From: Nocardioides aromaticivorans
GTDB taxonomy: Bacteria; Actinomycetota; Actinomycetes; Propionibacteriales; Nocardioidaceae
Length of the DNA stretch: 64,000 nucleotides
Reading direction: 5' to 3'
NCBI RefSeq assembly: GCF_013408525.1
Contig: NZ_JACBZM010000001.1
Location: 2,914,001-2,978,000, forward strand
The position numbers were made by a program, and so were the translations under genes. Below the pieces are notes generated by a model. That model made no database searches, was not told where the DNA came from, and saw only the letters and a list, made by a program, of their open reading frames with translations. Below, one piece after another: positions 1 to 64,000 of the stretch; within the stretch, counting starts at the first letter, position 1; every line of letters begins with the position of its first letter.

Positions 1-31
1 CGGAGCCGAGGACGAGTGCGACGCGGGCCAT
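1..31 (-). CDS. Start of a probable patatin-like phospholipase (truncated by window edge)
   Basis: Only the first ten codons lie in the window; the ATG is the complement of 29-31 and translation reads MARVALVLGS. That start is typical of actinobacterial patatin-like phospholipases, whose N-terminus continues into a glycine-rich oxyanion loop (GGARG). The catalytic Ser-Asp dyad lies outside the window, so the call rests on ten residues. A Rossmann-type reductase would also fit a VALVLGS start. Confidence 0.3.
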   Translation of the reverse strand, partial: MARVALVLGS

Positions 32-96
32 GGCTCCATTGTCCGGGGTCGGTGGTCCGCGCCCCAGCCCCCACGGGCGTGACGGTGGACATAATG

Positions 97-163
97 CTCG
101 TCGTACCGGACCCATTGGCTGTGAATCTGGGGGATTTGCAGCCAATGGGTCCGGTACGACGAG
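97..163. repeat. Long perfect inverted repeat (25-bp arms)
   Basis: Arms 97-121 and 139-163 are exact reverse complements around a 17-nt loop. The repeat lies between the outward-facing starts of the patatin-like gene and the TetR gene, so it is not a simple end-of-gene terminator. There is no T-run. It may be a cruciform-forming or processing site, or a palindromic intergenic element. Confidence 0.85.
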
Positions 164-226
164 GTCGTGGTTGAGCTGAGCCGACCCACCAGACCAATGC
201 GCGGACCCTCGGACGAATAAGCAGTT

Positions 227-246
227 GTGAGTGAGTGCTCACTCAC
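227..246. promoter_or_regulatory. Probable TetR operator
   Basis: GTGAGTGAG-TG-CTCACTCAC is a perfect 9-bp inverted repeat with a 2-bp centre, a usual size for a TetR-dimer site. It ends 15 bp before the chosen TetR start codon. It probably mediates autorepression and, through the overlapping operon, control of the two ABC exporter genes. Confidence 0.7.
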
Positions 247-260
247 TTACAGTGGCAGGC

Positions 261-869
261 ATGCCACCTCGTGCCGCGCCGCTCTCCCCGGAGGACCGCC
301 GGGAGGCGCTGATCCGCGCCACCCGGCCACTGCTGTACGAGCACGGCACGCGGGTGACGACCAAGCTGATCGCCGAGGCGGCCGGGGTGGCCGAGGGCAC
401 GATCTTCCGGGTCTTCGACTCCAAGGACGACCTGGTCGACGCGACGATCGCCCGCTGCTTCGAGCCCGGTGACGTGCTGACCCGGCTCGACGAGATCGAC
501 CTCTCGCTGCCCCTTCGCGACCGGATGCTCGCGATGACCTCGATCCTCCAGCAGCGCTTCCTCGCCATCTTCGAGCTGATGCGGGCGATCGGGGCGGTCG
601 GCCCGCCGCGGCACCTGCACGACCGGCCCGAGATCGCCGACGGCCTCGAGGAGGTACGACGCCGGCTGCTCGCGCTGATCGAGCCGGACGCCGACCGCCT
701 CACCATGCCGCCCGCCCAGGTGCTGCACGTGTGGCGCCTGCTGACCTTCGCCGGCTCCCACCGGGAGATCGCCGACAACGACCTGCTCACCCCCGCCCAG
801 ATCGTCGACACCGTCCTGCACGGTGTCGAGAAGACGGTCGAGAAGGGCACCGAGAGGAGCGCCCCCTGA
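261..869 (+). CDS. TetR/AcrR-family transcriptional regulator
   Basis: A 202-residue protein with an N-terminal helix-turn-helix (about residues 30-55, TTKLIAEAAGVAEGTIFRVF) and a helical ligand-binding C-terminal half. In-frame GTG codons at 227 and 231 lie inside the palindromic operator, so the ATG at 261 (MPPRAAP) is preferred. Its TGA overlaps the ATG of the first ABC exporter gene, so the three genes form one operon. Inference: a ligand-responsive local repressor of the exporter. The ligand is unknown. Confidence 0.85.
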   Translation: MPPRAAPLSPEDRREALIRATRPLLYEHGTRVTTKLIAEAAGVAEGTIFRVFDSKDDLVDATIARCFEPGDVLTRLDEIDLSLPLRDRMLAMTSILQQRFLAIFELMRAIGAVGPPRHLHDRPEIADGLEEVRRRLLALIEPDADRLTMPPAQVLHVWRLLTFAGSHREIADNDLLTPAQIVDTVLHGVEKTVEKGTERSAP

Positions 870-2608
870 TGCTCGTCCGACTCCTGCGCACCCACCTCGC
901 GCCGTACCGCGGCTGGCTCACAGCCATCGTCGTCCTGCAGTTCACCTCGACGGTCGCGATGCTCTACCTGCCCCACCTCAACGCCGACATCATCGACAAG
1001 GGCATCGCCCGCGGCGACAACGGCTACGTGCTGAGGATCGGCGCGATCATGCTCGCCATCTCGCTGGTCCAGGCGGCCTGCTCGATGACGTCCGCATGGT
1101 TCGGCGGCCAGGCCGCGATGGCCTTCGGCCGCGACGTCCGCAAGCGGATCTTCGGGCGGATCGGCAGCTTCTCCGCCCGCGAGGTCTCGACCTTCGGCGC
1201 CCCGTCGCTGATCACCCGCGCCACCAACGACGTCCAGCAGGTGCAGATGCTGGCGATGATGACCTGCCTGATGGCCGTGACCATCCCGATCATGATGGTC
1301 GGCGGCGTGATCATGGCGATGCGCGAGGACTTCGGCCTCTCCTGGCTGGTGGTCTCCGTCGTACCCGTCCTCTTCCTGTGCATCGGCCTCGTCGTCTCGC
1401 AGATGGTGCCGGCGTTCCGCTCGGTCCAGGAGCGCCTCGACGACGTCAACCGGATCCTGCGCGAGCAGATCACCGGCATCCGCGTGGTCCGCGCGTTCGT
1501 GCGCGAGCCCTACGAGACCAAGCGCTTCGACGACGCCAACGGCGACCTGACCGCGGTCTCGCTGCGCGCGGGCCGCTGGATGGCGCTGATGTTCCCGCTG
1601 GTCATGGGCGTGTCCAACGTCGCGAGCGTGGGCGTGATCTGGTTCGGCGGCCACCGCGTCGACAGCGGGCAGATGGAGGTGGGTGCGCTGACGGCGTTCC
1701 TGTCCTACCTGATGCAGATCCTGATGTCGGTGATGATGGGCACCTTCATGCTGATGATGGTGCCGCGTGCCGCGGTCAGCGCCGACCGGATCAGCGAGGT
1801 GCTCGCGACCGACACCAGCGTCGTACGACCGAGGGAACCGGTCACCGAGGTCCACGTCGCCGGCCACCTCGACCTCGAGGGCGTCGGCCTGACCTACCCC
1901 GGCGCCGAGGCTCCGGTGCTGTCGGGCGTCAGCTTCTCGGCCCGCCCGGGACAGACGGTCGCGCTGATCGGGTCGACCGGCGCCGGCAAGACCACCCTGG
2001 TCAACCTGGTGCCGCGGCTCCTCGACGCGACCGAGGGCGTGGTCCGGGTCGACGACGTCGACGTCCGCGAGCTCGACCCCGAGCTGCTGTGGTCGAGGAT
2101 CGGGCTCGTCCCCCAGCGGGCCTTCCTCTTCTCCGGCACCATCGCGTCCAACCTGCGCTACGGCCGGCCGGACGCCACGGACGAGGAGCTGTGGGAGGCG
2201 CTGGAGATCGCCCAGGCCGCGGACTTCGTGCGCGAGATGCCCGAGGGCCTCGACACCGCCGTCGCGCAGGGAGGTACGACGGTCTCCGGCGGCCAGCGGC
2301 AGCGCCTCGCCATCGCCCGCGCACTGGTACGACGCCCGGAGATCTACCTCTTCGACGACGCCTTCTCGGCGCTGGACGTCGCCACCGACGCCCGGCTGCG
2401 CGCGGCCCTGGAGCCGGTCACCCGCGACGCCACCGTCCTCATCGTCGGCCAGCGCATCGCGACCATCCGCGACGCCGACCTGATCCTCGTCCTCGAGGAC
2501 GGGCGGGTCGTCGGGCGTGGCACGCACGAGGAGCTGATGCGGGACAACGAGACCTACCAGGAGATCGCCGCCTCGCAAGGCATCAAGGGAGAGGAGGTCA
2601 TGGCATGA
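869..2608 (+). CDS. ABC exporter subunit with degenerate ATPase site
   Basis: A 579-residue half-transporter: six-helix membrane domain (about 1-310) followed by a nucleotide-binding domain. Walker A is GSTGAGKT at about 368-375 and the signature is SGGQRQ. The residue after the Walker B Asp is Asp497 rather than Glu, and the H-loop histidine is Gln528. This Asp/Gln pair is the hallmark of the non-catalytic subunit of heterodimeric exporters such as TM287/288, LmrCD and BmrCD. The partner is encoded immediately downstream with a 4-bp overlap. Likely role: export of drugs, lipids or peptides, controlled by the upstream TetR. Confidence 0.92.
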   Translation: MLVRLLRTHLAPYRGWLTAIVVLQFTSTVAMLYLPHLNADIIDKGIARGDNGYVLRIGAIMLAISLVQAACSMTSAWFGGQAAMAFGRDVRKRIFGRIGSFSAREVSTFGAPSLITRATNDVQQVQMLAMMTCLMAVTIPIMMVGGVIMAMREDFGLSWLVVSVVPVLFLCIGLVVSQMVPAFRSVQERLDDVNRILREQITGIRVVRAFVREPYETKRFDDANGDLTAVSLRAGRWMALMFPLVMGVSNVASVGVIWFGGHRVDSGQMEVGALTAFLSYLMQILMSVMMGTFMLMMVPRAAVSADRISEVLATDTSVVRPREPVTEVHVAGHLDLEGVGLTYPGAEAPVLSGVSFSARPGQTVALIGSTGAGKTTLVNLVPRLLDATEGVVRVDDVDVRELDPELLWSRIGLVPQRAFLFSGTIASNLRYGRPDATDEELWEALEIAQAADFVREMPEGLDTAVAQGGTTVSGGQRQRLAIARALVRRPEIYLFDDAFSALDVATDARLRAALEPVTRDATVLIVGQRIATIRDADLILVLEDGRVVGRGTHEELMRDNETYQEIAASQGIKGEEVMA

Positions 2609-4581
2609 GCGGGACGAAGCCCCAGAGCACGATGAAGACGACCGAGCGGATCGTCCAGCAGGGCGGTCCCGGCCGGGGCCCGGCCGGCGGCATGGTCGGC
2701 CAGAAGGCCGACGACTTCCGCAGCTCCGGGCGCCGCCTGCTCGGGCTGCTCCGTCCGGCGCGCGGCCGCGCCGTCGCCGTACTCCTCCTCGGCATCGGCT
2801 CGGTCGCCTCCGTCGCCGTCGGCCCATGGCTGATGGGCAAGGCGACCGACGCCGTGTTCAACGGCTACATCGGCGGCCGGATCGACGCCGGCACCACCAA
2901 GGCGGAGGTCGTTGCCGACGCCGAGGCGAAGGGCGACCAGGGCCTTGCCGACTTCCTGCGCGGCCTCGACTTCGTGCCCGGACAGGGCGTCGACTTCGAC
3001 AAGGTCGGCCACATCCTGCTGATCACGCTGGCGATCTACGTCGGCGGGCAGGTGCTCGGCTGGCTGCAGGGCTTCCTCGTCAACGACATCGTGCAGGCGA
3101 CCGTGCGGCGGATGCGCACCGACGTCGAGGAGAAGGTCCACCGGCTGCCGCTGTCGTACTTCGACCGCCAGCCGCGCGGTGAGCTGCTCAGCCGGGTCAC
3201 CAACGACATCGACAACGTCGCGCAGAACCTCCAGCAGACGATGAGCCAGCTGCTCACCTCGATCCTGATGGTCGTCGGCGTGCTCGGGATGATGTTCTGG
3301 GTCTCGCCCTTGCTCGCCCTGATCGCGCTGGTGTCGGTGCCGATCGCGATGTTCACGACCGGACGCGTCATGAAGCGCTCGCAGGGCCAGTTCATCGCGC
3401 AATGGCGCGAGACCGGCCGGCTCAACGCCCAGGTCGAGGAGTCGATCTCCGGGCACGCGCTGGTGACCGTCTTCGGCCAGCGCGCGCAGGTCGAGGCGGA
3501 GTTCGAGGACGCCAACGAGAAGCTCTACCAGTCGTCGTACCGGGCGCAGTTCATCAGCGGCCTCGTGATGCCGATGATGATGCTGATCGGCAACCTCAAC
3601 TACGTCGTGATCGCCGTCGTCGGCGGGCTGCGGGTCGCGTCCGGCTCGCTCAGCCTCGGTGAGGTGCAGGCGTTCATCCAGTACACGCGGATGTTCACCC
3701 AGCCGATCACCCAGATCGCGTCGATGGCCAACCTCCTGCAGTCCGGCGTCGCGTCGGCCGAGCGGGTCTTCGAGCTGCTCGACGCCGAGGAGGAGGTCGA
3801 CCCGTCCTCGCTCTCGACCGAGCCGGTCCGCGCGGCCGACACGAGGGGCGAGGTGGCGTTCGAGCACGTGTCCTTCTCGTACGACGCCGACGAGCCGCTC
3901 ATCGAGGACCTCTCGCTCGTGGCGCACCCCGGCCAGATGGTCGCGATCGTCGGCCCGACCGGCGCGGGGAAGACCACGCTGGTCAACCTGATCATGCGCT
4001 TCTACGAGCTCGACGGCGGCCGGATCACCCTCGACGGCGTCGACGTGAAGGGCCTGTCCCGCGCCGAGCTGCGCTCGCGGATCGGCATGGTCCTCCAGGA
4101 CACCTGGCTCTTCGAGGGCACCATCCGCGACAACATCGCCTACGGGCGACCCGGCGCGAGCGAGGAGGAGATCCGCGAGGCCGCCCGGGCGACGTACGTC
4201 GACCGCTTCGTGCACTCGCTGCCCGATGGCTACGACACCCGCGTCGACGACGAGGGCTCGAACCTCTCGGCCGGCGAGCGGCAGCTGATCACCATCGCGC
4301 GGGCGTTCCTCGCCCAGCCGGCGCTGCTGATCCTGGACGAGGCGACCTCGTCCGTCGACACCCGCACGGAGCTGCTGCTGCAGCAGGCGATGGCGGCGCT
4401 GCGCACCGACCGGACGTCGTTCGTCATCGCCCACCGGCTCTCCACGATCCGCGACGCGGACCTGATCCTCGTCATGGAGCACGGCCGGATCGTCGAGCAG
4501 GGCTCGCACGCCGAGCTGCTGGAGCGGGACGGCGCGTTCGCCCGGCTCCACGCGGCGCAGTTCGCGGCGGCCTCGGCCTGA
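2605..4581 (+). CDS. ABC exporter subunit with canonical ATPase site
   Basis: A 658-residue partner half-transporter. It has a 40-residue Gly/Gln-rich N-terminal tail, a membrane domain and an NBD with GPTGAGKT Walker A, LDEATSSVD (catalytic Glu579) and a canonical H-loop (AHRLST, His610). Its signature is LSAGERQ instead of LSGGQ. In the heterodimer this altered signature would face the degenerate Walker motifs of the first subunit, leaving one active site. An unusual Asp/Gly-rich segment of about 60 residues (about 75-135) sits between the first two membrane helices and may be an extracytoplasmic loop. Confidence 0.92.
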   Translation: MSGTKPQSTMKTTERIVQQGGPGRGPAGGMVGQKADDFRSSGRRLLGLLRPARGRAVAVLLLGIGSVASVAVGPWLMGKATDAVFNGYIGGRIDAGTTKAEVVADAEAKGDQGLADFLRGLDFVPGQGVDFDKVGHILLITLAIYVGGQVLGWLQGFLVNDIVQATVRRMRTDVEEKVHRLPLSYFDRQPRGELLSRVTNDIDNVAQNLQQTMSQLLTSILMVVGVLGMMFWVSPLLALIALVSVPIAMFTTGRVMKRSQGQFIAQWRETGRLNAQVEESISGHALVTVFGQRAQVEAEFEDANEKLYQSSYRAQFISGLVMPMMMLIGNLNYVVIAVVGGLRVASGSLSLGEVQAFIQYTRMFTQPITQIASMANLLQSGVASAERVFELLDAEEEVDPSSLSTEPVRAADTRGEVAFEHVSFSYDADEPLIEDLSLVAHPGQMVAIVGPTGAGKTTLVNLIMRFYELDGGRITLDGVDVKGLSRAELRSRIGMVLQDTWLFEGTIRDNIAYGRPGASEEEIREAARATYVDRFVHSLPDGYDTRVDDEGSNLSAGERQLITIARAFLAQPALLILDEATSSVDTRTELLLQQAMAALRTDRTSFVIAHRLSTIRDADLILVMEHGRIVEQGSHAELLERDGAFARLHAAQFAAASA

Positions 4582-4583
4582 GG

Positions 4584-4658
4584 GGTTGGCCACGCACCTA
4601 CCGAATTCGCTGCTCCCGTGAGGGATTCACGACAATTCTGGTAGGTGCGTCGCCAACC
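4584..4658. terminator. Hairpin between convergent genes
   Basis: Near-perfect arms of about 24 bp (from GGTTGGC at 4584 to GAATT at 4607, matched by 4634-4658) with one internal mismatch and one bulge. It sits 3 bp after the ABC operon stop and 13 bp before the stop of the opposing lipoprotein gene. A bidirectional terminator is the simplest reading. There is no poly-T tract. Confidence 0.7.
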
Positions 4659-4671
4659 GGGGAGGCGCCGA

Positions 4672-5331
4672 TCAGCAGTCGTACTGGAAGTTCGGCTTCT
4701 GCCCGCCGCTGACGCCGATCACGGCGACCTCGGTGTCATCGGTGACCTCGTCGACCGGGGCGTCGAGGAGGAAGGCGATGTAGACGTCGCCGTCCTCCTC
4801 GCCCGGCGGGTAGACCGACGCCTGGTCGAAGCCGTCCTCGACCGGCTCGGTCAGGTCCGGCCAGGCGGCCTTGAGCTCGCCGTAGGTGGAGCCGACCTCG
4901 ATGTCGCCGTGCTTGGTGTGCGGTCCCGGGGTGCCCACCGTCAGCTGGGTGATCGTGGCGTCCTCGTCGGTGAGGACGCCGAAGCCCTTCGGCTCACCCG
5001 CCCAGTGGATCAGCTCGCCCTCGCAGACGAGTGCGCCGTCCTCGAAGAGGCCGGTGCCCTCCCACTCGGCACGGGTCATCCCGACCCGTGCCGCACCGAT
5101 CGCGCCGGGCTCGATCACCACGTCGCCCGCGTCGGCGTCGGCGTCGTCGCCGAGGTCGGCGTCCGTGGTCGGCGCCGGGGCGTCGCTCGACGTGTCGGTC
5201 GTCGCCGTGTCGCTGGTCGGCGTACCCGACGGTGTGCTGTCGGACGCCTTGTCGTCGTCGTTGCAGGCGCTCAGTGACGCGGCGCCGAGGGCGAGGAGCA
5301 GGGCGAGGGCGGCAGGGGTACGACGGAACAT
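4672..5331 (-). CDS. Secreted lipoprotein of unknown function
   Basis: A 219-residue protein with a lipoprotein signal: Arg-rich start, hydrophobic core, lipobox LSAC with the acylated Cys at about residue 23. A Ser/Thr/Asp-rich linker (about 24-65) follows. The globular C-terminal part contains GAARVGMTRAEW, which resembles secreted proteins with a repeated GMT(R/K)xEV-type motif. It ends in a conserved-looking Tyr-Asp-Cys. It is monocistronic and convergent with the ABC exporter. No catalytic motif was recognised. Confidence 0.8.
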   Translation of the reverse strand: MFRRTPAALALLLALGAASLSACNDDDKASDSTPSGTPTSDTATTDTSSDAPAPTTDADLGDDADADAGDVVIEPGAIGAARVGMTRAEWEGTGLFEDGALVCEGELIHWAGEPKGFGVLTDEDATITQLTVGTPGPHTKHGDIEVGSTYGELKAAWPDLTEPVEDGFDQASVYPPGEEDGDVYIAFLLDAPVDEVTDDTEVAVIGVSGGQKPNFQYDC

Positions 5332-5447
5332 GAGCTCTCCCGAGTCAGGGGCCCGCCGCGGTGGCGAGCGTCTGCCGGGTGTGATGCGTCGACCCGCCGA
5401 TTGGTTGTCAGCGGCTGGTGGTCGTCGGGTGGTGGTCGTCGGCTGGT

Positions 5448-5776
5448 GACGTCATACGAACCGGTCGCCGGGGCGCTCGCTTCGTATGACGTAAACCCGG
5501 CGGGTGGGGGCGGTGGGGGGTCGGCCCCCAACGGCGCGGGGACGTCATGCGAACCGGTCGCCGGGGCGCTCGCTTCGTATGACGTAAACCCGGCGGGTGG
5601 GAGGGGTGGGGGGTCGGCCCCCAACGGCGCGGGGACGTCATACGAACCGGTCGCCCGGACGCTCGCTTCGTATGACGCATACCCGTCGGGTGGGAGGGGT
5701 GGGGGGTCGGCCCCCAACGGCGCGGGGACGTCATACGAACCGGTCGCCCGGACGCTCGCTTCGTATGACGCAAACC
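5448..5776. repeat. 93-bp tandem repeat, about 3.5 copies, each with a hairpin
   Basis: Unit starts at 5448, 5541, 5634 and 5727 are exactly 93 bp apart. Each unit contains GTCATACGAA (GTCATGCGAA in copy 2), a 20-nt loop and TTCGTATGAC, giving 40-nt hairpins at 5451-5490, 5544-5583, 5637-5676 and 5730-5769. A G-rich stretch and GGTCGGCCCCCAACGGCGC follow each. 93 is a multiple of three, so the array stays open in several frames and mimics a repeat protein. A related pair of hairpins lies at 59582-59694. Confidence 0.95.
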
Positions 5777-5854
5777 GCAGCCGCAGCGGAGGACGTCCCG
5801 ACCGCCGCCGACCCGCCGCCGCCGACCCCCGCCCGCGGAGCCGCCGATGGGTTG

Positions 5855-6547
5855 TCAGCGCCGCAGGATCCGTCGCGCGAGCACGTTGCCGCCGAGCTGG
5901 ATCAGCATCACCATCGCGACCAGCACGAGGATCGCCGCCCACATCACCACCTGGTCGAACTGGCGGAACCCGAAGCGCTGCGCGAACGAGCCCAGCCCGC
6001 CACCCGCGATGACACCGGCGATCGCCGTCATGTCGACGATCGCGACGAACGCGAAGGTGTAGCCGAGCACGAGCGGGCCGAGCGCCTCGGGCACCAGCAC
6101 GGTCAGCGTGATCCGGGTGCGGCTGGCGCCCATCGCGCGGGCGGCCTCGATGACGCCGGGGCTCACCGTGACGAGGTTCTGCTCCACGATCCGGCTGATG
6201 CCGAAGACCGCCGCGACGGTGATGCCGAAGGTGGCGGCACGGATGCCGATGCCGGTGCCGACGACGTGACGGGCCAGCGGCTGCAGGGCGGCGATGAAGA
6301 TGATGAACGGGATCGGCCGGAAGAAGTTGACGACCACGTTGAGGACGACGAACAGCGGCCGGTTGGCGAACAGGGCGCCGGCCCGGGTCAGGTAGAGGCC
6401 CAGCCCGAGCGCGAGGCCGAGCGCGCCGCCGATGAGCAGCGCGGACGACGCCATGATGATCGTCTCGCCGGCGGCCGACCAGAACTCCGGCTGCAGGTCG
6501 CCGAGCCGGGTGTCGATCGCAAGGCTCTCCAGGGCGGGCGCGCTCAT
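5855..6547 (-). CDS. metI: Methionine-type ABC importer, permease
   Basis: A 230-residue MetI-like permease with five or six predicted helices. The EAA-type coupling loop reads EAARAMGASRTRI. The family-typical segment NFFRPIPFIIFIAA is present. The start ATG overlaps the stop of the ATPase gene and is preceded by a strong GGAGG. It is the last gene of a metQ-metN-metI operon. The substrate could be methionine or a related compound, and no methionine biosynthesis gene is adjacent. Confidence 0.9.
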   Translation of the reverse strand: MSAPALESLAIDTRLGDLQPEFWSAAGETIIMASSALLIGGALGLALGLGLYLTRAGALFANRPLFVVLNVVVNFFRPIPFIIFIAALQPLARHVVGTGIGIRAATFGITVAAVFGISRIVEQNLVTVSPGVIEAARAMGASRTRITLTVLVPEALGPLVLGYTFAFVAIVDMTAIAGVIAGGGLGSFAQRFGFRQFDQVVMWAAILVLVAMVMLIQLGGNVLARRILRR

Positions 6548-7575
6548 CGGGCCACCTCCGTCCAGGGCACGGTCGTGCCGATCTCGGCCAGCGCCGCGTC
6601 GATCGCGGCGTCGTCGCCGGTGAGGGCGAGGGTCAGGTTCCCGAAGCTGCTGCCCTGGATCTCCTCGATGCCGCCGTAGACGAGCTCGAAGGAGACGTCG
6701 TGGCGCAGCAGCGCGGCGAACGCGTCGGACTGGCGTACGGCGGGGTCGCGGAAGGCGAGCCGCACGAAGCGGCCCCGATGGGTCGCGCGCAGCGCGGCGA
6801 GCACCTCGTCCGGCGGCAGGTCGTCGACGACGGTCCCGACGAAGCGGCGGGTCACGGCGTGCTGCGGGTCCGCGAAGACGTCGAGGACGGGCCCGGTCTC
6901 CACGACACGGCCGTTCTCCATCACCGCGACCCGGTGGGCGATGCGGCGTACGGCGTCCATCTCGTGGGTGATCAGCAGGATCGTCGTACCGAGCTCGCGG
7001 TTGACCTTCGCGAGCAGGTCGAGGACGTCGCGCGTGGTCTCCGGGTCGAGGGCGCTGGTGGCCTCGTCGGCGAGCAGCAGGCGCGGGTTGGTCGCGAGCG
7101 CGCGGGCGATGCCGACGCGCTGCTTCTGGCCGCCGGACAGGTCGGCGACGTGGGCGTGGGCCTTGTCGGCGAGGCCGACGAAGTGCAGCAGCTCCGAGAT
7201 CCGCCTCTGCTGCTCGCCCTTCGCGACGCCGGCGACCGTGAGCGGGAACGCGAGGTTGCCCCACACGGTGCGCGACTCCATCAGGTTGAACTGCTGGAAG
7301 ACCATGCCGATGCCCTGGCGGAGCTCGCGCAGGGCGCGCTCGGAGAGCGTGGTGACGTCGACGCCGTCGACGACCACGCTGCCCGAGGTGACCGGCTCGA
7401 GCGCGTTGACGAGCCGGACGAGGGTGGACTTGCCGGCGCCGGAGTAGCCGATGATCGCGAAGATCTCGCCCTGCTCGACGCTGAGGTCGACCCCGTCCAC
7501 CGCACGGTGGACGGGGTCGCCGCGGCGCGCGCCGGGGAACTCCTTGACGACGCGGTGCAGCTCGACCAGTGCCAT
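6544..7575 (-). CDS. metN: Methionine-type ABC importer, ATPase with NIL domain
   Basis: A 343-residue ATPase. Walker A is GYSGAGKS, the Q-loop VFQQFNLMESRTV, the signature LSGGQKQR, Walker B LLADEATSALD and the H-loop ITHEMD. The last 90 or so residues form the ACT-like NIL domain that binds methionine for trans-inhibition in MetN. The FQQFNLM and EMD motifs are characteristic of MetN rather than other polar amino acid ATPases. The gene lies 2 bp after the binding-protein gene and overlaps metI by 4 bp. Confidence 0.93.
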   Translation of the reverse strand: MALVELHRVVKEFPGARRGDPVHRAVDGVDLSVEQGEIFAIIGYSGAGKSTLVRLVNALEPVTSGSVVVDGVDVTTLSERALRELRQGIGMVFQQFNLMESRTVWGNLAFPLTVAGVAKGEQQRRISELLHFVGLADKAHAHVADLSGGQKQRVGIARALATNPRLLLADEATSALDPETTRDVLDLLAKVNRELGTTILLITHEMDAVRRIAHRVAVMENGRVVETGPVLDVFADPQHAVTRRFVGTVVDDLPPDEVLAALRATHRGRFVRLAFRDPAVRQSDAFAALLRHDVSFELVYGGIEEIQGSSFGNLTLALTGDDAAIDAALAEIGTTVPWTEVAR

Positions 7576-7577
7576 GG

Positions 7578-8543
7578 TCACTTCTGGTCGCGGATCTGCG
7601 CCTCGACCTCGCGCAGGCTGGCCTCGAGGTCGGCCTGGCTGATCGTGACGAACTCCGCGGTGCCGCCCGACGCCTCGTCGGCGCCGTCGAGCACGGCCTG
7701 CGTCTGCTGGTAGACCTCGACGAGCTTCTTCAGCACCGGGTTGTCCTTGTCCTCCGCGCGGACGGCGAAGATGTTGACATAGGGCACGGCCTTCGGGTCG
7801 CTCGGGTCGTCGACCGCGATCGCGTCGTCGAACTTCAGCCCGGCGTCCTCGACGAAGTCGTTGTTGACGATCGCCGCGGCGACGTCGGGCAGCGAGGTCG
7901 GCGTCAGGTCGGCCTGCAGGGCCTTGACCTTCACCCGCGACGCGGAGGTGTCGACGTCGGCGACGGTCGAGAAGATCGAGCCGCCGTCCTTGAGCTCGAT
8001 CAGGCCGGCCGACTGCAGCACGAGCAGGCCGCGGGCCTGGTTGGAGTCGTCGTCGGGGACGATCACGGTCTCGCCGTCGGGGATGTCGGCGACGTCGTCG
8101 TACTTCTGCGAGTAGAGGCCGAGCGGGTAGATGGCGGTCGAGCCGAGCGGGACCAGGTCGTCGTCGTTGGCGACGTTGTACTCGGCGAGGTAGACGATGT
8201 GCTGGAACTGGTTGGCGTCCAGCTCGCCCTCCTTGAGGGCGGGGTTCGGCTGTGTGTAGTCGGCGAAGTCGCGGACCTCGAGGTCGATGCCGGCCTCCTT
8301 GGCCGCCTCGGTCAGCGTCTCCCAGTAGGGGTCGCTCGCGCCGACCGCACCGAGCACGAGCTTGACCGGCTTGTCCTTCGAGAGCTCGGCGGGGGCGTCG
8401 TCGCCGGTCGCACGCGGGGCGTCGTCGCCGCGGGTCGCGAGGAACGCGACGGCGCCGATGATCGCGAGCACGACGACCACGACTGCGGCCAGCAGCGGCA
8501 GCCGGGACTTGGGGGCCTCGATGAGGGGGATCTCGTCCGACAT
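7578..8543 (-). CDS. metQ: MetQ-family substrate-binding protein with membrane anchor
   Basis: A 321-residue NlpA/MetQ-family protein. The body begins KLVLGAVGASDPYWETL and carries family motifs such as the tyrosine in DFADYTQPN and the QFQHIVYLAEYN segment (normally DANxFQH). Odd feature: no lipobox cysteine. Residues about 17-42 instead form a single hydrophobic helix ending in Ala-Thr-Arg-Gly, so the protein seems held by an N-terminal transmembrane anchor. ATG at 8543 is chosen because an in-frame upstream start adds only a charged, unlikely extension. Confidence 0.88.
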   Translation of the reverse strand: MSDEIPLIEAPKSRLPLLAAVVVVVLAIIGAVAFLATRGDDAPRATGDDAPAELSKDKPVKLVLGAVGASDPYWETLTEAAKEAGIDLEVRDFADYTQPNPALKEGELDANQFQHIVYLAEYNVANDDDLVPLGSTAIYPLGLYSQKYDDVADIPDGETVIVPDDDSNQARGLLVLQSAGLIELKDGGSIFSTVADVDTSASRVKVKALQADLTPTSLPDVAAAIVNNDFVEDAGLKFDDAIAVDDPSDPKAVPYVNIFAVRAEDKDNPVLKKLVEVYQQTQAVLDGADEASGGTAEFVTISQADLEASLREVEAQIRDQK

Positions 8544-8624
8544 CGTCTTCCTGTTCGTCGGGGCGCGCTGGTGGGCGCACCAAGGGGAGCGGCGGGGTGT
8601 GCCGCGGACTGCCGTCACCTTAAA

Positions 8625-8636
8625 GACATGTATGTC
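8625..8636. promoter_or_regulatory. Small palindrome upstream of metQ
   Basis: GACAT-GT-ATGTC sits 82 bp upstream of the metQ start in a locally AT-rich stretch, so it may mark the promoter or operator of the metQNI operon. I looked for SAM-I and SAM-IV riboswitch signatures between it and the start codon and found none. Confidence 0.3.
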
Positions 8637-8740
8637 GATAGTGTTAATCGACCATGCCGTGGGCGACAGGAGTCACAAGGTGCTCCCACGGCGCGACATT
8701 CCCCGCAGCGCCGGCGAACGGGTGTGATCTCAGTCAGTGG

Positions 8741-10516
8741 TCATCGCGGGGACTGCGCGGCCAGCCGGACGTGCGTGTTGGCAGCGCCGTAGCCGTCGTA
8801 GCCGCCGCGCCGCTCGAGCAGCTCGATGCAGAAGCCCTGCGGCAGCACCGGGGTGTAGGCGTGCAGCAGCTCGCCCTGCGCGCTGCGGTCGTAGAGGGCG
8901 CCGTGCTCGCGCAGGGTCGCCACGAACGCGGCGTCGAGGTCGAGGCGCGCCTCGAGGTCCACGTAGTAGTTGTCCGGGACGGCCATCAGCGGGACGCCGG
9001 CCGCCCGCAGGCGGCGGACCTCCGCCAGCAGGTCGGTGCAGCCGAAGGCCACCTGGACGACGCCCGTCGGGCGCGGCACGTCGGCCACCTCCGCGACGTT
9101 GACCACCACGCGCAGCTCGCCCTTGGCGGGCCGGAACGCGCGGCTGCGGATGCGCCCGTGCGGGTCGATGAACTCCTCCAGCGGCGCGGGCTCCAGGCCG
9201 AGGAGGGTGCGCAGGAAGGCCACCTCCTCGTTCAGCCGTCCCGCCGGTACGGCGACGCCGAGGTGGTCCAGCCCCACCCACCCCTCGGGCGAGCGCCCCG
9301 GCGCGGCGGCGAAGTCGCGCTGCCAGTCGTCCTGCTCGCCGGCCGGCGCGCTGACGAAGACCGGGACGCCGGCAGGGGAGGTGATCCCGGGCAGCAGGCT
9401 GTCGCCGGGGGTGCGGGAGACCGCGACGCTCGGCCACAGGAGGGCCTCCGCGCGCTCGGCGACCTGGGCGACCGGGGAGGCGACGATGCCGAGTGCGGGC
9501 TCCGTGGCGGCGGCGTTGACGAGCACGTCGGCGCTCCCGTTGCGCCACCAGGCGACCGGCTTGTGCCGGTGCCAGCCGGCCAGGGTGAAGCCGAGCCGCA
9601 CCAGAAGGTCGTCGGTCGCCGGGCCGGCGGGCAGCTCGAGGAAGGCGGCGTCGGCGCGCTCCGGCACCGCCGGGGCGAGCGGCGTCCCGCCCGGGCGGAG
9701 CCGGGCCAGCTCGTCCTCCAGGAACACCAGCGAGCGGAGCGCGTCGCGCGCGGTCTCGGCCGCCGGGGCCTCCCGGACGACGTCGCTGAACACCTCGAGG
9801 GACAGCGGGCCGTCGTACCCGGAGCGGATGACGGCGTCGACGACGCCGGAGACGTCCATCGTCCCCTGGCCGGGGAAGCAGCGGTGGTGGCGGCTCCACT
9901 CGAGGACGTCCATGTCGAGCAGCGGCGCGTCCGCGACCTGCAGGAAGCCGATCCGGTCACCGGGCACGCCCTCGAGCGCCTCGGGCCCATCGCCCCGGGA
10001 GAGCATGTGGAAGGTGTCGACGGCGAGGGTCACGGCCGGGTGGGCCGCGCGCTGCACGATGTCCCACGCCTGTCCGACCCGGTGCACGTGGCGCCCCCAG
10101 GCGAGTGCCTCGAAGGCGAGCACGAGGCCGCGCTCGGCGGCGAGGTCACCGAGGGTCGCCAGCTGGGCGGCCGACAGGTCGGGGTCGTCGATCGCGTCGG
10201 GCTGCACGTTGGAGCACAGCAGCACCGCCGGCGCCCCGAGGGCGGCCGCCACGTCGAGCTTCCGCGCCACCCGTCGTACGACGGCAGGGAAGTCGGACGG
10301 GGCGACGCCCTCGACGTCCCGCACCGGCTGGAACAGCTCGACGCGCAGACCGAGGTCCGCGCACCGGGCGGCCACCTCGGCCGGGCTGAGCGGGGACGCG
10401 ACGAGGTCGTTGTCGAACACCTCGATCCCGTCGAAGCCGGCGGCCGCCGCGGCGTCGAGCTTGTCGGCCAGCACGCCGGAGAGGGACACGGTCGCGATGC
10501 TGCGGCGCAGGGTCAT
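8741..10516 (-). CDS. qsuB: 3-dehydroshikimate dehydratase, QsuB-like two-domain protein
   Basis: A 591-residue enzyme converting 3-dehydroshikimate to protocatechuate. Residues about 1-275 form a xylose-isomerase-like TIM barrel with plausible metal ligands in LAFEALAWG, AVDTFHML and LSLEVFSD. Residues about 300-591 form a VOC/HPPD-like region (WVGLDHLGVAV, FIDPHGRIRSRAF, HAYTPVLPQGFCIELLERRGGYDGYG). This fusion matches QsuB of Corynebacterium and bacterial DSDs with a vestigial HPPD half. It is the last gene of the four-gene shikimate/quinate operon and overlaps the dehydrogenase gene by 4 bp. Confidence 0.92.
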   Translation of the reverse strand: MTLRRSIATVSLSGVLADKLDAAAAAGFDGIEVFDNDLVASPLSPAEVAARCADLGLRVELFQPVRDVEGVAPSDFPAVVRRVARKLDVAAALGAPAVLLCSNVQPDAIDDPDLSAAQLATLGDLAAERGLVLAFEALAWGRHVHRVGQAWDIVQRAAHPAVTLAVDTFHMLSRGDGPEALEGVPGDRIGFLQVADAPLLDMDVLEWSRHHRCFPGQGTMDVSGVVDAVIRSGYDGPLSLEVFSDVVREAPAAETARDALRSLVFLEDELARLRPGGTPLAPAVPERADAAFLELPAGPATDDLLVRLGFTLAGWHRHKPVAWWRNGSADVLVNAAATEPALGIVASPVAQVAERAEALLWPSVAVSRTPGDSLLPGITSPAGVPVFVSAPAGEQDDWQRDFAAAPGRSPEGWVGLDHLGVAVPAGRLNEEVAFLRTLLGLEPAPLEEFIDPHGRIRSRAFRPAKGELRVVVNVAEVADVPRPTGVVQVAFGCTDLLAEVRRLRAAGVPLMAVPDNYYVDLEARLDLDAAFVATLREHGALYDRSAQGELLHAYTPVLPQGFCIELLERRGGYDGYGAANTHVRLAAQSPR

Positions 10517-11367
10517 GACGACGTCAGCTCCGCGAAGTGGCGGGCGATCCGGTCGGCGTCCGCGCGGCGTCCGGTGAAGAGCTCGAACGCGTCGACCGCC
10601 TGGCCGACGGCCATCCCGCCACCCGGCAGCACGCGGCAGCCCCGGCCGCGGGCCAGGGCGACGAGCTCGGTCTCCAGCGGGAAGTAGACGACGTCGGCCA
10701 CCCACAGCCGCTCCTCGACGAGCGCCGCCGGGACCGGCAGGCCGGCGTGGCCGTGCATGCCGATCGGGGTCGCGTTGACGAGTCCGTCGGCGTCGGTGAT
10801 CGCGGCGGCGACGTCGGTGACCGCGTCGATCCGCTCGGCCGCGAACCGCTTGCCCAGCCGGATCGCGGCGGCCTCGGCGCGGTCGATGTCGGTGTCGTGG
10901 ATCGCGACGTGCGCCGCGCCCTGGTCGAGCAGCGCGTAGGCGACGGCCAGGCCCGCGCCGCCGGCGCCGACCACGACGGCGCGGTCGGTGACCGCGTCGG
11001 GGAGCGTGCTGCGGAAGGCGCGGCCCCAGCCGGACCAGTCGGTGTTGTGGCCGACCAGCCGGCCGTCGCGCATCACCACGGTGTTCACGGCGCCGAGGTC
11101 GTCGGCGGCGCGGGACACCTCGTCGAGCAGGGGCAGCACCGCCTGCTTGAACGGGTGGGTGATGTTGAGGCCGTCGAAGCCGAGCGCCTGGGCCCAGTGC
11201 ACGACGGACGGCAGATCCTCGACGGCGAGGCCGCGGACCTCCGCGTCGATGCGTCGGTAGGTCAGGTTCAGGCCGTGGGCGCGGCCCTCGGCCTCCTGCA
11301 TCGCGGGCGTCAGGGAGCGGCCGATGCCCGCGCCGACGAGGCCGAGCGCGAAGGACGTCCCGCTCAT
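10513..11367 (-). CDS. qsuD: Shikimate/quinate dehydrogenase
   Basis: A 284-residue AroE/QsuD-family enzyme. Substrate-domain motifs are GRSLTPAMQEAE, NITHPFKQ (catalytic Lys) and NTDWSGW (catalytic Asp). The Rossmann motif is VGAGGAGLAVAYAL. The phrase SLTPAMQEAEG is typical of the NAD-dependent actinobacterial quinate/shikimate branch rather than biosynthetic AroE. In this operon it probably oxidises imported shikimate or quinate to the 3-dehydro compounds. Start and stop overlap the neighbours as ATGA. Confidence 0.9.
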   Translation of the reverse strand: MSGTSFALGLVGAGIGRSLTPAMQEAEGRAHGLNLTYRRIDAEVRGLAVEDLPSVVHWAQALGFDGLNITHPFKQAVLPLLDEVSRAADDLGAVNTVVMRDGRLVGHNTDWSGWGRAFRSTLPDAVTDRAVVVGAGGAGLAVAYALLDQGAAHVAIHDTDIDRAEAAAIRLGKRFAAERIDAVTDVAAAITDADGLVNATPIGMHGHAGLPVPAALVEERLWVADVVYFPLETELVALARGRGCRVLPGGGMAVGQAVDAFELFTGRRADADRIARHFAELTSS

Positions 11368-11840
11368 GACGCGACCTCCTCGACCGCGCCGGCGACCAGG
11401 TGGGCGACGTGCTCGACGGCAATCGCGTAGCCACGGGCGCCACAGCCGGTGACGACCCCGTCCGCGACCTCGGCCACGAACGAGTGGTGCCGGAAGACCT
11501 CGCGGCGGTGGATGTTGCTCAGGTGCACCTCGACGACGGGGCCCTCGACCACGGCCAGCGCGTCGCGCACGCTGACCGAGGTGTGCGACAGCGCCGCCGC
11601 GTTGATGACGACGCCGGCGGCGGTACGCCGCAGCTCGTGGATCGCGTCGACCAGCACGCCCTCGTGGTTGGTCTGGCGGAAGTCGACGTCGAGGCCGAGC
11701 CGGTCACCGGTCTCGAGGCAGAGCTTCTCGATGTCGGCCAGGGTCGCGGTGCCGTAGGCCTGCGGGTCCCGCTCGCCGAGCAGGTTGAGGTTGGGGCCGT
11801 TGAGCACGGCGACCACCGGGCGTCGTACGGGATCGCTCAT
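11364..11840 (-). CDS. aroQ: Type II 3-dehydroquinate dehydratase
   Basis: A 158-residue, full-length type II enzyme. NGPNLNLLGERDP is followed by the catalytic Tyr in AYGTATL; the substrate-binding segment is NAAALSHTSVSVRDA and the C-terminal signature EVHLSNIHRREVFRHHS. It interconverts 3-dehydroquinate and 3-dehydroshikimate. Its place between the transporter and dehydrogenase genes, with 4-bp overlaps both sides, indicates a catabolic role (qsuC-like), though it could also serve aromatic biosynthesis. Confidence 0.95.
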   Translation of the reverse strand: MSDPVRRPVVAVLNGPNLNLLGERDPQAYGTATLADIEKLCLETGDRLGLDVDFRQTNHEGVLVDAIHELRRTAAGVVINAAALSHTSVSVRDALAVVEGPVVEVHLSNIHRREVFRHHSFVAEVADGVVTGCGARGYAIAVEHVAHLVAGAVEEVAS

Positions 11841-13213
11841 CGGGCCAGCTCCGGGACGCGCAGGGCGGCGGCCTCGGCGCGGGTGCGGCCGACCTCGGGC
11901 GTGGGGACCCTGTGCGTGCCGGACGGGCCGCTGAGGACGGCGATCGCGGAGATCCCGCAGGCGGCGACGACGAAGGCGGCGACGCGATACCAGTTGGCGG
12001 CGTCGCCGTCGATCAGCCAGCCGGCGATGGTCGGGGTGAAGCCGGCGAGGGCGAAGCCGAACTGCGTGCCGACGGCCATGCCGGAGAGGCGGACGGAGGT
12101 GGGGAAGTACTCCGCGTAGGTCGCGGGCCAGACGGCGTTCGGCATGCTGTAGACGACACCGGCCAGCGCGATGCCGCTGACCAGCACGAGCGGCACGTTG
12201 TGCTCGGTGATGGACCACAGGAAGAGGGTCACCAGCGCGGCGCTGCCGACGAGGCCGGTGAGGAAGACCGGCTTGCGGCCGATGCGGTCGGACAGGCTGG
12301 CCCACAGCGGGATGGTGCCGACGGCGACGATGTTGGCGATGATCGCGAGCCACAGCATGGTGGTCTTGCTGATCTCGATGCCGTAGTCCTCCGACGTCGC
12401 GAGGTTGAGCGCGAAGACGGCGAACATCGTGTTCACGACCGCGACGAACGCGGCGAAGAAGACGCGGAGCACGCCGGCCCAGTGGTGCCGGAAGAGCACG
12501 CCGAGCGGGGCGGCGGCCTTCTCCTGCCGGTCCTGCTGCTCGGCCTCGCGGTGGAACTCGGGGGTCTCGTCCAGCGTGCGGCGGATGAGGAAGCCGATGA
12601 GCACGACGGCGGCGCTGAGCCAGAAGGGCACCCGCCAGCCCCAGCTGAGCAGCGCGTCCTCGGGCAGGACCGCCGCGAGCGGCAGGAAGACCGCCGGGGC
12701 GAGGATCTGGCCGCCCTGGGTGCCGCTGAGGGTGAAGCTGGTGAAGAAGCCGCGGCGGTCGTCGGGGGCGTGCTCGAAGGACATCGAGTTCGCGCCGGCC
12801 TGCTCGCCGGCGGCCGACAGGCCCTGCAGCAGGCGCAGCGTGACGAGCAGCGCCGGCGCGAGCAGCCCGACCTGGTGGTACGTCGGCAGGCAGCCCACGA
12901 GGAAGGTCGAGATGCCCATCAGCAGGAGGGTGCCGATGAGGATGCGCTTGCGGCCGAGGCGGTCGCCGATGTGGCCCATGAAGAAGGAGCCGATCGGGCG
13001 GGCGACGTACGCGACGCCGAAGGTCGCGAAGGAGGCGATGCTCGCCGCCGTGGCGTTGCCCTCCGGGAAGAAGATCTTGGGGAACACCAGCGCCGCGGCG
13101 GTGCCGTAGATGGCGAAGTCGTAGTACTCCAGCGCGCTGCCGCACCACGCGGCGAGGGCGGCCTTCCGCGGGGTGCGGACCGGGGTGAGGTCCGCGGTGT
13201 GGTCCTGGGACAT
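11837..13213 (-). CDS. qsuA: MFS shikimate/quinate transporter (metabolite:H+ symporter type)
   Basis: A 458-residue, 12-helix major facilitator of the MHS family. It has the N-terminal SALEYYDFAIYGTAAAL motif, GHIGDRLGRKRIL between helices 2 and 3, and a matching SLSDRIGRKP motif in the second half. Shikimate, alpha-ketoglutarate and proline/betaine carriers share this fold. The downstream genes make shikimate/quinate the best substrate guess. It is the first gene of the operon, facing the LacI-family regulator across a palindromic operator. Confidence 0.88.
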   Translation of the reverse strand: MSQDHTADLTPVRTPRKAALAAWCGSALEYYDFAIYGTAAALVFPKIFFPEGNATAASIASFATFGVAYVARPIGSFFMGHIGDRLGRKRILIGTLLLMGISTFLVGCLPTYHQVGLLAPALLVTLRLLQGLSAAGEQAGANSMSFEHAPDDRRGFFTSFTLSGTQGGQILAPAVFLPLAAVLPEDALLSWGWRVPFWLSAAVVLIGFLIRRTLDETPEFHREAEQQDRQEKAAAPLGVLFRHHWAGVLRVFFAAFVAVVNTMFAVFALNLATSEDYGIEISKTTMLWLAIIANIVAVGTIPLWASLSDRIGRKPVFLTGLVGSAALVTLFLWSITEHNVPLVLVSGIALAGVVYSMPNAVWPATYAEYFPTSVRLSGMAVGTQFGFALAGFTPTIAGWLIDGDAANWYRVAAFVVAACGISAIAVLSGPSGTHRVPTPEVGRTRAEAAALRVPELAR

Positions 13214-13285
13214 CGGAACTGCCTTTCTCCGTCGCCTCCACTGTGGACGCGATCTGCGCAGGACGCTACGAGTGGCGCCCGTCAC

Positions 13286-13313
13286 ATGGCAATCGTTTGC
13301 CATTTGTTGCCAT
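13286..13313. promoter_or_regulatory. LacI-type operator between qsuA and the regulator gene
   Basis: ATGGCAA-TCGT-TTGCCAT (13286-13303) is an 18-bp inverted repeat with a CG near its centre, as expected for LacI/PurR-class dimers. A further half-site TTGCCAT follows at 13307-13313. It lies in the 111-bp divergent intergenic region and so probably controls both directions. Confidence 0.75.
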
Positions 13314-13324
13314 ACACTGCTCGC

Positions 13325-14311
13325 ATGACGCTTCCGAAGCGGGTCACCATCACCGACGTGGCCGAGGCGGCCGGGGTCGCGGCCTCCACCGTGTCCCGCG
13401 CGCTGAGCACCCCGGGGCGGGTCAACGCGACCACGCGGGAGCACATCCTCGAGGTCGCCGAACGTCTCGGCTACGTGCCGAACCCGAGCGCCCGGGCGAT
13501 GAGCTCGGGGCGCACGCACACCTTCGCCCTGCTCGTCCCCGACATCACCAACCCCTACTTCGCGGGCGCGATCAAGGGCGCCGAGCGGGCGGCCGCGGCG
13601 GCCGGCAAGACGCTCGTCCTCGGTGACACGCAGGAGAGCCCGTCGGTTGAGCGGGAGCTGGTCCAGCGGCTCGGCCCCGCCGTTGACGGGCTGGTGATCG
13701 CGGCCGCCCGTGGCACCGACGAGGACCTCGCCGCAGCTGCTGGACGACACCGGCTGGCGCTGGTCAACCGCACCCTGCCCGGTGTCGCCGGCGTGCCGAG
13801 CGTGGTCGCCGACTACGACGCCGGCACCCGCCAGATCGTCGACCACCTGGTCTCGCTCGGCCACGAGTCGCTGGTCTTCCTCGCCGGGCCGCACGAGTCG
13901 TGGTCGGGGGCGCGGCGCTGGGCGGGGCTGCTCGCCGCGGCGGAGTCGTCGGGCGTGGCGGCGCGCCGGCTCGGCCCCTACCAGCCGACGCTCCAGGGCG
14001 GCCCCGCTGCCGCCGACGCGGCGCTCGCGGCGAGGGCGACCGCGATCGTCTGCCACAACGACATGCTGGCCATCGGCGTGCTCCGCCGGCTGGCCGGCCG
14101 GGGCGTCCGGGTGCCCGACGACGTCAGCGTCGTCGGCTTCGACGACATGTTCGGCGCCGACTTCTGCCAGCCCGCGCTGACCACCCTCGCCGAGCGCACG
14201 GAGGACGCCGGCGCCTGTGCCATCGACCTGCTGCTGCGACCGGGGTCGGCGGCGACGGTCGTCGTACCGACACAGCTCAAGGTGCGCGACTCCACCGGTC
14301 CCTGCCGTTAA
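13325..14311 (+). CDS. LacI-family regulator of the shikimate/quinate operon
   Basis: A 328-residue LacI/GalR regulator. The helix-turn-helix and hinge segments read TITDVAEAAGVAASTVSRAL and YVPNPSARAMSSGRT, followed by a periplasmic-binding-protein-like effector domain (LLVPDITNPYFAGAIKGAE to VVGFDDMFGADF). It is divergent from qsuA with a matching palindrome between. Inference: represses the catabolic operon until shikimate, quinate or an intermediate binds. Corynebacterium uses a LysR-type QsuR for this, so the regulator class differs here. Confidence 0.9.
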   Translation: MTLPKRVTITDVAEAAGVAASTVSRALSTPGRVNATTREHILEVAERLGYVPNPSARAMSSGRTHTFALLVPDITNPYFAGAIKGAERAAAAAGKTLVLGDTQESPSVERELVQRLGPAVDGLVIAAARGTDEDLAAAAGRHRLALVNRTLPGVAGVPSVVADYDAGTRQIVDHLVSLGHESLVFLAGPHESWSGARRWAGLLAAAESSGVAARRLGPYQPTLQGGPAAADAALAARATAIVCHNDMLAIGVLRRLAGRGVRVPDDVSVVGFDDMFGADFCQPALTTLAERTEDAGACAIDLLLRPGSAATVVVPTQLKVRDSTGPCR

Positions 14312-14357
14312 TCCATTGTGCGGCGCCGGAGCCCGACCTACGGTTGTCGCACACGGG

Positions 14358-14531
14358 AAAGGAGGTGGTCCGAAGAATGATTTCTCATCGGATGCGTGAG
14401 GTGGCTGCTCGCTAGCAGCCCGCAGTACGTACTACTTCGGCTGCGACGCGAATCCAACAGCAGCCACCCGACCCGCAGGTGAGTCCGGATCATCCACCGG
14501 ACGGGGCTCGTCCGAGCCGCACCTGCGGGTC
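14358..14531 (+). ncRNA. Candidate structured leader/attenuator RNA
   Basis: A strong AAAGGAGG (14358-14365) precedes a 12-codon ORF. GGCTGCT at 14403-14409 can pair locally with AGCAGCC at 14414-14420; alternatively GGTGGCTGCT (14400-14409) can pair with AGCAGCCACC at 14459-14468. The two pairings exclude each other. Next is a 12-bp stem (14470-14481 with 14520-14531) enclosing two 6-bp hairpins (GTCCGG/CCGGAC and GGCTCG/CGAGCC), a three-way junction. There is no T-run. I could not match it to a named RNA family. Confidence 0.5.
14377..14415 (+). CDS. Putative 12-residue leader peptide
   Basis: ATG at 14377 to TAG at 14415 encodes MISHRMREVAAR. An AAAGGAGG ribosome site lies 11 nt upstream. 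The last codons overlap the left arm of two alternative hairpins, so translation would change RNA folding. The codons (ATT, TCT, CAT, CGT, GCT) use T in third position far more than neighbouring genes, suggesting constraint by RNA structure. The target gene is uncertain; the downstream MFS pump has its own promoter. Confidence 0.45.
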   Translation: MISHRMREVAAR

Positions 14532-14572
14532 GCTGCATTTCCGGGGTGCTCGCTGGGGGCCGGTCGGCGGGT

Positions 14573-14686
14573 GCTGTAACACGCTGTCCACCCGACTGGT
14601 CGGCGCTTTTCGGCACGACACGCCGGGCGCGTACGCCGAATCACGCCGAGAACCGCCGGGTAGTCGGGCGAACAGCGTGTTACAGC
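14573..14686. repeat. Long inverted repeat upstream of the MFS pump
   Basis: GCTGTAACACGCTGT (14573-14587) is exactly complementary to 14672-14686. The stem extends inward to about 25 bp with two mismatches (CCCGACT at 14591-14597 with AGTCGGG at 14662-14668). The 64-nt interior holds smaller GCCGAA-type hairpins. It lies between the leader-like RNA and the MFS promoter. Confidence 0.85.
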
Positions 14687-14723
14687 GCGACCGGGCGGCC
14701 GATGTCTGACCGGTCACAGAAAG

Positions 14724-14767
14724 TTGCCGTCGTCAACCAATCCGAGATATGGTTGATACATGTCAAC
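14724..14767 (+). promoter_or_regulatory. Leaderless promoter and MarR-type operator of the MFS pump
   Basis: TTGCCG (14724-14729), an 18-bp spacer and TATGGT (14748-14753) form a good sigma-70 promoter. The start ATG at 14760 is 7 nt after the -10, so the transcript should begin at the start codon. GTTGA-TACATG-TCAAC (14752-14767) overlaps the -10 and the start, and CAACCA/TGGTTG arms flank the -10. These are plausible sites for the MarR encoded downstream. Confidence 0.65.
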
Positions 14768-16430
14768 TACTTCATCGGCGACCGCCGAGCCGGGTCAGAT
14801 GACCCACCGCGAGATCATGGAGGCCCTGACCGGGCTCCTCCTGGCGATGTTCGTCGCCATGCTCTCGAGCACCGTGGTCAGCAACGCGCTGCCCGCGATC
14901 GTGACCGACCTGCACGGCAGCCAGACCGGCTACACGTGGGTCGTCGTCGCCACCCTCCTCACGATGACCGCGACCACCCCGATCTGGGGCAAGCTGGCCG
15001 ACCTGTTCAGCAAGAAGCTCCTCGTCCAGGCTGCGCTGGTCATCTTCTCCATCGGCTCCGTCGTCGCCGCGATCGCGCCCAACATGGGCGTCCTGATCGG
15101 CGCGCGCGCCTTCCAGGGCCTCGGCGTCGGCGGCCTGACCGCGCTGGTGCAGGTCGTCATCGCCTCGATGGTCTCCCCCCGCGAGCGCGGCCGCTACAGC
15201 GGCTACATCGGGGCCGTCTTCGCCACCGCGACCGTCAGCGGCCCGCTGCTCGGCGGCCTGGTCGTCGACAGCCCGCTCGGCTGGCGCGGCTGCTTCATGA
15301 TCGGTCTCCCGGTCGCGGCGATCGCGTTCGTCGTACTCCAGAAGACGCTGCACCTGCCGACGGTCAAGCGCGAGGTGAGGATCGATTACCTCGGCGCGAC
15401 CCTGATCATGGGCGGCATCAGCCTGATCCTCGTGTGGGTCAGCCTGGCCGGCAACAACTTCGACTGGATCTCCGGTACGTCGGCCGCACTCGTCGCTGCG
15501 AGCCTGCTCCTGATCGCCGCGGCCCTGTGGGTCGAGGCCCGCGTCGCCGCCGAGCCGGTCATCCCGCTGCGCCTCTTCCGCGACCGCACCACCGCGCTGG
15601 CGACCGCCGCGTCGGTGATGATCGGTGTCGCGATGTTCGGTGCGACGGTCTACCTGAGCCAGTACTTCCAGCTCGCCCGCGGGATGAGCCCGACCGAGGC
15701 CGGCCTGATGTCGATCGCGATGGTCGGCGGCCTGCTCGTCTCGAGCATCATCAGCGGCCGGGTCATCACCCGCACCGGCCTGTGGAAGCGGTGGCTGGTC
15801 GGCGGCATGGTCTTCGTCATCGCCGGCATCGCCCTGCTCGGCACCATCGACGCGGAGACCCCGCTCCTCGTGGTCGGCGCCTACATGGCGCTCACCGGCA
15901 TCGGCCTCGGCGCGACCATGCAGAACCTCGTGCTCTCCGTGCAGAACAACACCGCTCCCGAGGACCTCGGCGCCGCCAGCTCGGTGGTCGCGATGTTCCG
16001 CTCGATCGGCGGCTCGGCCGGTGTCGCCGCGCTCGGCGCGGTGCTCGCGCACCAGGTCACCTCCAGCGTCAAGGACGGCCTGGGCGCGCTGCTCGCCTCC
16101 GGCCAGGTCAGCCCGGAGCAGCTCGCGCAGATGCAGCACTCCACCGGCGACATCCCCGACCTGGCCGCGCTGCCCGCGCCGATCAGGGCGCTCTACGAGG
16201 CGTCCTTCGGCGAGGCGGTCGGCCACCTGTTCATGGTCGCGGTGCCGTTCGCGATCGTCGCCTTCGTCTGCATCCTCTTCATCAAGGAGGTCCCGCTGCG
16301 GACCACCACCGGCAGCCCCTCGGTCGCCGAGTCGGAGATCGAGGCCGGCGTGGTCGCCACCGGCGAGGCCGTCGACTACCCGGCCTTCGACGTGGAGGGC
16401 GAGGGCGCGCGGGTGGGTGAGCGGCGATGA
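14760..16430 (+). CDS. MFS multidrug efflux pump, 14-helix DHA2 (EmrB/QacA) type
   Basis: A 556-residue drug:H+ antiporter. Features: MLSSTVVSNALPAIVTDL in helix 1, WGKLADLFSKKL (motif A), RAFQGLGVGGL, SPRERGRYSGY and the antiporter motif region GPLLGGLVVD. A 60-residue extracytoplasmic loop between the last two helices (about residues 435-490) and an acidic C-terminal tail are typical of actinobacterial members. The MarR regulator gene follows with a 4-bp overlap. The substrate is unknown. Confidence 0.93.
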   Translation: MSTTSSATAEPGQMTHREIMEALTGLLLAMFVAMLSSTVVSNALPAIVTDLHGSQTGYTWVVVATLLTMTATTPIWGKLADLFSKKLLVQAALVIFSIGSVVAAIAPNMGVLIGARAFQGLGVGGLTALVQVVIASMVSPRERGRYSGYIGAVFATATVSGPLLGGLVVDSPLGWRGCFMIGLPVAAIAFVVLQKTLHLPTVKREVRIDYLGATLIMGGISLILVWVSLAGNNFDWISGTSAALVAASLLLIAAALWVEARVAAEPVIPLRLFRDRTTALATAASVMIGVAMFGATVYLSQYFQLARGMSPTEAGLMSIAMVGGLLVSSIISGRVITRTGLWKRWLVGGMVFVIAGIALLGTIDAETPLLVVGAYMALTGIGLGATMQNLVLSVQNNTAPEDLGAASSVVAMFRSIGGSAGVAALGAVLAHQVTSSVKDGLGALLASGQVSPEQLAQMQHSTGDIPDLAALPAPIRALYEASFGEAVGHLFMVAVPFAIVAFVCILFIKEVPLRTTTGSPSVAESEIEAGVVATGEAVDYPAFDVEGEGARVGERR

Positions 16431-16888
16431 AGGTCGCGGCCTCCCGGACCGACACGCTGCGTGAGCTCGAGGGCGAGGTCGGCGTGCTGATCCGCCGGAT
16501 CCGCAGGGTCATCGGCGAGCGGGCCCGGGCCGTGCACCCCGAGCTGCTGCCGGCGTCGTACCTCATGCTCAGCTACGTCCGCGACAACGGGCCGCTGCGG
16601 GCCTCGGCCATCGGCCAGGTCTTCGACATCGACAAGGGCGCGATCAGCCGGCAGGTCCAGCACCTGATCGACCTCGGCCTGCTCGACCGGTCGCCCGATC
16701 CCGCCGACGGCCGGGCCACCCTGCTGACCGCGAGCGAGGACGCCGTGCGCCGGCTCGAGCAGGTCGCCGACGACCGACGGCAGTACCTCGCCGATCGGCT
16801 CGGCGACTGGTCCGCCGAGGAGGTGGCGGCGTTCACGGCCTCCCTGCGCCGCTACAACGACGCGCTCAACGAGCCCGGCGACCGCTGA
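16427..16888 (+). CDS. MarR-family regulator of the MFS pump
   Basis: A 153-residue winged-helix protein. The recognition region is ASAIGQVFDIDKGAISRQVQHLIDLGLL, the wing has RSPDPADGRATLLTAS, and dimerisation helices lie at both ends. It is translationally coupled to the efflux gene (ATGA). It probably represses the operon from the GTTGA/TCAAC palindrome over the pump's promoter and is released by a pump substrate. Confidence 0.88.
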   Translation: MKVAASRTDTLRELEGEVGVLIRRIRRVIGERARAVHPELLPASYLMLSYVRDNGPLRASAIGQVFDIDKGAISRQVQHLIDLGLLDRSPDPADGRATLLTASEDAVRRLEQVADDRRQYLADRLGDWSAEEVAAFTASLRRYNDALNEPGDR

Positions 16889-16893
16889 CCTGC

Positions 16894-16956
16894 GGTAGTC
16901 CCTGACGAAAAGCACCGGATCCCGCCCGGATCCGGTGCTTTTCGTCAGGGACTACC
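16894..16956. terminator. 29-bp hairpin between convergent genes (palindromic element copy 1)
   Basis: Arms 16894-16922 and 16928-16956 are perfectly complementary with a 5-nt CGCCC loop. It fits the gap between the MarR gene and the opposing glucosidase gene, so it can act as a bidirectional terminator. The first 25 nt of each arm recur almost exactly at 21152-21215, inside the pcm coding sequence. Confidence 0.9.
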
Positions 16957-16965
16957 CTGCGGCGG

Positions 16966-18567
16966 TCAGCGGAGCCAGGCCGCGGTGTCGGGTGGGAGGA
17001 CACCGCCGGGCAGCGGGCCGCTGCTGATCAGGACCTCGCCGTCGGGCAGCCCCGCGGGGCGGTCGCCGGTGTTGACGACGACGGTGACATCGCCGCGGCG
17101 GATCACCAGCACCTCGTCCTCCGCCACCGCGGTGGTCGCGTCGGGCACGCCCTTGAACACCGCACGGCGCACGGCGAGCGCGCGGCGGTAGAACGCCAGT
17201 GTCGAGTCCGGGTCGGCCTGCTGCGCCTCGACCGTCAGCCCGGCCCAGTCGTCGGGCTGCGGGATCCACGGCTGGGTGCCGTCGGCGCCCCCGAAGCCGT
17301 ACGGCGGCGCCGAGCCCGACCACGGCAGCGGCACCCGGCAGCCGTCGCGCCCCGGCTGGCCGGTCCGGAACCACGACGGGTCCTGCCGGGCCTCGGGCGG
17401 CACGTCCACCTGCTCCAGGCCGAGCTCCTCGCCCTGGTAGAGGTACGCCGACCCGGGGAGCGCCAGCATGGCGAGGGTCGCGGCGCGACCGCGGGCGATG
17501 CCGGCCGGCCCGCCGCCGTACCGGGTGGGGTGGCGGACGACGTCGTGGTTGGACAGCACCCAGGTCGGTGCGGCCTCGGCGGTCGCCACCGCCGCGATCG
17601 AGGACGTGATCACCTCGGCGAAGTCCGCGGCCGACCACGGGGTGCCGAGCCAGCCGAAGTTGAACGCCTGGTGCAGCTCGTCGGGGCGGATGAACTCGGC
17701 CATCGACTCAGCGGTCTGCGTCCACGCCTCGGCGACGGCCATCCGGTCGCCGGGGTACTCCTCGAGCACCTTGCGCCAGCGGCGGTAGACGTCGTGGACC
17801 TCGGGCTGCTCCCACATGGGCTCGTCGCGCAGGGTCCGCTCGACCATCGACTCGGGCTGGCTCTTCTTCCTGCCCTTCGCCTTCTTCGTCTCCTTCGGCA
17901 GGACCTGGTCGCGCAACGAGGCCTCCTTGTAGAGCCCGTGCGCGACGTCGACGCGGAAGCCGTCGACGCCCCGGTCCAGCCAGAAGCGCAGCACGCCCTC
18001 GAACATGTCGCCGACCTCGGGGTTGCGCCAGTCGAGGTCGGGCTGGGAGCTGTCGAAGAGATGCAGGTACCACTGGCCGTCGGGCACACGCGTCCACGCC
18101 GGCCCGCCGAAGATCGAGCTCCAGTTGTTCGGCGGCTCGCTGCCGTCGGCCCCCTTGCCCTCGCGGAAGAGGTAGCGGGCGCGCTCCGGCGAGCCCGGCC
18201 CGGCGGCGAGGGCCGCCTGGAACCACACGTGCTGGTCGGAGGTGTGGTTGGGCACCAGGTCGACGATCACGCGCAGCCCCAGCTCGTGGGCCGTCGCGAG
18301 CAGGGTGTCGAAGTCGGCGAGGTCGCCGAAGAGGGGATCGACGTCCTCGTAGTCCGCGACGTCGTACCCGTGGTCCTTCTGGGGGGAGCGGTAGAAGGGC
18401 GTGATCCACAGGGCGTCGACACCGAGGTCGCGCAGGTGGGGGAGCCGGGCGGTGATGCCGGGCAGGTCGCCGATGCCGTCGCCCGGGACGGGCATCCCGT
18501 CGGCGAAGCTGCGGACGTAGACCTGGTAGACGACGGCGTCGTACCACCAGGGATGGGTGCTGGTCAT
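16966..18567 (-). CDS. GH13 alpha-glucosidase / oligo-1,6-glucosidase family
   Basis: A 533-residue cytoplasmic (beta/alpha)8 glycosidase. Conserved regions: DLVPNHTS, GFRVDVAH (nucleophile Asp207), VAEAW (acid/base Glu280) and SNHD (Asp342). PLPWSG and YQGEELGL are typical of alpha-glucosidase and trehalose-related GH13 members. A Lys-rich insertion near residues 226-237 is unusual. Likely releases glucose from maltose, isomaltose or short oligosaccharides. It overlaps the upstream thioesterase-like gene by 4 bp. Confidence 0.9.
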   Translation of the reverse strand: MTSTHPWWYDAVVYQVYVRSFADGMPVPGDGIGDLPGITARLPHLRDLGVDALWITPFYRSPQKDHGYDVADYEDVDPLFGDLADFDTLLATAHELGLRVIVDLVPNHTSDQHVWFQAALAAGPGSPERARYLFREGKGADGSEPPNNWSSIFGGPAWTRVPDGQWYLHLFDSSQPDLDWRNPEVGDMFEGVLRFWLDRGVDGFRVDVAHGLYKEASLRDQVLPKETKKAKGRKKSQPESMVERTLRDEPMWEQPEVHDVYRRWRKVLEEYPGDRMAVAEAWTQTAESMAEFIRPDELHQAFNFGWLGTPWSAADFAEVITSSIAAVATAEAAPTWVLSNHDVVRHPTRYGGGPAGIARGRAATLAMLALPGSAYLYQGEELGLEQVDVPPEARQDPSWFRTGQPGRDGCRVPLPWSGSAPPYGFGGADGTQPWIPQPDDWAGLTVEAQQADPDSTLAFYRRALAVRRAVFKGVPDATTAVAEDEVLVIRRGDVTVVVNTGDRPAGLPDGEVLISSGPLPGGVLPPDTAAWLR

Positions 18568-19259
18568 CGGAAGTCCTCCGGGTCGATCGCGATCCAGACG
18601 TGCTCGGCCGTGGCGACCACCTCGTCGCCGGGCCCGTACAGCGTGGCAGCCGTGAACGTCTTGCGCCCGTCGAGGCGCCGCTGCTCGCCGACCACGACGT
18701 AGCGCTCCGACGTGCGGGGCAGCCGGTGCACCTCGACGGTGATCCGGCCGAGCACCGACGGACGGCCCTCGAGGTCGCTCGACCAGCCGCCGGTGCAGTC
18801 GAGGGCGGCCCAGGTGACCGGGACGGTGCTCTCGTACGGCGTCCAGGTGGCCGCGACCCGGTCCGTACCCACGGCTCCCGGGAAGATCCGCAGTCCGTCG
18901 CCGGGTCGGCGGGCGGGCCCGCACACGAAGCAGCCCGGGAAGGGGTGCGTGCGGTGGCCCGGGTACGACGCCTCCGCCTCCGCGGCCTCGCGGGCCGGGG
19001 CCGGCGCGACGGCGGTCGGCGCGTGCTCGGCGTACGACGCCTCCGCGACGAGCCCCCCGTCGTGGCTGATCGTGGCGCCGTTGGCCGTCGCGGTGAGCGG
19101 CATCGGCGTCTCGAGCGGCGGCGGCTGGCGCAGGGTGACCGTGACCGCGCGCCCCATCGACTGCCCGGGCAGCCGCGCGGCGAGGGCGCCGGCGACCCAG
19201 CCGCCGTTGCCGGAGCGTGGCGGGCCGTTGAACCGGTGGGGGACGAGCAGCGTGGTCAC
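18564..19259 (-). CDS. Thioesterase-like (hotdog-fold) protein with Cys motif
   Basis: A 231-residue cytoplasmic protein. The N-terminal half contains [18 protein letters not shown] and the centre has [20 protein letters not shown], a motif of an actinobacterial hypothetical family often annotated as thioesterase-like. The C-terminal part ([22 protein letters not shown]) fits a hotdog strand pattern. The two Cys of CFVC may bind metal. It is first in a two-gene operon with the glucosidase, though no functional link is obvious. The substrate is unknown. Confidence 0.7.
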
Positions 19260-19378
19260 GATCCCAAGCCTGCCAGCAACATAGGAACACGGCCGGCAGC
19301 GCGGCGGGACGCGGCGCCGGGCAGCGTGCTGACCCCCTCCGCGGTAGACGCGCTCGGCGAATGCGACAGAATGGGCAG

Positions 19379-20065
19379 GTGAGCGACCTGATCGACACCA
19401 CCGAGATGTACCTCCGCACGATCTACGAGCTGATCGAGGAGGGCATCGTCCCGCTGCGGGCGCGCATCGCCGAGCGCCTGCACCAGAGCGGGCCGACGGT
19501 GTCGCAGACGGTGGCCCGGATGGAGCGCGACGGTCTGCTCACGGTGGAGGGTGACCGCCACCTCGAGCTCACCGAGGACGGCCGCCGGCTGGCGACGCGC
19601 GTCATGCGCAAGCACCGCCTCGCCGAGCGCCTGCTGATCGACGTGATCGGCCTCGACTGGGAGCAGGTCCACGAGGAGGCCTGCCGCTGGGAGCACGTCA
19701 TGTCCGAGAGCGTCGAGCGCCGCCTGCTCGAGCTGCTCGACCACCCGACCGAGTCGCCCTACGGCAACCCGATCCCGGGTCTCGACGAGCTGGGCGAGGC
19801 CAAGCCGGTCCAGGACTTCATGGACGACGTCGAGCCCCTCTCGAAGGCCGCCTCGAAGGACTCCTCCCGGGCGCTCGTGCGTCGCATCTCCGAGGAGATG
19901 CAGAAGGACGAGGCGTTGATGAGCGCGATGCGCCGCGTCGGTGCGCTGCCCGACAAGACGATCACCATCCAGTCGACGGCCGACGGCGTGCTCGTGGGCT
20001 CCGGTGGCGAGACCGCGGAGATCTTCCCCGAGGCGGCCGACCACATCTTCGTCAAGAAGCTCTGA
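19379..20065 (+). CDS. DtxR/IdeR-family metal-dependent repressor
   Basis: A 228-residue regulator. It has the typical start [16 protein letters not shown], a winged helix ([22 protein letters not shown]), a dimerisation/metal domain ([30 protein letters not shown] with Cys, Glu and His ligands) and a C-terminal SH3-like domain. These match IdeR/DtxR (Fe2+). GTG at 19379 is preferred over ATG 19361: CAGAAT at 19367-19372 makes a -10 seven bases upstream, implying a leaderless mRNA. Its 3' end overlaps the opposing sirtuin gene by 14 bp. Confidence 0.92.
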
Positions 20066-20903
20066 CGGCGGCGAGCGCGGTCAACCACTCGCTGGTCCCC
20101 GCCTCGACCTTGTACGACGCCAGGTCGTCCCCGCGGGTCGTCCCCCGGTTGACGATGACCACCGGCGTGCCCTGCCGGGCGGCCCGGCGGACGAAGCGCA
20201 GCCCGCTCATCACGGTGAGGCTGGACCCGGCGACGAGCAGGCAGCCGTCGGTGCCGGCGAGGGCCTCGACGGCGGCGTAGCAGCGCTCGACGCGCGGCTT
20301 GGGGACGTTCTCGCCGAAGAAGACGACGTCCGGCTTGAGCGCTCCGCCGCAGTCGAGGCAGGGCGGCACCACGAACCCGGCGGTGTCCTCGAGGTCGACG
20401 TCGCCGTCGGGGCGGACTGCCACGTCGGCGTGCGCCGCGGCCCAGCCGGGGTTGGCGTCCTCGAGCCGTTGCTGGAGGGCGGCGCGCGGCGTCGTACGAC
20501 GGCAGGCGAGGCAGATGACGTCGGCGATCCGTCCGTGCAGGGCGACCGTGCGGGGCGTCCCGGCCGCCTCGTGGAGGCCGTCGACGTTCTGGGTGATGAC
20601 CAGCGCGGCGCCGAGGGCGGCGACGGCGCGGTGCCCGGCGTTGGGCTCGGCCCGTCCCATGCGGGACCAGCCGAGGTGGCTGCGCGCCCAGTACCGCTGC
20701 TGCGCGGCCGGCCCCGACACGAACTCCTGGTAGGTCATCGGCATCCGCGCCGGCGCCCCCGGGCCGCGGTAGTCGGGGATGCCCGAGTCGGTCGAGAGGC
20801 CCGCCCCGGTCAGGACCACGAGCGGTCCGGCGGTGCAGCGCTCGAGCGCGGGGTCCTGCTGACCGACCCCCTGGTGCCCGGGCTGCTGGCCGACGAGTGT
20901 CAC
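20052..20903 (-). CDS. Sir2-family NAD-dependent protein deacylase
   Basis: A 283-residue sirtuin. Motifs: [15 protein letters not shown] (NAD binding), [13 protein letters not shown], catalytic His in ALHGRI, a Zn site formed by CLAC and CLDCGG, FFGENVP, and [10 protein letters not shown] long insert (about residues 130-180) separates the two Zn pairs, as in other actinobacterial class II-like sirtuins. The GTG start at 20903 lies 4 bp after the pcm stop. Likely deacetylates or deacylates lysines in metabolic proteins. Confidence 0.9.
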
Positions 20904-20907
20904 CCGA

Positions 20908-21549
20908 TCAGGATACGAGCGGCACGAAGACGTAGCGGCCGTGCTCCTCGACCTGCGGGGTCGAGCCGGGCCGCCGGTGGATCCGCAGCATCCGTCCGCG
21001 GACCGGGCCGACGAGGGTGCCGTCGGGGGTGAGCTGCTCGACCAGCGGCACCGGGACGTGGGCGGCGTCGGCGGACACGAGGATGCGGTCGTACGGCGCG
21101 CCGTCGGGCCAGCCGAGCTCGCCGGGGAGCGCTTGGTGGAGCTCGATCTGCGGTAGTCCCTGACGAAAAGCACCGGACGCGGACGGATTCCGGTGCTTTT
21201 CGTCAGGGACTATCCCGAGGGCGCGACCGCAGGAGGCCAGCACCTCCGGGATGATCTCCACGCCGGTGACGTGGCCGTCCGGGCCGGTCAGGTGGGCCAG
21301 GAGGGCGGTCGTCCAGCCGGAGCCGCAGCCCACGTCGAGCACCCGGTCGCCGGGCCGGACGGCGAGGAGCTCGAGCATGGCGCGGACCGTCGACGGTTGG
21401 GAGTTGGTGACGTCGTACCCGATCGGGAGGGCGCGGTCGACGTCGGCGAACCGTTGCTGGTCCGGCGGCAGGAAGCGCGCGCGGGGGACCGCCGCGAACG
21501 CGGCGGCGACGCGGGGATCCCGGGGATCACCCGTAGCGGAGCCGCGCAC
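20908..21549 (-). CDS. pcm: Protein-L-isoaspartate O-methyltransferase with palindromic insert
   Basis: A 213-residue PCMT-like enzyme repairing isoaspartyl residues with SAM. FADVDRALPIGYDVTNSQPSTVRAML, VLDVGCGSGWTTALLA (SAM site), VTGVEIIPE and PYDRILVSA are diagnostic. Between the helix after VEIIPE and the next strand there is a non-family segment (IVPDEKHRNP to FRQGLPQIE) encoded exactly by the inverted repeat at 21152-21215, inserted in frame. GTG 21549 is chosen as start; it overlaps the DUF2277 gene by 23 bp. Activity with the insert is untested. Confidence 0.85.
   Translation of the reverse strand: MRGSATGDPRDPRVAAAFAAVPRARFLPPDQQRFADVDRALPIGYDVTNSQPSTVRAMLELLAVRPGDRVLDVGCGSGWTTALLAHLTGPDGHVTGVEIIPEVLASCGRALGIVPDEKHRNPSASGAFRQGLPQIELHQALPGELGWPDGAPYDRILVSADAAHVPVPLVEQLTPDGTLVGPVRGRMLRIHRRPGSTPQVEEHGRYVFVPLVS
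21152..21215. repeat. Palindromic element copy 2, in frame inside pcm
   Basis: Arms of 25 bp (21152-21176 and about 21190-21214, one mismatch) flank 13 bp. Both arms match those of the intergenic hairpin at 16894-16956. The element adds about 21 codons to pcm with no stop or frameshift. This resembles Rickettsia palindromic elements that enter genes in frame. Confidence 0.92.
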
Positions 21550-21793
21550 GCTCGCGCGCCTTCTCGGCCTCGACCTCCCGGTTCTTCGGCGGCGCCGTGG
21601 TGACCAGGTCGTCGAGGAGGTGCTGGGTGATGTGGGCGATCTCGTGGACCGCACGGTCGAACGCGGCCTGGTTGGCCTGGCTCGGCTTCGTCGTCCCGCT
21701 CACCTTGCGCACGAACTGCAGGGCGGCAGCGGTCACCTCGTCGGTGGTGGCCGGCGGCTCGAAGTTGTTGAGCGGACGGATGTTGCGGCACAT
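21527..21793 (-). CDS. DUF2277 family protein
   Basis: An 88-residue small protein starting MCRNIRPLNNFEPPAT with a C-terminal APPKNREVEAEKARER stretch. This matches the widespread uncharacterised DUF2277 family at full length. The family is mostly helical with an invariant Cys2. No function is assigned. It lies just upstream of, and slightly overlaps, pcm. Confidence 0.88.
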   Translation of the reverse strand: MCRNIRPLNNFEPPATTDEVTAAALQFVRKVSGTTKPSQANQAAFDRAVHEIAHITQHLLDDLVTTAPPKNREVEAEKARERARLRYG

Positions 21794-21839
21794 GCCTCCA
21801 CGGTACGCCGCAGCGCCGACCGCCGGCCCCGGTCGCGGC

Positions 21840-23858
21840 TCAGGACAGCTCGAAGAACTGCGCCTTGTCGCCGGTCACCAGCACGACCCGCCCGTCGGGG
21901 AGGGGGACCGCGCGCACGTCGTCCACGTCGGCGCCGTACTCCACCTGGACGAGGCGCTGCTGCAGCTTCCCGTCGACGAGGTGGACGACCGAGACGAAGC
22001 CGACCCGGGTGCGGGCGGACCTATCCAGCACCGTGATCACCGTGCGCTCGTCGGGCAGCCAGGTGAACGCGCGCGGGTCGGCGCCGGCGAGCGCCCGGAA
22101 GGACCGGCCGTAGTCGTGCACGTCGAGCCGCTTCACCCTGCTCACGTCGCGGACGTCGAAGAGCCCGATCTGCGCGCCCCAGCCCCCCTTGCCGTCGGGA
22201 CCCTCGCCGAGGCCGATCATCCGCCAGGAGCCGAGCGGGTGGAGGTAGGTCGAGAAGCCGGGCACCTTCAGCTTGCCGAGCAGCCGCGGCTTCGCCGTGT
22301 CGCTCAGGTCGATCGCGTACATCGGGTCGACCCTGCGGAAGGTCACCAGTACCGCGAGGTCGTCGAACCACCGCACCGACTTGATGTCCTCGTTGACGCC
22401 GAGCCGGTCGAGCCGGCCGTGCTCGACCAGCTCCTTGCCCTGGCGCTGCAGGGTGATGACGGAGTTGAAGCTGCCGGTCTCGCTCGTCGGCCCGACCGCG
22501 ACCCGCAGCACCCCGTCGGCCTCGTCGACCGACCAGCGGTCGGCGATCGAACCCTCGACCTCGCCGGAGGCGACGTGGGTGGCGGCGGTGCCCTCGAGCT
22601 CGAATTCGAAGAGGTACGACGTCCCGCTGGCCGGGCCGCGCACGACTGGTGAGCCGACGCCGTCGAGGCAGCGGATGCAGTCGCCCCACCCGCCACCGCC
22701 GGCCTGGGTGGCGAGGTAGAGGTGGTCGACCGACTCGTAGGCGATGCCGGTGTGCCCGGCGAGGCCGATCGCGTCCAGCTTGGCCGGGCTGCCGGCGTCG
22801 AAGCCGACGATGCTGGTGGTGTCCAGCAGCAGGTCGTCGGAGGGGACCGCGACGTTGGTGCAGTCGAGGAGCTGCTTGCTGTCGCCGTCGGCGGTGACGG
22901 TGGGCAGCCAGTCCTCGATGGTGGTCTTCGCGACGAGCTCGCGGTTCCTCTTCAGCGCCTCCCGCTCGGTCACCTTGCCGCGCGGCTCCACGAAGTCGAG
23001 CTGCGGCAGGCCGGACTCGAGCACGACCCGGATCGCCTCGCCGTGCTGGCGCGCGGACATCAGCCCCGCGTCGTAGGTGACGTCGTCGGTGACCTCGGGC
23101 GCCGACGGGTCGGCGAGGGAGACGGTGAGGACGCGGGTGCCCGGGTCCTCGTCGTCGGACTCGTCGTCGCGACCGACCGCCACGACGGTGTCACCGGACA
23201 GCAGCACCTCGGCGTCCTCGACGCCGGTCAGCGGGATCGAGGAGAGCTTCTCGGTGGAGGAGCCGGAGACGTCGTAGGTCACCAGGTCGTCGTCGCGGAC
23301 GGTGACGAGGAGCCTGCCGTCGGTCTTGACGGAGTCGGGCTCGTCGACGCCGGCCTCCTGCACGTTGGTGCCGGTGTCGCTGTTGGTGACGCGGTCGGTG
23401 CGGGGCGCACGGTCGTTCGCGCTCTTGGTGAAGTCCTCAACGCTGGCCTGCTCGCTGAGGGGCATCGTGCGCCTCGCGCCCTCCAGCAGCCCGTCGTAGC
23501 CGTCGGCGTAGTAGTAGGGCCCGCCGCCCCACCCCCACGCGGACACCAGCTCCTTCCCGCGCTTCCGGTACGTCGCCAGCAGGTCGTCGCAGGACTTCGC
23601 CGGCTCGAGGTCGGCCTGGAAGGCGACGCGCTGGGGCAGCGCCTGGATCCCGCCGGGGCTGCCCGGACCGGACCCGCCGTCGACGAGCGTCCCGGCGACG
23701 AACGCGCCGGCCAGGCCGGTGACCACGCCGGCGGTCAGCAGCGGGCGGAGCAGCACCCGCCGGCGGCGGCGCTGCTCGCCGGCCGCGGCGGCGAGGATCG
23801 AGGTGACCGGCGCCTTGCCGGTCGGGTAGTCGTCCCAGAGGTTCTCGAGATCGGTCAT
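21840..23858 (-). CDS. Membrane-anchored beta-propeller protein, partner of SigE-type sigma factor
   Basis: A 672-residue protein. Residues 1-34 are cytosolic (DLENLWDDYPTG, poly-Arg), residues about 38-60 form one transmembrane helix, and the rest is extracytoplasmic and fits the secreted beta-propeller family PF09826 (VQEAGVDEPDSVKTDGR, GLAGHTGIAYES, MYAIDLSD, STYLHPLGSWRMIGLG). It overlaps the sigma gene by ATGA. Inference: as with other TM proteins co-encoded with ECF sigmas, it may act as an anti-sigma or sensor; no zinc-finger anti-sigma motif was seen. Confidence 0.82.
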   Translation of the reverse strand: MTDLENLWDDYPTGKAPVTSILAAAAGEQRRRRRVLLRPLLTAGVVTGLAGAFVAGTLVDGGSGPGSPGGIQALPQRVAFQADLEPAKSCDDLLATYRKRGKELVSAWGWGGGPYYYADGYDGLLEGARRTMPLSEQASVEDFTKSANDRAPRTDRVTNSDTGTNVQEAGVDEPDSVKTDGRLLVTVRDDDLVTYDVSGSSTEKLSSIPLTGVEDAEVLLSGDTVVAVGRDDESDDEDPGTRVLTVSLADPSAPEVTDDVTYDAGLMSARQHGEAIRVVLESGLPQLDFVEPRGKVTEREALKRNRELVAKTTIEDWLPTVTADGDSKQLLDCTNVAVPSDDLLLDTTSIVGFDAGSPAKLDAIGLAGHTGIAYESVDHLYLATQAGGGGWGDCIRCLDGVGSPVVRGPASGTSYLFEFELEGTAATHVASGEVEGSIADRWSVDEADGVLRVAVGPTSETGSFNSVITLQRQGKELVEHGRLDRLGVNEDIKSVRWFDDLAVLVTFRRVDPMYAIDLSDTAKPRLLGKLKVPGFSTYLHPLGSWRMIGLGEGPDGKGGWGAQIGLFDVRDVSRVKRLDVHDYGRSFRALAGADPRAFTWLPDERTVITVLDRSARTRVGFVSVVHLVDGKLQQRLVQVEYGADVDDVRAVPLPDGRVVLVTGDKAQFFELS

Positions 23859-24385
23859 TTCGCGTCTCCAGCGATGTCGAGGAGGTGGTCGTTGGCAGCG
23901 AGGTGGGCCAGCGCCCGGGAGAGCCGGCTCTTGACCGTCCCGGGCGGTACGCCGAGCGCCTCGGCGGTCTGCTTCTCGCTGAGCTGGACGAAGTAGCGGA
24001 GCACCACGACGTCCCGGTTCGGCTTGGTCAGCCCGCCGAGCGCCCGGTGCACGGCGTCCGCGATCGCGACCCGCTCGGCCGCGTCGGAGCCGCCGGGGTC
24101 GGTCGCGGGCCGGTCGAGGGCCGCCTGGTCGTCGTACTGGCGGTCCTTCCACCACCGCGTGCGGCGGGTGTCGCGCAGGCAGTTGAGGAGCATCCGGTAG
24201 ACGTACGCGTCGCGGTTGTCGGCGCTGCTGACCCGGTCCCAGCCGGTGTAGCAGCGCACCAGCGTCGTCTGCGCCAGGTCCTCGGCCTCGTCGGGCCGGG
24301 CGCCGAGGAAGACGGCCGCGCGCACCAGCGACGGCCAGCTCTGCTCGACGTAGTCGGCGTAGGCCGACTCGTTGTGTGGTTCCAC
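23855..24385 (-). CDS. SigE-family ECF RNA polymerase sigma-70 factor
   Basis: A 176-residue sigma factor of the actinobacterial SigE family. Region 2 has ARPDEAEDLAQTTLVRCYTGW and AYVYRMLLNCLRDTRR; region 4 has GLTKPNRDVVVLRYFVQLSEKQTAEALGVPPGTVKSRL. GTG at 24385 (VEPHNESAYADYV) has a GGAG eight bases upstream and gives the usual family length. An upstream in-frame ATG would add a low-complexity extension. It probably directs transcription of its own operon with the beta-propeller gene. Confidence 0.88.
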   Translation of the reverse strand: MEPHNESAYADYVEQSWPSLVRAAVFLGARPDEAEDLAQTTLVRCYTGWDRVSSADNRDAYVYRMLLNCLRDTRRTRWWKDRQYDDQAALDRPATDPGGSDAAERVAIADAVHRALGGLTKPNRDVVVLRYFVQLSEKQTAEALGVPPGTVKSRLSRALAHLAANDHLLDIAGDAK

Positions 24386-24518
24386 GGGCGCTCCGGTTCT
24401 CCTGGCTGCTTGCTGAAGGTACGACGGGGGCAGCCCGGTCCGGGGTTCCATCGGGTCCCGAGACGGTCGCTGGGCGACCTCCTCGACCACCGGCGGGGGC
24501 GGATGGAAGAGTGACGCC

Positions 24519-25706
24519 ATGGCTGACAGCTCCCGCCCGTACGACGTCGTCCTCTTCGGCGCCACCGGCTTCACCGGCGGCCTCACCGCCGACTACCTCG
24601 CCTCCCAGGGAGGTGACCTGCGGTGGGCGATCGCCGGACGCAACGAGCAGAAGCTGGAGGGCGTGCGCGACCGGCTCGCCGCGACCAACCCGGCGCTGAA
24701 GGACCTGCCGATCCTGGTCGCCGACGCCGAGGACACCGACGCGCTCGCCGAGGTCGTGGCGACCACGAAGGTCGTCGCGACGACGGTCGGGCCCTACATC
24801 GAGTACGGCGGCCCGCTGGTCGCCGCGTGCGCCGTCGCCGGCACCGACTACGTCGACCTGACCGGGGAGCCGGAGTTCGTCGACCGCACCTACGTCGAGC
24901 ACAACGCCGCGGCGGAGGGCTCCGGCGCGCGGCTGGTCCACTGCTGCGGCTTCGACTCGATCCCGCACGACCTCGGCGCCTACTTCACCATCAAGGAGCT
25001 GGCCAAGGAGGTCGGCGGCGAGATCACCGCCCCGGTCACGATGCGCGGCGTCGTCCGCTCGAGGGCCGGCTTCTCCGGCGGCACCTTCCACTCGGCGCTG
25101 ACGGCCTTCTCGCGGGCCCGCCAGATGAAGGAGGCGTCCGGCGCGCGCCGCCGGATGGAGCCGCGTCCCGAGGGCCGCCGGTCCCGGGCGTCGGTGGGCA
25201 GGCCGAGCCGCGACCACGACCTCGGGTACTGGCTGCTGCCGCTGCCGACCATCGACCCGTTCATCGTCGCGCGCAGCGGGGCCGCCCTGGCGTCGTACGG
25301 GCCGGCGTTCACCTATTCCCACTACGCCGGCACGAAGACCCTGCGCTACGCCGTCGGCGGCGCCGTCGGCGTGAGCGGCCTGACCGTCGCCTCGCAGGTG
25401 CCGCCGCTGCGCAACGCCCTGCTGAAGCGGGTCCCGCAGGGCGAGGGGCCCTCGGAGAGCCGCCGCGAGAAGTCGTGGTTCACCGTCGACTTCGTCGCCG
25501 AGTCGGCCGGCAGGAAGGTCCACACCCGGGTCTCCGGCGGCGACCCGGGCTACACCGAGACCGCCAAGATGCTGGCCGAGTCGGCCGTCTGCCTCGCCCT
25601 CGACGAGAACCCCAACGTCTCCGGCCAGGTGACCACCGCGACCGCGATGGGCGACGCGCTGCTGGCGCGGCTGCAGCGGGCGGGCATCTCGTTCGAGCGC
25701 CGTTGA
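24519..25706 (+). CDS. Saccharopine-dehydrogenase-like / trans-acting enoyl reductase family
   Basis: A 395-residue NAD(P)-dependent oxidoreductase. The N-terminal Rossmann fold has VVLFGATGFTGGLTADYLA and AIAGRNEQKL; the centre has VGPYIEYGGPLVAACA, GTDYVDLTGEPEF and CCGFDSIPHDLG. The order matches actinobacterial proteins related to Rv2449c and to the trans enoyl reductase of phenolic glycolipid synthesis (Rv2953). True lysine metabolism is unlikely. It is monocistronic, diverging from the sigma operon. The substrate may be an acyl lipid, which is inferred. Confidence 0.85.
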   Translation: MADSSRPYDVVLFGATGFTGGLTADYLASQGGDLRWAIAGRNEQKLEGVRDRLAATNPALKDLPILVADAEDTDALAEVVATTKVVATTVGPYIEYGGPLVAACAVAGTDYVDLTGEPEFVDRTYVEHNAAAEGSGARLVHCCGFDSIPHDLGAYFTIKELAKEVGGEITAPVTMRGVVRSRAGFSGGTFHSALTAFSRARQMKEASGARRRMEPRPEGRRSRASVGRPSRDHDLGYWLLPLPTIDPFIVARSGAALASYGPAFTYSHYAGTKTLRYAVGGAVGVSGLTVASQVPPLRNALLKRVPQGEGPSESRREKSWFTVDFVAESAGRKVHTRVSGGDPGYTETAKMLAESAVCLALDENPNVSGQVTTATAMGDALLARLQRAGISFERR

Positions 25707-25729
25707 CCTCGGTCTTCCCCGAGGAGACG

Positions 25730-25763
25730 ACGACGGCCGCCCGGGTGACCGGGCGGCCGTCGT
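25730..25763. terminator. GC-rich hairpin terminator between convergent genes
   Basis: Perfect 15-bp arms (25730-25744 and 25749-25763) flank a GTGA tetraloop. It lies 24 bp after the reductase stop and 49 bp before the opposing secreted-protein stop. It is a typical actinobacterial terminator without a T-run. Confidence 0.8.
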
Positions 25764-25811
25764 ACCTGCGATGGGCCGTGGCCCCACTCCACGACCCACG
25801 TGCGGGGGAGG

Positions 25812-26477
25812 TCAGCGGCGCGCGAGCCGCTGGCGGGCGAACGCCGCGCCCGCCGCGGTGACGACACCGCCACCGGCGAGCACCCACATGAGCTCCAGGC
25901 CCTGATCGTCCTCGGTCGTCGAGACGGCGCCGGCGTCGATCCGGGTCGGGACCGGGACCTCGTCGGCGATCAGGCCGCCGCTGTTGAAGACGTCGAGGTC
26001 CTCCTTGTCGCCCTTGTCGCCCTTGTCGTCGCCGCCCTTGCCGCCCTTGTCGGCGGGCTCATCCTCGGGCTCGTCGCCCGGCTCCGGGTTGGCGATGTCG
26101 CCGGGGCCGTCGGGGCCGCCGTCCTCGGGGTTGGCGATGTCGCCGGGGCCGTGGGGGTTCGGCTCGGGGTCCTCCTCGCCGTTCGGGCCGTCCTTGTCGT
26201 CGGGACCGTTCGGGTTCGGGTCGTCGCCCGGCTGGGGCTGCTCGAAGTCGCCGGGGCCCTGCGGCTCCGGGGCCGGCGGGTCGGGCTGCGGCTCCGGCTC
26301 CGGGTTGGCGATGTCGCCGGGACCCTTCGGGCCGTCCGGGTTCGCGATGACGATCGGGCCGTCGGGGTCGAAGCCGTCGGCGTGGGCGACGCCGGCGCCG
26401 AACGCGACCGCGCTCACGGCGATCGGGGTGGCGACCAGCAGGCGGAGGGCGGTGCGGGCGGTGCGGTTGCGGTTCAT
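25812..26477 (-). CDS. Secreted acidic Pro/Gly-rich repeat protein with C-terminal anchor
   Basis: A 221-residue exported protein. The signal peptide ends at about residue 33 (GVAHA-DG). The middle is Pro/Gly/Asp/Glu-rich with repeats of GPGDIANPE (three exact, plus IANPDGPKGP). The last 25 residues form a hydrophobic helix ending in Arg-Gln-Arg-Leu-Ala-Arg-Arg, as in cell-wall sorting signals, but no LPXTG motif precedes it. Its promoter has the AAGGT-N15-CTCSTAC motif shared with the nearby sortase and ECF fusion genes. The function is unknown; a surface or wall structural role is inferred. Confidence 0.8.
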   Translation of the reverse strand: MNRNRTARTALRLLVATPIAVSAVAFGAGVAHADGFDPDGPIVIANPDGPKGPGDIANPEPEPQPDPPAPEPQGPGDFEQPQPGDDPNPNGPDDKDGPNGEEDPEPNPHGPGDIANPEDGGPDGPGDIANPEPGDEPEDEPADKGGKGGDDKGDKGDKEDLDVFNSGGLIADEVPVPTRIDAGAVSTTEDDQGLELMWVLAGGGVVTAAGAAFARQRLARR

Positions 26478-26521
26478 GACTACTCCCTGGTTTCGGTGGG
26501 CCGTGGTGGCCTTCGTTGGGA

Positions 26522-26548
26522 GTAGGAGCAGCGGGTGCTCGGGACCTT
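26522..26548 (-). promoter_or_regulatory. ECF-type promoter of the secreted protein gene
   Basis: On the minus strand AAGGT (complement of 26544-26548), 15 nt, then CTCCTAC (complement of 26522-26528). This leaves a 5' UTR of about 35-40 nt before the ATG at 26477. Geometry is identical to the motifs at 28151-28177 and 29911-29937. Confidence 0.7.
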
Positions 26549-26598
26549 GCAGATTTTCTGGCGAGTTTTTCGGGATCCTTCCGGGGCTCCGCGCGGGA

Positions 26599-27501
26599 TC
26601 AGCCGACCCGGCGCAGCACGCAGACGAGCAACCGGTCGCCCTGCAGCTCGTGCTCGGTGTGGCTCTCCAGCGCGAACCAGTGGTCGCGGAACGCCCGGCG
26701 CACCTGCTCCGGCGTCCGGTAGTCCTCGTGCCGCCGTGCGAATCCCTGCGGCAGGTCCGGGCGCGCCGGACCGCCGGTGTCGGCGCCGAAGGTGGCGGTG
26801 ACCAGCCGGCCGCCGGGGCGCAGGACCCGCGCCCACTCGTCGAAGGCGAGCTCGGGCTCGGCAAGCAGGTGCAGGGCGGTCACGCAGGTCATGAGGTCCA
26901 CGGACTCCCCGGCGACCGGCAGGGCGGCGGCGTCCGCCTGCACGAACTGGGCCCGCGGCAGCGCCGTCCGCGCGACCGCGAGCATGCCGGGGGAGAGGTC
27001 GACGCCGACCAGCCGTGCCTCGGGACGGCGCGTCGCGATCGCGCGCAGCACGAGCCCGGTCCCGGTCGCCACGTCGACCACGAGCCCGTCCCCGAGGTCG
27101 GGGGCCCGCTCGGCGACGAGGGCGGCGAGGTCGCGGTGCATCCCGCTGGCGTCGTACGTCGCGGCGCGGGCGTCGTAGTGCGCGGCGACCGCCTGCTGCT
27201 GGGCTTGCGCCTGTCGGAGGTCGGTGAGGAGCGAGAGGTGGAGTTCGCGCTCCTGGAGGACCGCGGCGCGCTGCCGGCCGGAAGTCTGGCGGAACTGCAG
27301 GTCCGCGACGGCCCTCGCCTGAACGATGTCGAAGCCGAAGTGGTCGCGCAAGGCGGCGTTCGCGCCATCCTCGTCAGCGCTGTCCAGAACCAGCTGCAGC
27401 ACCGCGACCGGGTCCTCGAGAGCGGTCGCGAGCGCGGAGATGACGTGGAGTCGATCCTCGACCTGGCGGATCCGCTCGGCGAGCGGCGGCGGTCCGTACA
27501 T
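26599..27501 (-). CDS. GyrA-like coiled-coil domain fused to a class I methyltransferase
   Basis: A 300-residue protein. Residues about 10-100 (ERIRQVEDRLHVISALATAL, then NAALRDHFGFDIVQARAVAD) resemble the C-gate coiled-coil of GyrA/ParC (RxHILxGLxxAL, FGLSEIQAQAILDMxLxxL). Residues about 105-300 are a SAM methyltransferase (VVDVATGTGLVLRAIA, LVGVDLSPGMLAVA, ALPVAGESVDLMTC, EWARVLRPGGRLV). No topoisomerase catalytic Tyr domain is present. It sits between the secreted protein and sortase genes, 27 bp after the sortase stop and probably cotranscribed. The substrate is unknown. Confidence 0.8.
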   Translation of the reverse strand: MYGPPPLAERIRQVEDRLHVISALATALEDPVAVLQLVLDSADEDGANAALRDHFGFDIVQARAVADLQFRQTSGRQRAAVLQERELHLSLLTDLRQAQAQQQAVAAHYDARAATYDASGMHRDLAALVAERAPDLGDGLVVDVATGTGLVLRAIATRRPEARLVGVDLSPGMLAVARTALPRAQFVQADAAALPVAGESVDLMTCVTALHLLAEPELAFDEWARVLRPGGRLVTATFGADTGGPARPDLPQGFARRHEDYRTPEQVRRAFRDHWFALESHTEHELQGDRLLVCVLRRVG

Positions 27502-27528
27502 GCGCCCGACCCTCCCATGTCAGGACGG

Positions 27529-28146
27529 TCATGTCCCGAGAAGGTGTGCGAAGACGATCGTGTTGTCCGGATAGCCACTGGCCGTCCGCGTGCCGCCGCA
27601 GGTGATCAGCCGCAGCAGCACGTCGTCGCCGACGGGCCAGATCCGGTCGTAGGGGAGGCGCTCCTTCGGGACGTCCTCGACGGCGTCGACGACGAAGGTC
27701 GCCACCGCGCCCGGGCGGTGCACCCGGATCGTGTCCCCGGGCGTGAGCCGGGCGAGGTCCCAGAAGACGTCGGGCCCGTCCGGGCCGTGCACGTGCGCGA
27801 CGACGACGGCGCCGCCCGGCTCACCGGGACGGGGGCCGGGGGAGTACCAGGCCGCCTTCCCGAAGTCCGGGGTGTCGAGCGAGCCGTCGGCCTTCAGCCC
27901 GCGGGCGGTCAACCGCTCGTCGACGCCGATCGCGGGCACCTCGATGCGGCTCGGTGCCGCGACCCGTTGTGCCGGCACTGGTGCGGCCGGGACGGGCGGT
28001 GCCGGTGGCAGCGCCAGCGCCGGAGGAGGTACGACGACCGCCGGCTCGGGCTCCGGACCGCGGAGCCCCAGCAACAGGCCGGCCACGAGGGCCAGCACGC
28101 CGGCGGCGAGGGCGAGGTCGGTGATCAGTCGGCGGGTGCGCTCCAT
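27529..28146 (-). CDS. Class E/F-type sortase
   Basis: A 205-residue membrane sortase. An N-terminal helix (about 8-28) and a Pro/Ala/Val-rich linker precede a compact sortase barrel. The catalytic triad candidates are His118 or His120 in VVAHVHG, Cys183 in LITCGG and Arg187. It would cleave a sorting motif and attach the protein to the wall or another amine. ATG 28146 begins only about 5 nt after the -10 CTCCTAC, implying a leaderless mRNA. The likely client is the secreted protein of the same regulon, though that lacks LPXTG. Confidence 0.88.
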   Translation of the reverse strand: MERTRRLITDLALAAGVLALVAGLLLGLRGPEPEPAVVVPPPALALPPAPPVPAAPVPAQRVAAPSRIEVPAIGVDERLTARGLKADGSLDTPDFGKAAWYSPGPRPGEPGGAVVVAHVHGPDGPDVFWDLARLTPGDTIRVHRPGAVATFVVDAVEDVPKERLPYDRIWPVGDDVLLRLITCGGTRTASGYPDNTIVFAHLLGT

Positions 28147-28150
28147 GGGG

Positions 28151-28177
28151 GTAGGAGCGCGGCGGCGCCGGGACCTT
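28151..28177 (-). promoter_or_regulatory. ECF-type promoter of the sortase gene (leaderless)
   Basis: Minus-strand AAGGT (complement of 28173-28177), 15 nt, CTCCTAC (complement of 28151-28157). The flanking TGCAAGGTCCCG is identical to that upstream of the secreted protein gene. The start codon at 28146 falls at the expected transcription start. Confidence 0.7.
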
Positions 28178-28189
28178 GCACTTTCCGGG

Positions 28190-29887
28190 TCAGCCGGGGC
28201 AGGGGTCGAAGGTGAAGGTGCGCGACCTGCTCGACCGCAGGCCCGCCTTGTCGGTCGCGGTGAAGGTGACCTTCACGTTGCCGCCGACCGCGACCGGGAT
28301 GGTCACCCGCCAGCGGCCGCCGGACAGCGTCGCCGTGGCCTGGCCGTCGGCGGAGCCGGACCACGTGGCCTGGACCGACTGCACACCGGTCCCGTCGCTG
28401 ACGGCGGCGGAGACGGGGATGCTGCAGCTGGTCGCACCGGCGGTGATGGTGCCGATCACCGGCGCCCGGTTGACGGTCAGGCTCACGGCGACCAGCACCG
28501 TCCCACCCGACCAGGTGACCGCGACCTGGCCGCGGTGCGTCCCCTCGGCGAGCCCCGAGCGGCTCGCGGTGATCCGCAGCCCGGTGGCGTCACCGGCGGC
28601 GACGGAGCCGCCCCCGGTGGACACCGACAGCCAGCCGACCCGTGGCCGCGCGGTGAAGTCGACCGGGCTGCCGCCGACGTTGGACAGGCGCACGGTGTCG
28701 CTGGAGCGCCCGGTGCCGAGGTCGATCGAGCGGGTGGAGACGCGCAGGTCGCCGGGCGCGGCGACGGTGGCGTCGGTGCTGGCGGCGGTGCTGCTGGGAG
28801 CGGCCGCGGACGAGGTCGCCGTCGCGGACGAGGTGGGCGCGGTCGTCGTACCCGCGGGGGTGGAGGAGGGGGACGCCGGGGTCGACGAGGCCGAGGTCGC
28901 GGTGTCGACGGCGACGAGGTCGTCCTCGCCCTGCGGCCAGAGCACGGCGAGCAGGCCGACCCCTGCGAGCAGGAGCAGGACGGCGGCGATCGCCGCCAGC
29001 GCCCGACGGCGGCGCGCGCCGCCGTCGTCCGTACCGGCGCCTCCTGCCGGCGGCGCGCCACCGGGCGTCGGCTGGTCCACGTAGAACGCCACCAGCCGCT
29101 CGTCGCCGAGGACCCGGTCGCGCAGCGACGGCGGGGCGGCGAAGGCCGGGACGCCGGCGAAGAGGGCCAGCGGGCTGACCATCAGCTTGCGGCGGGTCTC
29201 GCAGACCTCGCAGCCGTCGATGTGCCGCGCGACCCGCTTGCGGATGAGCGGCGAGAAGGTGCCGTCCCAGTCCTTCAACAGCGCCGCGAGCTCCTCGCAG
29301 TCGTCGCTGCCCCTGCGCGCGATGAGCAGCGCGCCCAGGGCGCGCTCGACCTGGTCACGCGCGCGGCTCAGCATGACGTAGGCGTTGGCCGGGGTGACGT
29401 CCATCGCCGCCGCCAGCTCGGCGCCCTCGAGCCCCTGCCGCAGGTGCAGGTCGATCAGCGCGCGGTCGCGGTCGTTGAGACCCTCGACCGCGGCCCACAC
29501 CAGCTCGCGCAGCTCGGCCTGGACCGCGTCGTCCGCAACCTGGTCCTCGGGTCCCCGTCCCTGGTCAGGCATGGCTTCCAGCCATTCGTCGTCGTGCGCC
29601 TCGCGCCCCCGCGCGCGCAGCGTGCGCAGGCACTCGTTGCGGACCACGGCGTACAGCCACGGCCGCAGCCGCGACGGGTCGCGCAGCTGGCCGACCTTCT
29701 CGGCCATCACGACGAAGGAGTCCGCGACGCAGTCCTGGGCCTCGACCGGGTTGCGCAGCATCGAGAACGCGAAGTCGTGCAGCCGGTCGGCGTACTTCTC
29801 GTAGACGGAGGCGAAGGCCTGCCGGTCCCCGGCGAGCACGCCGGCAACCAGGGACGCGTCGTCGGGCAACGCGTCCGAGGAGCTCAT
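28190..29887 (-). CDS. ECF sigma factor fused to zinc finger, TM helix and extracellular domains
   Basis: A 565-residue single polypeptide. Sigma region 2 (about 12-92, DRQAFASVYEKYADRLHDFA, DCVADSFVVMAEKV) and region 4 (about 127-188, LNDRDRALIDLHLRQGLEG) come first. A zinc-finger-like HIDGCEVC follows at about 220-228, then one TM helix (about 290-312), a Ser/Thr/Ala/Pro linker, a BACON/choice-of-anchor-like domain and an Ig-like C-terminal domain with two Cys. Sigma, anti-sigma and sensor are thus in one chain, as in ECF groups with C-terminal membrane extensions. The promoter suggests autoregulation. Confidence 0.9.
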   Translation of the reverse strand: MSSSDALPDDASLVAGVLAGDRQAFASVYEKYADRLHDFAFSMLRNPVEAQDCVADSFVVMAEKVGQLRDPSRLRPWLYAVVRNECLRTLRARGREAHDDEWLEAMPDQGRGPEDQVADDAVQAELRELVWAAVEGLNDRDRALIDLHLRQGLEGAELAAAMDVTPANAYVMLSRARDQVERALGALLIARRGSDDCEELAALLKDWDGTFSPLIRKRVARHIDGCEVCETRRKLMVSPLALFAGVPAFAAPPSLRDRVLGDERLVAFYVDQPTPGGAPPAGGAGTDDGGARRRRALAAIAAVLLLLAGVGLLAVLWPQGEDDLVAVDTATSASSTPASPSSTPAGTTTAPTSSATATSSAAAPSSTAASTDATVAAPGDLRVSTRSIDLGTGRSSDTVRLSNVGGSPVDFTARPRVGWLSVSTGGGSVAAGDATGLRITASRSGLAEGTHRGQVAVTWSGGTVLVAVSLTVNRAPVIGTITAGATSCSIPVSAAVSDGTGVQSVQATWSGSADGQATATLSGGRWRVTIPVAVGGNVKVTFTATDKAGLRSSRSRTFTFDPCPG

Positions 29888-29910
29888 GGCGAGATCGTAG
29901 GGACACACGA

Positions 29911-29937
29911 GTACGAGCGCCCACGACTTCGCACCTT
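29911..29937 (-). promoter_or_regulatory. ECF-type promoter of the sigma-fusion gene
   Basis: Minus-strand AAGGT (complement of 29933-29937), 15 nt, CTCGTAC (complement of 29911-29917), 24 bp before the ATG at 29887. It has the same spacing as the sortase and secreted-protein promoters. It adjoins a KstR-like palindrome at 29953-29966 that serves the divergent gene. Confidence 0.65.
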
Positions 29938-29952
29938 TCACTTTTCCAGAAG

Positions 29953-29966
29953 TAGAACGAGTTCTA
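29953..29966. promoter_or_regulatory. KstR-type operator box
   Basis: TAGAAC-GA-GTTCTA fits the published KstR consensus TNNAACNNGTTNNA exactly. It ends 10 bp before the ATG of the SnoaL-like gene at 29977. An identical 14-mer lies at 38371-38384. Confidence 0.7.
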
Positions 29967-29976
29967 GTGTTCGGCC

Positions 29977-30432
29977 ATGGACAGCACCCGTACCCCGGCC
30001 GAGGCGGTCCGTGGCCTCTGGCGCACGCTCTCGGACCGCGACTGGACCGGCATCGCCGACTGGGTCACCGACGACTGCCTCTACGTCGACATGCCCGTCG
30101 GTCCCGCCCTCGCCGCGCGCGGGCCGGTCGACATCGTCAAGCGGCTCCAGGTCGGCCTGCGCGACCTGGCGGCGTACGAGAACCACGAGGGGCTGCTCGT
30201 CGCCGACGGCGACGTCGTCATGTACGAGCACTCCGAGACGTGGACCTTCGGGACCGGCGAGGTCGTCGAGCTGCCGTTCGTGACCGTGCACCGGGTGCGC
30301 GAGGGCCGGGTGTGCCTGTGGAAGGACTACTGGGACTTCGGAGGCGTCGCGAACAGCGCTCCGCCGGACTGGCTGGAGAGCTTGCAGGCCGCCGACATCT
30401 CCTGGGTGTACGACGCCACCGGGCAGGTCTGA
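29977..30432 (+). CDS. SnoaL/NTF2-like protein (limonene-epoxide-hydrolase type)
   Basis: A 151-residue NTF2-fold protein: AVRGLWRTLSDRDWTGIADWVTDD, then PVGPALAARGPVDIVKRL, a WTFGTGEVVELPFVTVH strand and LWKDYWDFGG. The family includes small hydrolases, isomerases and steroid-handling proteins such as ketosteroid isomerases. The KstR-like box in its promoter suggests a sterol- or lipid-linked role. It is monocistronic with a hairpin terminator after it. The exact reaction is unknown. Confidence 0.78.
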   Translation: MDSTRTPAEAVRGLWRTLSDRDWTGIADWVTDDCLYVDMPVGPALAARGPVDIVKRLQVGLRDLAAYENHEGLLVADGDVVMYEHSETWTFGTGEVVELPFVTVHRVREGRVCLWKDYWDFGGVANSAPPDWLESLQAADISWVYDATGQV

Positions 30433-30438
30433 GGCGTC

Positions 30439-30458
30439 GTCGGCCGCCCCCGGCCGAC
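30439..30458 (+). terminator. Hairpin terminator after the SnoaL-like gene
   Basis: GTCGGCCG-CCCC-CGGCCGAC forms an 8-bp GC stem 7 bp after the stop codon. There is no T-run. Confidence 0.6.
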
Positions 30459-30549
30459 CGGGGGCTGGATGGTGCCGACAACGAATCGGCCGCAATCCTG
30501 TGGGATCTGTTGTGTCGGCGGGAGGCCGCTGACTGGCACTGTCGGGAAC

Positions 30550-36048
<5,499 letters not shown>

Positions 36049-36063
36049 CCCACCCCCTCCGCC

Positions 36064-36147
36064 GAGTTGCCGGTTTGCCCGGTCGAGTTGCCGGTTTGCC
36101 CGGTCGAGTTGCCGGTTTGCCCGGTCGAGTTGCCGACTCCTGACGAG
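36064..36147. repeat. 21-bp tandem repeat, four copies (last partial)
   Basis: GAGTTGCCGGTTTGCCCGGTC starts at 36064, 36085, 36106 and 36127, the last being degenerate. An inverted match, AAACCGGCAACTCG near 36158-36171, can pair with any copy and form a terminator-like hairpin. It lies between the carboxylase gene and the opposing gene. Confidence 0.92.
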
Positions 36148-36183
36148 GGGCCGGACGAAACCGGCAACTCGACGACTCGAAGT

Positions 36184-36239
36184 GGCGAGTCGGCGCGAAA
36201 AGGTGGCAAGTCGGCGCGAAAAGGCGGCAAGTCGCGCGG
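36184..36239. repeat. Second 21-bp tandem repeat, about 2.6 copies
   Basis: GGCAAGTCGGCGCGAAAAGG-type units start at 36184, 36205 and 36226. The period is the same as in the adjacent array but the sequence differs. Each unit contains GCGCGAAAA, unusually A-rich for this genome. It ends next to the stop of the opposing gene at 36244. Confidence 0.88.
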
Positions 36240-36243
36240 AGGG

Positions 36244-37509
36244 TCAGACGGGGGTGATGGGGAGCGAGCGGCGGGGCTGGAAGGCGAAGGTCGCGCCGGT
36301 GCTGAAGCGGGTGACGGCGACCTCGTCGGCCTCCGGCGCCGGTTCGGTACGACGGACGACGCGCCCCAGCCAGCCACCGCCCTCCGGCAGCGGCGAGACC
36401 TCCACGTCCAGGTGGGCGTCGACCGCCCGGACGACCGCCTGCAGCGCGCCGGTCCACCCGGGGCCGCACAGCGAGATCCAGGCCTGGTCCTCGTGGGCGG
36501 GGGACGGGCGCACGACGAGGGTGTCCTCGGCGAGCGTCGCGTCGACGTACACGGCGGGGTTGAGGAGCGGGTGCACGGCGAGCAGCCGGACCGCGGCCGC
36601 CACGGGGTCCGCGAGGTCCAGCAGCCCCAGTGCCCGGGCGAGCCGCTCGGCGCCGATGCCGGCGACGCCGACGAGCTGCTTGCGGCGCAGCTTCTCCAGC
36701 TCGGCGTCGGTCTCGGTCCGCTCGGCGACGGCGAGCGCGAAGCCCCGGTCCAGCAGGTGCATCTGGAGGCAGACCTCGTCGGCGATGCGCACCAGCGCGG
36801 ACTTCGAGAAGGCGGCGAAGTCGATGTCGGAGAGCAGCGGGCCGGCGTAGTCGGCCAGCCCCTCGTCAGCCGGGTCGATCGGCGCCAGCTCGAGGGTCGC
36901 GGCCCGGGACGCGGCGTTGACCGCCAGGGCCGGCACCGGCTCGGGCTCGGGGAACGCGTCGTCGATGACGACCGTCCACGCACAGTGCGGGTGCCCCTCC
37001 GCGGCCCGCTCGGCGTCGCTGCGCGGCGGGCGGTGGATCGGCCGCACCTGCGCGTGCGGGTTGGAGGCGATCGCGGTCGCGTCGAAGGTCGGGTCCTCGA
37101 TGTCGTGGCACATGCCGCGCACGTAGTCCTCGCCCATCGGCTCCACGTCCATCAGCGCGCCGCAGTGGTCGAGCCGGAACTCCCCGCGCCACGGGTCGTG
37201 GACGGTGTAGCGGAAGTCCATGAACTGCGGGGGAGCGCCGATGTCGAGCTGCAGCCCCTTGAAGATCGTCACCACGTCGCCGCGCCCCGGCTCGGTGGGC
37301 GCGTAGCCGAGCGCCTCCTGCATCCGCCGCGTGTAGATCGGCGAGGCGGCCGCCCACTCCTCGATCGCGACCTGGAGCATCTCCTCGCGCCCGAAGGCCG
37401 CGATGCACCACGCCATGCCGGAGCGGTCGATGAGCTGGCCCATCAGCAGCAGCTCGGGTACGACGACCGCGAGCTCCTCGCGGGTCAGGTCGGCGAAGCG
37501 GCTCGCCAT
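36244..37509 (-). CDS. Uncharacterised protein linked to the F420 oxidoreductase gene
   Basis: A 421-residue cytoplasmic protein. The N-terminal half has MGQLIDRSGMAWCIAAFGRE, IFKGLQLDIGAPPQFMDFRY and the His/Cys-rich EFRLDHCGALMDVEPMG and RGMCHDIEDPTF, suggestive of metal or substrate binding. It has similarities to ATC-hydrolase-like (L-2-amino-thiazoline-4-carboxylate hydrolase) proteins, but I am not sure. The C-terminal half is helical. It follows the LLM gene by 1 bp and so shares its KstR-box promoter. A role in lipid or sterol metabolism is inferred from location only. Confidence 0.65.
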   Translation of the reverse strand: MASRFADLTREELAVVVPELLLMGQLIDRSGMAWCIAAFGREEMLQVAIEEWAAASPIYTRRMQEALGYAPTEPGRGDVVTIFKGLQLDIGAPPQFMDFRYTVHDPWRGEFRLDHCGALMDVEPMGEDYVRGMCHDIEDPTFDATAIASNPHAQVRPIHRPPRSDAERAAEGHPHCAWTVVIDDAFPEPEPVPALAVNAASRAATLELAPIDPADEGLADYAGPLLSDIDFAAFSKSALVRIADEVCLQMHLLDRGFALAVAERTETDAELEKLRRKQLVGVAGIGAERLARALGLLDLADPVAAAVRLLAVHPLLNPAVYVDATLAEDTLVVRPSPAHEDQAWISLCGPGWTGALQAVVRAVDAHLDVEVSPLPEGGGWLGRVVRRTEPAPEADEVAVTRFSTGATFAFQPRRSLPITPV

Positions 37510-37510
37510 G

Positions 37511-38359
37511 TCAGGCCGACAGCCCCAGGCGGGCCGCCATCTTGTCCAGGTAGGTCAGCACCGCGGACTCGTCGGAGTCGGGGACGCCCCAGATCAGCTC
37601 GGACGCACCGGCGCCCATCCAGTCGGCGAAGTCCTCCTCGGTGGGCCGCTTCGCGACCAGGATCCGCACGTCGGGCTGGCCCTCTCGGCCTGCGTCGGCC
37701 CACACCTTGCGCAGCTTGTCGGCGTTGGCGGCGACGTCGGTGGTGGTGGGCGTGGTCATCCAGCCGTCGGCGTTCGCCGCGATCCAGTCGAAGGTCTTCG
37801 GGCCGGCGCCGGCGCCGATGATGACGGGGATCCGGCCCTGCGGGGGCTTGGGGTAGGCCCAGCTCGGTCCGAACGAGACGAACTGGCCGTCGTACGACGC
37901 CTCCTCCTGGGTCCACAGCGCCCGCATCGCCTCGAGGTACTCCTTGAGGACGGTGCGCCGCTTCTCCGCGGGGACGTGGTGGTCGGTCAGCTCGTCGGTG
38001 TTCCAGCCGAAGCCGGCGCCGATGGTGACCCGGCCGCCGGAGAGGTGGTCGAGGGTGGCGAGCGTCTTGGCGAGGGTGATCGGGTCGGACTCGACCGGCA
38101 GGGCCACCGCCGTGGAGAGCCCGATCGTCGTGGTGACCGCGGCGCAGGTCGCCAGCGAGACCCACGGGTCGAGCGTGCGCAGGTAGCGGTCGTCGGGCAG
38201 CTCCTCGCCGCCCGTCGGGTGCAGCGCGTCGCGGCGCACCGGGATGTGGGTGTGCTCGGGCACGTAGATGGTGTCGAACCCGCGCTCCTCGGCGGCCACG
38301 GCGAGGCGGGCCGGCGTGATGCCGCGGTCGGAGGTGAAGAGGACGATCCCGTTGCGCAT
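37511..38359 (-). CDS. LLM-class F420-dependent oxidoreductase
   Basis: A 282-residue luciferase-like TIM-barrel protein. The start MRNGIVLFTSDRGITPARLA, YVPEHTHIP, GRVTIGAGFGWNTDEL and PVIIGAGAGPKTFDWI are typical of actinobacterial F420-dependent LLM oxidoreductases. It lies divergent to the TetR/P450 operon with the KstR-type box 12 bp before its start codon. Likely reduces or oxidises a steroid- or lipid-derived intermediate using F420. Confidence 0.88.
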   Translation of the reverse strand: MRNGIVLFTSDRGITPARLAVAAEERGFDTIYVPEHTHIPVRRDALHPTGGEELPDDRYLRTLDPWVSLATCAAVTTTIGLSTAVALPVESDPITLAKTLATLDHLSGGRVTIGAGFGWNTDELTDHHVPAEKRRTVLKEYLEAMRALWTQEEASYDGQFVSFGPSWAYPKPPQGRIPVIIGAGAGPKTFDWIAANADGWMTTPTTTDVAANADKLRKVWADAGREGQPDVRILVAKRPTEEDFADWMGAGASELIWGVPDSDESAVLTYLDKMAARLGLSA

Positions 38360-38370
38360 GTCCACCAAAC

Positions 38371-38384
38371 TAGAACGAGTTCTA
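38371..38384. promoter_or_regulatory. KstR-type operator box in the divergent promoter
   Basis: TAGAAC-GA-GTTCTA, extended to CTAG ends at 38370-38385, matches the KstR consensus TNNAACNNGTTNNA and is identical to the box at 29953. It lies between the LLM oxidoreductase gene and the TetR/P450 operon, so it may control both. Confidence 0.75.
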
Positions 38385-38393
38385 GGAAATGTC

Positions 38394-38435
38394 TTGCGCC
38401 TGCCCGGATCGTCTCCTATGTTGGACACATGTCCA
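38394..38435 (+). promoter_or_regulatory. Leaderless promoter and palindrome at the TetR start
   Basis: TTGCGC (38394-38399), 17 bp, TATGTT (38417-38422), then ATG at 38429 suggest a leaderless mRNA. TGGACA-CA-TGTCCA (38422-38435) overlaps the start codon and is a candidate autoregulatory site for the encoded TetR. Confidence 0.5.
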
Positions 38436-39004
38436 GTCAGGTGTTCGAAGCGCCGCGCCAGGGGCTCAACCCGCGCCAGGCCGAGACGGTCGAGAAGCTC
38501 CTCGCCGCCGGCCTCGAGGAGCTGCGCGCGGTGGGCCACGAGGCGCTCACCGTCCGCACCGTCGCCCAGCGGGCGGGGGTCTCCCCGGCGACGGCGTACA
38601 CCTATCTCGCCTCCAAGAACCACCTCTTCGCCGAGCTCTTCTGGCGCCACCTCAGCGGGGCCCCGGCCCAGCCGCCCGCCGGAGGTACGGCGACCGCGCG
38701 GCTCCAGGCCACCATGCGGGCGCTCACGGCACGGATCGTCGAGGAGCCCGCGCTCGCGGCCGCGGTCACCCCCGCGCTGCTCGGCACGGACCCCGACGTG
38801 GAGCGGCTGCGGCTGCGGATCGGCGGGGAGTTCCTCAGCAGGTTCGAGGCGGCGATGGGGGACCAGGCCGACGCCGGCGTGCTGGAGGTGCTGGTGCTGA
38901 CCTTCTCGGGCGCGCTGCTCCAGGCGGGGATGGGCCTGATGACCTACGACCAGATCGCCGAGCGGCTCGTCGCCGCCGTCGACGTGATCATGCGAGGCAA
39001 CTGA
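38429..39004 (+). CDS. TetR-family regulator of the CYP51 locus
   Basis: A 191-residue TetR protein. The DNA-binding part reads TVEKLLAAGLEELRAVGHEA and TVRTVAQRAGVSPATAYTYL. The C-terminal part is helical. It heads an operon with two P450s and overlaps the first by one base. It may bind the TGGACA/TGTCCA palindrome over its own start or the KstR-type box nearby. It corresponds in position to Rv0767c of the M. tuberculosis CYP123-CYP51 locus. Confidence 0.85.
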   Translation: MSSQVFEAPRQGLNPRQAETVEKLLAAGLEELRAVGHEALTVRTVAQRAGVSPATAYTYLASKNHLFAELFWRHLSGAPAQPPAGGTATARLQATMRALTARIVEEPALAAAVTPALLGTDPDVERLRLRIGGEFLSRFEAAMGDQADAGVLEVLVLTFSGALLQAGMGLMTYDQIAERLVAAVDVIMRGN

Positions 39005-40245
39005 TGACGGTCTCGACAGGCTCGACGACCGGGGCGCCGCTCGTCTTCGACCCCTACGACTACGCCTTCCAGGACGACCCCTACCCGACGTACCAGCGGC
39101 TGCGCGACGAGGCGCCCGTCTTCCACGCGGAGGCCGACGACATCTGGGTCATCTCGCGCCACCAGGACGTCTTCGACGTGCTGCGCAACGACACCGTCTT
39201 CTCCAACCGGATGGGCGTCTCGCTCGACGCGTCGGCCTGGAACCCCGAGGCGCACCGGGTGATGAGCTTCCTCGGGCTCGACGGCGCGGAGCAGTCGCGC
39301 ATCCGCAAGCTCGTGTCCGCCGCCTTCACGCCGCGCCGCGTGCGCGAGCTGACGCCGGAGGTGCAGGCGCTGACCGAGCGCTATCTCGAGCGCACCTTCG
39401 CGGCCGACGCGGAGCGGGGCGAGGCCGACTGGATCCGCGACTTCGCGGGCCTGCTGCCGATGGACGTCATCTCTGAGATGATGGGCGTCCCGGTCGCCGA
39501 CCGTGACGAGGTACGACGCCTGGCCGACCTCGTCGTGCACCGCGAGGACGGCGTCCGCGACGTCCCGCAGGCGGGCATGGAGGCGTCCTTCGCGCTCTTC
39601 GAGTACTACGGCCAGATGGTCGCGCAGCGTCGTACCGCCCCGAGCGACGACCTCACCTCCGCGCTGATCGCGGCCGAGCTGGACGGCGACCGGCTCACCG
39701 ACGGCGAGATCATGGCCTTCCTGTTCCTCATGGTCGTCGCCGGCAACGAGACCACCACCAAGCTGCTCGGCAACGCGCTCTTCCACCTCGCCGCGCACCC
39801 GGAGCAGAAGGCGCAGGTGCTCGCCGACGTCGCCCTGGTGCCGACGTGGATCGAGGAGACGCTGCGCCACGACACGTCGAGCCAGATGCTGGCGCGCTAT
39901 GTCACCGAGGACGTCGAGGTCGGCGGCGTGCTGATCCCCGGCGGCTCCAAGGCGCTGGTCCTGCTCGGCAGCGCCAACCGCGACGACCGGGTCTTCACCG
40001 ACCCGACGGTCTACGACATCCACCGCGAGAGGTCCGAGCTCTCCGAGATCCTCAGCTTCGGCACCGGCCGGCACTTCTGCCTCGGCGCCAACCTCGCCCG
40101 GCTGGAGGCCCGCGTGGTCCTCGAGGAGCTGGTACGACGGGTGGCCCACTTCGAGGTGCACGCCGACCGCGCGGTCCGGGTGCACTCGACCAGCGTGCGC
40201 GGCTTCGCGTCGCTGCCGGTGACCTTCACGGAGCGGAGCCGCTGA
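39004..40245 (+). CDS. Cytochrome P450 (CYP123-like position)
   Basis: A 413-residue soluble bacterial P450. It has the I-helix AGNETTTKLLG, ExxR in EETLRHD and the heme loop FGTGRHFCLGANLAR with the Cys ligand. It probably hydroxylates a lipid or sterol-like substrate with electrons from the 3Fe-4S ferredoxin encoded three genes downstream. It lies between TetR and SDR genes with overlapping starts, as CYP123 (Rv0766c) does in mycobacteria. CYP family assignment needs full alignment. Confidence 0.92.
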   Translation: MTVSTGSTTGAPLVFDPYDYAFQDDPYPTYQRLRDEAPVFHAEADDIWVISRHQDVFDVLRNDTVFSNRMGVSLDASAWNPEAHRVMSFLGLDGAEQSRIRKLVSAAFTPRRVRELTPEVQALTERYLERTFAADAERGEADWIRDFAGLLPMDVISEMMGVPVADRDEVRRLADLVVHREDGVRDVPQAGMEASFALFEYYGQMVAQRRTAPSDDLTSALIAAELDGDRLTDGEIMAFLFLMVVAGNETTTKLLGNALFHLAAHPEQKAQVLADVALVPTWIEETLRHDTSSQMLARYVTEDVEVGGVLIPGGSKALVLLGSANRDDRVFTDPTVYDIHRERSELSEILSFGTGRHFCLGANLARLEARVVLEELVRRVAHFEVHADRAVRVHSTSVRGFASLPVTFTERSR

Positions 40246-41021
40246 TGCCCAGGCCCGTCCACCCCGACCGCCGGCCCGCCGTCGTCGCGGGCGCCTCCTC
40301 CGGGATCGGCGCCGAGACCGCGCGCGCCCTGGCGGCCGCCGGCTTCCCCGTCGCGCTCGGCGCCCGCCGTGTCGACCGGCTCGAGGAGCTGGCCGCCGAG
40401 ATCCGCGAGGCCGGCGGCGAGGCCTTCGTGCACGCCCTCGACGTCGCCTCCACCGAGTCGGTCGAGAAGTTCGCCGCGGCCGTGACGGCCGGGCTGGGCG
40501 AGGCCGAGGTCGTGGTCTGCAACGCCGGCCTGCTCGCCCCGGGCAGCCTGCTCGACGCGACCACCGACGACCTCGCCGCCGAGTTCGACGTCAACGTCCT
40601 CGGCGCCCATCGGCTGGTCCGGGCCTTCGGTGCCGGGATGGTCGAGCGGCAGCGGGGCGACCTCGTGTTCGTCTCCTCCGACACCGCGCTCCGCGCGCGG
40701 CCCTTCATGCGCGGCTACAGCGCCACGAAGTCCGGCCTGGAGGGGCTGGTCGAGGCGCTGCAGATGGAGCTCGAGGGCTCCGGGGTGCGGGCGTCCGTCG
40801 TACGGCCGGGGCCGACGTGGTCGGAGATGGGCTCCGACTGGGACGCCGAGGCCGGCGCGAAGGTGCTGACCGAGTGGATCAAGTGGGGCCACGCGCGGCA
40901 CTCCCACTTCCTGAAGGCCACGGCGATCGCCGACGCGATCCTCACCGTGGTCAGCGCGCCGCGCGGCGTGCACATCAGTCCCGTCGACGTGAACCCCGAA
41001 GCACCCCTGGAGGGCAAGTGA
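40245..41021 (+). CDS. Short-chain dehydrogenase/reductase (Rv0765c-like position)
   Basis: A 258-residue SDR. Cofactor motif VVAGASSGIGAETARAL, strand-4 CNAGLL, a Ser in VFVSSDTAL and YSATK catalytic Tyr/Lys. The C-terminal region has WIKWGHARHSHFLKATAIAD, less standard for the family. The gene lies between the two P450 genes with 1- and 4-bp overlaps, so it probably acts on a hydroxylated product of one of them. Confidence 0.9.
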   Translation: MPRPVHPDRRPAVVAGASSGIGAETARALAAAGFPVALGARRVDRLEELAAEIREAGGEAFVHALDVASTESVEKFAAAVTAGLGEAEVVVCNAGLLAPGSLLDATTDDLAAEFDVNVLGAHRLVRAFGAGMVERQRGDLVFVSSDTALRARPFMRGYSATKSGLEGLVEALQMELEGSGVRASVVRPGPTWSEMGSDWDAEAGAKVLTEWIKWGHARHSHFLKATAIADAILTVVSAPRGVHISPVDVNPEAPLEGK

Positions 41022-42412
41022 GTCTCCACGACATCCCCGAGGTCTCGACCGTCCTCGACGACCAGGACGCCAGCGTCCCGGCGATCATCAAGGGCACCGG
41101 GCACCTGCCCGAGATGCGCGTCGACCCGATCGCGCTCTTCCACCGCGTCCGCGAGGAGTGCGGCGACATCGGTCGCTTCCGCCTCGCCGACAAGCAGGTC
41201 GTGCTGGTCACCGGGGCCGAGGCCAACGAGGCCTTCTTCCGGGCGCCGGAGAGCGTGCTCGACCAGGCGGCGGCGTACCCGTTCATGACGCCGATCTTCG
41301 GCAAGGGCGTGGTCTTCGACGCCTCCCCCGAGGAGCGCCAGCAGATGCTGAAGAACCAGGCGCTGCGCGGCGACATGATGCGCGGGCACGCGCAGACCAT
41401 CGAGGCCGAGATCCGCCGGATGGTCGCCGGGTGGGGCGACGAGGGCGAGATCGACCTGCTCGACTTCTTCGCCGAGCTGACCATCTACACGACCTCGTCC
41501 TGCCTGATCGGCAAGCCCTTCCGCGACCAGCTCGACGGGTCGTTCGCGGAGATCTACCACCGCCTCGAGCACGGCACGGACGCGATCGCGTACGTCGACC
41601 CGTACGCCGACATCGAGAACTTCCGGATCCGCGACGAGGCCCGCGAGGAGCTGGTCGCGAAGGTGCAGGCGATCATCGCGGCGCGGGTCGAGCTGGCCGA
41701 GTCGCTGGGCGGTGAGATCCCCAGGGAGGACAGGGACCTGCTCGACGTCCTCATCGCCGTCGGGTACGACGCCGAGATGGTCACCGGCATCTTCATCTCG
41801 ATGATGTTCGCCGGCCACCACACGTCGTCCGGCACGGCGTCGTGGGCGATGATCGAGCTGCTCCGCAACCCCGACGTGATGGGCGACGTGGTCGCCGAGC
41901 TCGACGCGCTCTACGCCCCCGACGCCGACGGCACCGCCCCCGAGGTCTCCTTCCAGGCGCTGCGCTCGATCCCGGTGCTGGAGGCGGTGCTCAAGGAGAC
42001 CCTCCGGCTGCACCCGCCGCTGGTGATCCTGATGCGCCTGGTGCAGGAGGACTTCGACCTGCTCGGCCGGACCATCCCCGCCGGCACCGTGCTCGCCGCC
42101 TCGCCGCGGGTGTCGAACAGGATCGAGGAGGACTTCCCGAAGGCCGACCGGTTCGACCCGGCCCGGTACGTCGACCCGCGCCAGGAGGACCTGCAGAACC
42201 GCTGGACCTGGATCCCGTTCGGCGCCGGCAAGCACCGCTGCGTGGGCAACGCCTTCGCGATGATGCAGATGAAGGCGATCTTCTCGGTGATCCTGCGCGA
42301 CTTCTCCTTCGAGCCGGTGCAGCCGCTCGACTCCTACCGCGACGACTTCACGAAGATGGTCATCCAGCTCGCGCAGCCCGCCCGGGTCCGCTACCGCCGG
42401 AGGGCCCGATGA
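41018..42412 (+). CDS. cyp51: Sterol 14-alpha-demethylase-type P450 (CYP51)
   Basis: A 464-residue P450 closely resembling mycobacterial CYP51: DQAAAYPFMTPIFGKGVVFD, SMMFAGHHTSSGTASWAMIE (I helix), KETLRLHPPLVILMR (ExxR), RWTWIPFGAGKHRCVGNAFA (heme Cys). CYP51 removes the 14-alpha-methyl group of lanosterol-like sterols in three oxidations. Its natural substrate in sterol-lacking actinobacteria is unclear. The GTG start overlaps the SDR stop, and the ferredoxin gene overlaps its end by 4 bp. Confidence 0.95.
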   Translation: MSLHDIPEVSTVLDDQDASVPAIIKGTGHLPEMRVDPIALFHRVREECGDIGRFRLADKQVVLVTGAEANEAFFRAPESVLDQAAAYPFMTPIFGKGVVFDASPEERQQMLKNQALRGDMMRGHAQTIEAEIRRMVAGWGDEGEIDLLDFFAELTIYTTSSCLIGKPFRDQLDGSFAEIYHRLEHGTDAIAYVDPYADIENFRIRDEAREELVAKVQAIIAARVELAESLGGEIPREDRDLLDVLIAVGYDAEMVTGIFISMMFAGHHTSSGTASWAMIELLRNPDVMGDVVAELDALYAPDADGTAPEVSFQALRSIPVLEAVLKETLRLHPPLVILMRLVQEDFDLLGRTIPAGTVLAASPRVSNRIEEDFPKADRFDPARYVDPRQEDLQNRWTWIPFGAGKHRCVGNAFAMMQMKAIFSVILRDFSFEPVQPLDSYRDDFTKMVIQLAQPARVRYRRRAR

Positions 42413-42606
42413 GGGTCGTCGCCGACACCGGCCTCTGCCAGGGCCACCAGCTCTGCCAGGGCGAGGCCCCGACCGTCTTCGGCTTCGACGAGGACGCGGA
42501 CGTCGTCGTACTCCTCGACGAGCACCCGGACGAGGCGCTGCGCGCCGACGTCGCCACCGCCGTGAAGTACTGCCCTGCTTTCGCCCTGTCCATCGAGGAG
42601 GACTGA
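42409..42606 (+). CDS. 3Fe-4S ferredoxin, P450 redox partner
   Basis: A 65-residue ferredoxin with three cluster cysteines (CQGHQLC, then YCPAFAL); the position that would be the fourth is not Cys, consistent with [3Fe-4S]. It matches Rv0763c, the ferredoxin next to CYP51 in M. tuberculosis. It would pass electrons from a ferredoxin reductase, not encoded in the window, to the P450s. Confidence 0.93.
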   Translation: MRVVADTGLCQGHQLCQGEAPTVFGFDEDADVVVLLDEHPDEALRADVATAVKYCPAFALSIEED

Positions 42607-42607
42607 G

Positions 42608-43249
42608 ATGAGTGACCCGACCCCGCAGCTGAGCAGGGCCGAGATCGAGGAGTTCTGGGCCACCTGGCTGCAGATCAACCGCGACGTCGAGGCGACGGGC
42701 GACTGGCGTCCGATGGCCGAGTGGTACGCCGAGGACGCGACCTACGGCTGGATGTACGCGCCCGACGAGCACTTCATGGCGGTCGGCCGCGACCAGATCC
42801 GCGACTGGGCGATCGGCATCGAGATGGACGGCCTCGACGGCTGGCACTACGACTACGTCTGCACCGTCATCGACGAGCAGAAGGCGATGGTCGTCGGCTT
42901 CTGGAAGCAGCGCTCCGGCATCCTCGACGACGACGGCAAGGAGTTCGAGATCCTCGGGCTCGGCGGCTCGTGGTTCGGGCTGAAGCGGGTCACCGAGGGC
43001 GCCGACGCCGGTCTGGTGAAGATCGACTGGCAGCGCGACTGGTTCGACATGCCGTCGACGGCGCACACCTTCATGGAGATCATCAAGGCCGACAAGGCGC
43101 CCGACACGCTGCTCAAGCGCATGTCGGTCGCCGGCCACGGCGTCCCCGGGCACTACCACCACGAGGACCTGCCCTCGACGGTGTGGCCGCCGCCGGTCGA
43201 GGCCGGGCTGTACGTCGAGCAGGCCGCGGCGCCGGAGGTGACGGCGTGA
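42608..43249 (+). CDS. NTF2/SnoaL-like protein of the CYP51 operon
   Basis: A 213-residue protein. EEFWATWLQINRDVEATGDW, then AEWYAEDATYGWMYAPDEHF and a Trp/Tyr-rich core (IEMDGLDGWHYDYVC, FWKQRSG) fit an NTF2-like pocket. The C-terminal 40 residues are an extension with HGVPGHYHHED. It starts 1 bp after the ferredoxin stop and overlaps the aldehyde dehydrogenase by 4 bp. A steroid-isomerase or substrate-binding role is inferred; the reaction is unknown. Confidence 0.75.
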   Translation: MSDPTPQLSRAEIEEFWATWLQINRDVEATGDWRPMAEWYAEDATYGWMYAPDEHFMAVGRDQIRDWAIGIEMDGLDGWHYDYVCTVIDEQKAMVVGFWKQRSGILDDDGKEFEILGLGGSWFGLKRVTEGADAGLVKIDWQRDWFDMPSTAHTFMEIIKADKAPDTLLKRMSVAGHGVPGHYHHEDLPSTVWPPPVEAGLYVEQAAAPEVTA

Positions 43250-44706
43250 GTGCCCTGCCTCCTCCCGCCCAGCAGCTGATCGACGGCAAGCTCGTCGCCG
43301 CGTCGTCCGGCGAGACCTACCCGATCCTCAACCCGGCCACCGGCGCCGAGATCGGCGTCGCCCCCGACGGCAGCGCCGCCGACGTGGATGCCGCGATCGC
43401 CGCGGCCCGGCGGGCCTTCGACGAGTCGTCGTGGTCGACCGACGTCGAGCTCCGGCTGCGCTGCCTGCGGCAGCTGCACGCCGCGCTGCTAGAGAACGCC
43501 GACGCCTTCCGCGCGCTGACCACCGCCGAGGTCGGCATGCCGGGCTTCATGATGGGCGCGGCCGGCTTCGACGTACCCGTCGACGGGTTGAGGTGGGTGA
43601 CCGACCTGCTGGAGTCCTACGAGTTCGAGACGGACCTGGGGGTCGCCTCGCCGATGGGGATCCCCTCGCGTCGTACCGTGCGCCGCGAGCCGGTCGGCGT
43701 CGTCGCCGCCATCACGCCGTGGAACGTCCCGACGCAGATCAACCTCGCGAAGGTCGGCCCGGCGCTCGCCGCCGGCTGCACCGTCGTCCTGAAGCCGGCG
43801 CCGGACACCCCGTGGGTGGCGGCCGAGCTCGGCCGCCTGGTCGCCGAGCACACCGACATCCCCGCCGGGGTCTTCAACGTGGTGACGCCGCGCTCCAACG
43901 AGGTCGCGTCCGTGCTGTCGACGGACCCGCGCGTCGACATGGTCTCCTTCACCGGCTCGACCGCGGTGGGGCGCGCGATCATGGCCGCCGCCGCGCCGAC
44001 CCTGAAGAAGGTCTTCCTCGAGCTGGGCGGCAAGTCCGCGGCGATCGCGCTCGACGACGCCGACGTCGCGGCCGTCGCGGGCGGTACGGCGTTCGCCGCC
44101 TGCATCCACGCCGGCCAGGGCTGTGCGATCACGACCCGCCTGATCGTCCCGCGGGACCGGTACGACGAGGCGGTCCAGGTCGCGGCGCAGACGATGGAGT
44201 CGATCGGGGCCAAGGACCCGGCCGACCCGGGCGCGATCTGCGGCCCGGTGATCTCCGCGGCGCAGCGGGACCGGGTGGCGTCGTACTTCGCGGTGGCGCT
44301 GGAGGAGGGCGGTCGTTTCGCCACGGGTGGGGCGATCATCGACCAGCCCGGCTTCTGGGTCGCGCCGACGGTCGTCGCCGGCCTCGACAACTCCTCGCGC
44401 CTCGCGCAGGAGGAGATCTTCGGCCCCGTGCTCGTCGTCATCCCGCACGACGGCGACGACGACGCGGTCCGGATCGCCAACGACTCGGCGTACGGCCTCT
44501 CGGGCTCCGTCGACTCGGGGTCGCTGGACCGGGCCAAGGCCGTCGCTGCCCGGATCAGGACCGGGACCCTCGCGGTCAACGGGGGTGTGTGGTTCAGCCC
44601 GGACGCGCCGTTCGGTGGCTACAAGCAGTCCGGGATCGGCCGGGAGATGGGGGTCGCCGGGTTCGAGGAGTACCTGGAGATGAAGACGGTGGCGTTTCCC
44701 GCGTGA
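43246..44706 (+). CDS. NAD(P)-dependent aldehyde dehydrogenase (Rv0768/AldA-like)
   Basis: A 486-residue ALDH. AAITPWNVPTQINLAKVGPA, KPAPDTP (cofactor), FTGSTAVGRAI, LELGGKS (general base Glu), GQGC (nucleophile Cys), EEIFGPVL and FGGYKQSGIGRE are all present. GTG 43246 overlaps the upstream stop. It corresponds to AldA (Rv0768) beside the mycobacterial CYP51 locus. Likely oxidises an aldehyde made by P450/SDR chemistry to the acid. Confidence 0.94.
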   Translation: MSALPPPAQQLIDGKLVAASSGETYPILNPATGAEIGVAPDGSAADVDAAIAAARRAFDESSWSTDVELRLRCLRQLHAALLENADAFRALTTAEVGMPGFMMGAAGFDVPVDGLRWVTDLLESYEFETDLGVASPMGIPSRRTVRREPVGVVAAITPWNVPTQINLAKVGPALAAGCTVVLKPAPDTPWVAAELGRLVAEHTDIPAGVFNVVTPRSNEVASVLSTDPRVDMVSFTGSTAVGRAIMAAAAPTLKKVFLELGGKSAAIALDDADVAAVAGGTAFAACIHAGQGCAITTRLIVPRDRYDEAVQVAAQTMESIGAKDPADPGAICGPVISAAQRDRVASYFAVALEEGGRFATGGAIIDQPGFWVAPTVVAGLDNSSRLAQEEIFGPVLVVIPHDGDDDAVRIANDSAYGLSGSVDSGSLDRAKAVAARIRTGTLAVNGGVWFSPDAPFGGYKQSGIGREMGVAGFEEYLEMKTVAFPA

Positions 44707-44715
44707 GCCTGCAGG

Positions 44716-44810
44716 TGCATGAATCCCCGGTCGACCGGGGATTCCGGCGCTTGACGGCCGTTGCAACCCCCGACAAGTGCATGAATCCCCGGTCAACCGG
44801 GGATTCATGC
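44716..44810. repeat. Two near-identical perfect palindromes, 62 bp apart
   Basis: GAATCCCCGGTC-GACCGGGGATTC (44721-44744) is a perfect 24-bp palindrome. GCATGAATCCCCGGT-CA-ACCGGGGATTCATGC (44779-44810) has 15-bp perfect arms. Both are preceded by GTGCAT. They fill the gap between the aldehyde dehydrogenase and SDR genes and could be operators, a terminator pair or a palindromic element. Confidence 0.9.
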
Positions 44811-44833
44811 CCACCAGAGTGACTGGAGTGAAC

Positions 44834-45583
44834 ATGCGTTTCGAGAACAAGGTCGTCGTCGTCACCGGCGCGGCGCAGGGCATCGGCGAGGCCTACGCCC
44901 GGGCGCTCGCGAAGGAGGGCGCGGCGGTCGTCGTGGCCGACCTCAACGAGGAGTCCGGCGCCAAGGTCGCCGCCTCGATCAACGAGGAGGGCGGCCGGGC
45001 GATCTTCGTCAGCTGCGACGTGTCCTCGGCCGAGTCCGCCGAGGCCCTGGTCCGGCAGACCGTCGCGGAGCTCGGCGGGATCGACCACCTGGTCAACAAC
45101 GCGGCCATCTACGGCTCGATGGAGTTCAACCTGTTGATCTCGGTCGACTGGGACTACTACCGCAAGTTCATGAGCGTCAACCTCGACGGCGCCCTCGTGA
45201 TGACCCGCGCGGTGTACCCCGAGATCGCCAAGCGGGGCGGTGGCGCCATCGTCAACCAGTCCAGCACGGCGGCGTACCTCTACTCCGGCTTCTACGGCCT
45301 CGCCAAGGCCGGCATCAACAGCCTCACCCAGCAGCTCGCGCACGAGCTCGGCGGACAGCGGATCCGGGTCAACGCGATCGCCCCGGGCCCGACGGACACC
45401 GAGGCGACCCGCACCCAGGCCGGCGACGCCGCCAAGGACATCGTCCGCAACAGCCTCGCCATCAAGCGGATGGGCTCGGTCGACGACATGGTCGGTGCGC
45501 TGCTCTTCCTGCTCTCCGACGACGCGTCGTGGGTGACCGGCCAGGTGCTCGCCGTCGACGGCGGCCAGACCTTCCGGCTCTGA
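44834..45583 (+). CDS. Short-chain dehydrogenase/reductase (Rv0769-like)
   Basis: A 249-residue classical SDR. VVVTGAAQGIGEAYARAL, NNAAIYGS, Ser in NQSSTAAYL, YGLAKAG catalytic Tyr/Lys and APGPTDTEATR are present. ATG 44834 has GGAG five bases upstream; an in-frame ATG at 44777 lies within the palindrome and is unlikely. It is first of three overlapping genes matching Rv0769-Rv0771 order. Confidence 0.92.
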   Translation: MRFENKVVVVTGAAQGIGEAYARALAKEGAAVVVADLNEESGAKVAASINEEGGRAIFVSCDVSSAESAEALVRQTVAELGGIDHLVNNAAIYGSMEFNLLISVDWDYYRKFMSVNLDGALVMTRAVYPEIAKRGGGAIVNQSSTAAYLYSGFYGLAKAGINSLTQQLAHELGGQRIRVNAIAPGPTDTEATRTQAGDAAKDIVRNSLAIKRMGSVDDMVGALLFLLSDDASWVTGQVLAVDGGQTFRL

Positions 45584-46407
45584 TGGCCGACGTGATGGGT
45601 GGGGGGATGCGCGTCGGCTTCGTCGGCCTCGGCAACATCGGCAAGCCGATGGCGCTGCGCCTCGCCGCCACCGAGGGCCTCGCCCTGCAGGTGTACGACG
45701 TCGCGCCGGACCCCGTCGCCGAGCTGGTCGCGGCCGGCGCCACCGCCGTCGCGTCGGTGGCCGCGATGGACGCCGACGTCGTGTGCGTGATGGTGCGCGA
45801 CGACGACCAGGTGCGGGCCGTCGCGGCCGAGGTTCCCCACGGCACGGTGCTGGTCGTCCACTCGACCGTGGCGCCGGCGACCCCGGCCGAGCTGGTGGCG
45901 GCGGGGCACCGGGTCCTCGACGCCCCCGTCAGCGGCGGTCCGATGGGCGCGGCCGAGGGCAGCCTGGCGATCATGGTCGGCGGTGAGGCCGACGCGTTCG
46001 ACGCCGCCCGGCCGGCGCTCGAGGCGATGGGCACGAAGGTCGTCCACGCCGGCCCCATCGGTGCCGGCACCCGGATGAAGCTGGCGCGCAACCTGATCCA
46101 CTTCGTCGCGTTCACCGCCGTCACCGAGGCCCAGCGCCTCGCCGAGGCCGGCGGACTCGACCTCGTCGCGCTCGGCGAGGTCGTGCGGCACACCGACGCG
46201 ATCACCGGCGGACCGGGCGCGATCATGTATCGCGGCACCACGGCGCCGATCGCCGAGGACGACTTCTGGCACGGCGTCTTCTCCCACGTCGCCGCACTGG
46301 GGGAGAAGGACCTGGGCTTCGCGATCGCGCTCGCCGACGAGCTCGGCGTCGACGTACCACTGGCACGCGAGGCGCTGCCACGACTGGGGAAGGGACTGGG
46401 ACTCTGA
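45583..46407 (+). CDS. 3-hydroxyisobutyrate-dehydrogenase-like NAD-binding protein (Rv0770-like)
   Basis: A 274-residue beta-hydroxyacid dehydrogenase family member. MRVGFVGLGNIGKPMALRL nucleotide fold, LDAPVSGGPMGAAEGSL substrate signature and the catalytic Lys in GAGTRMKLARNLI are clear. ATG 45583 overlaps the SDR stop, but ATG 45607, directly at MRVGF, is also possible. It oxidises a hydroxyacid or related alcohol; the substrate is unknown. Confidence 0.9.
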   Translation: MADVMGGGMRVGFVGLGNIGKPMALRLAATEGLALQVYDVAPDPVAELVAAGATAVASVAAMDADVVCVMVRDDDQVRAVAAEVPHGTVLVVHSTVAPATPAELVAAGHRVLDAPVSGGPMGAAEGSLAIMVGGEADAFDAARPALEAMGTKVVHAGPIGAGTRMKLARNLIHFVAFTAVTEAQRLAEAGGLDLVALGEVVRHTDAITGGPGAIMYRGTTAPIAEDDFWHGVFSHVAALGEKDLGFAIALADELGVDVPLAREALPRLGKGLGL

Positions 46408-46817
46408 TGGGCGAGGAGAGCGACAAGTTCGACGACCTGCCGGAGGCGCGGGCACGGGGCCTGCGCAAGATGGAGGAGGTCTACGGCTTCGACATGACCG
46501 ACGGCACGGGCGACTTCTTCCGCTACACCGCGGAGCACCTGTTCGGTGACATCTGGCAGCGCCCGGGCCTCTCCACCCGCGACCGGCGGCTGTTCCTGAT
46601 CGGCATGCTGGTCGGCCAGCGCGCCAACGACGTGCTCGGCATCCAGGTCCCCGCGGCCCTCGCCAACGGCGAGCTCGACGAGGAGGCGCTGCGCGAGCTG
46701 GTCATCCTCGCCTGCCACTACGACGGCTGGCCGAACGGCTCGCGGATGAACTCGGTCGTCGAGGACGCCATCGCCAAGGCGGCCCGGGCGCGGGCGAAGG
46801 CCGCCGAGTCCGACTGA
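46407..46817 (+). CDS. Carboxymuconolactone-decarboxylase-family protein (Rv0771-like)
   Basis: A 136-residue CMD-fold protein. STRDRRLFLIGMLVGQ and LRELVILACHYDGWPNGSRM match gamma-carboxymuconolactone decarboxylases; there is no AhpD CxxC pair. In mycobacteria the homologue closes the CYP51-linked gene set, and here it ends the operon. It may decarboxylate or cyclise a lactone; no pca pathway genes are nearby. Confidence 0.88.
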   Translation: MGEESDKFDDLPEARARGLRKMEEVYGFDMTDGTGDFFRYTAEHLFGDIWQRPGLSTRDRRLFLIGMLVGQRANDVLGIQVPAALANGELDEEALRELVILACHYDGWPNGSRMNSVVEDAIAKAARARAKAAESD

Positions 46818-46913
46818 CGCACCGGCGAGCCGGGGTCGGTCCTCCGGGTTGAGGCGCATCCGGTCCAGCAGGCCCGGGATGACACCGACCTCCGCCCGGT
46901 CGAGCCCGTCGGG

Positions 46914-47591
46914 TCAGTGACGGGCGGGCTGGCCGGCCAACGCCTCGAAGGAGTCGAGGAGGACGTCGATGCCGGCCAGGAAGACCTCGCGACCGGTGAG
47001 CACCAGCAGCTCGGGCAGCACCGCGGCCAGCGCCGGGTGGCGCGCGGCGTCGACGGCACGCAGGTCGCCCACCCAGCTCGTCGGCGGTACGCCGGCTGCC
47101 TCGTCGAGCTGCTGCTGGGAGAGGGTCGCGGCCGCTGCCAGCACGTAGCTCGAGTAGGCCGCGTAGCAGCGCACGACCTGGGGCTTGTCGAGCCCGGCCC
47201 GGCCGAGCTGCTCGAGGATCCAGTCGATCACCGCGAGCTCGCCCGGGCCGCCGGTGGATATGGCCGCCGCCTGGACCCCGATCTGCGGATGGGAGGCGAA
47301 GATGTCGATGGTGTGGAGGGCGCCCCCGCGGAGCTGGTCGCGCCAGGGTGCGTCGCGGTCGACCGCGGCGAGCGACGCGGCGATGAGGCCGTCGAGGAGC
47401 GCGGCCATCAGCTCCTCCTTGTCGCGGAAGCGTCGGTAGATCGCGGTCGGGTCGGCGCCCAGGGCGCTGCCCAGCGCACGGAACGTGAGCGCGGAACCGC
47501 TCGCGGCGAGCTCGGTCGCCGCCGTGAGGATGGCCTCGCGATCGAGCGCGGCGCGCTTGCGGGGCCGGGGGCCGGTGGGGGATGGGGGCAT
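46914..47591 (-). CDS. TetR-family regulator of the amidohydrolase/transport operon
   Basis: A 225-residue TetR protein. HTH segment LTFRALGSALGADPTAIYRRF, then DKEELMAALLDGLI. The C-terminal domain is of the larger TetR_C type. It is divergent from the amidohydrolase operon, with nested palindromes in the shared promoter. Likely represses that operon until the imported compound or a product binds. Confidence 0.87.
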   Translation of the reverse strand: MPPSPTGPRPRKRAALDREAILTAATELAASGSALTFRALGSALGADPTAIYRRFRDKEELMAALLDGLIAASLAAVDRDAPWRDQLRGGALHTIDIFASHPQIGVQAAAISTGGPGELAVIDWILEQLGRAGLDKPQVVRCYAAYSSYVLAAAATLSQQQLDEAAGVPPTSWVGDLRAVDAARHPALAAVLPELLVLTGREVFLAGIDVLLDSFEALAGQPARH

Positions 47592-47620
47592 GCGTGACCT
47601 CTCTGTCGCTACAGAACAAT

Positions 47621-47655
47621 AGCGTTGCCAACACCGTTGACAACGCTGTTGGCAA
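47621..47655. promoter_or_regulatory. Nested palindromic operator between TetR and amidohydrolase genes
   Basis: TTGCCAACA (47625-47633) and TGTTGGCAA (47647-47655) form a 9-bp inverted repeat; AGCGTTG (47621-47627) and CAACGCT (47641-47647) form another; GTTGACAAC lies inside. Overlapping symmetrical sites of this type suit a TetR dimer binding at more than one position. Confidence 0.7.
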
Positions 47656-47719
47656 AGTTCTAGCGTTCCCGCCAGTGACCCAGCCCACATCGACGCGGGT
47701 CCGGACGCGGAGGACACCC

Positions 47720-49360
47720 TTGAGCAAGCACGCCGATCTCCTGTTCGCCGGTGGCGCGGTCCACCTCGGCAACGCCGCGCGCAGCCGCGCGAGCTCCGTC
47801 GCGGTGCAGGGCGAGCGGATCGTCGCCGTCGGGCACGACGAGCTCCGCGAGCTGGTCGGTCCGCGCACCGAGGTGGTCGACCTCGCCGGGCGCCTGCTCG
47901 TGCCGGGCTTCCAGGACGCGCACGTCCACCCCGTCGGCGCCGGCATCGAGCTCGGGCAGTGCGACCTGACCGGGACCGTCGACCCGGAGGAGTACCGCCG
48001 CCGGATCGCCGCGTATGCCGCCGCCCACCCCGACCGCCCGTGGATCACCGGTGGTGGCTGGTCGATGGAGAGCTTCCCCGGGGGTGCCCCCGACCGAACG
48101 TTCCTCGACGCGATCGTGCCGGACCGGCCGGTCTACCTCGCCAACCGCGACCACCACGGCGCGTGGGCGAACAGCCGCGCGCTCGAGCTCGCGGGCATCG
48201 ACGCCGGCACCCCCGATCCCGTCGACGGCCGGATCGAGCGTGACGCCGGCGGCGTACCGACGGGCATGCTGCAGGAGGGAGCGATGCACCTCGTCGCGGC
48301 GGTCGTCCCCGAGACGACCCGCGAGGAGAAGCTGGCCGGCCTGCTCCGCGCGCAGGAGGTGCTCCACTCCGTCGGCATCACCGCCTGGCAGGACGCGCTC
48401 GTGGGTGCCAATCCGGTCATGGGTGACGCGGCCACCGCGTACGCCGACGCCGTGGCGCAGGACGCGCTGACCGCCCGCGTCGTCGGCGCCCTCTGGTGGA
48501 GCCGCGACCGCGGGGGCGAGCAGATCGACGACCTGCTGGCCGCGCGCGAGCAGCTCACGCGGGGTCGCTTCCGCGCGACGAGCATCAAGATCATGCAGGA
48601 CGGCATCGCCGAGAACCACACGGCGGCGATGATCAGTCCCTACGGCCCGGGGTGCGGTTGTCGCGACGCCGGGGACCACCGGGGGCTCTCGTTCGTCGAC
48701 CCGCAGGCCCTCAAGGAGTACGTCGTCGCGCTGGACGCGCACGACTTCCAGGTCCACTTCCACGCCCTCGGCGACCGCGCCGTCCGCGAGGCGCTGGACG
48801 CGATCGAGGCAGCGCGCGAGAAGAACGGCCCCAGCGACGGCCGGCACCACCTCGCCCACCTGCAGGTCGTCCACCCCGAGGACGTCGCCCGCTTCCGCCG
48901 GCTCGGTGCGAGCGCCAACATCCAGGCCCTGTGGGCGGCACACGAGCCGCAGATGGACGAGCTCACGATCCCGTTCCTCGGCCCGGAGCGCTCGGCGTGG
49001 CAGTACCCGTTCGGCTCGCTGCTCCGGTCCGGCGCGACCCTCGCCGCCGGCAGCGACTGGCCGGTCAGCAGTCCCGACCCGATGCTCGCGATCCACGTCG
49101 CCGTCAACCGGGTCGAGCCCGGCACCGACAACCCGGTCTTCTACGCCGAGGAGCGGATCGACCTCGGGAGCGCGCTGGCGGCGTACACGTCGGGGACGGC
49201 GTACGTGAACCACCTCGACGACACCGGGACGATCGCGGTGGGCAACCTGGCCGACCTGGCCGTTCTCGACCGCGACCCGTTCGACGGGCCTGCGGCGGAC
49301 ATCTGGGACACGCACGTGGAGCAGACCTTCGTCGGCGGCCAGCGGGTGTTCGCGCGATGA
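47720..49360 (+). CDS. Amidohydrolase-3 family enzyme (N-substituted formamide deformylase type)
   Basis: A 546-residue metal-dependent hydrolase of the YtcJ/NfdA family. QDAHVHPVGAG (metal His pair), NRDHHGAWANSRAL, KIMQDGIAENHTAAM, FHALGDRAVREALDA and AAGSDWPVSSPDP (metal Asp) are present. TTG 47720 is chosen because GGAGG lies six bases upstream; GTG 47675 is an alternative without one. It begins an operon with an FAD amine oxidase, so release of an amine from an amide or formamide is a reasonable inference. Confidence 0.85.
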   Translation: MSKHADLLFAGGAVHLGNAARSRASSVAVQGERIVAVGHDELRELVGPRTEVVDLAGRLLVPGFQDAHVHPVGAGIELGQCDLTGTVDPEEYRRRIAAYAAAHPDRPWITGGGWSMESFPGGAPDRTFLDAIVPDRPVYLANRDHHGAWANSRALELAGIDAGTPDPVDGRIERDAGGVPTGMLQEGAMHLVAAVVPETTREEKLAGLLRAQEVLHSVGITAWQDALVGANPVMGDAATAYADAVAQDALTARVVGALWWSRDRGGEQIDDLLAAREQLTRGRFRATSIKIMQDGIAENHTAAMISPYGPGCGCRDAGDHRGLSFVDPQALKEYVVALDAHDFQVHFHALGDRAVREALDAIEAAREKNGPSDGRHHLAHLQVVHPEDVARFRRLGASANIQALWAAHEPQMDELTIPFLGPERSAWQYPFGSLLRSGATLAAGSDWPVSSPDPMLAIHVAVNRVEPGTDNPVFYAEERIDLGSALAAYTSGTAYVNHLDDTGTIAVGNLADLAVLDRDPFDGPAADIWDTHVEQTFVGGQRVFAR

Positions 49361-50757
49361 CGGGCACCCTGCTCGACGACGCCCCGGCACGGGCCCTGGC
49401 CGGCGCCGCGCCGGTGCCCTTCTGGCTGGACGACGTGGACCGGCCGGCCGCCCGTGGCCGGCTGGACGGCGACCTCGCCTGCGACCTCGCGATCGTCGGT
49501 GGCGGCTACTCCGGGCTCTGGACGGCCCTGCGGGCCAAGGAGCGCGACCCGGGCCGCGACGTCGTGTTGCTCGAGGCGGACCGAATCGGAGGCGCCGCCA
49601 GCGGACGCAACGGCGGCTTCTGCGAGGCCAGCCTGACCCATGGCGAGGCCAACGGGCGCCGTCGCTGGCCGGACGAGGCCGACCGGCTCGAGGAGCTCGG
49701 CCTGACCAACCTCGACGAGATCGAGGCGACCCTCCAGCGCTACGGCATCGACTGCGACTTCCGGCGCACCGGCCAGCTCGCGGTGGCCACGGAGGCGCAC
49801 CAGGTCGAGGAGCTGCGGGCCGAGGCCGACGGCACCACGACGGTGTTCCTCGACGAGGCGGCCGTCCGGGCCGAGGTCGCCTCGCCGACCTATCTCGCCG
49901 GGCTGTGGAGCAAGGACACCTGTGCCACCGTCGACCCCGCCCGGCTGGCGTGGGGCCTCGCCGAGACCGCCGAGAGGCTCGGCGTCCGTATCGTCGAGGG
50001 CACCGCGGTCCGGCGGATCCGCCGCAGCGGCGGCCAGGTCGCGGTCGAGACCGCGCACGGGACGGTGCGTGCGCACCAGGTCGCGCTCGGCACCAATGCC
50101 CACCGGCCGCTGCTACGCCGGCTCCGACTGGCGACGGTGCCGGTCTACGACTACGTGCTGATGACCGAGCCACTGTCCGACGCACAGCTCGCGTCGGTCG
50201 GCTGGGCCCACCGGCAGGGCCTCGCCGACTGCGGCAACCAGTTCCACTACTACCGGCTGACCGCGGACAACCGCATCCTGTGGGGCGGGTACGACGCGAT
50301 CTACCACTTCGGACGCAAGGTCCGGGCGACGTACGACCAGCGGCCGGCGACCTTCGAGGTCCTCGCCCAGCACTTCTTCACGACCTTCCCGCAGCTCGCC
50401 GGCATCCGGTTCACGCACCGCTGGGGCGGGGCGATCGACACCTGCACGCGCTTCTGCGCCTTCTTCGGCACCGCGTACGGCGGCCGCGTGGCCTACGCGC
50501 TGGGCTACACCGGCCTCGGGGTCGGCGCGACGCGCTTCGGCGCCGACGTGATGCTCGACCTGCTGGCGGGCGAGGACACCGAGCGGACGCGACTCGCGCT
50601 GGTGCGCCGGCGACCGCTGCCGTTCCCGCCGGAGCCGGTCGCGTGGATCGGCATCCAGGTCACCCGCTGGTCGCTCGCGCGGGCCGATGCCCGCGGTGGC
50701 CGGCGCAACCTGTGGCTGCGCCTGCTCGACCGCCTCGGCCTCGGGTTCGACTCGTGA
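49357..50757 (+). CDS. FAD-dependent amine oxidase (DAO/PuuB-like)
   Basis: A 466-residue oxidoreductase. CDLAIVGGGYSGLWTAL (FAD Rossmann), GGAASGRNGGFCEASLTHG as in gamma-glutamylputrescine oxidase PuuB, and C-terminal TYGGRVAYALGYTGLGVG-like FAD-closing segment (AYGGRVAYALGYTGLG). It oxidises a primary or secondary amine to aldehyde or imine. It overlaps the amidohydrolase and cupin genes by 4 bp each. The substrate is unknown. Confidence 0.88.
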   Translation: MTGTLLDDAPARALAGAAPVPFWLDDVDRPAARGRLDGDLACDLAIVGGGYSGLWTALRAKERDPGRDVVLLEADRIGGAASGRNGGFCEASLTHGEANGRRRWPDEADRLEELGLTNLDEIEATLQRYGIDCDFRRTGQLAVATEAHQVEELRAEADGTTTVFLDEAAVRAEVASPTYLAGLWSKDTCATVDPARLAWGLAETAERLGVRIVEGTAVRRIRRSGGQVAVETAHGTVRAHQVALGTNAHRPLLRRLRLATVPVYDYVLMTEPLSDAQLASVGWAHRQGLADCGNQFHYYRLTADNRILWGGYDAIYHFGRKVRATYDQRPATFEVLAQHFFTTFPQLAGIRFTHRWGGAIDTCTRFCAFFGTAYGGRVAYALGYTGLGVGATRFGADVMLDLLAGEDTERTRLALVRRRPLPFPPEPVAWIGIQVTRWSLARADARGGRRNLWLRLLDRLGLGFDS

Positions 50758-51125
50758 GCCGGCTGCTCGGGTCGGTGCACGAGCTCGCGTGCGACGACGA
50801 CGTCCCGCCGGGCGAGGAGGTCCTCGACGGTTCACCCACGGCCGCCGTCGCCGAGCTGGGGACGGTCGGCGGTGCCGAGGTCGGGATCTGGGAGATGACA
50901 CCCGGGACCGCCCGCGACGTCGAGGCCGACGAGCTCTTCGTCGTGGTCTCCGGCCACGCCACCGTCACCTTCGACGACGACGAGGTCGTCGAGCTCCGTG
51001 CCGGCTCCGTCGTCCGCCTCGCCGCCGGCGACCGCACGACGTGGGTCGTCCACGACACCCTCCGCAAGGTCTACGTCACCCCTCGGGACCCGCAGCATTC
51101 CGTCGTACAAGGAGAGATCCCGTGA
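50754..51125 (+). CDS. Cupin (DUF861/ureidoglycine-hydrolase-like)
   Basis: A 123-residue single-cupin protein: GIWEMTPGTARDVEADELFV (first cupin motif, Glu ligands), VVSGHATVTF and GSVVRLAAGDRTTWVVHDTLRKVY (second motif). Such cupins often accompany PuuB-like oxidases. It may bind metal and process a reactive product, or sense one. GTG start overlaps the oxidase; its stop overlaps the binding-protein gene. Confidence 0.85.
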   Translation: MSRLLGSVHELACDDDVPPGEEVLDGSPTAAVAELGTVGGAEVGIWEMTPGTARDVEADELFVVVSGHATVTFDDDEVVELRAGSVVRLAAGDRTTWVVHDTLRKVYVTPRDPQHSVVQGEIP

Positions 51126-52747
51126 CCCGCAACAACCTCGTGCGCGCCGGCGCACTGCTCCTGGCCTGCTCGGTCGCCGCCGTCGGGTGCGGGCGCTCGG
51201 CGGACGACCCGTCCACCTCCCGCACGGCGGGCGACCTCAGGCCGACGACCGCGGCGGCGACCAAGGACGCGGACGCGATCACCTGGGCGGTCTACCGCGA
51301 CGTGCAGACGATCGACCCGCTCTACGTCTTCGACTACCCCGACAACACGGCCCTCACGCTCTTCTGCGAGTCGCTGCTGCGCACCCAGCCGGACGGCACG
51401 ATCGCCGACGGGATCGCCTCGCTGTCGCGCACGGACCCGACCACCGTCGTGCTGGACGTCAACGCCGACGCGACCTTCTGGGACGGCAGCCCGGTCACCG
51501 CCGACGACGTCGTCTACAGCCTCGAGCGGCAACGTGACCCCGAGCTCGGCGGCTTCTACGGCCAGGCCTTCAGCCGGGTCGACACCATCGAGGCCACCGG
51601 GGACCGCCAGGTGACCCTCACCCTGAAGCAGGCCGACTACTGGCTCGACGGCGAGCTGGCATCGGTGCCCGGCATCGTCGTGCAGAAGAAGTACGTCGAG
51701 GCGAAGGGCGCCGACTACGGCACCCCGTCCGGCGGCGTCATGTGCTCGGGTGCCTACCGCTTCGACTCCTGGTCGCCCGCCTCCGGCGTGGTCGCCGTCC
51801 CCAACGACGACTACTGGGGAGAGGCCGACGCGCGGGTCGCGAAGATCACCGTCAAGGGCGTCGTCGACGAGGCGGCGCTCACCTCGGCCCTGATCGCGGG
51901 CGAGATCGGCGGCACCTACCCGCCGGCGATCTCCACCCTGCCGGTGCTCGAGGACAACGACGCGGTCACCGTCACCCAGGGCCCGGGCTACGCCACGGCC
52001 GCGCTCGTCATCAGCAACCTGAAGGGCACGCTGGGCGACGTCAAGGTGCGCCAGGCCCTGTCCCTCGCCCTGGACCGCGACGGCATCGTCGAGAACGTCT
52101 ACCACGGTGCGGCGACCGACGCCCGCTGGCTGGCCAACCCCGGCACCTTCGCCTCGGCGCGCGAGACCTACCAGGCGGCGTACGACGACAGCCCGGCGCT
52201 GGAACAGGACCTCGACAGGGCGAAGGCGCTCGTCGAGGAGGCCGGCGCGAAGGGCCGGACGATCACGATCGGCATGTCCTCGGCGATCCCGGACATCGCC
52301 TACACCGCCGGCGCCTTCAGGACGGCCGCCGAGAAGATCGGCCTCGAGGTGGAGTTCGAGTCGGTGTCCGCCGACGCGTTCATCAACTTCTTCATCGACC
52401 CCAAGGCGCGGGAGGGGGTCGACGCCTTTCCGACTGTCACCTACGGCGACTACGCCGACCCGGCGGCACTGTCGGCGACGGTCGTGCTGCCCGACGGGGC
52501 GCAGAACTACTCCGGCTTCGACGACCCGGAGGTCACCCGGCTGATGGAGGAGGCACGCGGCACCGAGGACGCCGAGGCCCGCGCCGAGCTCGTCATCGAG
52601 GCGCAGCAGCGCACGATGGAGCTGCTGCCGTGGATCCCGACGGCCCAGCCGAACGCGGTCGTGGTCACCGGCAAGGACCTGACCGGGGCCGTGTCCTCCT
52701 TCGCCTACATGTCCGCCCCGTGGGCCGAGCACCTCGGAGCGCGCTGA
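51122..52747 (+). CDS. Opp/Dpp-type ABC solute-binding lipoprotein
   Basis: A 541-residue family-5 extracellular solute-binding protein. The signal peptide ends in lipobox VGCG with Cys at about 23. DGTIADGIAS, DATFWDGSPVTADDVVYSLER and VRQALSLALDRDGIVENVYHG are SBP_bac_5 hallmarks. It has AAGGAG eight bases before the GTG start. It captures a peptide-like or amide substrate for the permeases downstream. Confidence 0.92.
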   Translation: MTRNNLVRAGALLLACSVAAVGCGRSADDPSTSRTAGDLRPTTAAATKDADAITWAVYRDVQTIDPLYVFDYPDNTALTLFCESLLRTQPDGTIADGIASLSRTDPTTVVLDVNADATFWDGSPVTADDVVYSLERQRDPELGGFYGQAFSRVDTIEATGDRQVTLTLKQADYWLDGELASVPGIVVQKKYVEAKGADYGTPSGGVMCSGAYRFDSWSPASGVVAVPNDDYWGEADARVAKITVKGVVDEAALTSALIAGEIGGTYPPAISTLPVLEDNDAVTVTQGPGYATAALVISNLKGTLGDVKVRQALSLALDRDGIVENVYHGAATDARWLANPGTFASARETYQAAYDDSPALEQDLDRAKALVEEAGAKGRTITIGMSSAIPDIAYTAGAFRTAAEKIGLEVEFESVSADAFINFFIDPKAREGVDAFPTVTYGDYADPAALSATVVLPDGAQNYSGFDDPEVTRLMEEARGTEDAEARAELVIEAQQRTMELLPWIPTAQPNAVVVTGKDLTGAVSSFAYMSAPWAEHLGAR

Positions 52748-52749
52748 CC

Positions 52750-53700
52750 ATGCGGATCGGATACCTGTTGCGCCGGGTGGCGATGCTGGCGGTCACGCTC
52801 CTCGTCGCCAGCTTCGCGATCTTCACGGCGACCTACCTCGCGCCGGGCAACCCGCTCGCGGCGCTGTCGGGCGGCAAGTCGCTGTCGCCCGAGGCCCAGG
52901 CGGCGCTCGAGCAGCGCTATCACCTCGACGAGCCCTTCCTGGCGCAGTACGGCCACTGGCTCGCCGGTGCGCTGCGCGGCGACCTCGGGGTGTCCATCCC
53001 GCTGCACGAGGACGTGTCCTCGCTGATCGCTGACCGCGCGCTGATCACCCTCACCCTCGTCCTGTACGCAGCCCTCCTCATCGTGGTGATCGGCATCGGC
53101 CTCGGCCTGCTCGCCGGCCTCCGCCCGGGCTGGATCGACTCGTCGGTGCTGGTGGTCTCGTCGATGGCGGCGGCGGTGCCCGCCTTCGTGGCGGCCATCG
53201 TGCTCACCGCGGTGTTCGCCGTGTCGCTCGGCTGGTTCCCGACCATCGGCGCCGGGGAGGGCTTCGTCGGCCGGCTCGAGCACCTCACCCTGCCGGCCGT
53301 CGCGCTGGCCCTCTCGTCGGTCGCCGTCGTGGCCCGGGTGACCCGGACGGCCATCCGCGAGGAGGTCGCCCGCGAGCACGTGCAGACCGCGATCAGCCGC
53401 GGGATCCCGCAGCACCTCGTCGTGACCCGCCACGTGCTGCGCAACGCGGCCATTCCGATCACGACGGTCACCGGCGTCACGGTCGCGAGCCTGATCGCGC
53501 TGTCGTCGGTCGTGGAGACGTCCTTCGGGCTCAACGGCCTGGGGCAGTACCTCGTGAAGTCGGCGCAGTCGAAGGACATCGCCGTGGTGCAGGGCATCTC
53601 GCTCGTCCTCGTCGTGGCGTTCGTGCTCGTCAACGTCGTCGTCGACGCGCTGTACGCCGTCCTCGACCCGCGGGTCCAGCTCGGGGCGCGTGCCGCATGA
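52750..53700 (+). CDS. Opp/Dpp-type ABC permease 1 (DppB-like)
   Basis: A 316-residue inner-membrane permease. The start MRIGYLLRRVAMLAVTLLVA, APGNPLAALSGG and LDEPFLAQYGHWLAGALRGDLG are typical DppB features; EHVQTAISRGIPQHLVVTRH is the EAA-type loop (ARxxGxx replaced by SRGIPQ). It starts 2 bp after the binding-protein stop and overlaps permease 2 by 4 bp. Confidence 0.92.
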   Translation: MRIGYLLRRVAMLAVTLLVASFAIFTATYLAPGNPLAALSGGKSLSPEAQAALEQRYHLDEPFLAQYGHWLAGALRGDLGVSIPLHEDVSSLIADRALITLTLVLYAALLIVVIGIGLGLLAGLRPGWIDSSVLVVSSMAAAVPAFVAAIVLTAVFAVSLGWFPTIGAGEGFVGRLEHLTLPAVALALSSVAVVARVTRTAIREEVAREHVQTAISRGIPQHLVVTRHVLRNAAIPITTVTGVTVASLIALSSVVETSFGLNGLGQYLVKSAQSKDIAVVQGISLVLVVAFVLVNVVVDALYAVLDPRVQLGARAA

Positions 53701-54578
53701 GCGTGGCAGCAGCGGCACCGGCCGCCAACGCGGGCGCGGTCACCGCGCCCCGGCGCCGGGGCCGGCGCGGCCTCGGGCCGACCGGACGCATCGCGGCGGG
53801 CGTCGTCGTGCTCGCCACGGTGGTGGCCGTCGTCGGTCCCTGGGTCACGCCGGACGACCCCAACGCGGCCGACCTCGCCCAGGCCTGGATCGCGCCGGGA
53901 GGCGGCCACCTGCTGGGCCTGGACGTGCAGGGCCGGGACGTCCTGTCGCGGCTCCTCGCCGGCGCGCGCTCCTCGATGCTCGGGCCGCTGCTGATCGTCG
54001 TGCTCTGCATGGTGATCGGCTCCCTGCTCGGCCTGGTCTCCGCCTGGCGCGGCGGCATGGTCGACACCACGGTCGGGGCCGGCCTCGACATCCTCTTCGC
54101 CTTCCCCGGCGTGCTCCTGGCCGCGCTGACCGCCGCCGTCTTCGGGGCCGGCCTGTGGGCGGCGGTGCTCGCGATGGCGGTGGCGTACACGCCCTTCGTC
54201 GCGCGGATCCTGCGCAGCGCGATGCTCAAGGAGCGCAGCCAGCCCTACATCACCGCGCTGGAGGTGCAGGGCCTCGGCGCGACCGCGATCTGCGTGCGGC
54301 ACCTGCTGCCCAACGTGTTCCCGTTCATGGTCGCCCAGGCGTCGATCCTCTTCGGCTACGCCGTCCTCGACCTCGCCGTCATCTCCTACCTCGGCATCGG
54401 GGTGCAGCCGCCGGACCCGGACTGGGGCGTGATGATCTCCGAGAACCAGTCGGGCATCCTGCTGGGCTACCCGTTGCCCGCGTTGTGTGCCGGAGCGTGC
54501 ATCGTCGCGGTGGTCGTCGCCATGAACGTCCTCGGGGAGCGCCTCCTCGAGCGCGCGGAGAGGAAGGGCGGCCGATGA
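53697..54578 (+). CDS. Opp/Dpp-type ABC permease 2 (DppC-like)
   Basis: A 293-residue permease. The N-terminal cytosolic Arg-rich tail precedes TGRIAAGVVVLATVVAVVG. GLDVQGRDVLSRLLAGARSS is the DppC signature; ALEVQGLGATAICVRHLLPN is the EAA-type coupling loop. It pairs with DppB-like permease 1. Overlaps of 4 bp on both sides give tight translational coupling. Confidence 0.92.
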   Translation: MSVAAAAPAANAGAVTAPRRRGRRGLGPTGRIAAGVVVLATVVAVVGPWVTPDDPNAADLAQAWIAPGGGHLLGLDVQGRDVLSRLLAGARSSMLGPLLIVVLCMVIGSLLGLVSAWRGGMVDTTVGAGLDILFAFPGVLLAALTAAVFGAGLWAAVLAMAVAYTPFVARILRSAMLKERSQPYITALEVQGLGATAICVRHLLPNVFPFMVAQASILFGYAVLDLAVISYLGIGVQPPDPDWGVMISENQSGILLGYPLPALCAGACIVAVVVAMNVLGERLLERAERKGGR

Positions 54579-55576
54579 GCGCGCCACTGCTGCAGGTCGA
54601 CCACCTCGGCCTCGACCTGCCGGTCCGGGGCGAGCACCGCACGGTCCTGCGCGACGTGTCGTTCACGGTCGGGGCGGGCGAGGCGGTGGGCCTGGTCGGC
54701 GAGTCGGGGTCCGGTAAGTCCATGACCGTCCGGGCGATCGACCGGATCCTGCCGAAGGGTGCTGTCCAGCGGGGCACCGTCTGCTTCGACGGCCAGGACG
54801 TCGGCGCCCTGTCCGGCACGGCCTTGCGGACCTATCGCGCCGAGGTGGCGGTCGTCTTCCAGGACCCGCGGGTGCACATCAACCCGGTGCGCCGGGTCGG
54901 CGACTTCATGACCGAGGTGCTGCGGACCAATCGCGGTGTCGGGCGCCGTGAGGCCGCCGAGCGCGCCGTGGCGATGCTCGCGAGGGTGGGCATCCCCGAC
55001 GGCGAGCGCCGGCTCGGGCAGTTCCCGCACGAGCTGTCCGGCGGCCTGCTGCAACGCGTCATGATCGCCAGCGCACTGCTCACCGAGCCGCGGCTGCTGC
55101 TCGCCGACGAGCCGACAACGGCGCTCGACGTCACCACGCAGGCCGAGATCATGGGACTGCTCGACGAGCTGCGCCGCGACCTGGGCCTGTCGATCCTGTT
55201 CATCACCCACGACCTCGACCTGGCCGCCGCCTGCTGCGACCGGACGGCCGTCATGTACGCCGGCGAGATCGTCGAGCTGCGCGCGTCGCGCCTGCTGCAC
55301 GACGACCCCCTGCACCCCTACACGGCGGCGCTCGCGGCGGCGCGGCCGTTGCTGGACCGCCGGATGGAGGAGCTGGCCGCCATTCCCGGCCGGCCGCTGT
55401 CCGCGCTCGAGGCACCCGCCGGTGCCTGTGCCTTCGCCGCGCGTTGCCCGCACCGCGAGGACGCCTGCACGGCGTCCGCCCCCGGCCTGGTCGAGATCGA
55501 CAGCGGAGCGGCCCGGTGCCTCCGGGCGGACGCGCTCCGTGGCGTCCTGGGAGGAGCCCCGCATGTCCGTCACTGA
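54575..55576 (+). CDS. Opp/Dpp-type ABC ATPase 1 (DppD-like)
   Basis: A 333-residue ATPase. GESGSGKS Walker A, Q-loop VVFQDPRVHINPVRR, ELSGGLLQR signature (Leu-Leu instead of Gln-Gln), LLADEPTTALD and FITHDLD. The C-terminal oligopeptide-type domain carries CAFAARCPHREDAC and RCLRA, four Cys that bind an Fe-S cluster in some homologues. It energises import with ATPase 2, whose gene overlaps its last 14 bp. Confidence 0.93.
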   Translation: MSAPLLQVDHLGLDLPVRGEHRTVLRDVSFTVGAGEAVGLVGESGSGKSMTVRAIDRILPKGAVQRGTVCFDGQDVGALSGTALRTYRAEVAVVFQDPRVHINPVRRVGDFMTEVLRTNRGVGRREAAERAVAMLARVGIPDGERRLGQFPHELSGGLLQRVMIASALLTEPRLLLADEPTTALDVTTQAEIMGLLDELRRDLGLSILFITHDLDLAAACCDRTAVMYAGEIVELRASRLLHDDPLHPYTAALAAARPLLDRRMEELAAIPGRPLSALEAPAGACAFAARCPHREDACTASAPGLVEIDSGAARCLRADALRGVLGGAPHVRH

Positions 55577-56411
55577 GGTCGAGGAGGAGGAGCGGGCCGT
55601 CGACGTACCCGTGCTCGAGGTCCGTGGCCTGCGCAAGGAGTTCGGTGGCGTCGTGGCGGTGGAGGACGTGTCCTTCACCCTGCGCCGCGGCGGCTCGCTC
55701 GGGATCGTGGGGGAGTCGGGGTCCGGCAAGACCACGATCGCGAAGATGGTCACCGGCCAGGAGCGACCGACGGCCGGCTCCGTCACGGCGTGCGGGCGCG
55801 ACCGGTCGACGCCGTCGCGCCGAGGCGCCGAGCGCCGTCGCCGGGGGAGCGAGGTGCAGATCGTCTTCCAGGACCCGTACTCGAGCCTCGACCCGCGCCA
55901 GCCCGTGGACCGCGCGATCGACGAGGTGCTGCGTCTGCACCGGCCGGACTGGACCCCGGCGCAGCGCACGGCGCGGGTCGCCGAGCTCGTGGGCATGGTC
56001 GGCCTCGACGAGCGCCAGGGCAGTGCCCTCCCGCGGGCCCTCTCGGGCGGCCAGCGGCAGCGGGTCGCGATCGCCCGTGCGCTCGCGGCCGAGCCGGAGG
56101 TGCTGATCCTCGACGAGTCGGTCGCCGCGCTGGACGTCTCGATCCAGGCGCAGGTCCTGAACCTGCTCATCGACCTCCGCCGCCGGCTCGGCATCAGTTA
56201 TGTCCTGATCAGCCACGACCTCGCGGTGGTCCGCCAGCTCACCGACACGGTCGTGGTGATGCACCGTGGCATCGTGGTCGAGCGCGGCAGCACCGAGGAC
56301 GTGCTGGACGATCCCCAGCACGAGTACACCCGGCGGCTGCGGGCCAGCGTGCCGACGCCGGGCTGGGACCTCGCCGAGGTACGACGGGCGCTCCACCGGG
56401 CCCCGGAGTGA
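55563..56411 (+). CDS. Opp/Dpp-type ABC ATPase 2 (DppF-like, short)
   Basis: A 282-residue ATPase. VEDVSFTLRRGGSLGIVGES, GESGSGKTT, Q-loop VFQDPYSSLDPRQP, ALSGGQRQRVAIARA, LILDESVAALD (Ser-Val instead of Pro-Thr after Glu) and LISHDLAV. It lacks the Cys-rich C-terminal domain of its partner. GGAGG lies nine bases before the ATG, inside the preceding gene. It ends the operon. Confidence 0.92.
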   Translation: MSVTEVEEEERAVDVPVLEVRGLRKEFGGVVAVEDVSFTLRRGGSLGIVGESGSGKTTIAKMVTGQERPTAGSVTACGRDRSTPSRRGAERRRRGSEVQIVFQDPYSSLDPRQPVDRAIDEVLRLHRPDWTPAQRTARVAELVGMVGLDERQGSALPRALSGGQRQRVAIARALAAEPEVLILDESVAALDVSIQAQVLNLLIDLRRRLGISYVLISHDLAVVRQLTDTVVVMHRGIVVERGSTEDVLDDPQHEYTRRLRASVPTPGWDLAEVRRALHRAPE

Positions 56412-56443
56412 CGCCGACCACCTCCTTGTTAGCCTCGGAGACG

Positions 56444-57193
56444 ATGAGTCGCGACGTGGCGGAGGCGGAACCGGATCGATCGGCGATCCCGGTGGAGCCC
56501 GCAGTGCTCGGCTCCCTCCTCGACGCGCCGGAGCCGCGCGCGGAGGCCGGGGTCGGCCTCGGCGTGTGGCGGATGGAGACCGCGCGCTTCGGCGACCACG
56601 AGCTCGAGCTCGGCGCCGGGTGGCTCGACGAGGCGGAGCGGGAGCGGGCGTCGTCGTACGTCCGCGCGGAGCTGCAGCGGGCCTACGTGCTCGCCCACGC
56701 GGCCGCGCGCCTGGTCGTGGGCGCCACGACCGACACCCCGCCGGAGAAGGTCGTCTGGGGCCGCCATGCCTGCCCCGGCTGCGGTGAGCCGCACGGCCGG
56801 CCCCGGGCGGAGGGCGCGCCGGTGGAGTTCTCGCTGTCGCACACGCCGGGTCAGGTGCTGATCGCCGTCGCCGACGTGCCCGTGGGCGTCGACGTCGAGC
56901 GTCATCCCGACGACCCGGTCGCGCTGGCCGGCCTGCTCCACCCGCGGGAGACCGACGAGATCAGCGCCGCCGCGCACGGGACCCTCGACGGGGGTCGTGC
57001 GACGGTCCGGTTCACCCGCGCCTGGTCGCGCACGGAGGCCTACCTCAAGGGCATCGGCATCGGGCTGGGCCGTGACCCACACCTCGACTACCTCGGCACC
57101 GACGACGCCCCCGGCCGCACCATCGGACCGTGGGTCGTGCGGGACGTGGCCGTGCCCGAGGGGTACGGCGCCGCGGTGGCCGTGCTCGGCTGA
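56444..57193 (+). CDS. 4'-phosphopantetheinyl transferase (Sfp type)
   Basis: A 249-residue PPTase that loads phosphopantetheine onto carrier proteins. SLSHTPGQVLIAV, VGVDVERHPDD (Mg ligands Asp and Glu) and FTRAWSRTEAYLKGIGIGLGRD are the conserved P1-P3 motifs; the Lys of WxxKEA is Thr here, as in many actinobacterial members. CPGCGEPHGRP is present upstream. No carrier-protein gene lies nearby, so it may serve dispersed PKS/NRPS or fatty acid enzymes. Confidence 0.9.
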   Translation: MSRDVAEAEPDRSAIPVEPAVLGSLLDAPEPRAEAGVGLGVWRMETARFGDHELELGAGWLDEAERERASSYVRAELQRAYVLAHAAARLVVGATTDTPPEKVVWGRHACPGCGEPHGRPRAEGAPVEFSLSHTPGQVLIAVADVPVGVDVERHPDDPVALAGLLHPRETDEISAAAHGTLDGGRATVRFTRAWSRTEAYLKGIGIGLGRDPHLDYLGTDDAPGRTIGPWVVRDVAVPEGYGAAVAVLG

Positions 57194-57213
57194 GCCTGCC
57201 GAAATCCTCGCGC

Positions 57214-57285
57214 TCAGCGCCGCGCGATGGCCACCACGGCCATCGTCAGCACGAGGGCCCACATCACCAGCGCGGCTGTCCACAT
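57214..57285 (-). CDS. Possible 23-residue membrane micropeptide
   Basis: ATG at 57285 reads MWTAALVMWALVLTMAVVAI then Ala-Arg-Arg: one hydrophobic helix with a basic end, complete in 24 codons. No clear ribosome site was seen. It resembles small single-helix subunits of transporters but no partner gene is nearby. It may be chance. Confidence 0.25.
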   Translation of the reverse strand: MWTAALVMWALVLTMAVVAIARR

Positions 57286-57385
57286 GATCGTCACACCCGT
57301 AGAGACGCGCGGGAGCCGGATTCGGTTGCATGCCCTGGCGTCGGCGATGGGGGACTCTGCCCACCCCCGTCGGATACTTGCCGAC

Positions 57386-57664
57386 GTGGTGAGCTTCCTC
57401 CTGTCGGTCACGTTCGCGTGCGGTGTGGTCATCGCGGTCGCGCACGTCATCAACGCCCGCTTCATCGCGCCCGTGTACGACGTCGTGGCCAACCTGGTCG
57501 CGTTCGTCTCCGCCGTCGCGGCGTCGGTGATGCTCGGCCACTGGATCCCGGCGGGGCTCTCGAGCCTCGCGGTCGTGTGCTGGCTGGGGCTCGCGCGGCG
57601 CACCTGGCGTGCGCTCCGCAACCGGGACGCGGCGCCGGCCGGGGAGCGGGTCAGCGCCCACTGA
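57386..57664 (+). CDS. Small integral membrane protein, unknown function
   Basis: A 92-residue protein with three predicted helices (SFLLSVTFACGVVIAVAHVI, NLVAFVSAVAASVMLGHWI, LSSLAVVCWLGLARR) and a basic tail. GATACT seven bases before the GTG at 57386 suggests a leaderless start; ATG 57347 would give a 105-residue form. It lies between the PPTase and tRNA-Arg genes. I do not recognise the family. Confidence 0.55.
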   Translation: MVSFLLSVTFACGVVIAVAHVINARFIAPVYDVVANLVAFVSAVAASVMLGHWIPAGLSSLAVVCWLGLARRTWRALRNRDAAPAGERVSAH

Positions 57665-57682
57665 GTCGTCGGACGCGAAGGG

Positions 57683-57755
57683 TGCCCCCGGTAGGAGTCG
57701 AACCTACGACCTTTCGCTTAGGAGGCGGCTGCTCTATCCACTGAGCTACGGGGGC
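57683..57755 (-). tRNA. tRNA-Arg (anticodon CCT)
   Basis: The minus strand folds as a 73-nt tRNA. The acceptor GCCCCCG/CGGGGGC is a perfect 7-bp stem, the D arm is GCTC/GAGC, the T arm GTAGG-TTCGACT-CCTAC and the anticodon loop CTCCTAA. The anticodon stem GCCGC/GCGAA has only three Watson-Crick pairs next to the loop and two outer mismatches. CCA is not encoded. Confidence 0.9.
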
Positions 57756-57986
57756 TCGGCGAACCATCTTGTCAGGACCGGGCGCGTCGGGCCGAGTCGG
57801 GGCGGGCCGGACGATTCGCCGCGCGGCGGGGTGAGCGGCGAGAATGGTGTCCATACCACGGACCCGGCTTGGCCGGGACCGTACGGTGGGTGCGGCGCGT
57901 GAGCGTCGTACGGCAGCTGACTCGGCAGCGCGTTGAGTTCCACTGACCACGTTCCGCCCCGAGGCGGCCGCACGACCAGGTGATTG
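57756..57986. other. Intergenic region between tRNA-Arg and the LCP gene
   Basis: About 230 bp contains the expected promoters for the tRNA (leftward) and LCP gene (rightward). No ORF with a convincing ribosome site, long repeat or known RNA was found. Confidence 0.4.
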
Positions 57987-59333
57987 ATGACGCAGGTAGC
58001 TCCTCCCCGGCCCACGCCGGGAGGTCCCCGTGAGCCCGGTAGCCGGGCTCGCCGCGTGTCGACCTCCCGTCCGGTACGACGCACCCGCGGCACGCGTGTC
58101 GCGGGCCGGCGCAAGCGGCCGCAGCCCGGCAAGGTGGTCTTCAAGGTCATCATCTCGAGCCTGCTGGGGCTGGGCCTGCTCACCGGCGTCGGCGTCGTGG
58201 CGCTCTACAACAACCTCAACGGCAACATCCAGCACGAAGAGGTCGACGCGCAGCTGAAGAACCGGCCCGACAAGGAGGCGGTGGCGGGTCCGCAGGAGCC
58301 GCTCAACGTCCTGGTCATGGGCTCGGACACGCGCTCCGGCGAGGGCAACGGCATCGACGGCGAGGCCGGCGGCGGTCTCTCCGACACCACCATCCTGTTC
58401 CACCTCTCGGCCGACCGGACGTTCGCCTACGGCATCTCGATCCCGCGCGACAGCGCCGTGATCCGGCCGACCTGCTACGACCACGACGGCAAGGAGATCG
58501 CCGGCAGCGGCGGCTACGTGAAGTGGAACGAGGCCTACGCCTCGGGTGGCCCGGCCTGCACGATCCAGCAGTTCGAGCAGCTCTCGCGCGTGCGCATCGA
58601 CAACTACGTCGTCGTCGACTTCAACCAGTTCAAGGACATGGTCAATGCCCTCGACGGCGTCGAGGTCTGCATCCCCGAGGACATCGACGACCCCAACCAC
58701 GACGTGCACCTCGAGGCCGGCACCCGCGAGATCAAGGGCAAGGAGGCGCTGACCTACGTCCGCGCCCGCTACCGCATCGGCGACGGCACCGACCCCAACC
58801 GCACCCGCCGCCAGCAGGCCTTCATCGGCTCGATGATCAACAAGGCGCTCACCGCCGGCATGCTGGCCCGCCCGGACCGCCTGATCCGGTTCATGAACGC
58901 CGCGACCTCCTCGCTGCAGACCGACTTCGACGGCATCGCCGAGATGGCCGACATCGCACTCACCGCGAAGGGCATCGGCGCCGACAACATCAAGTTCGTC
59001 ACGACGCCGTGGGTGTACTCCGACAAGGTCAGCGCCGGCATCGAGTGGACCCCCGAGGTCGACAAGCTCTGGCGCCTGGTCCGCAAGGACAAGCCGCTGA
59101 CCTCGGAGTTCCTCAAGGACGCGCTCAGCGCCGGCGACAAGCCCGACGGCACGCCGTCGGCCGGCGGTTCGGGCTCGGCGAGCGACAAGGCGAGCGACAA
59201 GGCCAGCGATTCCGCCAGCGGAAGCGCCTCCGGCGGTGCGACGGGTGGCGCCACCGACACCGCGACCGACGGTACGACGAACGGCTCGGACGGCCTCTCC
59301 GACGAGGGCCGCGCCGCCGCCGGCCTCTGCTGA
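57987..59333 (+). CDS. LytR-CpsA-Psr (LCP) family cell-wall polymer ligase
   Basis: A 448-residue protein with an Arg/Pro-rich cytosolic N-terminus (1-50), one TM helix (VVFKVIISSLLGLGLLTGVG) and an extracytoplasmic LCP domain: LNVLVMGSDTRSGEG, DTTILFHLSADR, SIPRDSAV, VRIDNYVVVDFNQFKDMVNA, ALTYVRARYRIGDGTDPNR. The C-terminal 60 residues are Ser/Gly/Ala/Asp repeats. LCP enzymes attach arabinogalactan or teichoic-type polymers to peptidoglycan. ATG 57987 is chosen over the adjacent TTG. Confidence 0.93.
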   Translation: MTQVAPPRPTPGGPREPGSRARRVSTSRPVRRTRGTRVAGRRKRPQPGKVVFKVIISSLLGLGLLTGVGVVALYNNLNGNIQHEEVDAQLKNRPDKEAVAGPQEPLNVLVMGSDTRSGEGNGIDGEAGGGLSDTTILFHLSADRTFAYGISIPRDSAVIRPTCYDHDGKEIAGSGGYVKWNEAYASGGPACTIQQFEQLSRVRIDNYVVVDFNQFKDMVNALDGVEVCIPEDIDDPNHDVHLEAGTREIKGKEALTYVRARYRIGDGTDPNRTRRQQAFIGSMINKALTAGMLARPDRLIRFMNAATSSLQTDFDGIAEMADIALTAKGIGADNIKFVTTPWVYSDKVSAGIEWTPEVDKLWRLVRKDKPLTSEFLKDALSAGDKPDGTPSAGGSGSASDKASDKASDSASGSASGGATGGATDTATDGTTNGSDGLSDEGRAAAGLC

Positions 59334-59347
59334 GGGACCCGACTGCC

Positions 59348-59533
59348 ATGGCCGACACCCGCGATCCGGACGAGCCGGAGTGGAAGCGCAAGCGCCGCCT
59401 CGCCGCGATCTTCGGCGACGTCGAGCCCTCGGTGACCTCCGACGAGAAGGACGACGCCCGACCTGAGGCGGCCCGTGAGTCCGCCTCGGAGAAGTGGCTG
59501 AAGGAGCAGGTGCCGCCCCACCACGGCCAGTGA
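59348..59533 (+). CDS. Small conserved hypothetical protein
   Basis: A 61-residue, charged, soluble protein: MADTRDPDEPEWKRKRRLAA at the start, then IFGDVEPSVTSDE, ending KWLKEQVPPHHGQ. This start and end pattern recurs in small actinobacterial proteins of unknown function. It lies 14 bp after the LCP gene and probably shares its transcript. No known domain was recognised. Confidence 0.7.
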   Translation: MADTRDPDEPEWKRKRRLAAIFGDVEPSVTSDEKDDARPEAARESASEKWLKEQVPPHHGQ

Positions 59534-59581
59534 GCGGGTGTCCGGTGTCGGCCCGGTCGGACGTCGGGCGGCGAGGGTTGC

Positions 59582-59694
59582 GTCATGCGAAGCGGTCGTC
59601 CGAGCGCTCGGTTCGTATGACGTCCCGGGCCTGGTCCGTGGCGGCGAGGGTTGCGTCATGCGAAGCGGTCGTCTGGGCGCTCGGTTCGTATGAC
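59582..59694. repeat. Two copies of the GTCATRCGAA hairpin (same family as 5448-5776)
   Basis: 40-nt hairpins at 59582-59621 and 59655-59694: GTCATGCGAA, a 20-nt loop with GCGGTCGTC and GCGCTCGG, TTCGTATGAC. The repeat spacing is 73 bp, with GGCGAGGGTTGC preceding each. Arms, loop length and much of the loop match the array near 5.5 kb. It lies between the small-protein gene and mscL, in a 292-bp gap that holds no gene. Confidence 0.92.
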
Positions 59695-59825
59695 GTCCCG
59701 CCGACGTTGCCGGCGTGCGCACCGCGAGGCGGAGGATCTCGGTCGAAAACGAGCGGTGCCGCCCCACCACGGTCAGTGATGGAGCGGCACCGGGAGTGCT
59801 GCGGGCCGGCGTTGCCGGCCGGGGA

Positions 59826-60200
59826 TCAGCGGTTCTGGAGCGAGTCGCGGATCTGGGTGAGCAGGACGATGTCCGGGGCCTCGGCCTCGGGCTGGTCCGG
59901 GAAGAAGCGCTCCTTCGCCTTCGTGTACGGCGTCACGACGAGGAAGTACACGATCGCGGCGAGGATCACGAAGGAGATCACCGCGGTGATGAAGGTGCCG
60001 ATCGGGATGCCGACTCCGTCGCTGTCCTTCCAGATGACGACGCTGTCGAAGTTGGGGCTGCCGCCGAAGATCCGCGACACGAAGCCGAGGAGAACGTCGG
60101 TGAAGGTCTTGACGACGACCGCGAACGATGTGGCCATGATGAAGGCAACGGCCACGTCGACCAGGTTGCCCCTGAGCAGGAACTTCTTGAACCCGTCCAT
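59826..60200 (-). CDS. mscL: Large-conductance mechanosensitive channel
   Basis: A 124-residue channel. The N-terminal amphipathic helix MDGFKKFLLRGNLVDVAVAF leads into TM1 (FIMATSFAVVVKTFTDVLLG), a periplasmic loop and TM2 (TFITAVISFVILAAIVYFLV), ending in the acidic/helical tail ERFFPDQPEAEAPDIVLLTQ. It opens under membrane tension to release solutes on osmotic downshock. AGAGGAG lies eight bases before the ATG. Confidence 0.96.
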   Translation of the reverse strand: MDGFKKFLLRGNLVDVAVAFIMATSFAVVVKTFTDVLLGFVSRIFGGSPNFDSVVIWKDSDGVGIPIGTFITAVISFVILAAIVYFLVVTPYTKAKERFFPDQPEAEAPDIVLLTQIRDSLQNR

Positions 60201-60259
60201 GTGATCTCTCCTCTTTCCGAGACTTCCGCGTAGTGAGCGTGCTACGACTGCGAAGCAAC

Positions 60260-60922
60260 CTAACTGCGACGCCATGTATAAGTCACGTAGGCAGCAACGG
60301 ACGCGGACGTGACCTGATACACGTCCTCCTGGGCCAAGCCCACCACCACCAGGCGCCCCGGCAGGGCACCGTCCCCGGCGTGGCGCGCGTCGGGAATCGC
60401 CAGCACCAGCGCGTCGTCGGCCAGGGGCTCGGCGGTCCCGGCCTGCGGATCGGTCGCCACCAGCGTGATCCGGTCGCCCACCGTGAGCAGCGCGGCCTGC
60501 CCCGCGTCGGACAGTCGCACGGGCAGCGCGACCGTGCCCGGGGGCTGCGCCGAGGCGAGCCCCTCACCGACCAGGCGGACGTCGGTGACCGGCTCCCCTG
60601 CCCGGAGCGGGGCCGCCAGCACCCGTCCCTCGGGGTGCCCCTCCGCCCCCTCCGGTACGACGCCGGGCGGCACCTCCGCGTCCACGAGGTCGTCGTCGGT
60701 GAGGACGTGGCCGGCGGGCAGGTCGCGGGCGGCGACCCGCAGGCCGGTGCTCGCCGGTGGTGGCGGCGCGAGGGTGTGCAGCGCGGCGGCGACCGCCCCG
60801 GCGGCCAGCAGGACCGCGAGCGGCCGGCGCCGGCGGAGCACGCGGCGTCGTACCCGGGTCAGGGTGTCGGCGACGCGGTGCCGCAGCGGGCGGGGCGGGC
60901 GGGGCGGGGTGGACGGAGCCAT
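60260..60922 (-). CDS. SAF-domain protein (CpaB/RcpC-like)
   Basis: A 220-residue membrane-anchored protein. An Arg-rich N-terminus and one TM helix (PLAVLLAAGAVAAALHTLAP) precede a SAF domain (VAARDLPAGHVLTDDDLVDA, GRVLAAPLRAGEPVTDVRLV). The C-terminal part continues as in CpaB/RcpC pilus assembly proteins. No other Flp pilus genes are nearby, so it may be a stand-alone member. Confidence 0.8.
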   Translation of the reverse strand: MAPSTPPRPPRPLRHRVADTLTRVRRRVLRRRRPLAVLLAAGAVAAALHTLAPPPPASTGLRVAARDLPAGHVLTDDDLVDAEVPPGVVPEGAEGHPEGRVLAAPLRAGEPVTDVRLVGEGLASAQPPGTVALPVRLSDAGQAALLTVGDRITLVATDPQAGTAEPLADDALVLAIPDARHAGDGALPGRLVVVGLAQEDVYQVTSASVAAYVTYTWRRS

Positions 60923-60988
60923 GCCCGCGACGCTAGGTCGTGGCGCGACCGCGTGCAGCGGTCATCCACAGGCCCCGAGCCGCAGGCC

Positions 60989-61327
60989 TCAGGCGGGGGA
61001 GGCCGCCGCGCCGGTCGAGCTCGACGAGGAGCTGCTCGACGAGCTGCTCGACGAGGAGCTGCTGGACGAGCTGCTCGAGGAGTCGGAGGACGACGAGCTG
61101 GACGAGCTGTCGGACGAGGTCGACGCGGCCGGCGTCGTCGACGTGCTCGAGGAGCGGCTGTCGGTCTTGTAGAAGCCGGAGCCCTTGAAGACCACGCCGA
61201 CGGAGTTGAACACCTTGCGCAGCACGCCGTTGCACTCGGGGCAGACGGTCAGGGCGTCGTCGCTGAAGCTCTGGACCTGCTCGAACGCGTGGCCGCACTC
61301 GGAGCAGCGGTACTGGTAGGTGGGCAT
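60989..61327 (-). CDS. FmdB-family zinc-ribbon protein with polyserine tail
   Basis: A 112-residue protein. MPTYQYRCSECGHAFEQVQ and VCPECNGVLRKVFNSVG give the two CxxC pairs of an FmdB zinc ribbon; VVFKGSGFYKTD is also family-typical. Residues about 60-105 are almost all Ser with a few Asp and Thr, then STGAAASPA. A perfect CIRCE element lies 25 bp upstream, so HrcA/heat-shock control is likely. The molecular role of FmdB is unclear, and RNA or protein-quality functions are guesses. Confidence 0.88.
   Translation of the reverse strand: MPTYQYRCSECGHAFEQVQSFSDDALTVCPECNGVLRKVFNSVGVVFKGSGFYKTDSRSSSTSTTPAASTSSDSSSSSSSSDSSSSSSSSSSSSSSSSSSSSSSTGAAASPA
61017..61120. repeat. Low-complexity DNA encoding the FmdB polyserine tract
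   Basis: A run of GAGCTGCTCGACGAG-type units on the plus strand, read on the minus strand as AGC/TCG/TCC Ser codons. In another frame it would encode an acidic Leu/Glu/Asp coiled coil, which I treat as a shadow. Length variation by slippage is likely. Confidence 0.75.
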
Positions 61328-61351
61328 CGGTGGACTCCGTGGTGATGCGTG

Positions 61352-61378
61352 TTGGCACTCTCGACTGTCGAGTGCCAA
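61352..61378. promoter_or_regulatory. CIRCE element (HrcA operator)
   Basis: TTGGCACTC-N9-GAGTGCCAA has perfect 9-bp arms and the exact 9-bp spacer of CIRCE (consensus TTAGCACTC-N9-GAGTGCTAA), with one compensated change per arm. It lies between fmdB and the penicillin-acylase-like gene, 25 bp from the former's start and 73 bp from the latter's. Confidence 0.9.
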
Positions 61379-61450
61379 TGATACGTCACGCCCACAGGAG
61401 GGTGGGCATTCGCCGCGACGCAGGGACCACCCGGCACAATGGCGCCCACC

Positions 61451-64000
61451 ATGGTGGACGGAACCAGCAGCACCGACGACGCGCCCGCCGCGTCCCCGCT
61501 CCAGTCCCGCGAGGCCACGACGGACCTGACCCGCCGGGGCTTTCGCGCCTGGTCGGGCCCCCTGCGCTGGATGGCCGGCATCGCCGTCCTCCTGGCGCTG
61601 GCGCTGGTCGCCGGGCTCGTCACCGCGGTCGTCGTGGTCCGCCGCCCGTGGCCGCAGACCAGCGGCGAGATCGAGCTGTCCGGCCTCGAGGGCGAGGTCG
61701 AGGTGGTGCGCGACGACGCCGGCATCCCGCAGGTCTACGCGGACTCGATGCACGACCTGATGATGGCCCAGGGCTTCGTCCACGCGCAGGACCGCTTCTT
61801 CGAGATGGACGTACGACGCCACGCGACCGCCGGGCGGCTGTCGGAGCTGTTCGGCGAGGACGGCCTGGAGAGCGACCTGGTGGTGCGCACGCTCGGCTGG
61901 CGGCAGGTCGCGGAGCAGGAGCTGACCATGCTCCGCCCGGCCACCCGCAGCGCGCTCGACGCGTACGCGGAGGGCGTGAACGCGTGGCTGGCGGGCCGTT
62001 CGACGTCCGAGATGGCGCTCGAGTACACCCTGCTCGGCATCACCGGCCTCGACTACACCCCCGAGAAGTGGAGCGCCGTCGACTCGATCGCCTGGCTCAA
62101 GGCGATGGCGTGGGACCTGCGCGGCAACCTCGAGGAGGAGATCGGTCGCGCGCTGACCGCCGCCGCGGTCGGGACGGAGGCGAGCGCGGAGCTCTACCCG
62201 TCGTACCCCTTCGAGAAGCACGCGCCGATCGTCGAGCAGGGCGGCCTGCTCGGCGACGTGTTCGACCAGGACGTCGAGCCCTCCGGGTCCGACCTGCTGC
62301 GGCGTCCCGCGCCGGGCGGGCGGCGTACCGTCGCCGCGCTCGCCGGCGTGCGCTCCGTCCTCTCCGGGGTGCCGGCGCTGCTCGGCAGCGGCGACGGGAT
62401 CGGCAGCAACAGCTGGGTCGTCGACGGCGAGCACACCGCGACCGGTGCGCCGATCCTCGCCAACGACCCCCACCTCGGCATCTCGCTGCCCGGTGTGTGG
62501 ACCCAGGTCGGGCTGCACTGCCGCACGGTGTCCACCGAGTGCCCGATGGACGTCGCCGGCTTCAGCTTCTCCGGCGTCCCCGGCGTCGTGATCGGCCACA
62601 ACGCCGACATCGCGTGGGGCTTCACGAACCTCGGCCCCGACGTCACGGACCTGTACGTCGAGCGCGTCTCCGGCGACACGTGGCAGTCCGGTCGCAAGGA
62701 GCTCCCGCTGACCACCCGCGACGAGACGATCGAGGTCCGTGACGGCGACCCGGTGGACATCACCGTGCGGTCCACCGACCACGGGCCCCTGCTGACCGAC
62801 CTGGTCGACCTCGACGAGGAGCTCGACGCCGTCGACCTCGCCGACGACGACGGGCTCGTCGAGCAGGCCGACGACGTCGCGCGGGCCGACACCGCCGCGC
62901 CCGGCGACGGCTGGGACGTCGGGGTCTCGCTCGCGTGGACCGCGCTCCAGCCGCACCCCACCGCCGATGCGCTGCTGGCGCTCGACATGGCGAGCGACTG
63001 GGAGTCCTTCCGTGCCGCGCTCAGCGACTTCGCCGTGCCCGGCCAGAACGTCGTGTACGCCGACCGCGAGGGCCACATCGGCTACCAGGCGACCGGCCTG
63101 GTGCCGATCCGCAGGGCCGGCAACGACGGGCGCACGCCCGCCGCCGGCTGGGAGCCGGACACCGCGTGGACCGGCCGCTTCGTCCCGTACGACGCCCTGC
63201 CCAACGTGCTCGACCCCGAGTCCGGGATCATCGCCACCGCCAACCAGGCCGTCATCGACCCGCGCCGCTACCCGCCGCACCTCACCGACGACTGGGACCA
63301 GGGCTACCGCTCCACCCGGATCAACGAGCTGCTCGACGCCGACGACGAGCTGAGCGTCGCCAAGATGGGGGCCATCCAGCTCGACGACTGGAGCGCGATC
63401 GGCGAGGCGCTGACGCCGTACCTCCTCGAGGTCGACCTGCCCCGCGGCTACTACTCCGACGGCCAGAGGCTGCTGCGCTCGTGGAACTACCGCCAGGGCC
63501 CCGACAGCGCGGCTGCCGCCTACTTCAACGTGGTGTGGCGCCAGGTGCTCGAGCGGACCTTCGCCGACGAGCTGCCCGCGGCGCTCGAGCCGGACGGCGG
63601 CGACCGCTGGTTCACGGTCGTGGCGCGGATCCTGCGGCGCGCGTCGAGCCACTGGTGGGACGACGTCGAGACCGACGACGTCGTGGAGGACCGCGACGAC
63701 ATCCTGCGCGAGGCGATGATCGCCGCGCGCGACGAGCTCACGGCCCGGCAGTCGCCCAACGCCGACGAGTGGACGTGGGGCGCGCTGCACGAGCTCGAGC
63801 TCCGCTCGGCCACCCTCGGCGAGTCCGGCATCGGCATCGTCGAGCGGCTGTTCAACCGCGGCGGCTGGGAGGTCGGCGGTGGGGGATCGCTCGTCGACGC
63901 GACCGGCTGGGACGCGCGGGAGGGGTACGACGTCGTGACCGCCCCGTCGATGCGGATGGTCGTGCCGATGGACGACCTCGACGCCGCGACGTGGATCAAC
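61451..64000 (+). CDS. Penicillin acylase family protein (N-terminal nucleophile hydrolase), 3' end outside window
   Basis: 850 codons are open to the window edge with no stop. Residues about 41-65 form a TM or signal-anchor helix (MAGIAVLLALALVAGLVTAV). The alpha-subunit region has VVRDDAGIPQVYADS and GFVHAQDRFFEMD; the autocatalytic cleavage and Ser nucleophile site is GSNSWVV near residue 318, followed by LANDPHLGISLPGVW and GHNADIAWGFTNL. The precursor would split into alpha and beta chains and hydrolyse amides such as acyl-homoserine lactones, beta-lactams or acyl peptides. Divergent from fmdB across the CIRCE element. Confidence 0.92.
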   Translation, partial: MVDGTSSTDDAPAASPLQSREATTDLTRRGFRAWSGPLRWMAGIAVLLALALVAGLVTAVVVVRRPWPQTSGEIELSGLEGEVEVVRDDAGIPQVYADSMHDLMMAQGFVHAQDRFFEMDVRRHATAGRLSELFGEDGLESDLVVRTLGWRQVAEQELTMLRPATRSALDAYAEGVNAWLAGRSTSEMALEYTLLGITGLDYTPEKWSAVDSIAWLKAMAWDLRGNLEEEIGRALTAAAVGTEASAELYPSYPFEKHAPIVEQGGLLGDVFDQDVEPSGSDLLRRPAPGGRRTVAALAGVRSVLSGVPALLGSGDGIGSNSWVVDGEHTATGAPILANDPHLGISLPGVWTQVGLHCRTVSTECPMDVAGFSFSGVPGVVIGHNADIAWGFTNLGPDVTDLYVERVSGDTWQSGRKELPLTTRDETIEVRDGDPVDITVRSTDHGPLLTDLVDLDEELDAVDLADDDGLVEQADDVARADTAAPGDGWDVGVSLAWTALQPHPTADALLALDMASDWESFRAALSDFAVPGQNVVYADREGHIGYQATGLVPIRRAGNDGRTPAAGWEPDTAWTGRFVPYDALPNVLDPESGIIATANQAVIDPRRYPPHLTDDWDQGYRSTRINELLDADDELSVAKMGAIQLDDWSAIGEALTPYLLEVDLPRGYYSDGQRLLRSWNYRQGPDSAAAAYFNVVWRQVLERTFADELPAALEPDGGDRWFTVVARILRRASSHWWDDVETDDVVEDRDDILREAMIAARDELTARQSPNADEWTWGALHELELRSATLGESGIGIVERLFNRGGWEVGGGGSLVDATGWDAREGYDVVTAPSMRMVVPMDDLDAATWIN

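What the first reader, a model, noticed from the sequence alone, without database searches (positions are those of the whole stretch)
25812..29937. Local self-regulated regulon: membrane-fused ECF sigma, sortase and secreted acidic protein share one promoter
The motif AAGGT-N15-CTCSTAC occurs with identical spacing upstream of three genes on the same strand: the secreted protein (26522-26548), the sortase (28151-28177) and the sigma-fusion gene (29911-29937). Two sites also share TGCAAGGTCCCG. The sigma gene is thus probably autoregulated and drives a surface-assembly module. The motifs are seen directly; the link to this sigma factor is inferred.
Basis: partly seen in the sequence, partly recalled or inferred. 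Interest (0 to 1): 0.85.

Follow-up and report, generated by a model that had tools for sequence, protein, structure and literature searches.

The report
Fused sigma factor's surface-protein regulon
A soil-type bacterium and its relatives carry a membrane-tethered gene switch that appears to turn on itself, an enzyme that fastens proteins to the cell wall, and a set of secreted surface proteins through one shared promoter sequence, which gives a poorly understood class of wall-anchoring enzymes a likely role and likely substrates that can be tested.

Summary
AAGGT-N15-CTCSTAC precedes the fused ECF sigma gene, a class F-like sortase gene and a secreted acidic protein gene; the fuller element is GAAAA-nn-TGCAAGGT-N15-CTCCTAC. 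In 49 loci fetched with the sigma, TG[ACT]AAG-N16..19-CTCnnAC occurs 68 times, all on the cluster's strand, against 0 in reversed sequence. It precedes 20 of 23 sortase, 14 of 16 secreted-protein and 26 of 47 sigma genes.

The regulon is not only local: elsewhere in this genome the motif precedes two lectin/sialidase-like propeller proteins and an RTX-repeat protein. All 7 strict-motif genomes in a 120-genome sample carry the sigma; none of 6 tested motif-free genomes does.

The secreted protein ends in PTRIDAG, a membrane span and basic residues. Such P-x-R-[IV]-x-[AT]-G tails occur in 20 of 23 sortase-bearing loci and 0 of 26 others; they resemble the GVDTG sorting signal and are candidate class F sortase signals.

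Most likely: a self-amplifying, membrane-tethered sigma (kin of ECF48/52/53) driving a dedicated surface-anchoring programme. Sigma dependence, its release, and anchoring are inferred. The fourth motif match (30222) is coding sequence.

The parts
28190..29887 (-). Membrane-fused ECF sigma factor gene, 565 codons from ATG 29887
   Evidence: Sigma70_r2 46.5 bits (cut-off 24) and Sigma70_r4_2 27.2 bits (25.7); sigma70-ECF TIGR02937 76.9 bits; only full-length copy in the genome
29201..29299 (-). Zinc-finger-like anti-sigma segment, residues 197-229 (C-x24-H-x3-C-x2-C)
   Evidence: C197, H222, C226, C229 invariant in 31 relatives; Pfam zf-HC2 only 15.8 bits, below its cut-off of 22.2
28943..28999 (-). 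Single membrane span of the sigma protein, about residues 297-315
   Evidence: Hydrophobicity maximum 2.83 after RRRR
28199..28747 (-). Two outside beta-sandwich (BACON/Ig-like) domains, about residues 381-563
   Evidence: Model with pLDDT mostly above 85 there; BACON_2 and Big_9 below their Pfam cut-offs; general Ig-like folds in Foldseek
29911..29940 (-). Promoter of the sigma gene, TGAAAGGT-N15-CTCGTAC, with GGAAAAG upstream
   Evidence: before 26 of 47 sigma genes in related loci
27529..28146 (-). Class F-like sortase gene, 205 codons
   Evidence: Pfam Sortase 65.7 bits (cut-off 26.6); class F model 138.7 bits, below its cut-off of 166; active-site His and Cys
28151..28180 (-). Promoter of the sortase gene, TGCAAGGT-N15-CTCCTAC
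   Evidence: before 20 of 23 sortase genes in related loci
25812..26477 (-). Secreted acidic GPGDI-repeat protein with C-terminal membrane span and basic tail, 221 codons
   Evidence: residues 35-175: 40 acidic, 7 basic, 32 Pro of 141
25929..25949 (-). Candidate sorting motif PTRIDAG (residues 177-183)
   Evidence: P177, R179, A182, G183 invariant in 28 relatives; linked to presence of the sortase
26522..26551 (-). Promoter of the secreted-protein gene, TGCAAGGT-N15-CTCCTAC
   Evidence: before 14 of 16 secreted-protein genes in related loci
26599..27501 (-). Methyltransferase gene between sortase and secreted gene; possibly read with the sortase, probably a passenger
   Evidence: Methyltransf_11 85.6 bits; tblastn match in only 3 of 49 loci (two of them to residues 6-115 or 8-96 only)
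30222..30248 (-). Exact motif match judged NOT a promoter (antisense in SnoaL-like ORF 29977-30432)
   Evidence: Same letters inside orthologous ORFs of L046 and L047

Best explanation
The sites are promoters read by the fused ECF sigma factor itself. The sigma domain is held at the membrane by its own zinc-finger-like segment and single membrane span, with two Ig-like domains outside. An outside signal probably leads to cleavage and release of the sigma part (inferred). Free sigma then transcribes its own gene (positive feedback), the class F-like sortase gene and a set of secreted proteins: GPGDI-repeat proteins with a C-terminal R-[IV]-D-[AT]-G signal, lectin/sialidase-like propeller proteins and in some species an RTX-repeat protein. 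The sortase then joins the RIDAG-bearing proteins to the cell wall (inferred). Shown here by computation: promoter conservation, gene content, and co-occurrence of motif, sigma, sortase and signal. Inferred: sigma dependence, release, anchoring.
For: Strict motif genome-wide is 4 sites in G000 and 14 in 120 family genomes, reversed control 1; 13 of the 14 precede sigma, sortase, tailed, propeller or RTX genes. Motif-bearing genomes have the sigma, 7 of 7; motif-free ones tested lack it, 6 of 6. 68 against 0 reversed matches in 49 loci, one strand only. Sortase, secreted and sigma genes each carry it. Co-drift of promoter letters within loci, 0 of 5000 regroupings. Sorting-type tail only where the sortase is present, 20 of 23 against 0 of 26. 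Fused ECF build with expected release by proteolysis is described for ECF48/52/53 (PMC8999054, passages).
Against: No transcription start, no binding and no mutant. Only 13 genomes were tested for sigma against strict motif; a search of 20 more failed. 21 of 47 sigma loci show no motif by the pattern used, mostly distant relatives, but also L056, L058, L063, L066, L067, L070. With the relaxed pattern the total in 120 genomes (47) is close to the reversed control (42, my count). One tailed protein with the promoter lacks the signal (L124). The window's sortase and zinc finger score below the model cut-offs. No protease is shown.
Confidence: 0.8

Rival explanations
1. Another sigma factor or an activator recognises the motif, and the fused sigma gene is one more target of the same regulon.
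For: Nothing here shows binding; the genome has other ECF genes (9 further matches).
Against: The sigma is the one full-length match that tracks the motif: 7 of 7 with, 0 of 6 without. Its own gene carries the motif, as autoregulated ECF sigma genes commonly do (PMC5826349, passage).
Confidence: 0.12
2. The tail RIDAG plus span is only a membrane anchor or a cleavage site for another protease; the sortase acts on something else.
For: No LPXTG; the window protein scores 7.3 bits on the GVDTG model, cut-off 29; L124 has the promoter and a tail but no signal.
Against: The signal occurs only with the sortase (20 of 23 against 0 of 26); Actinophytocola loci with a sortase have PNRI[DE]TG tails and two without have tails lacking it; other class F sortases sit next to tailed proteins with P-x-G-G-[VI]-x-[AT]-G.
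Confidence: 0.18
3. The repeated motif is a chance or composition effect.
For: Two of 7 exact genome matches are coding sequence; relaxed scans have background.
Against: 68 against 0 reversed, all on one strand, with an upstream A-rich stretch that was not part of the pattern.
Confidence: 0.02

Closest known systems
ECF52 sigma factors, SCO4117 of Streptomyces coelicolor (PMC5826349, passages seen)
   Same: ECF sigma fused to zinc finger, membrane span and outside part; positive autoregulation proposed; controls surface-related development genes (rdl, chp)
   Different: Outside part there is proline-rich plus a carbohydrate-binding module; here two BACON/Ig-like domains. Its proposed motif CSGYN-17bp-SRHA differs from TGCAAGGT-N15-CTCCTAC. 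'Sortase' does not occur in that paper's text
ECF48 and ECF53 groups (PMC8999054, passages seen)
   Same: C-terminal fusion with zinc finger and one to two spans; activation by proteolysis expected
   Different: Group models not available, so membership untested; no regulon described in the passages seen
Class F sortases (PMC13251363, passages seen)
   Same: Sortase model match, partner gene with signal peptide, span and basic tail but no known pentapeptide, as noted there for AMIS_11010 and AMIS_36440
   Different: There, deletion of all four class F genes gave no phenotype; here sortase and partner share a promoter with a sigma factor
NCBIfam GVDTG_CTERM sorting domain NF058571
   Same: Short motif ending in [TA]-G before a span and basic tail; R-I-D-A-G lines up with G-V-D-T-G
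   Different: Window protein 7.3 bits against a cut-off of 29; the Cryobacterium class F partner passes with 34.4
Clostridium thermocellum sigma-I / anti-sigma systems that sense glycans (PMC10766802, passages seen)
   Same: Outside sensing domain, membrane tether, release by cleavage, surface machinery as target
   Different: Sigma and anti-sigma are separate proteins there; targets are cellulosome genes, not a sortase module

Membership tests
Membrane-fused ECF sigma factors (ECF48/52/53 type) | ECF sigma regions 2 and 4 | tested here: met
Membrane-fused ECF sigma factors (ECF48/52/53 type) | Zinc-finger anti-sigma segment | tested here: inconclusive
   C-x24-H-x3-C-x2-C invariant in 31 relatives, but zf-HC2 15.8 bits is below the cut-off of 22.2
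Membrane-fused ECF sigma factors (ECF48/52/53 type) | One or two membrane spans and an outside extension | tested here: met
   One span near 297-315, two modelled outside domains
ECF52 | Carbohydrate-binding module in the outside part | tested here: not met
   Pfam shows BACON_2 and Big_9-like matches below cut-off and no carbohydrate-binding module at E <= 1; not filed as ECF52
ECF48, ECF53 | Score on the group models | not testable with these tools
   Group models not held; classification paper not held
Class F sortase | NCBIfam NF033748 at or above its cut-off | tested here: not met
   138.7 bits against 166, yet far the best of the sortase class models (next 22.8, class E); called class F-like
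Class F sortase | Active-site His and Cys | tested here: met
   His 118 and Cys 183, conserved in the alignment; the C of LITC is in all 32 rows shown
GVDTG sorting domain | NF058571 at or above its cut-off | tested here: not met
   7.3 bits against 29; 12 of 28 relatives match at E <= 10, best 0.0023
LPXTG surface protein | LPXTG motif or model match | tested here: not met
   No LPXTG in the tail; TIGR01167 not matched by the window protein at E <= 10 (member 1)
Autoregulated ECF regulon | Same promoter before the sigma gene and its targets | tested here: met
Autoregulated ECF regulon | Transcription depends on the sigma | not testable with these tools
   Needs RNA or in vitro work

The most novel reading that the evidence does not exclude
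A self-contained, self-amplifying surface-assembly switch: a membrane-tethered sigma reads the state of the cell surface with its own Ig-like domains (for example unanchored substrate or a sugar), and once freed makes, from one promoter type, more of itself, a dedicated class F sortase and that sortase's own substrates, marked by a new signal P-x-R-[IV]-[DE]-[AT]-G, plus lectin-like propeller and RTX proteins that build a surface layer; the loop closes when the substrates are anchored.
Probability: 0.2. Interest if true: 0.82.

Novelty: new variant of a known kind. Interest (0 to 1): 0.64.

Why it matters
A 2026 paper states that the physiological roles of class F sortases are unknown and that partner proteins next to two of them lack a recognisable pentapeptide (PMC13251363, passages seen). 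This finding offers, for one family, a defined promoter, a short target list repeated in several genera, a regulator, and a candidate sorting signal. It also gives a fused ECF sigma factor a concrete predicted regulon. Each step is testable in ordinary soil bacteria.

Tried and rejected
Rejected: the fourth exact site at 30222 (coding). A VPTRIHAG match at genome position 3143559 lies inside a 714-residue open frame that I read as a sensor-kinase-like protein (my reading, no family search), with no tail; chance. The relaxed hit at 3552074 precedes an ORF without a signal peptide and was left out as probable chance. The idea that the substrate's PTRID copies the sortase's PSRIE was dropped because several Aeromicrobium-type sortases lack it. 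A conserved leaderless start was dropped because distances vary. A general rule 'sigma's own promoter is the weaker one' was cut back to Nocardioides-type loci, because Aeromicrobium-type loci show the opposite in several cases. Rfam on 25500-30500 gave nothing. No solved structure matched the sortase by sequence at E <= 0.001. Foldseek of the sigma model gave general Ig-like folds.

Papers: 'class F sortase' with 'sigma factor' gave 2 papers; I saw passages of PMC13251363 only, not of the other. ECF52/ECF53 gave 5, of which I saw passages of PMC8999054, PMC5826349 and PMC10766802. ECF48 with sigma gave 2, one of them the same review. 'class F sortase' gave 12, listing only apart from PMC13251363. 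'GVDTG' appears in none of the 10 listed of 1,897 papers that hold it or 'sorting signal', so I cannot say it is absent from print. Other searches, listings only beyond the papers named. In the listings and passages seen nothing described this module; that is not proof of absence.

Not done: sigma presence in 20 further genomes (one search failed). Two sites (G118:C3:439340 and G078:C1:3598321) and one (L061 4530) were not read. The 26 weaker loci (L094-L119) were not analysed.
Full report
CHECK OF THE OBSERVATION. In the 5.26 Mb genome the exact pattern occurs 7 times, the reversed pattern once. Two further sites precede secreted-protein genes (621906 and 1611884). Two are inside coding sequence: 1065973, and 30222 in the window, whose counterparts in L046 and L047 lie in the orthologous SnoaL-like ORF. 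The surroundings show a fuller element, GAAAA-nn-TGCAAGGT-N15-CTCCTAC. A genome scan for TGCAAGGT-N14-GCTCCTACC gives 6 sites with up to 2 mismatches; 5 of them lie 4 to 53 nt before the ATG of the sortase or a secreted protein, the sixth is the coding site at 1065973. At 3 mismatches there are 19 more, mostly coding noise: 25 in all against 33 for the reversed pattern. The sigma gene's own site is one of the 3-mismatch ones, so this genome alone would not prove autoregulation.

CONSERVATION. The sigma has 1053 listed-or-counted relatives at E <= 1e-20 (best 120 shown; only 7992 candidates scored); 31 were aligned and used to fetch 75 loci from named genomes. I analysed the first 49 (L045-L093), all actinobacterial; the other 26 are weak matches and were not used. 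With TG[ACT]AAG-N16..19-CTCnnAC there are 68 matches, all on the strand of the genes, 0 reversed (1.49 Mb counting both strands). This wider pattern was chosen after seeing the data; the control used the same pattern. By gene: sortase 20 of 23, secreted protein 14 of 16, sigma 26 of 47 (2 more at a contig edge). Of the remaining 8 matches, 7 precede tailed secreted ORFs that the homology step had missed or counted once (L049, L053, L068, L075, L078, L079, L080), and 1 (L061) was not read. Sigma loci without a match include distant groups (Mycobacterium, Acidimicrobiia and others) but also L056, L058, L063, L066, L067 and L070. Among the 54 matches of the commonest spacing, positions outside the pattern are also conserved: A in 51, 42, 39 and 28 of 54 at 3, 4, 5 and 6 bases upstream, C and T in the middle of CTCCTAC in 43 and 40, a C after it in 41; most spacer positions carry little information. 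Promoters of one locus are more alike in their first 11 bases than regrouped ones (8.42 against 7.65, 0 of 5000 regroupings, 20 loci, 57 sites); the test does not remove base composition or relatedness between species.

LINK TO THE SIGMA. In 120 genomes of the family the strict pattern occurs in 7 genomes at 14 sites (reversed control 1). Of the 14, 13 precede sigma, sortase, tailed-protein, propeller or RTX genes and 1 is in coding sequence. Besides this genome, the six others have a full-length sigma orthologue (E from 6.8e-274 to 4.3e-123); six motif-free genomes tested with them have only distant ECF matches (best E 1.4e-13 to 5.5e-8). Fisher p = 0.0006, relatedness not removed. With the relaxed pattern TGYAAGR-N16-CTCCYAC, 19 genomes have 47 sites. 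By my reading 10 precede sigma, 7 sortase, 11 tailed secreted proteins, 7 propeller proteins, 2 RTX proteins, 2 were not read, 8 lie elsewhere (and site identity with L058, L060, L064, L087). The total is close to the reversed control, 42 by my count; what differs is that 14 genomes have 2 to 6 sites while no genome has more than 2 in the control. Of the 14, sigma is seen in 13; for G089 it rests on a site identical to that of L058. G069, with one site, also has it. Several G genomes share identical sites with named loci (for example G006 with L046, G084 with L087), so the two data sets overlap.

THE SIGMA PROTEIN. 565 residues: sigma regions 2 and 4, a C-x24-H-x3-C-x2-C segment invariant in 31 relatives, one span near 297-315 after RRRR, a Ser/Thr/Ala-rich linker, and two beta-sandwich domains modelled with pLDDT mostly above 85, with cysteines 488 and 563 invariant. 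The rest of the model is poor (mean pLDDT 66.6, pTM 0.38). This is the build described for ECF48/52/53 proteins, for which release by proteolysis is expected (PMC8999054, passages); SCO4117 is the studied ECF52 case (PMC5826349, passages). No carbohydrate-binding module was found, so I do not file it as ECF52; ECF48 and ECF53 could not be tested.

SORTASE AND LIKELY SUBSTRATES. The sortase is class F-like: 138.7 bits, below the class F cut-off of 166 but far above the next class model (22.8). The secreted protein has a signal-peptide-like start, GPGDI repeats, strong negative charge, and the tail PTRIDAG + span + RQRLARR. In 28 of 60 relatives aligned, P, R, A and G of the motif are invariant. 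A scan for P-x-R-[IVL]-x-[AT]-G followed by a span and a basic tail found it in 20 of 49 loci, all 20 with a sortase by tblastn; of 23 sortase loci, L052, L058 and L067 lack it in the stretch held. Of 26 loci without a sortase none has it; several of those are short contigs or distant relatives. Fisher p is 6e-11, relatedness not removed. Actinophytocola, of another order (Pseudonocardiales against Propionibacteriales), has TGTAAGG-N17-CTC[CA]TAC before a tailed protein; with a sortase the tail reads PNRIETG or PNRIDTG (L075, L080), without one the motif is gone (L078, L079). On plasmids, 17 records hold a sortase match. I fetched 8 regions; the 5 annotated ones each have a tailed protein just upstream of the sortase, four with P-x-G-G-[VI]-x-[AT]-G and one with PSGAPDTG. 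One of the five passes NCBIfam's GVDTG model. R-I-D-A-G looks like the local form of G-V-D-T-G; cleavage is not shown.

OTHER TARGETS. The propeller proteins have 32 relatives at E <= 1e-10, no Pfam match in the first member and weak BNR matches in others. The model is good (pTM 0.80): a propeller, an Ig-like part and a C-terminal sandwich. Best matches are a Micromonospora sialidase by E-value (8.5e-14, TM-score only about 0.33) and propeller lectins with TM-scores of 0.63-0.69 of the target. They end without a sorting tail. The RTX protein has four PF00353 stretches, 98.3 bits; a relative with the same promoter occurs in another genus (G109). A surface or matrix programme is the common theme; what it builds is not known.

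MECHANISM. Most likely an outside signal frees the sigma part, which drives its own and the target promoters, and the sortase fixes the RIDAG proteins to the wall. In Nocardioides-type loci 11 of 12 sigma sites depart from CTCCTAC while 16 of 17 target sites keep it, which would hold feedback below target expression; the window fits (CTCGTAC against CTCCTAC twice). In Aeromicrobium-type loci this does not hold: several sigma sites have CTCCTAC and sortase sites CTCCCAC.

Noticed in passing
29953-29966 and 38371-38384: The palindrome TAGAACGAGTTCTA occurs exactly twice (0 expected in 100 shuffles): between the sigma promoter and the SnoaL-like gene, and just before a TetR-type regulator-like ORF followed by a P450-like ORF (my reading of the translations). 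It looks like a KstR-type operator; the KstR motif is recalled, from no call.
   Followed up: partly
26599-27501 (-); L049 about 10464; L048 about 10552: The methyltransferase's residues 10-105 match the GyrA model (7.1e-9). In L049 the related stretch is a stand-alone 108-codon open frame between sortase and secreted gene.
   Followed up: partly
L174 (Streptomyces fungicidicus plasmid): A class F sortase gene is followed by a separate RNA polymerase sigma factor gene and a span-bearing protein, which looks like an unfused version of the same pairing.
   Followed up: no
L124 (G053): A tailed secreted protein with the strict promoter lacks P-x-R-[IV]-x-[AT]-G (VLAPSANEDGG before the span), an exception to the proposed signal.
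   Followed up: no
23855-24586 (-): A second ECF sigma gene nearby, SigE-family-like (TIGR02983 134.9 bits, cut-off 141.55); L053 has a similar gene near its cluster.
   Followed up: no
G000:C1:616000-628000 (L008): Two tandem propeller-protein genes each with the promoter (619893 and 621903), a family without a Pfam match in its first member.
   Followed up: partly
L078, L079 (Actinophytocola): Loci that lack the sortase keep the promoter and a tailed secreted protein, but the sorting motif is gone.
   Followed up: partly
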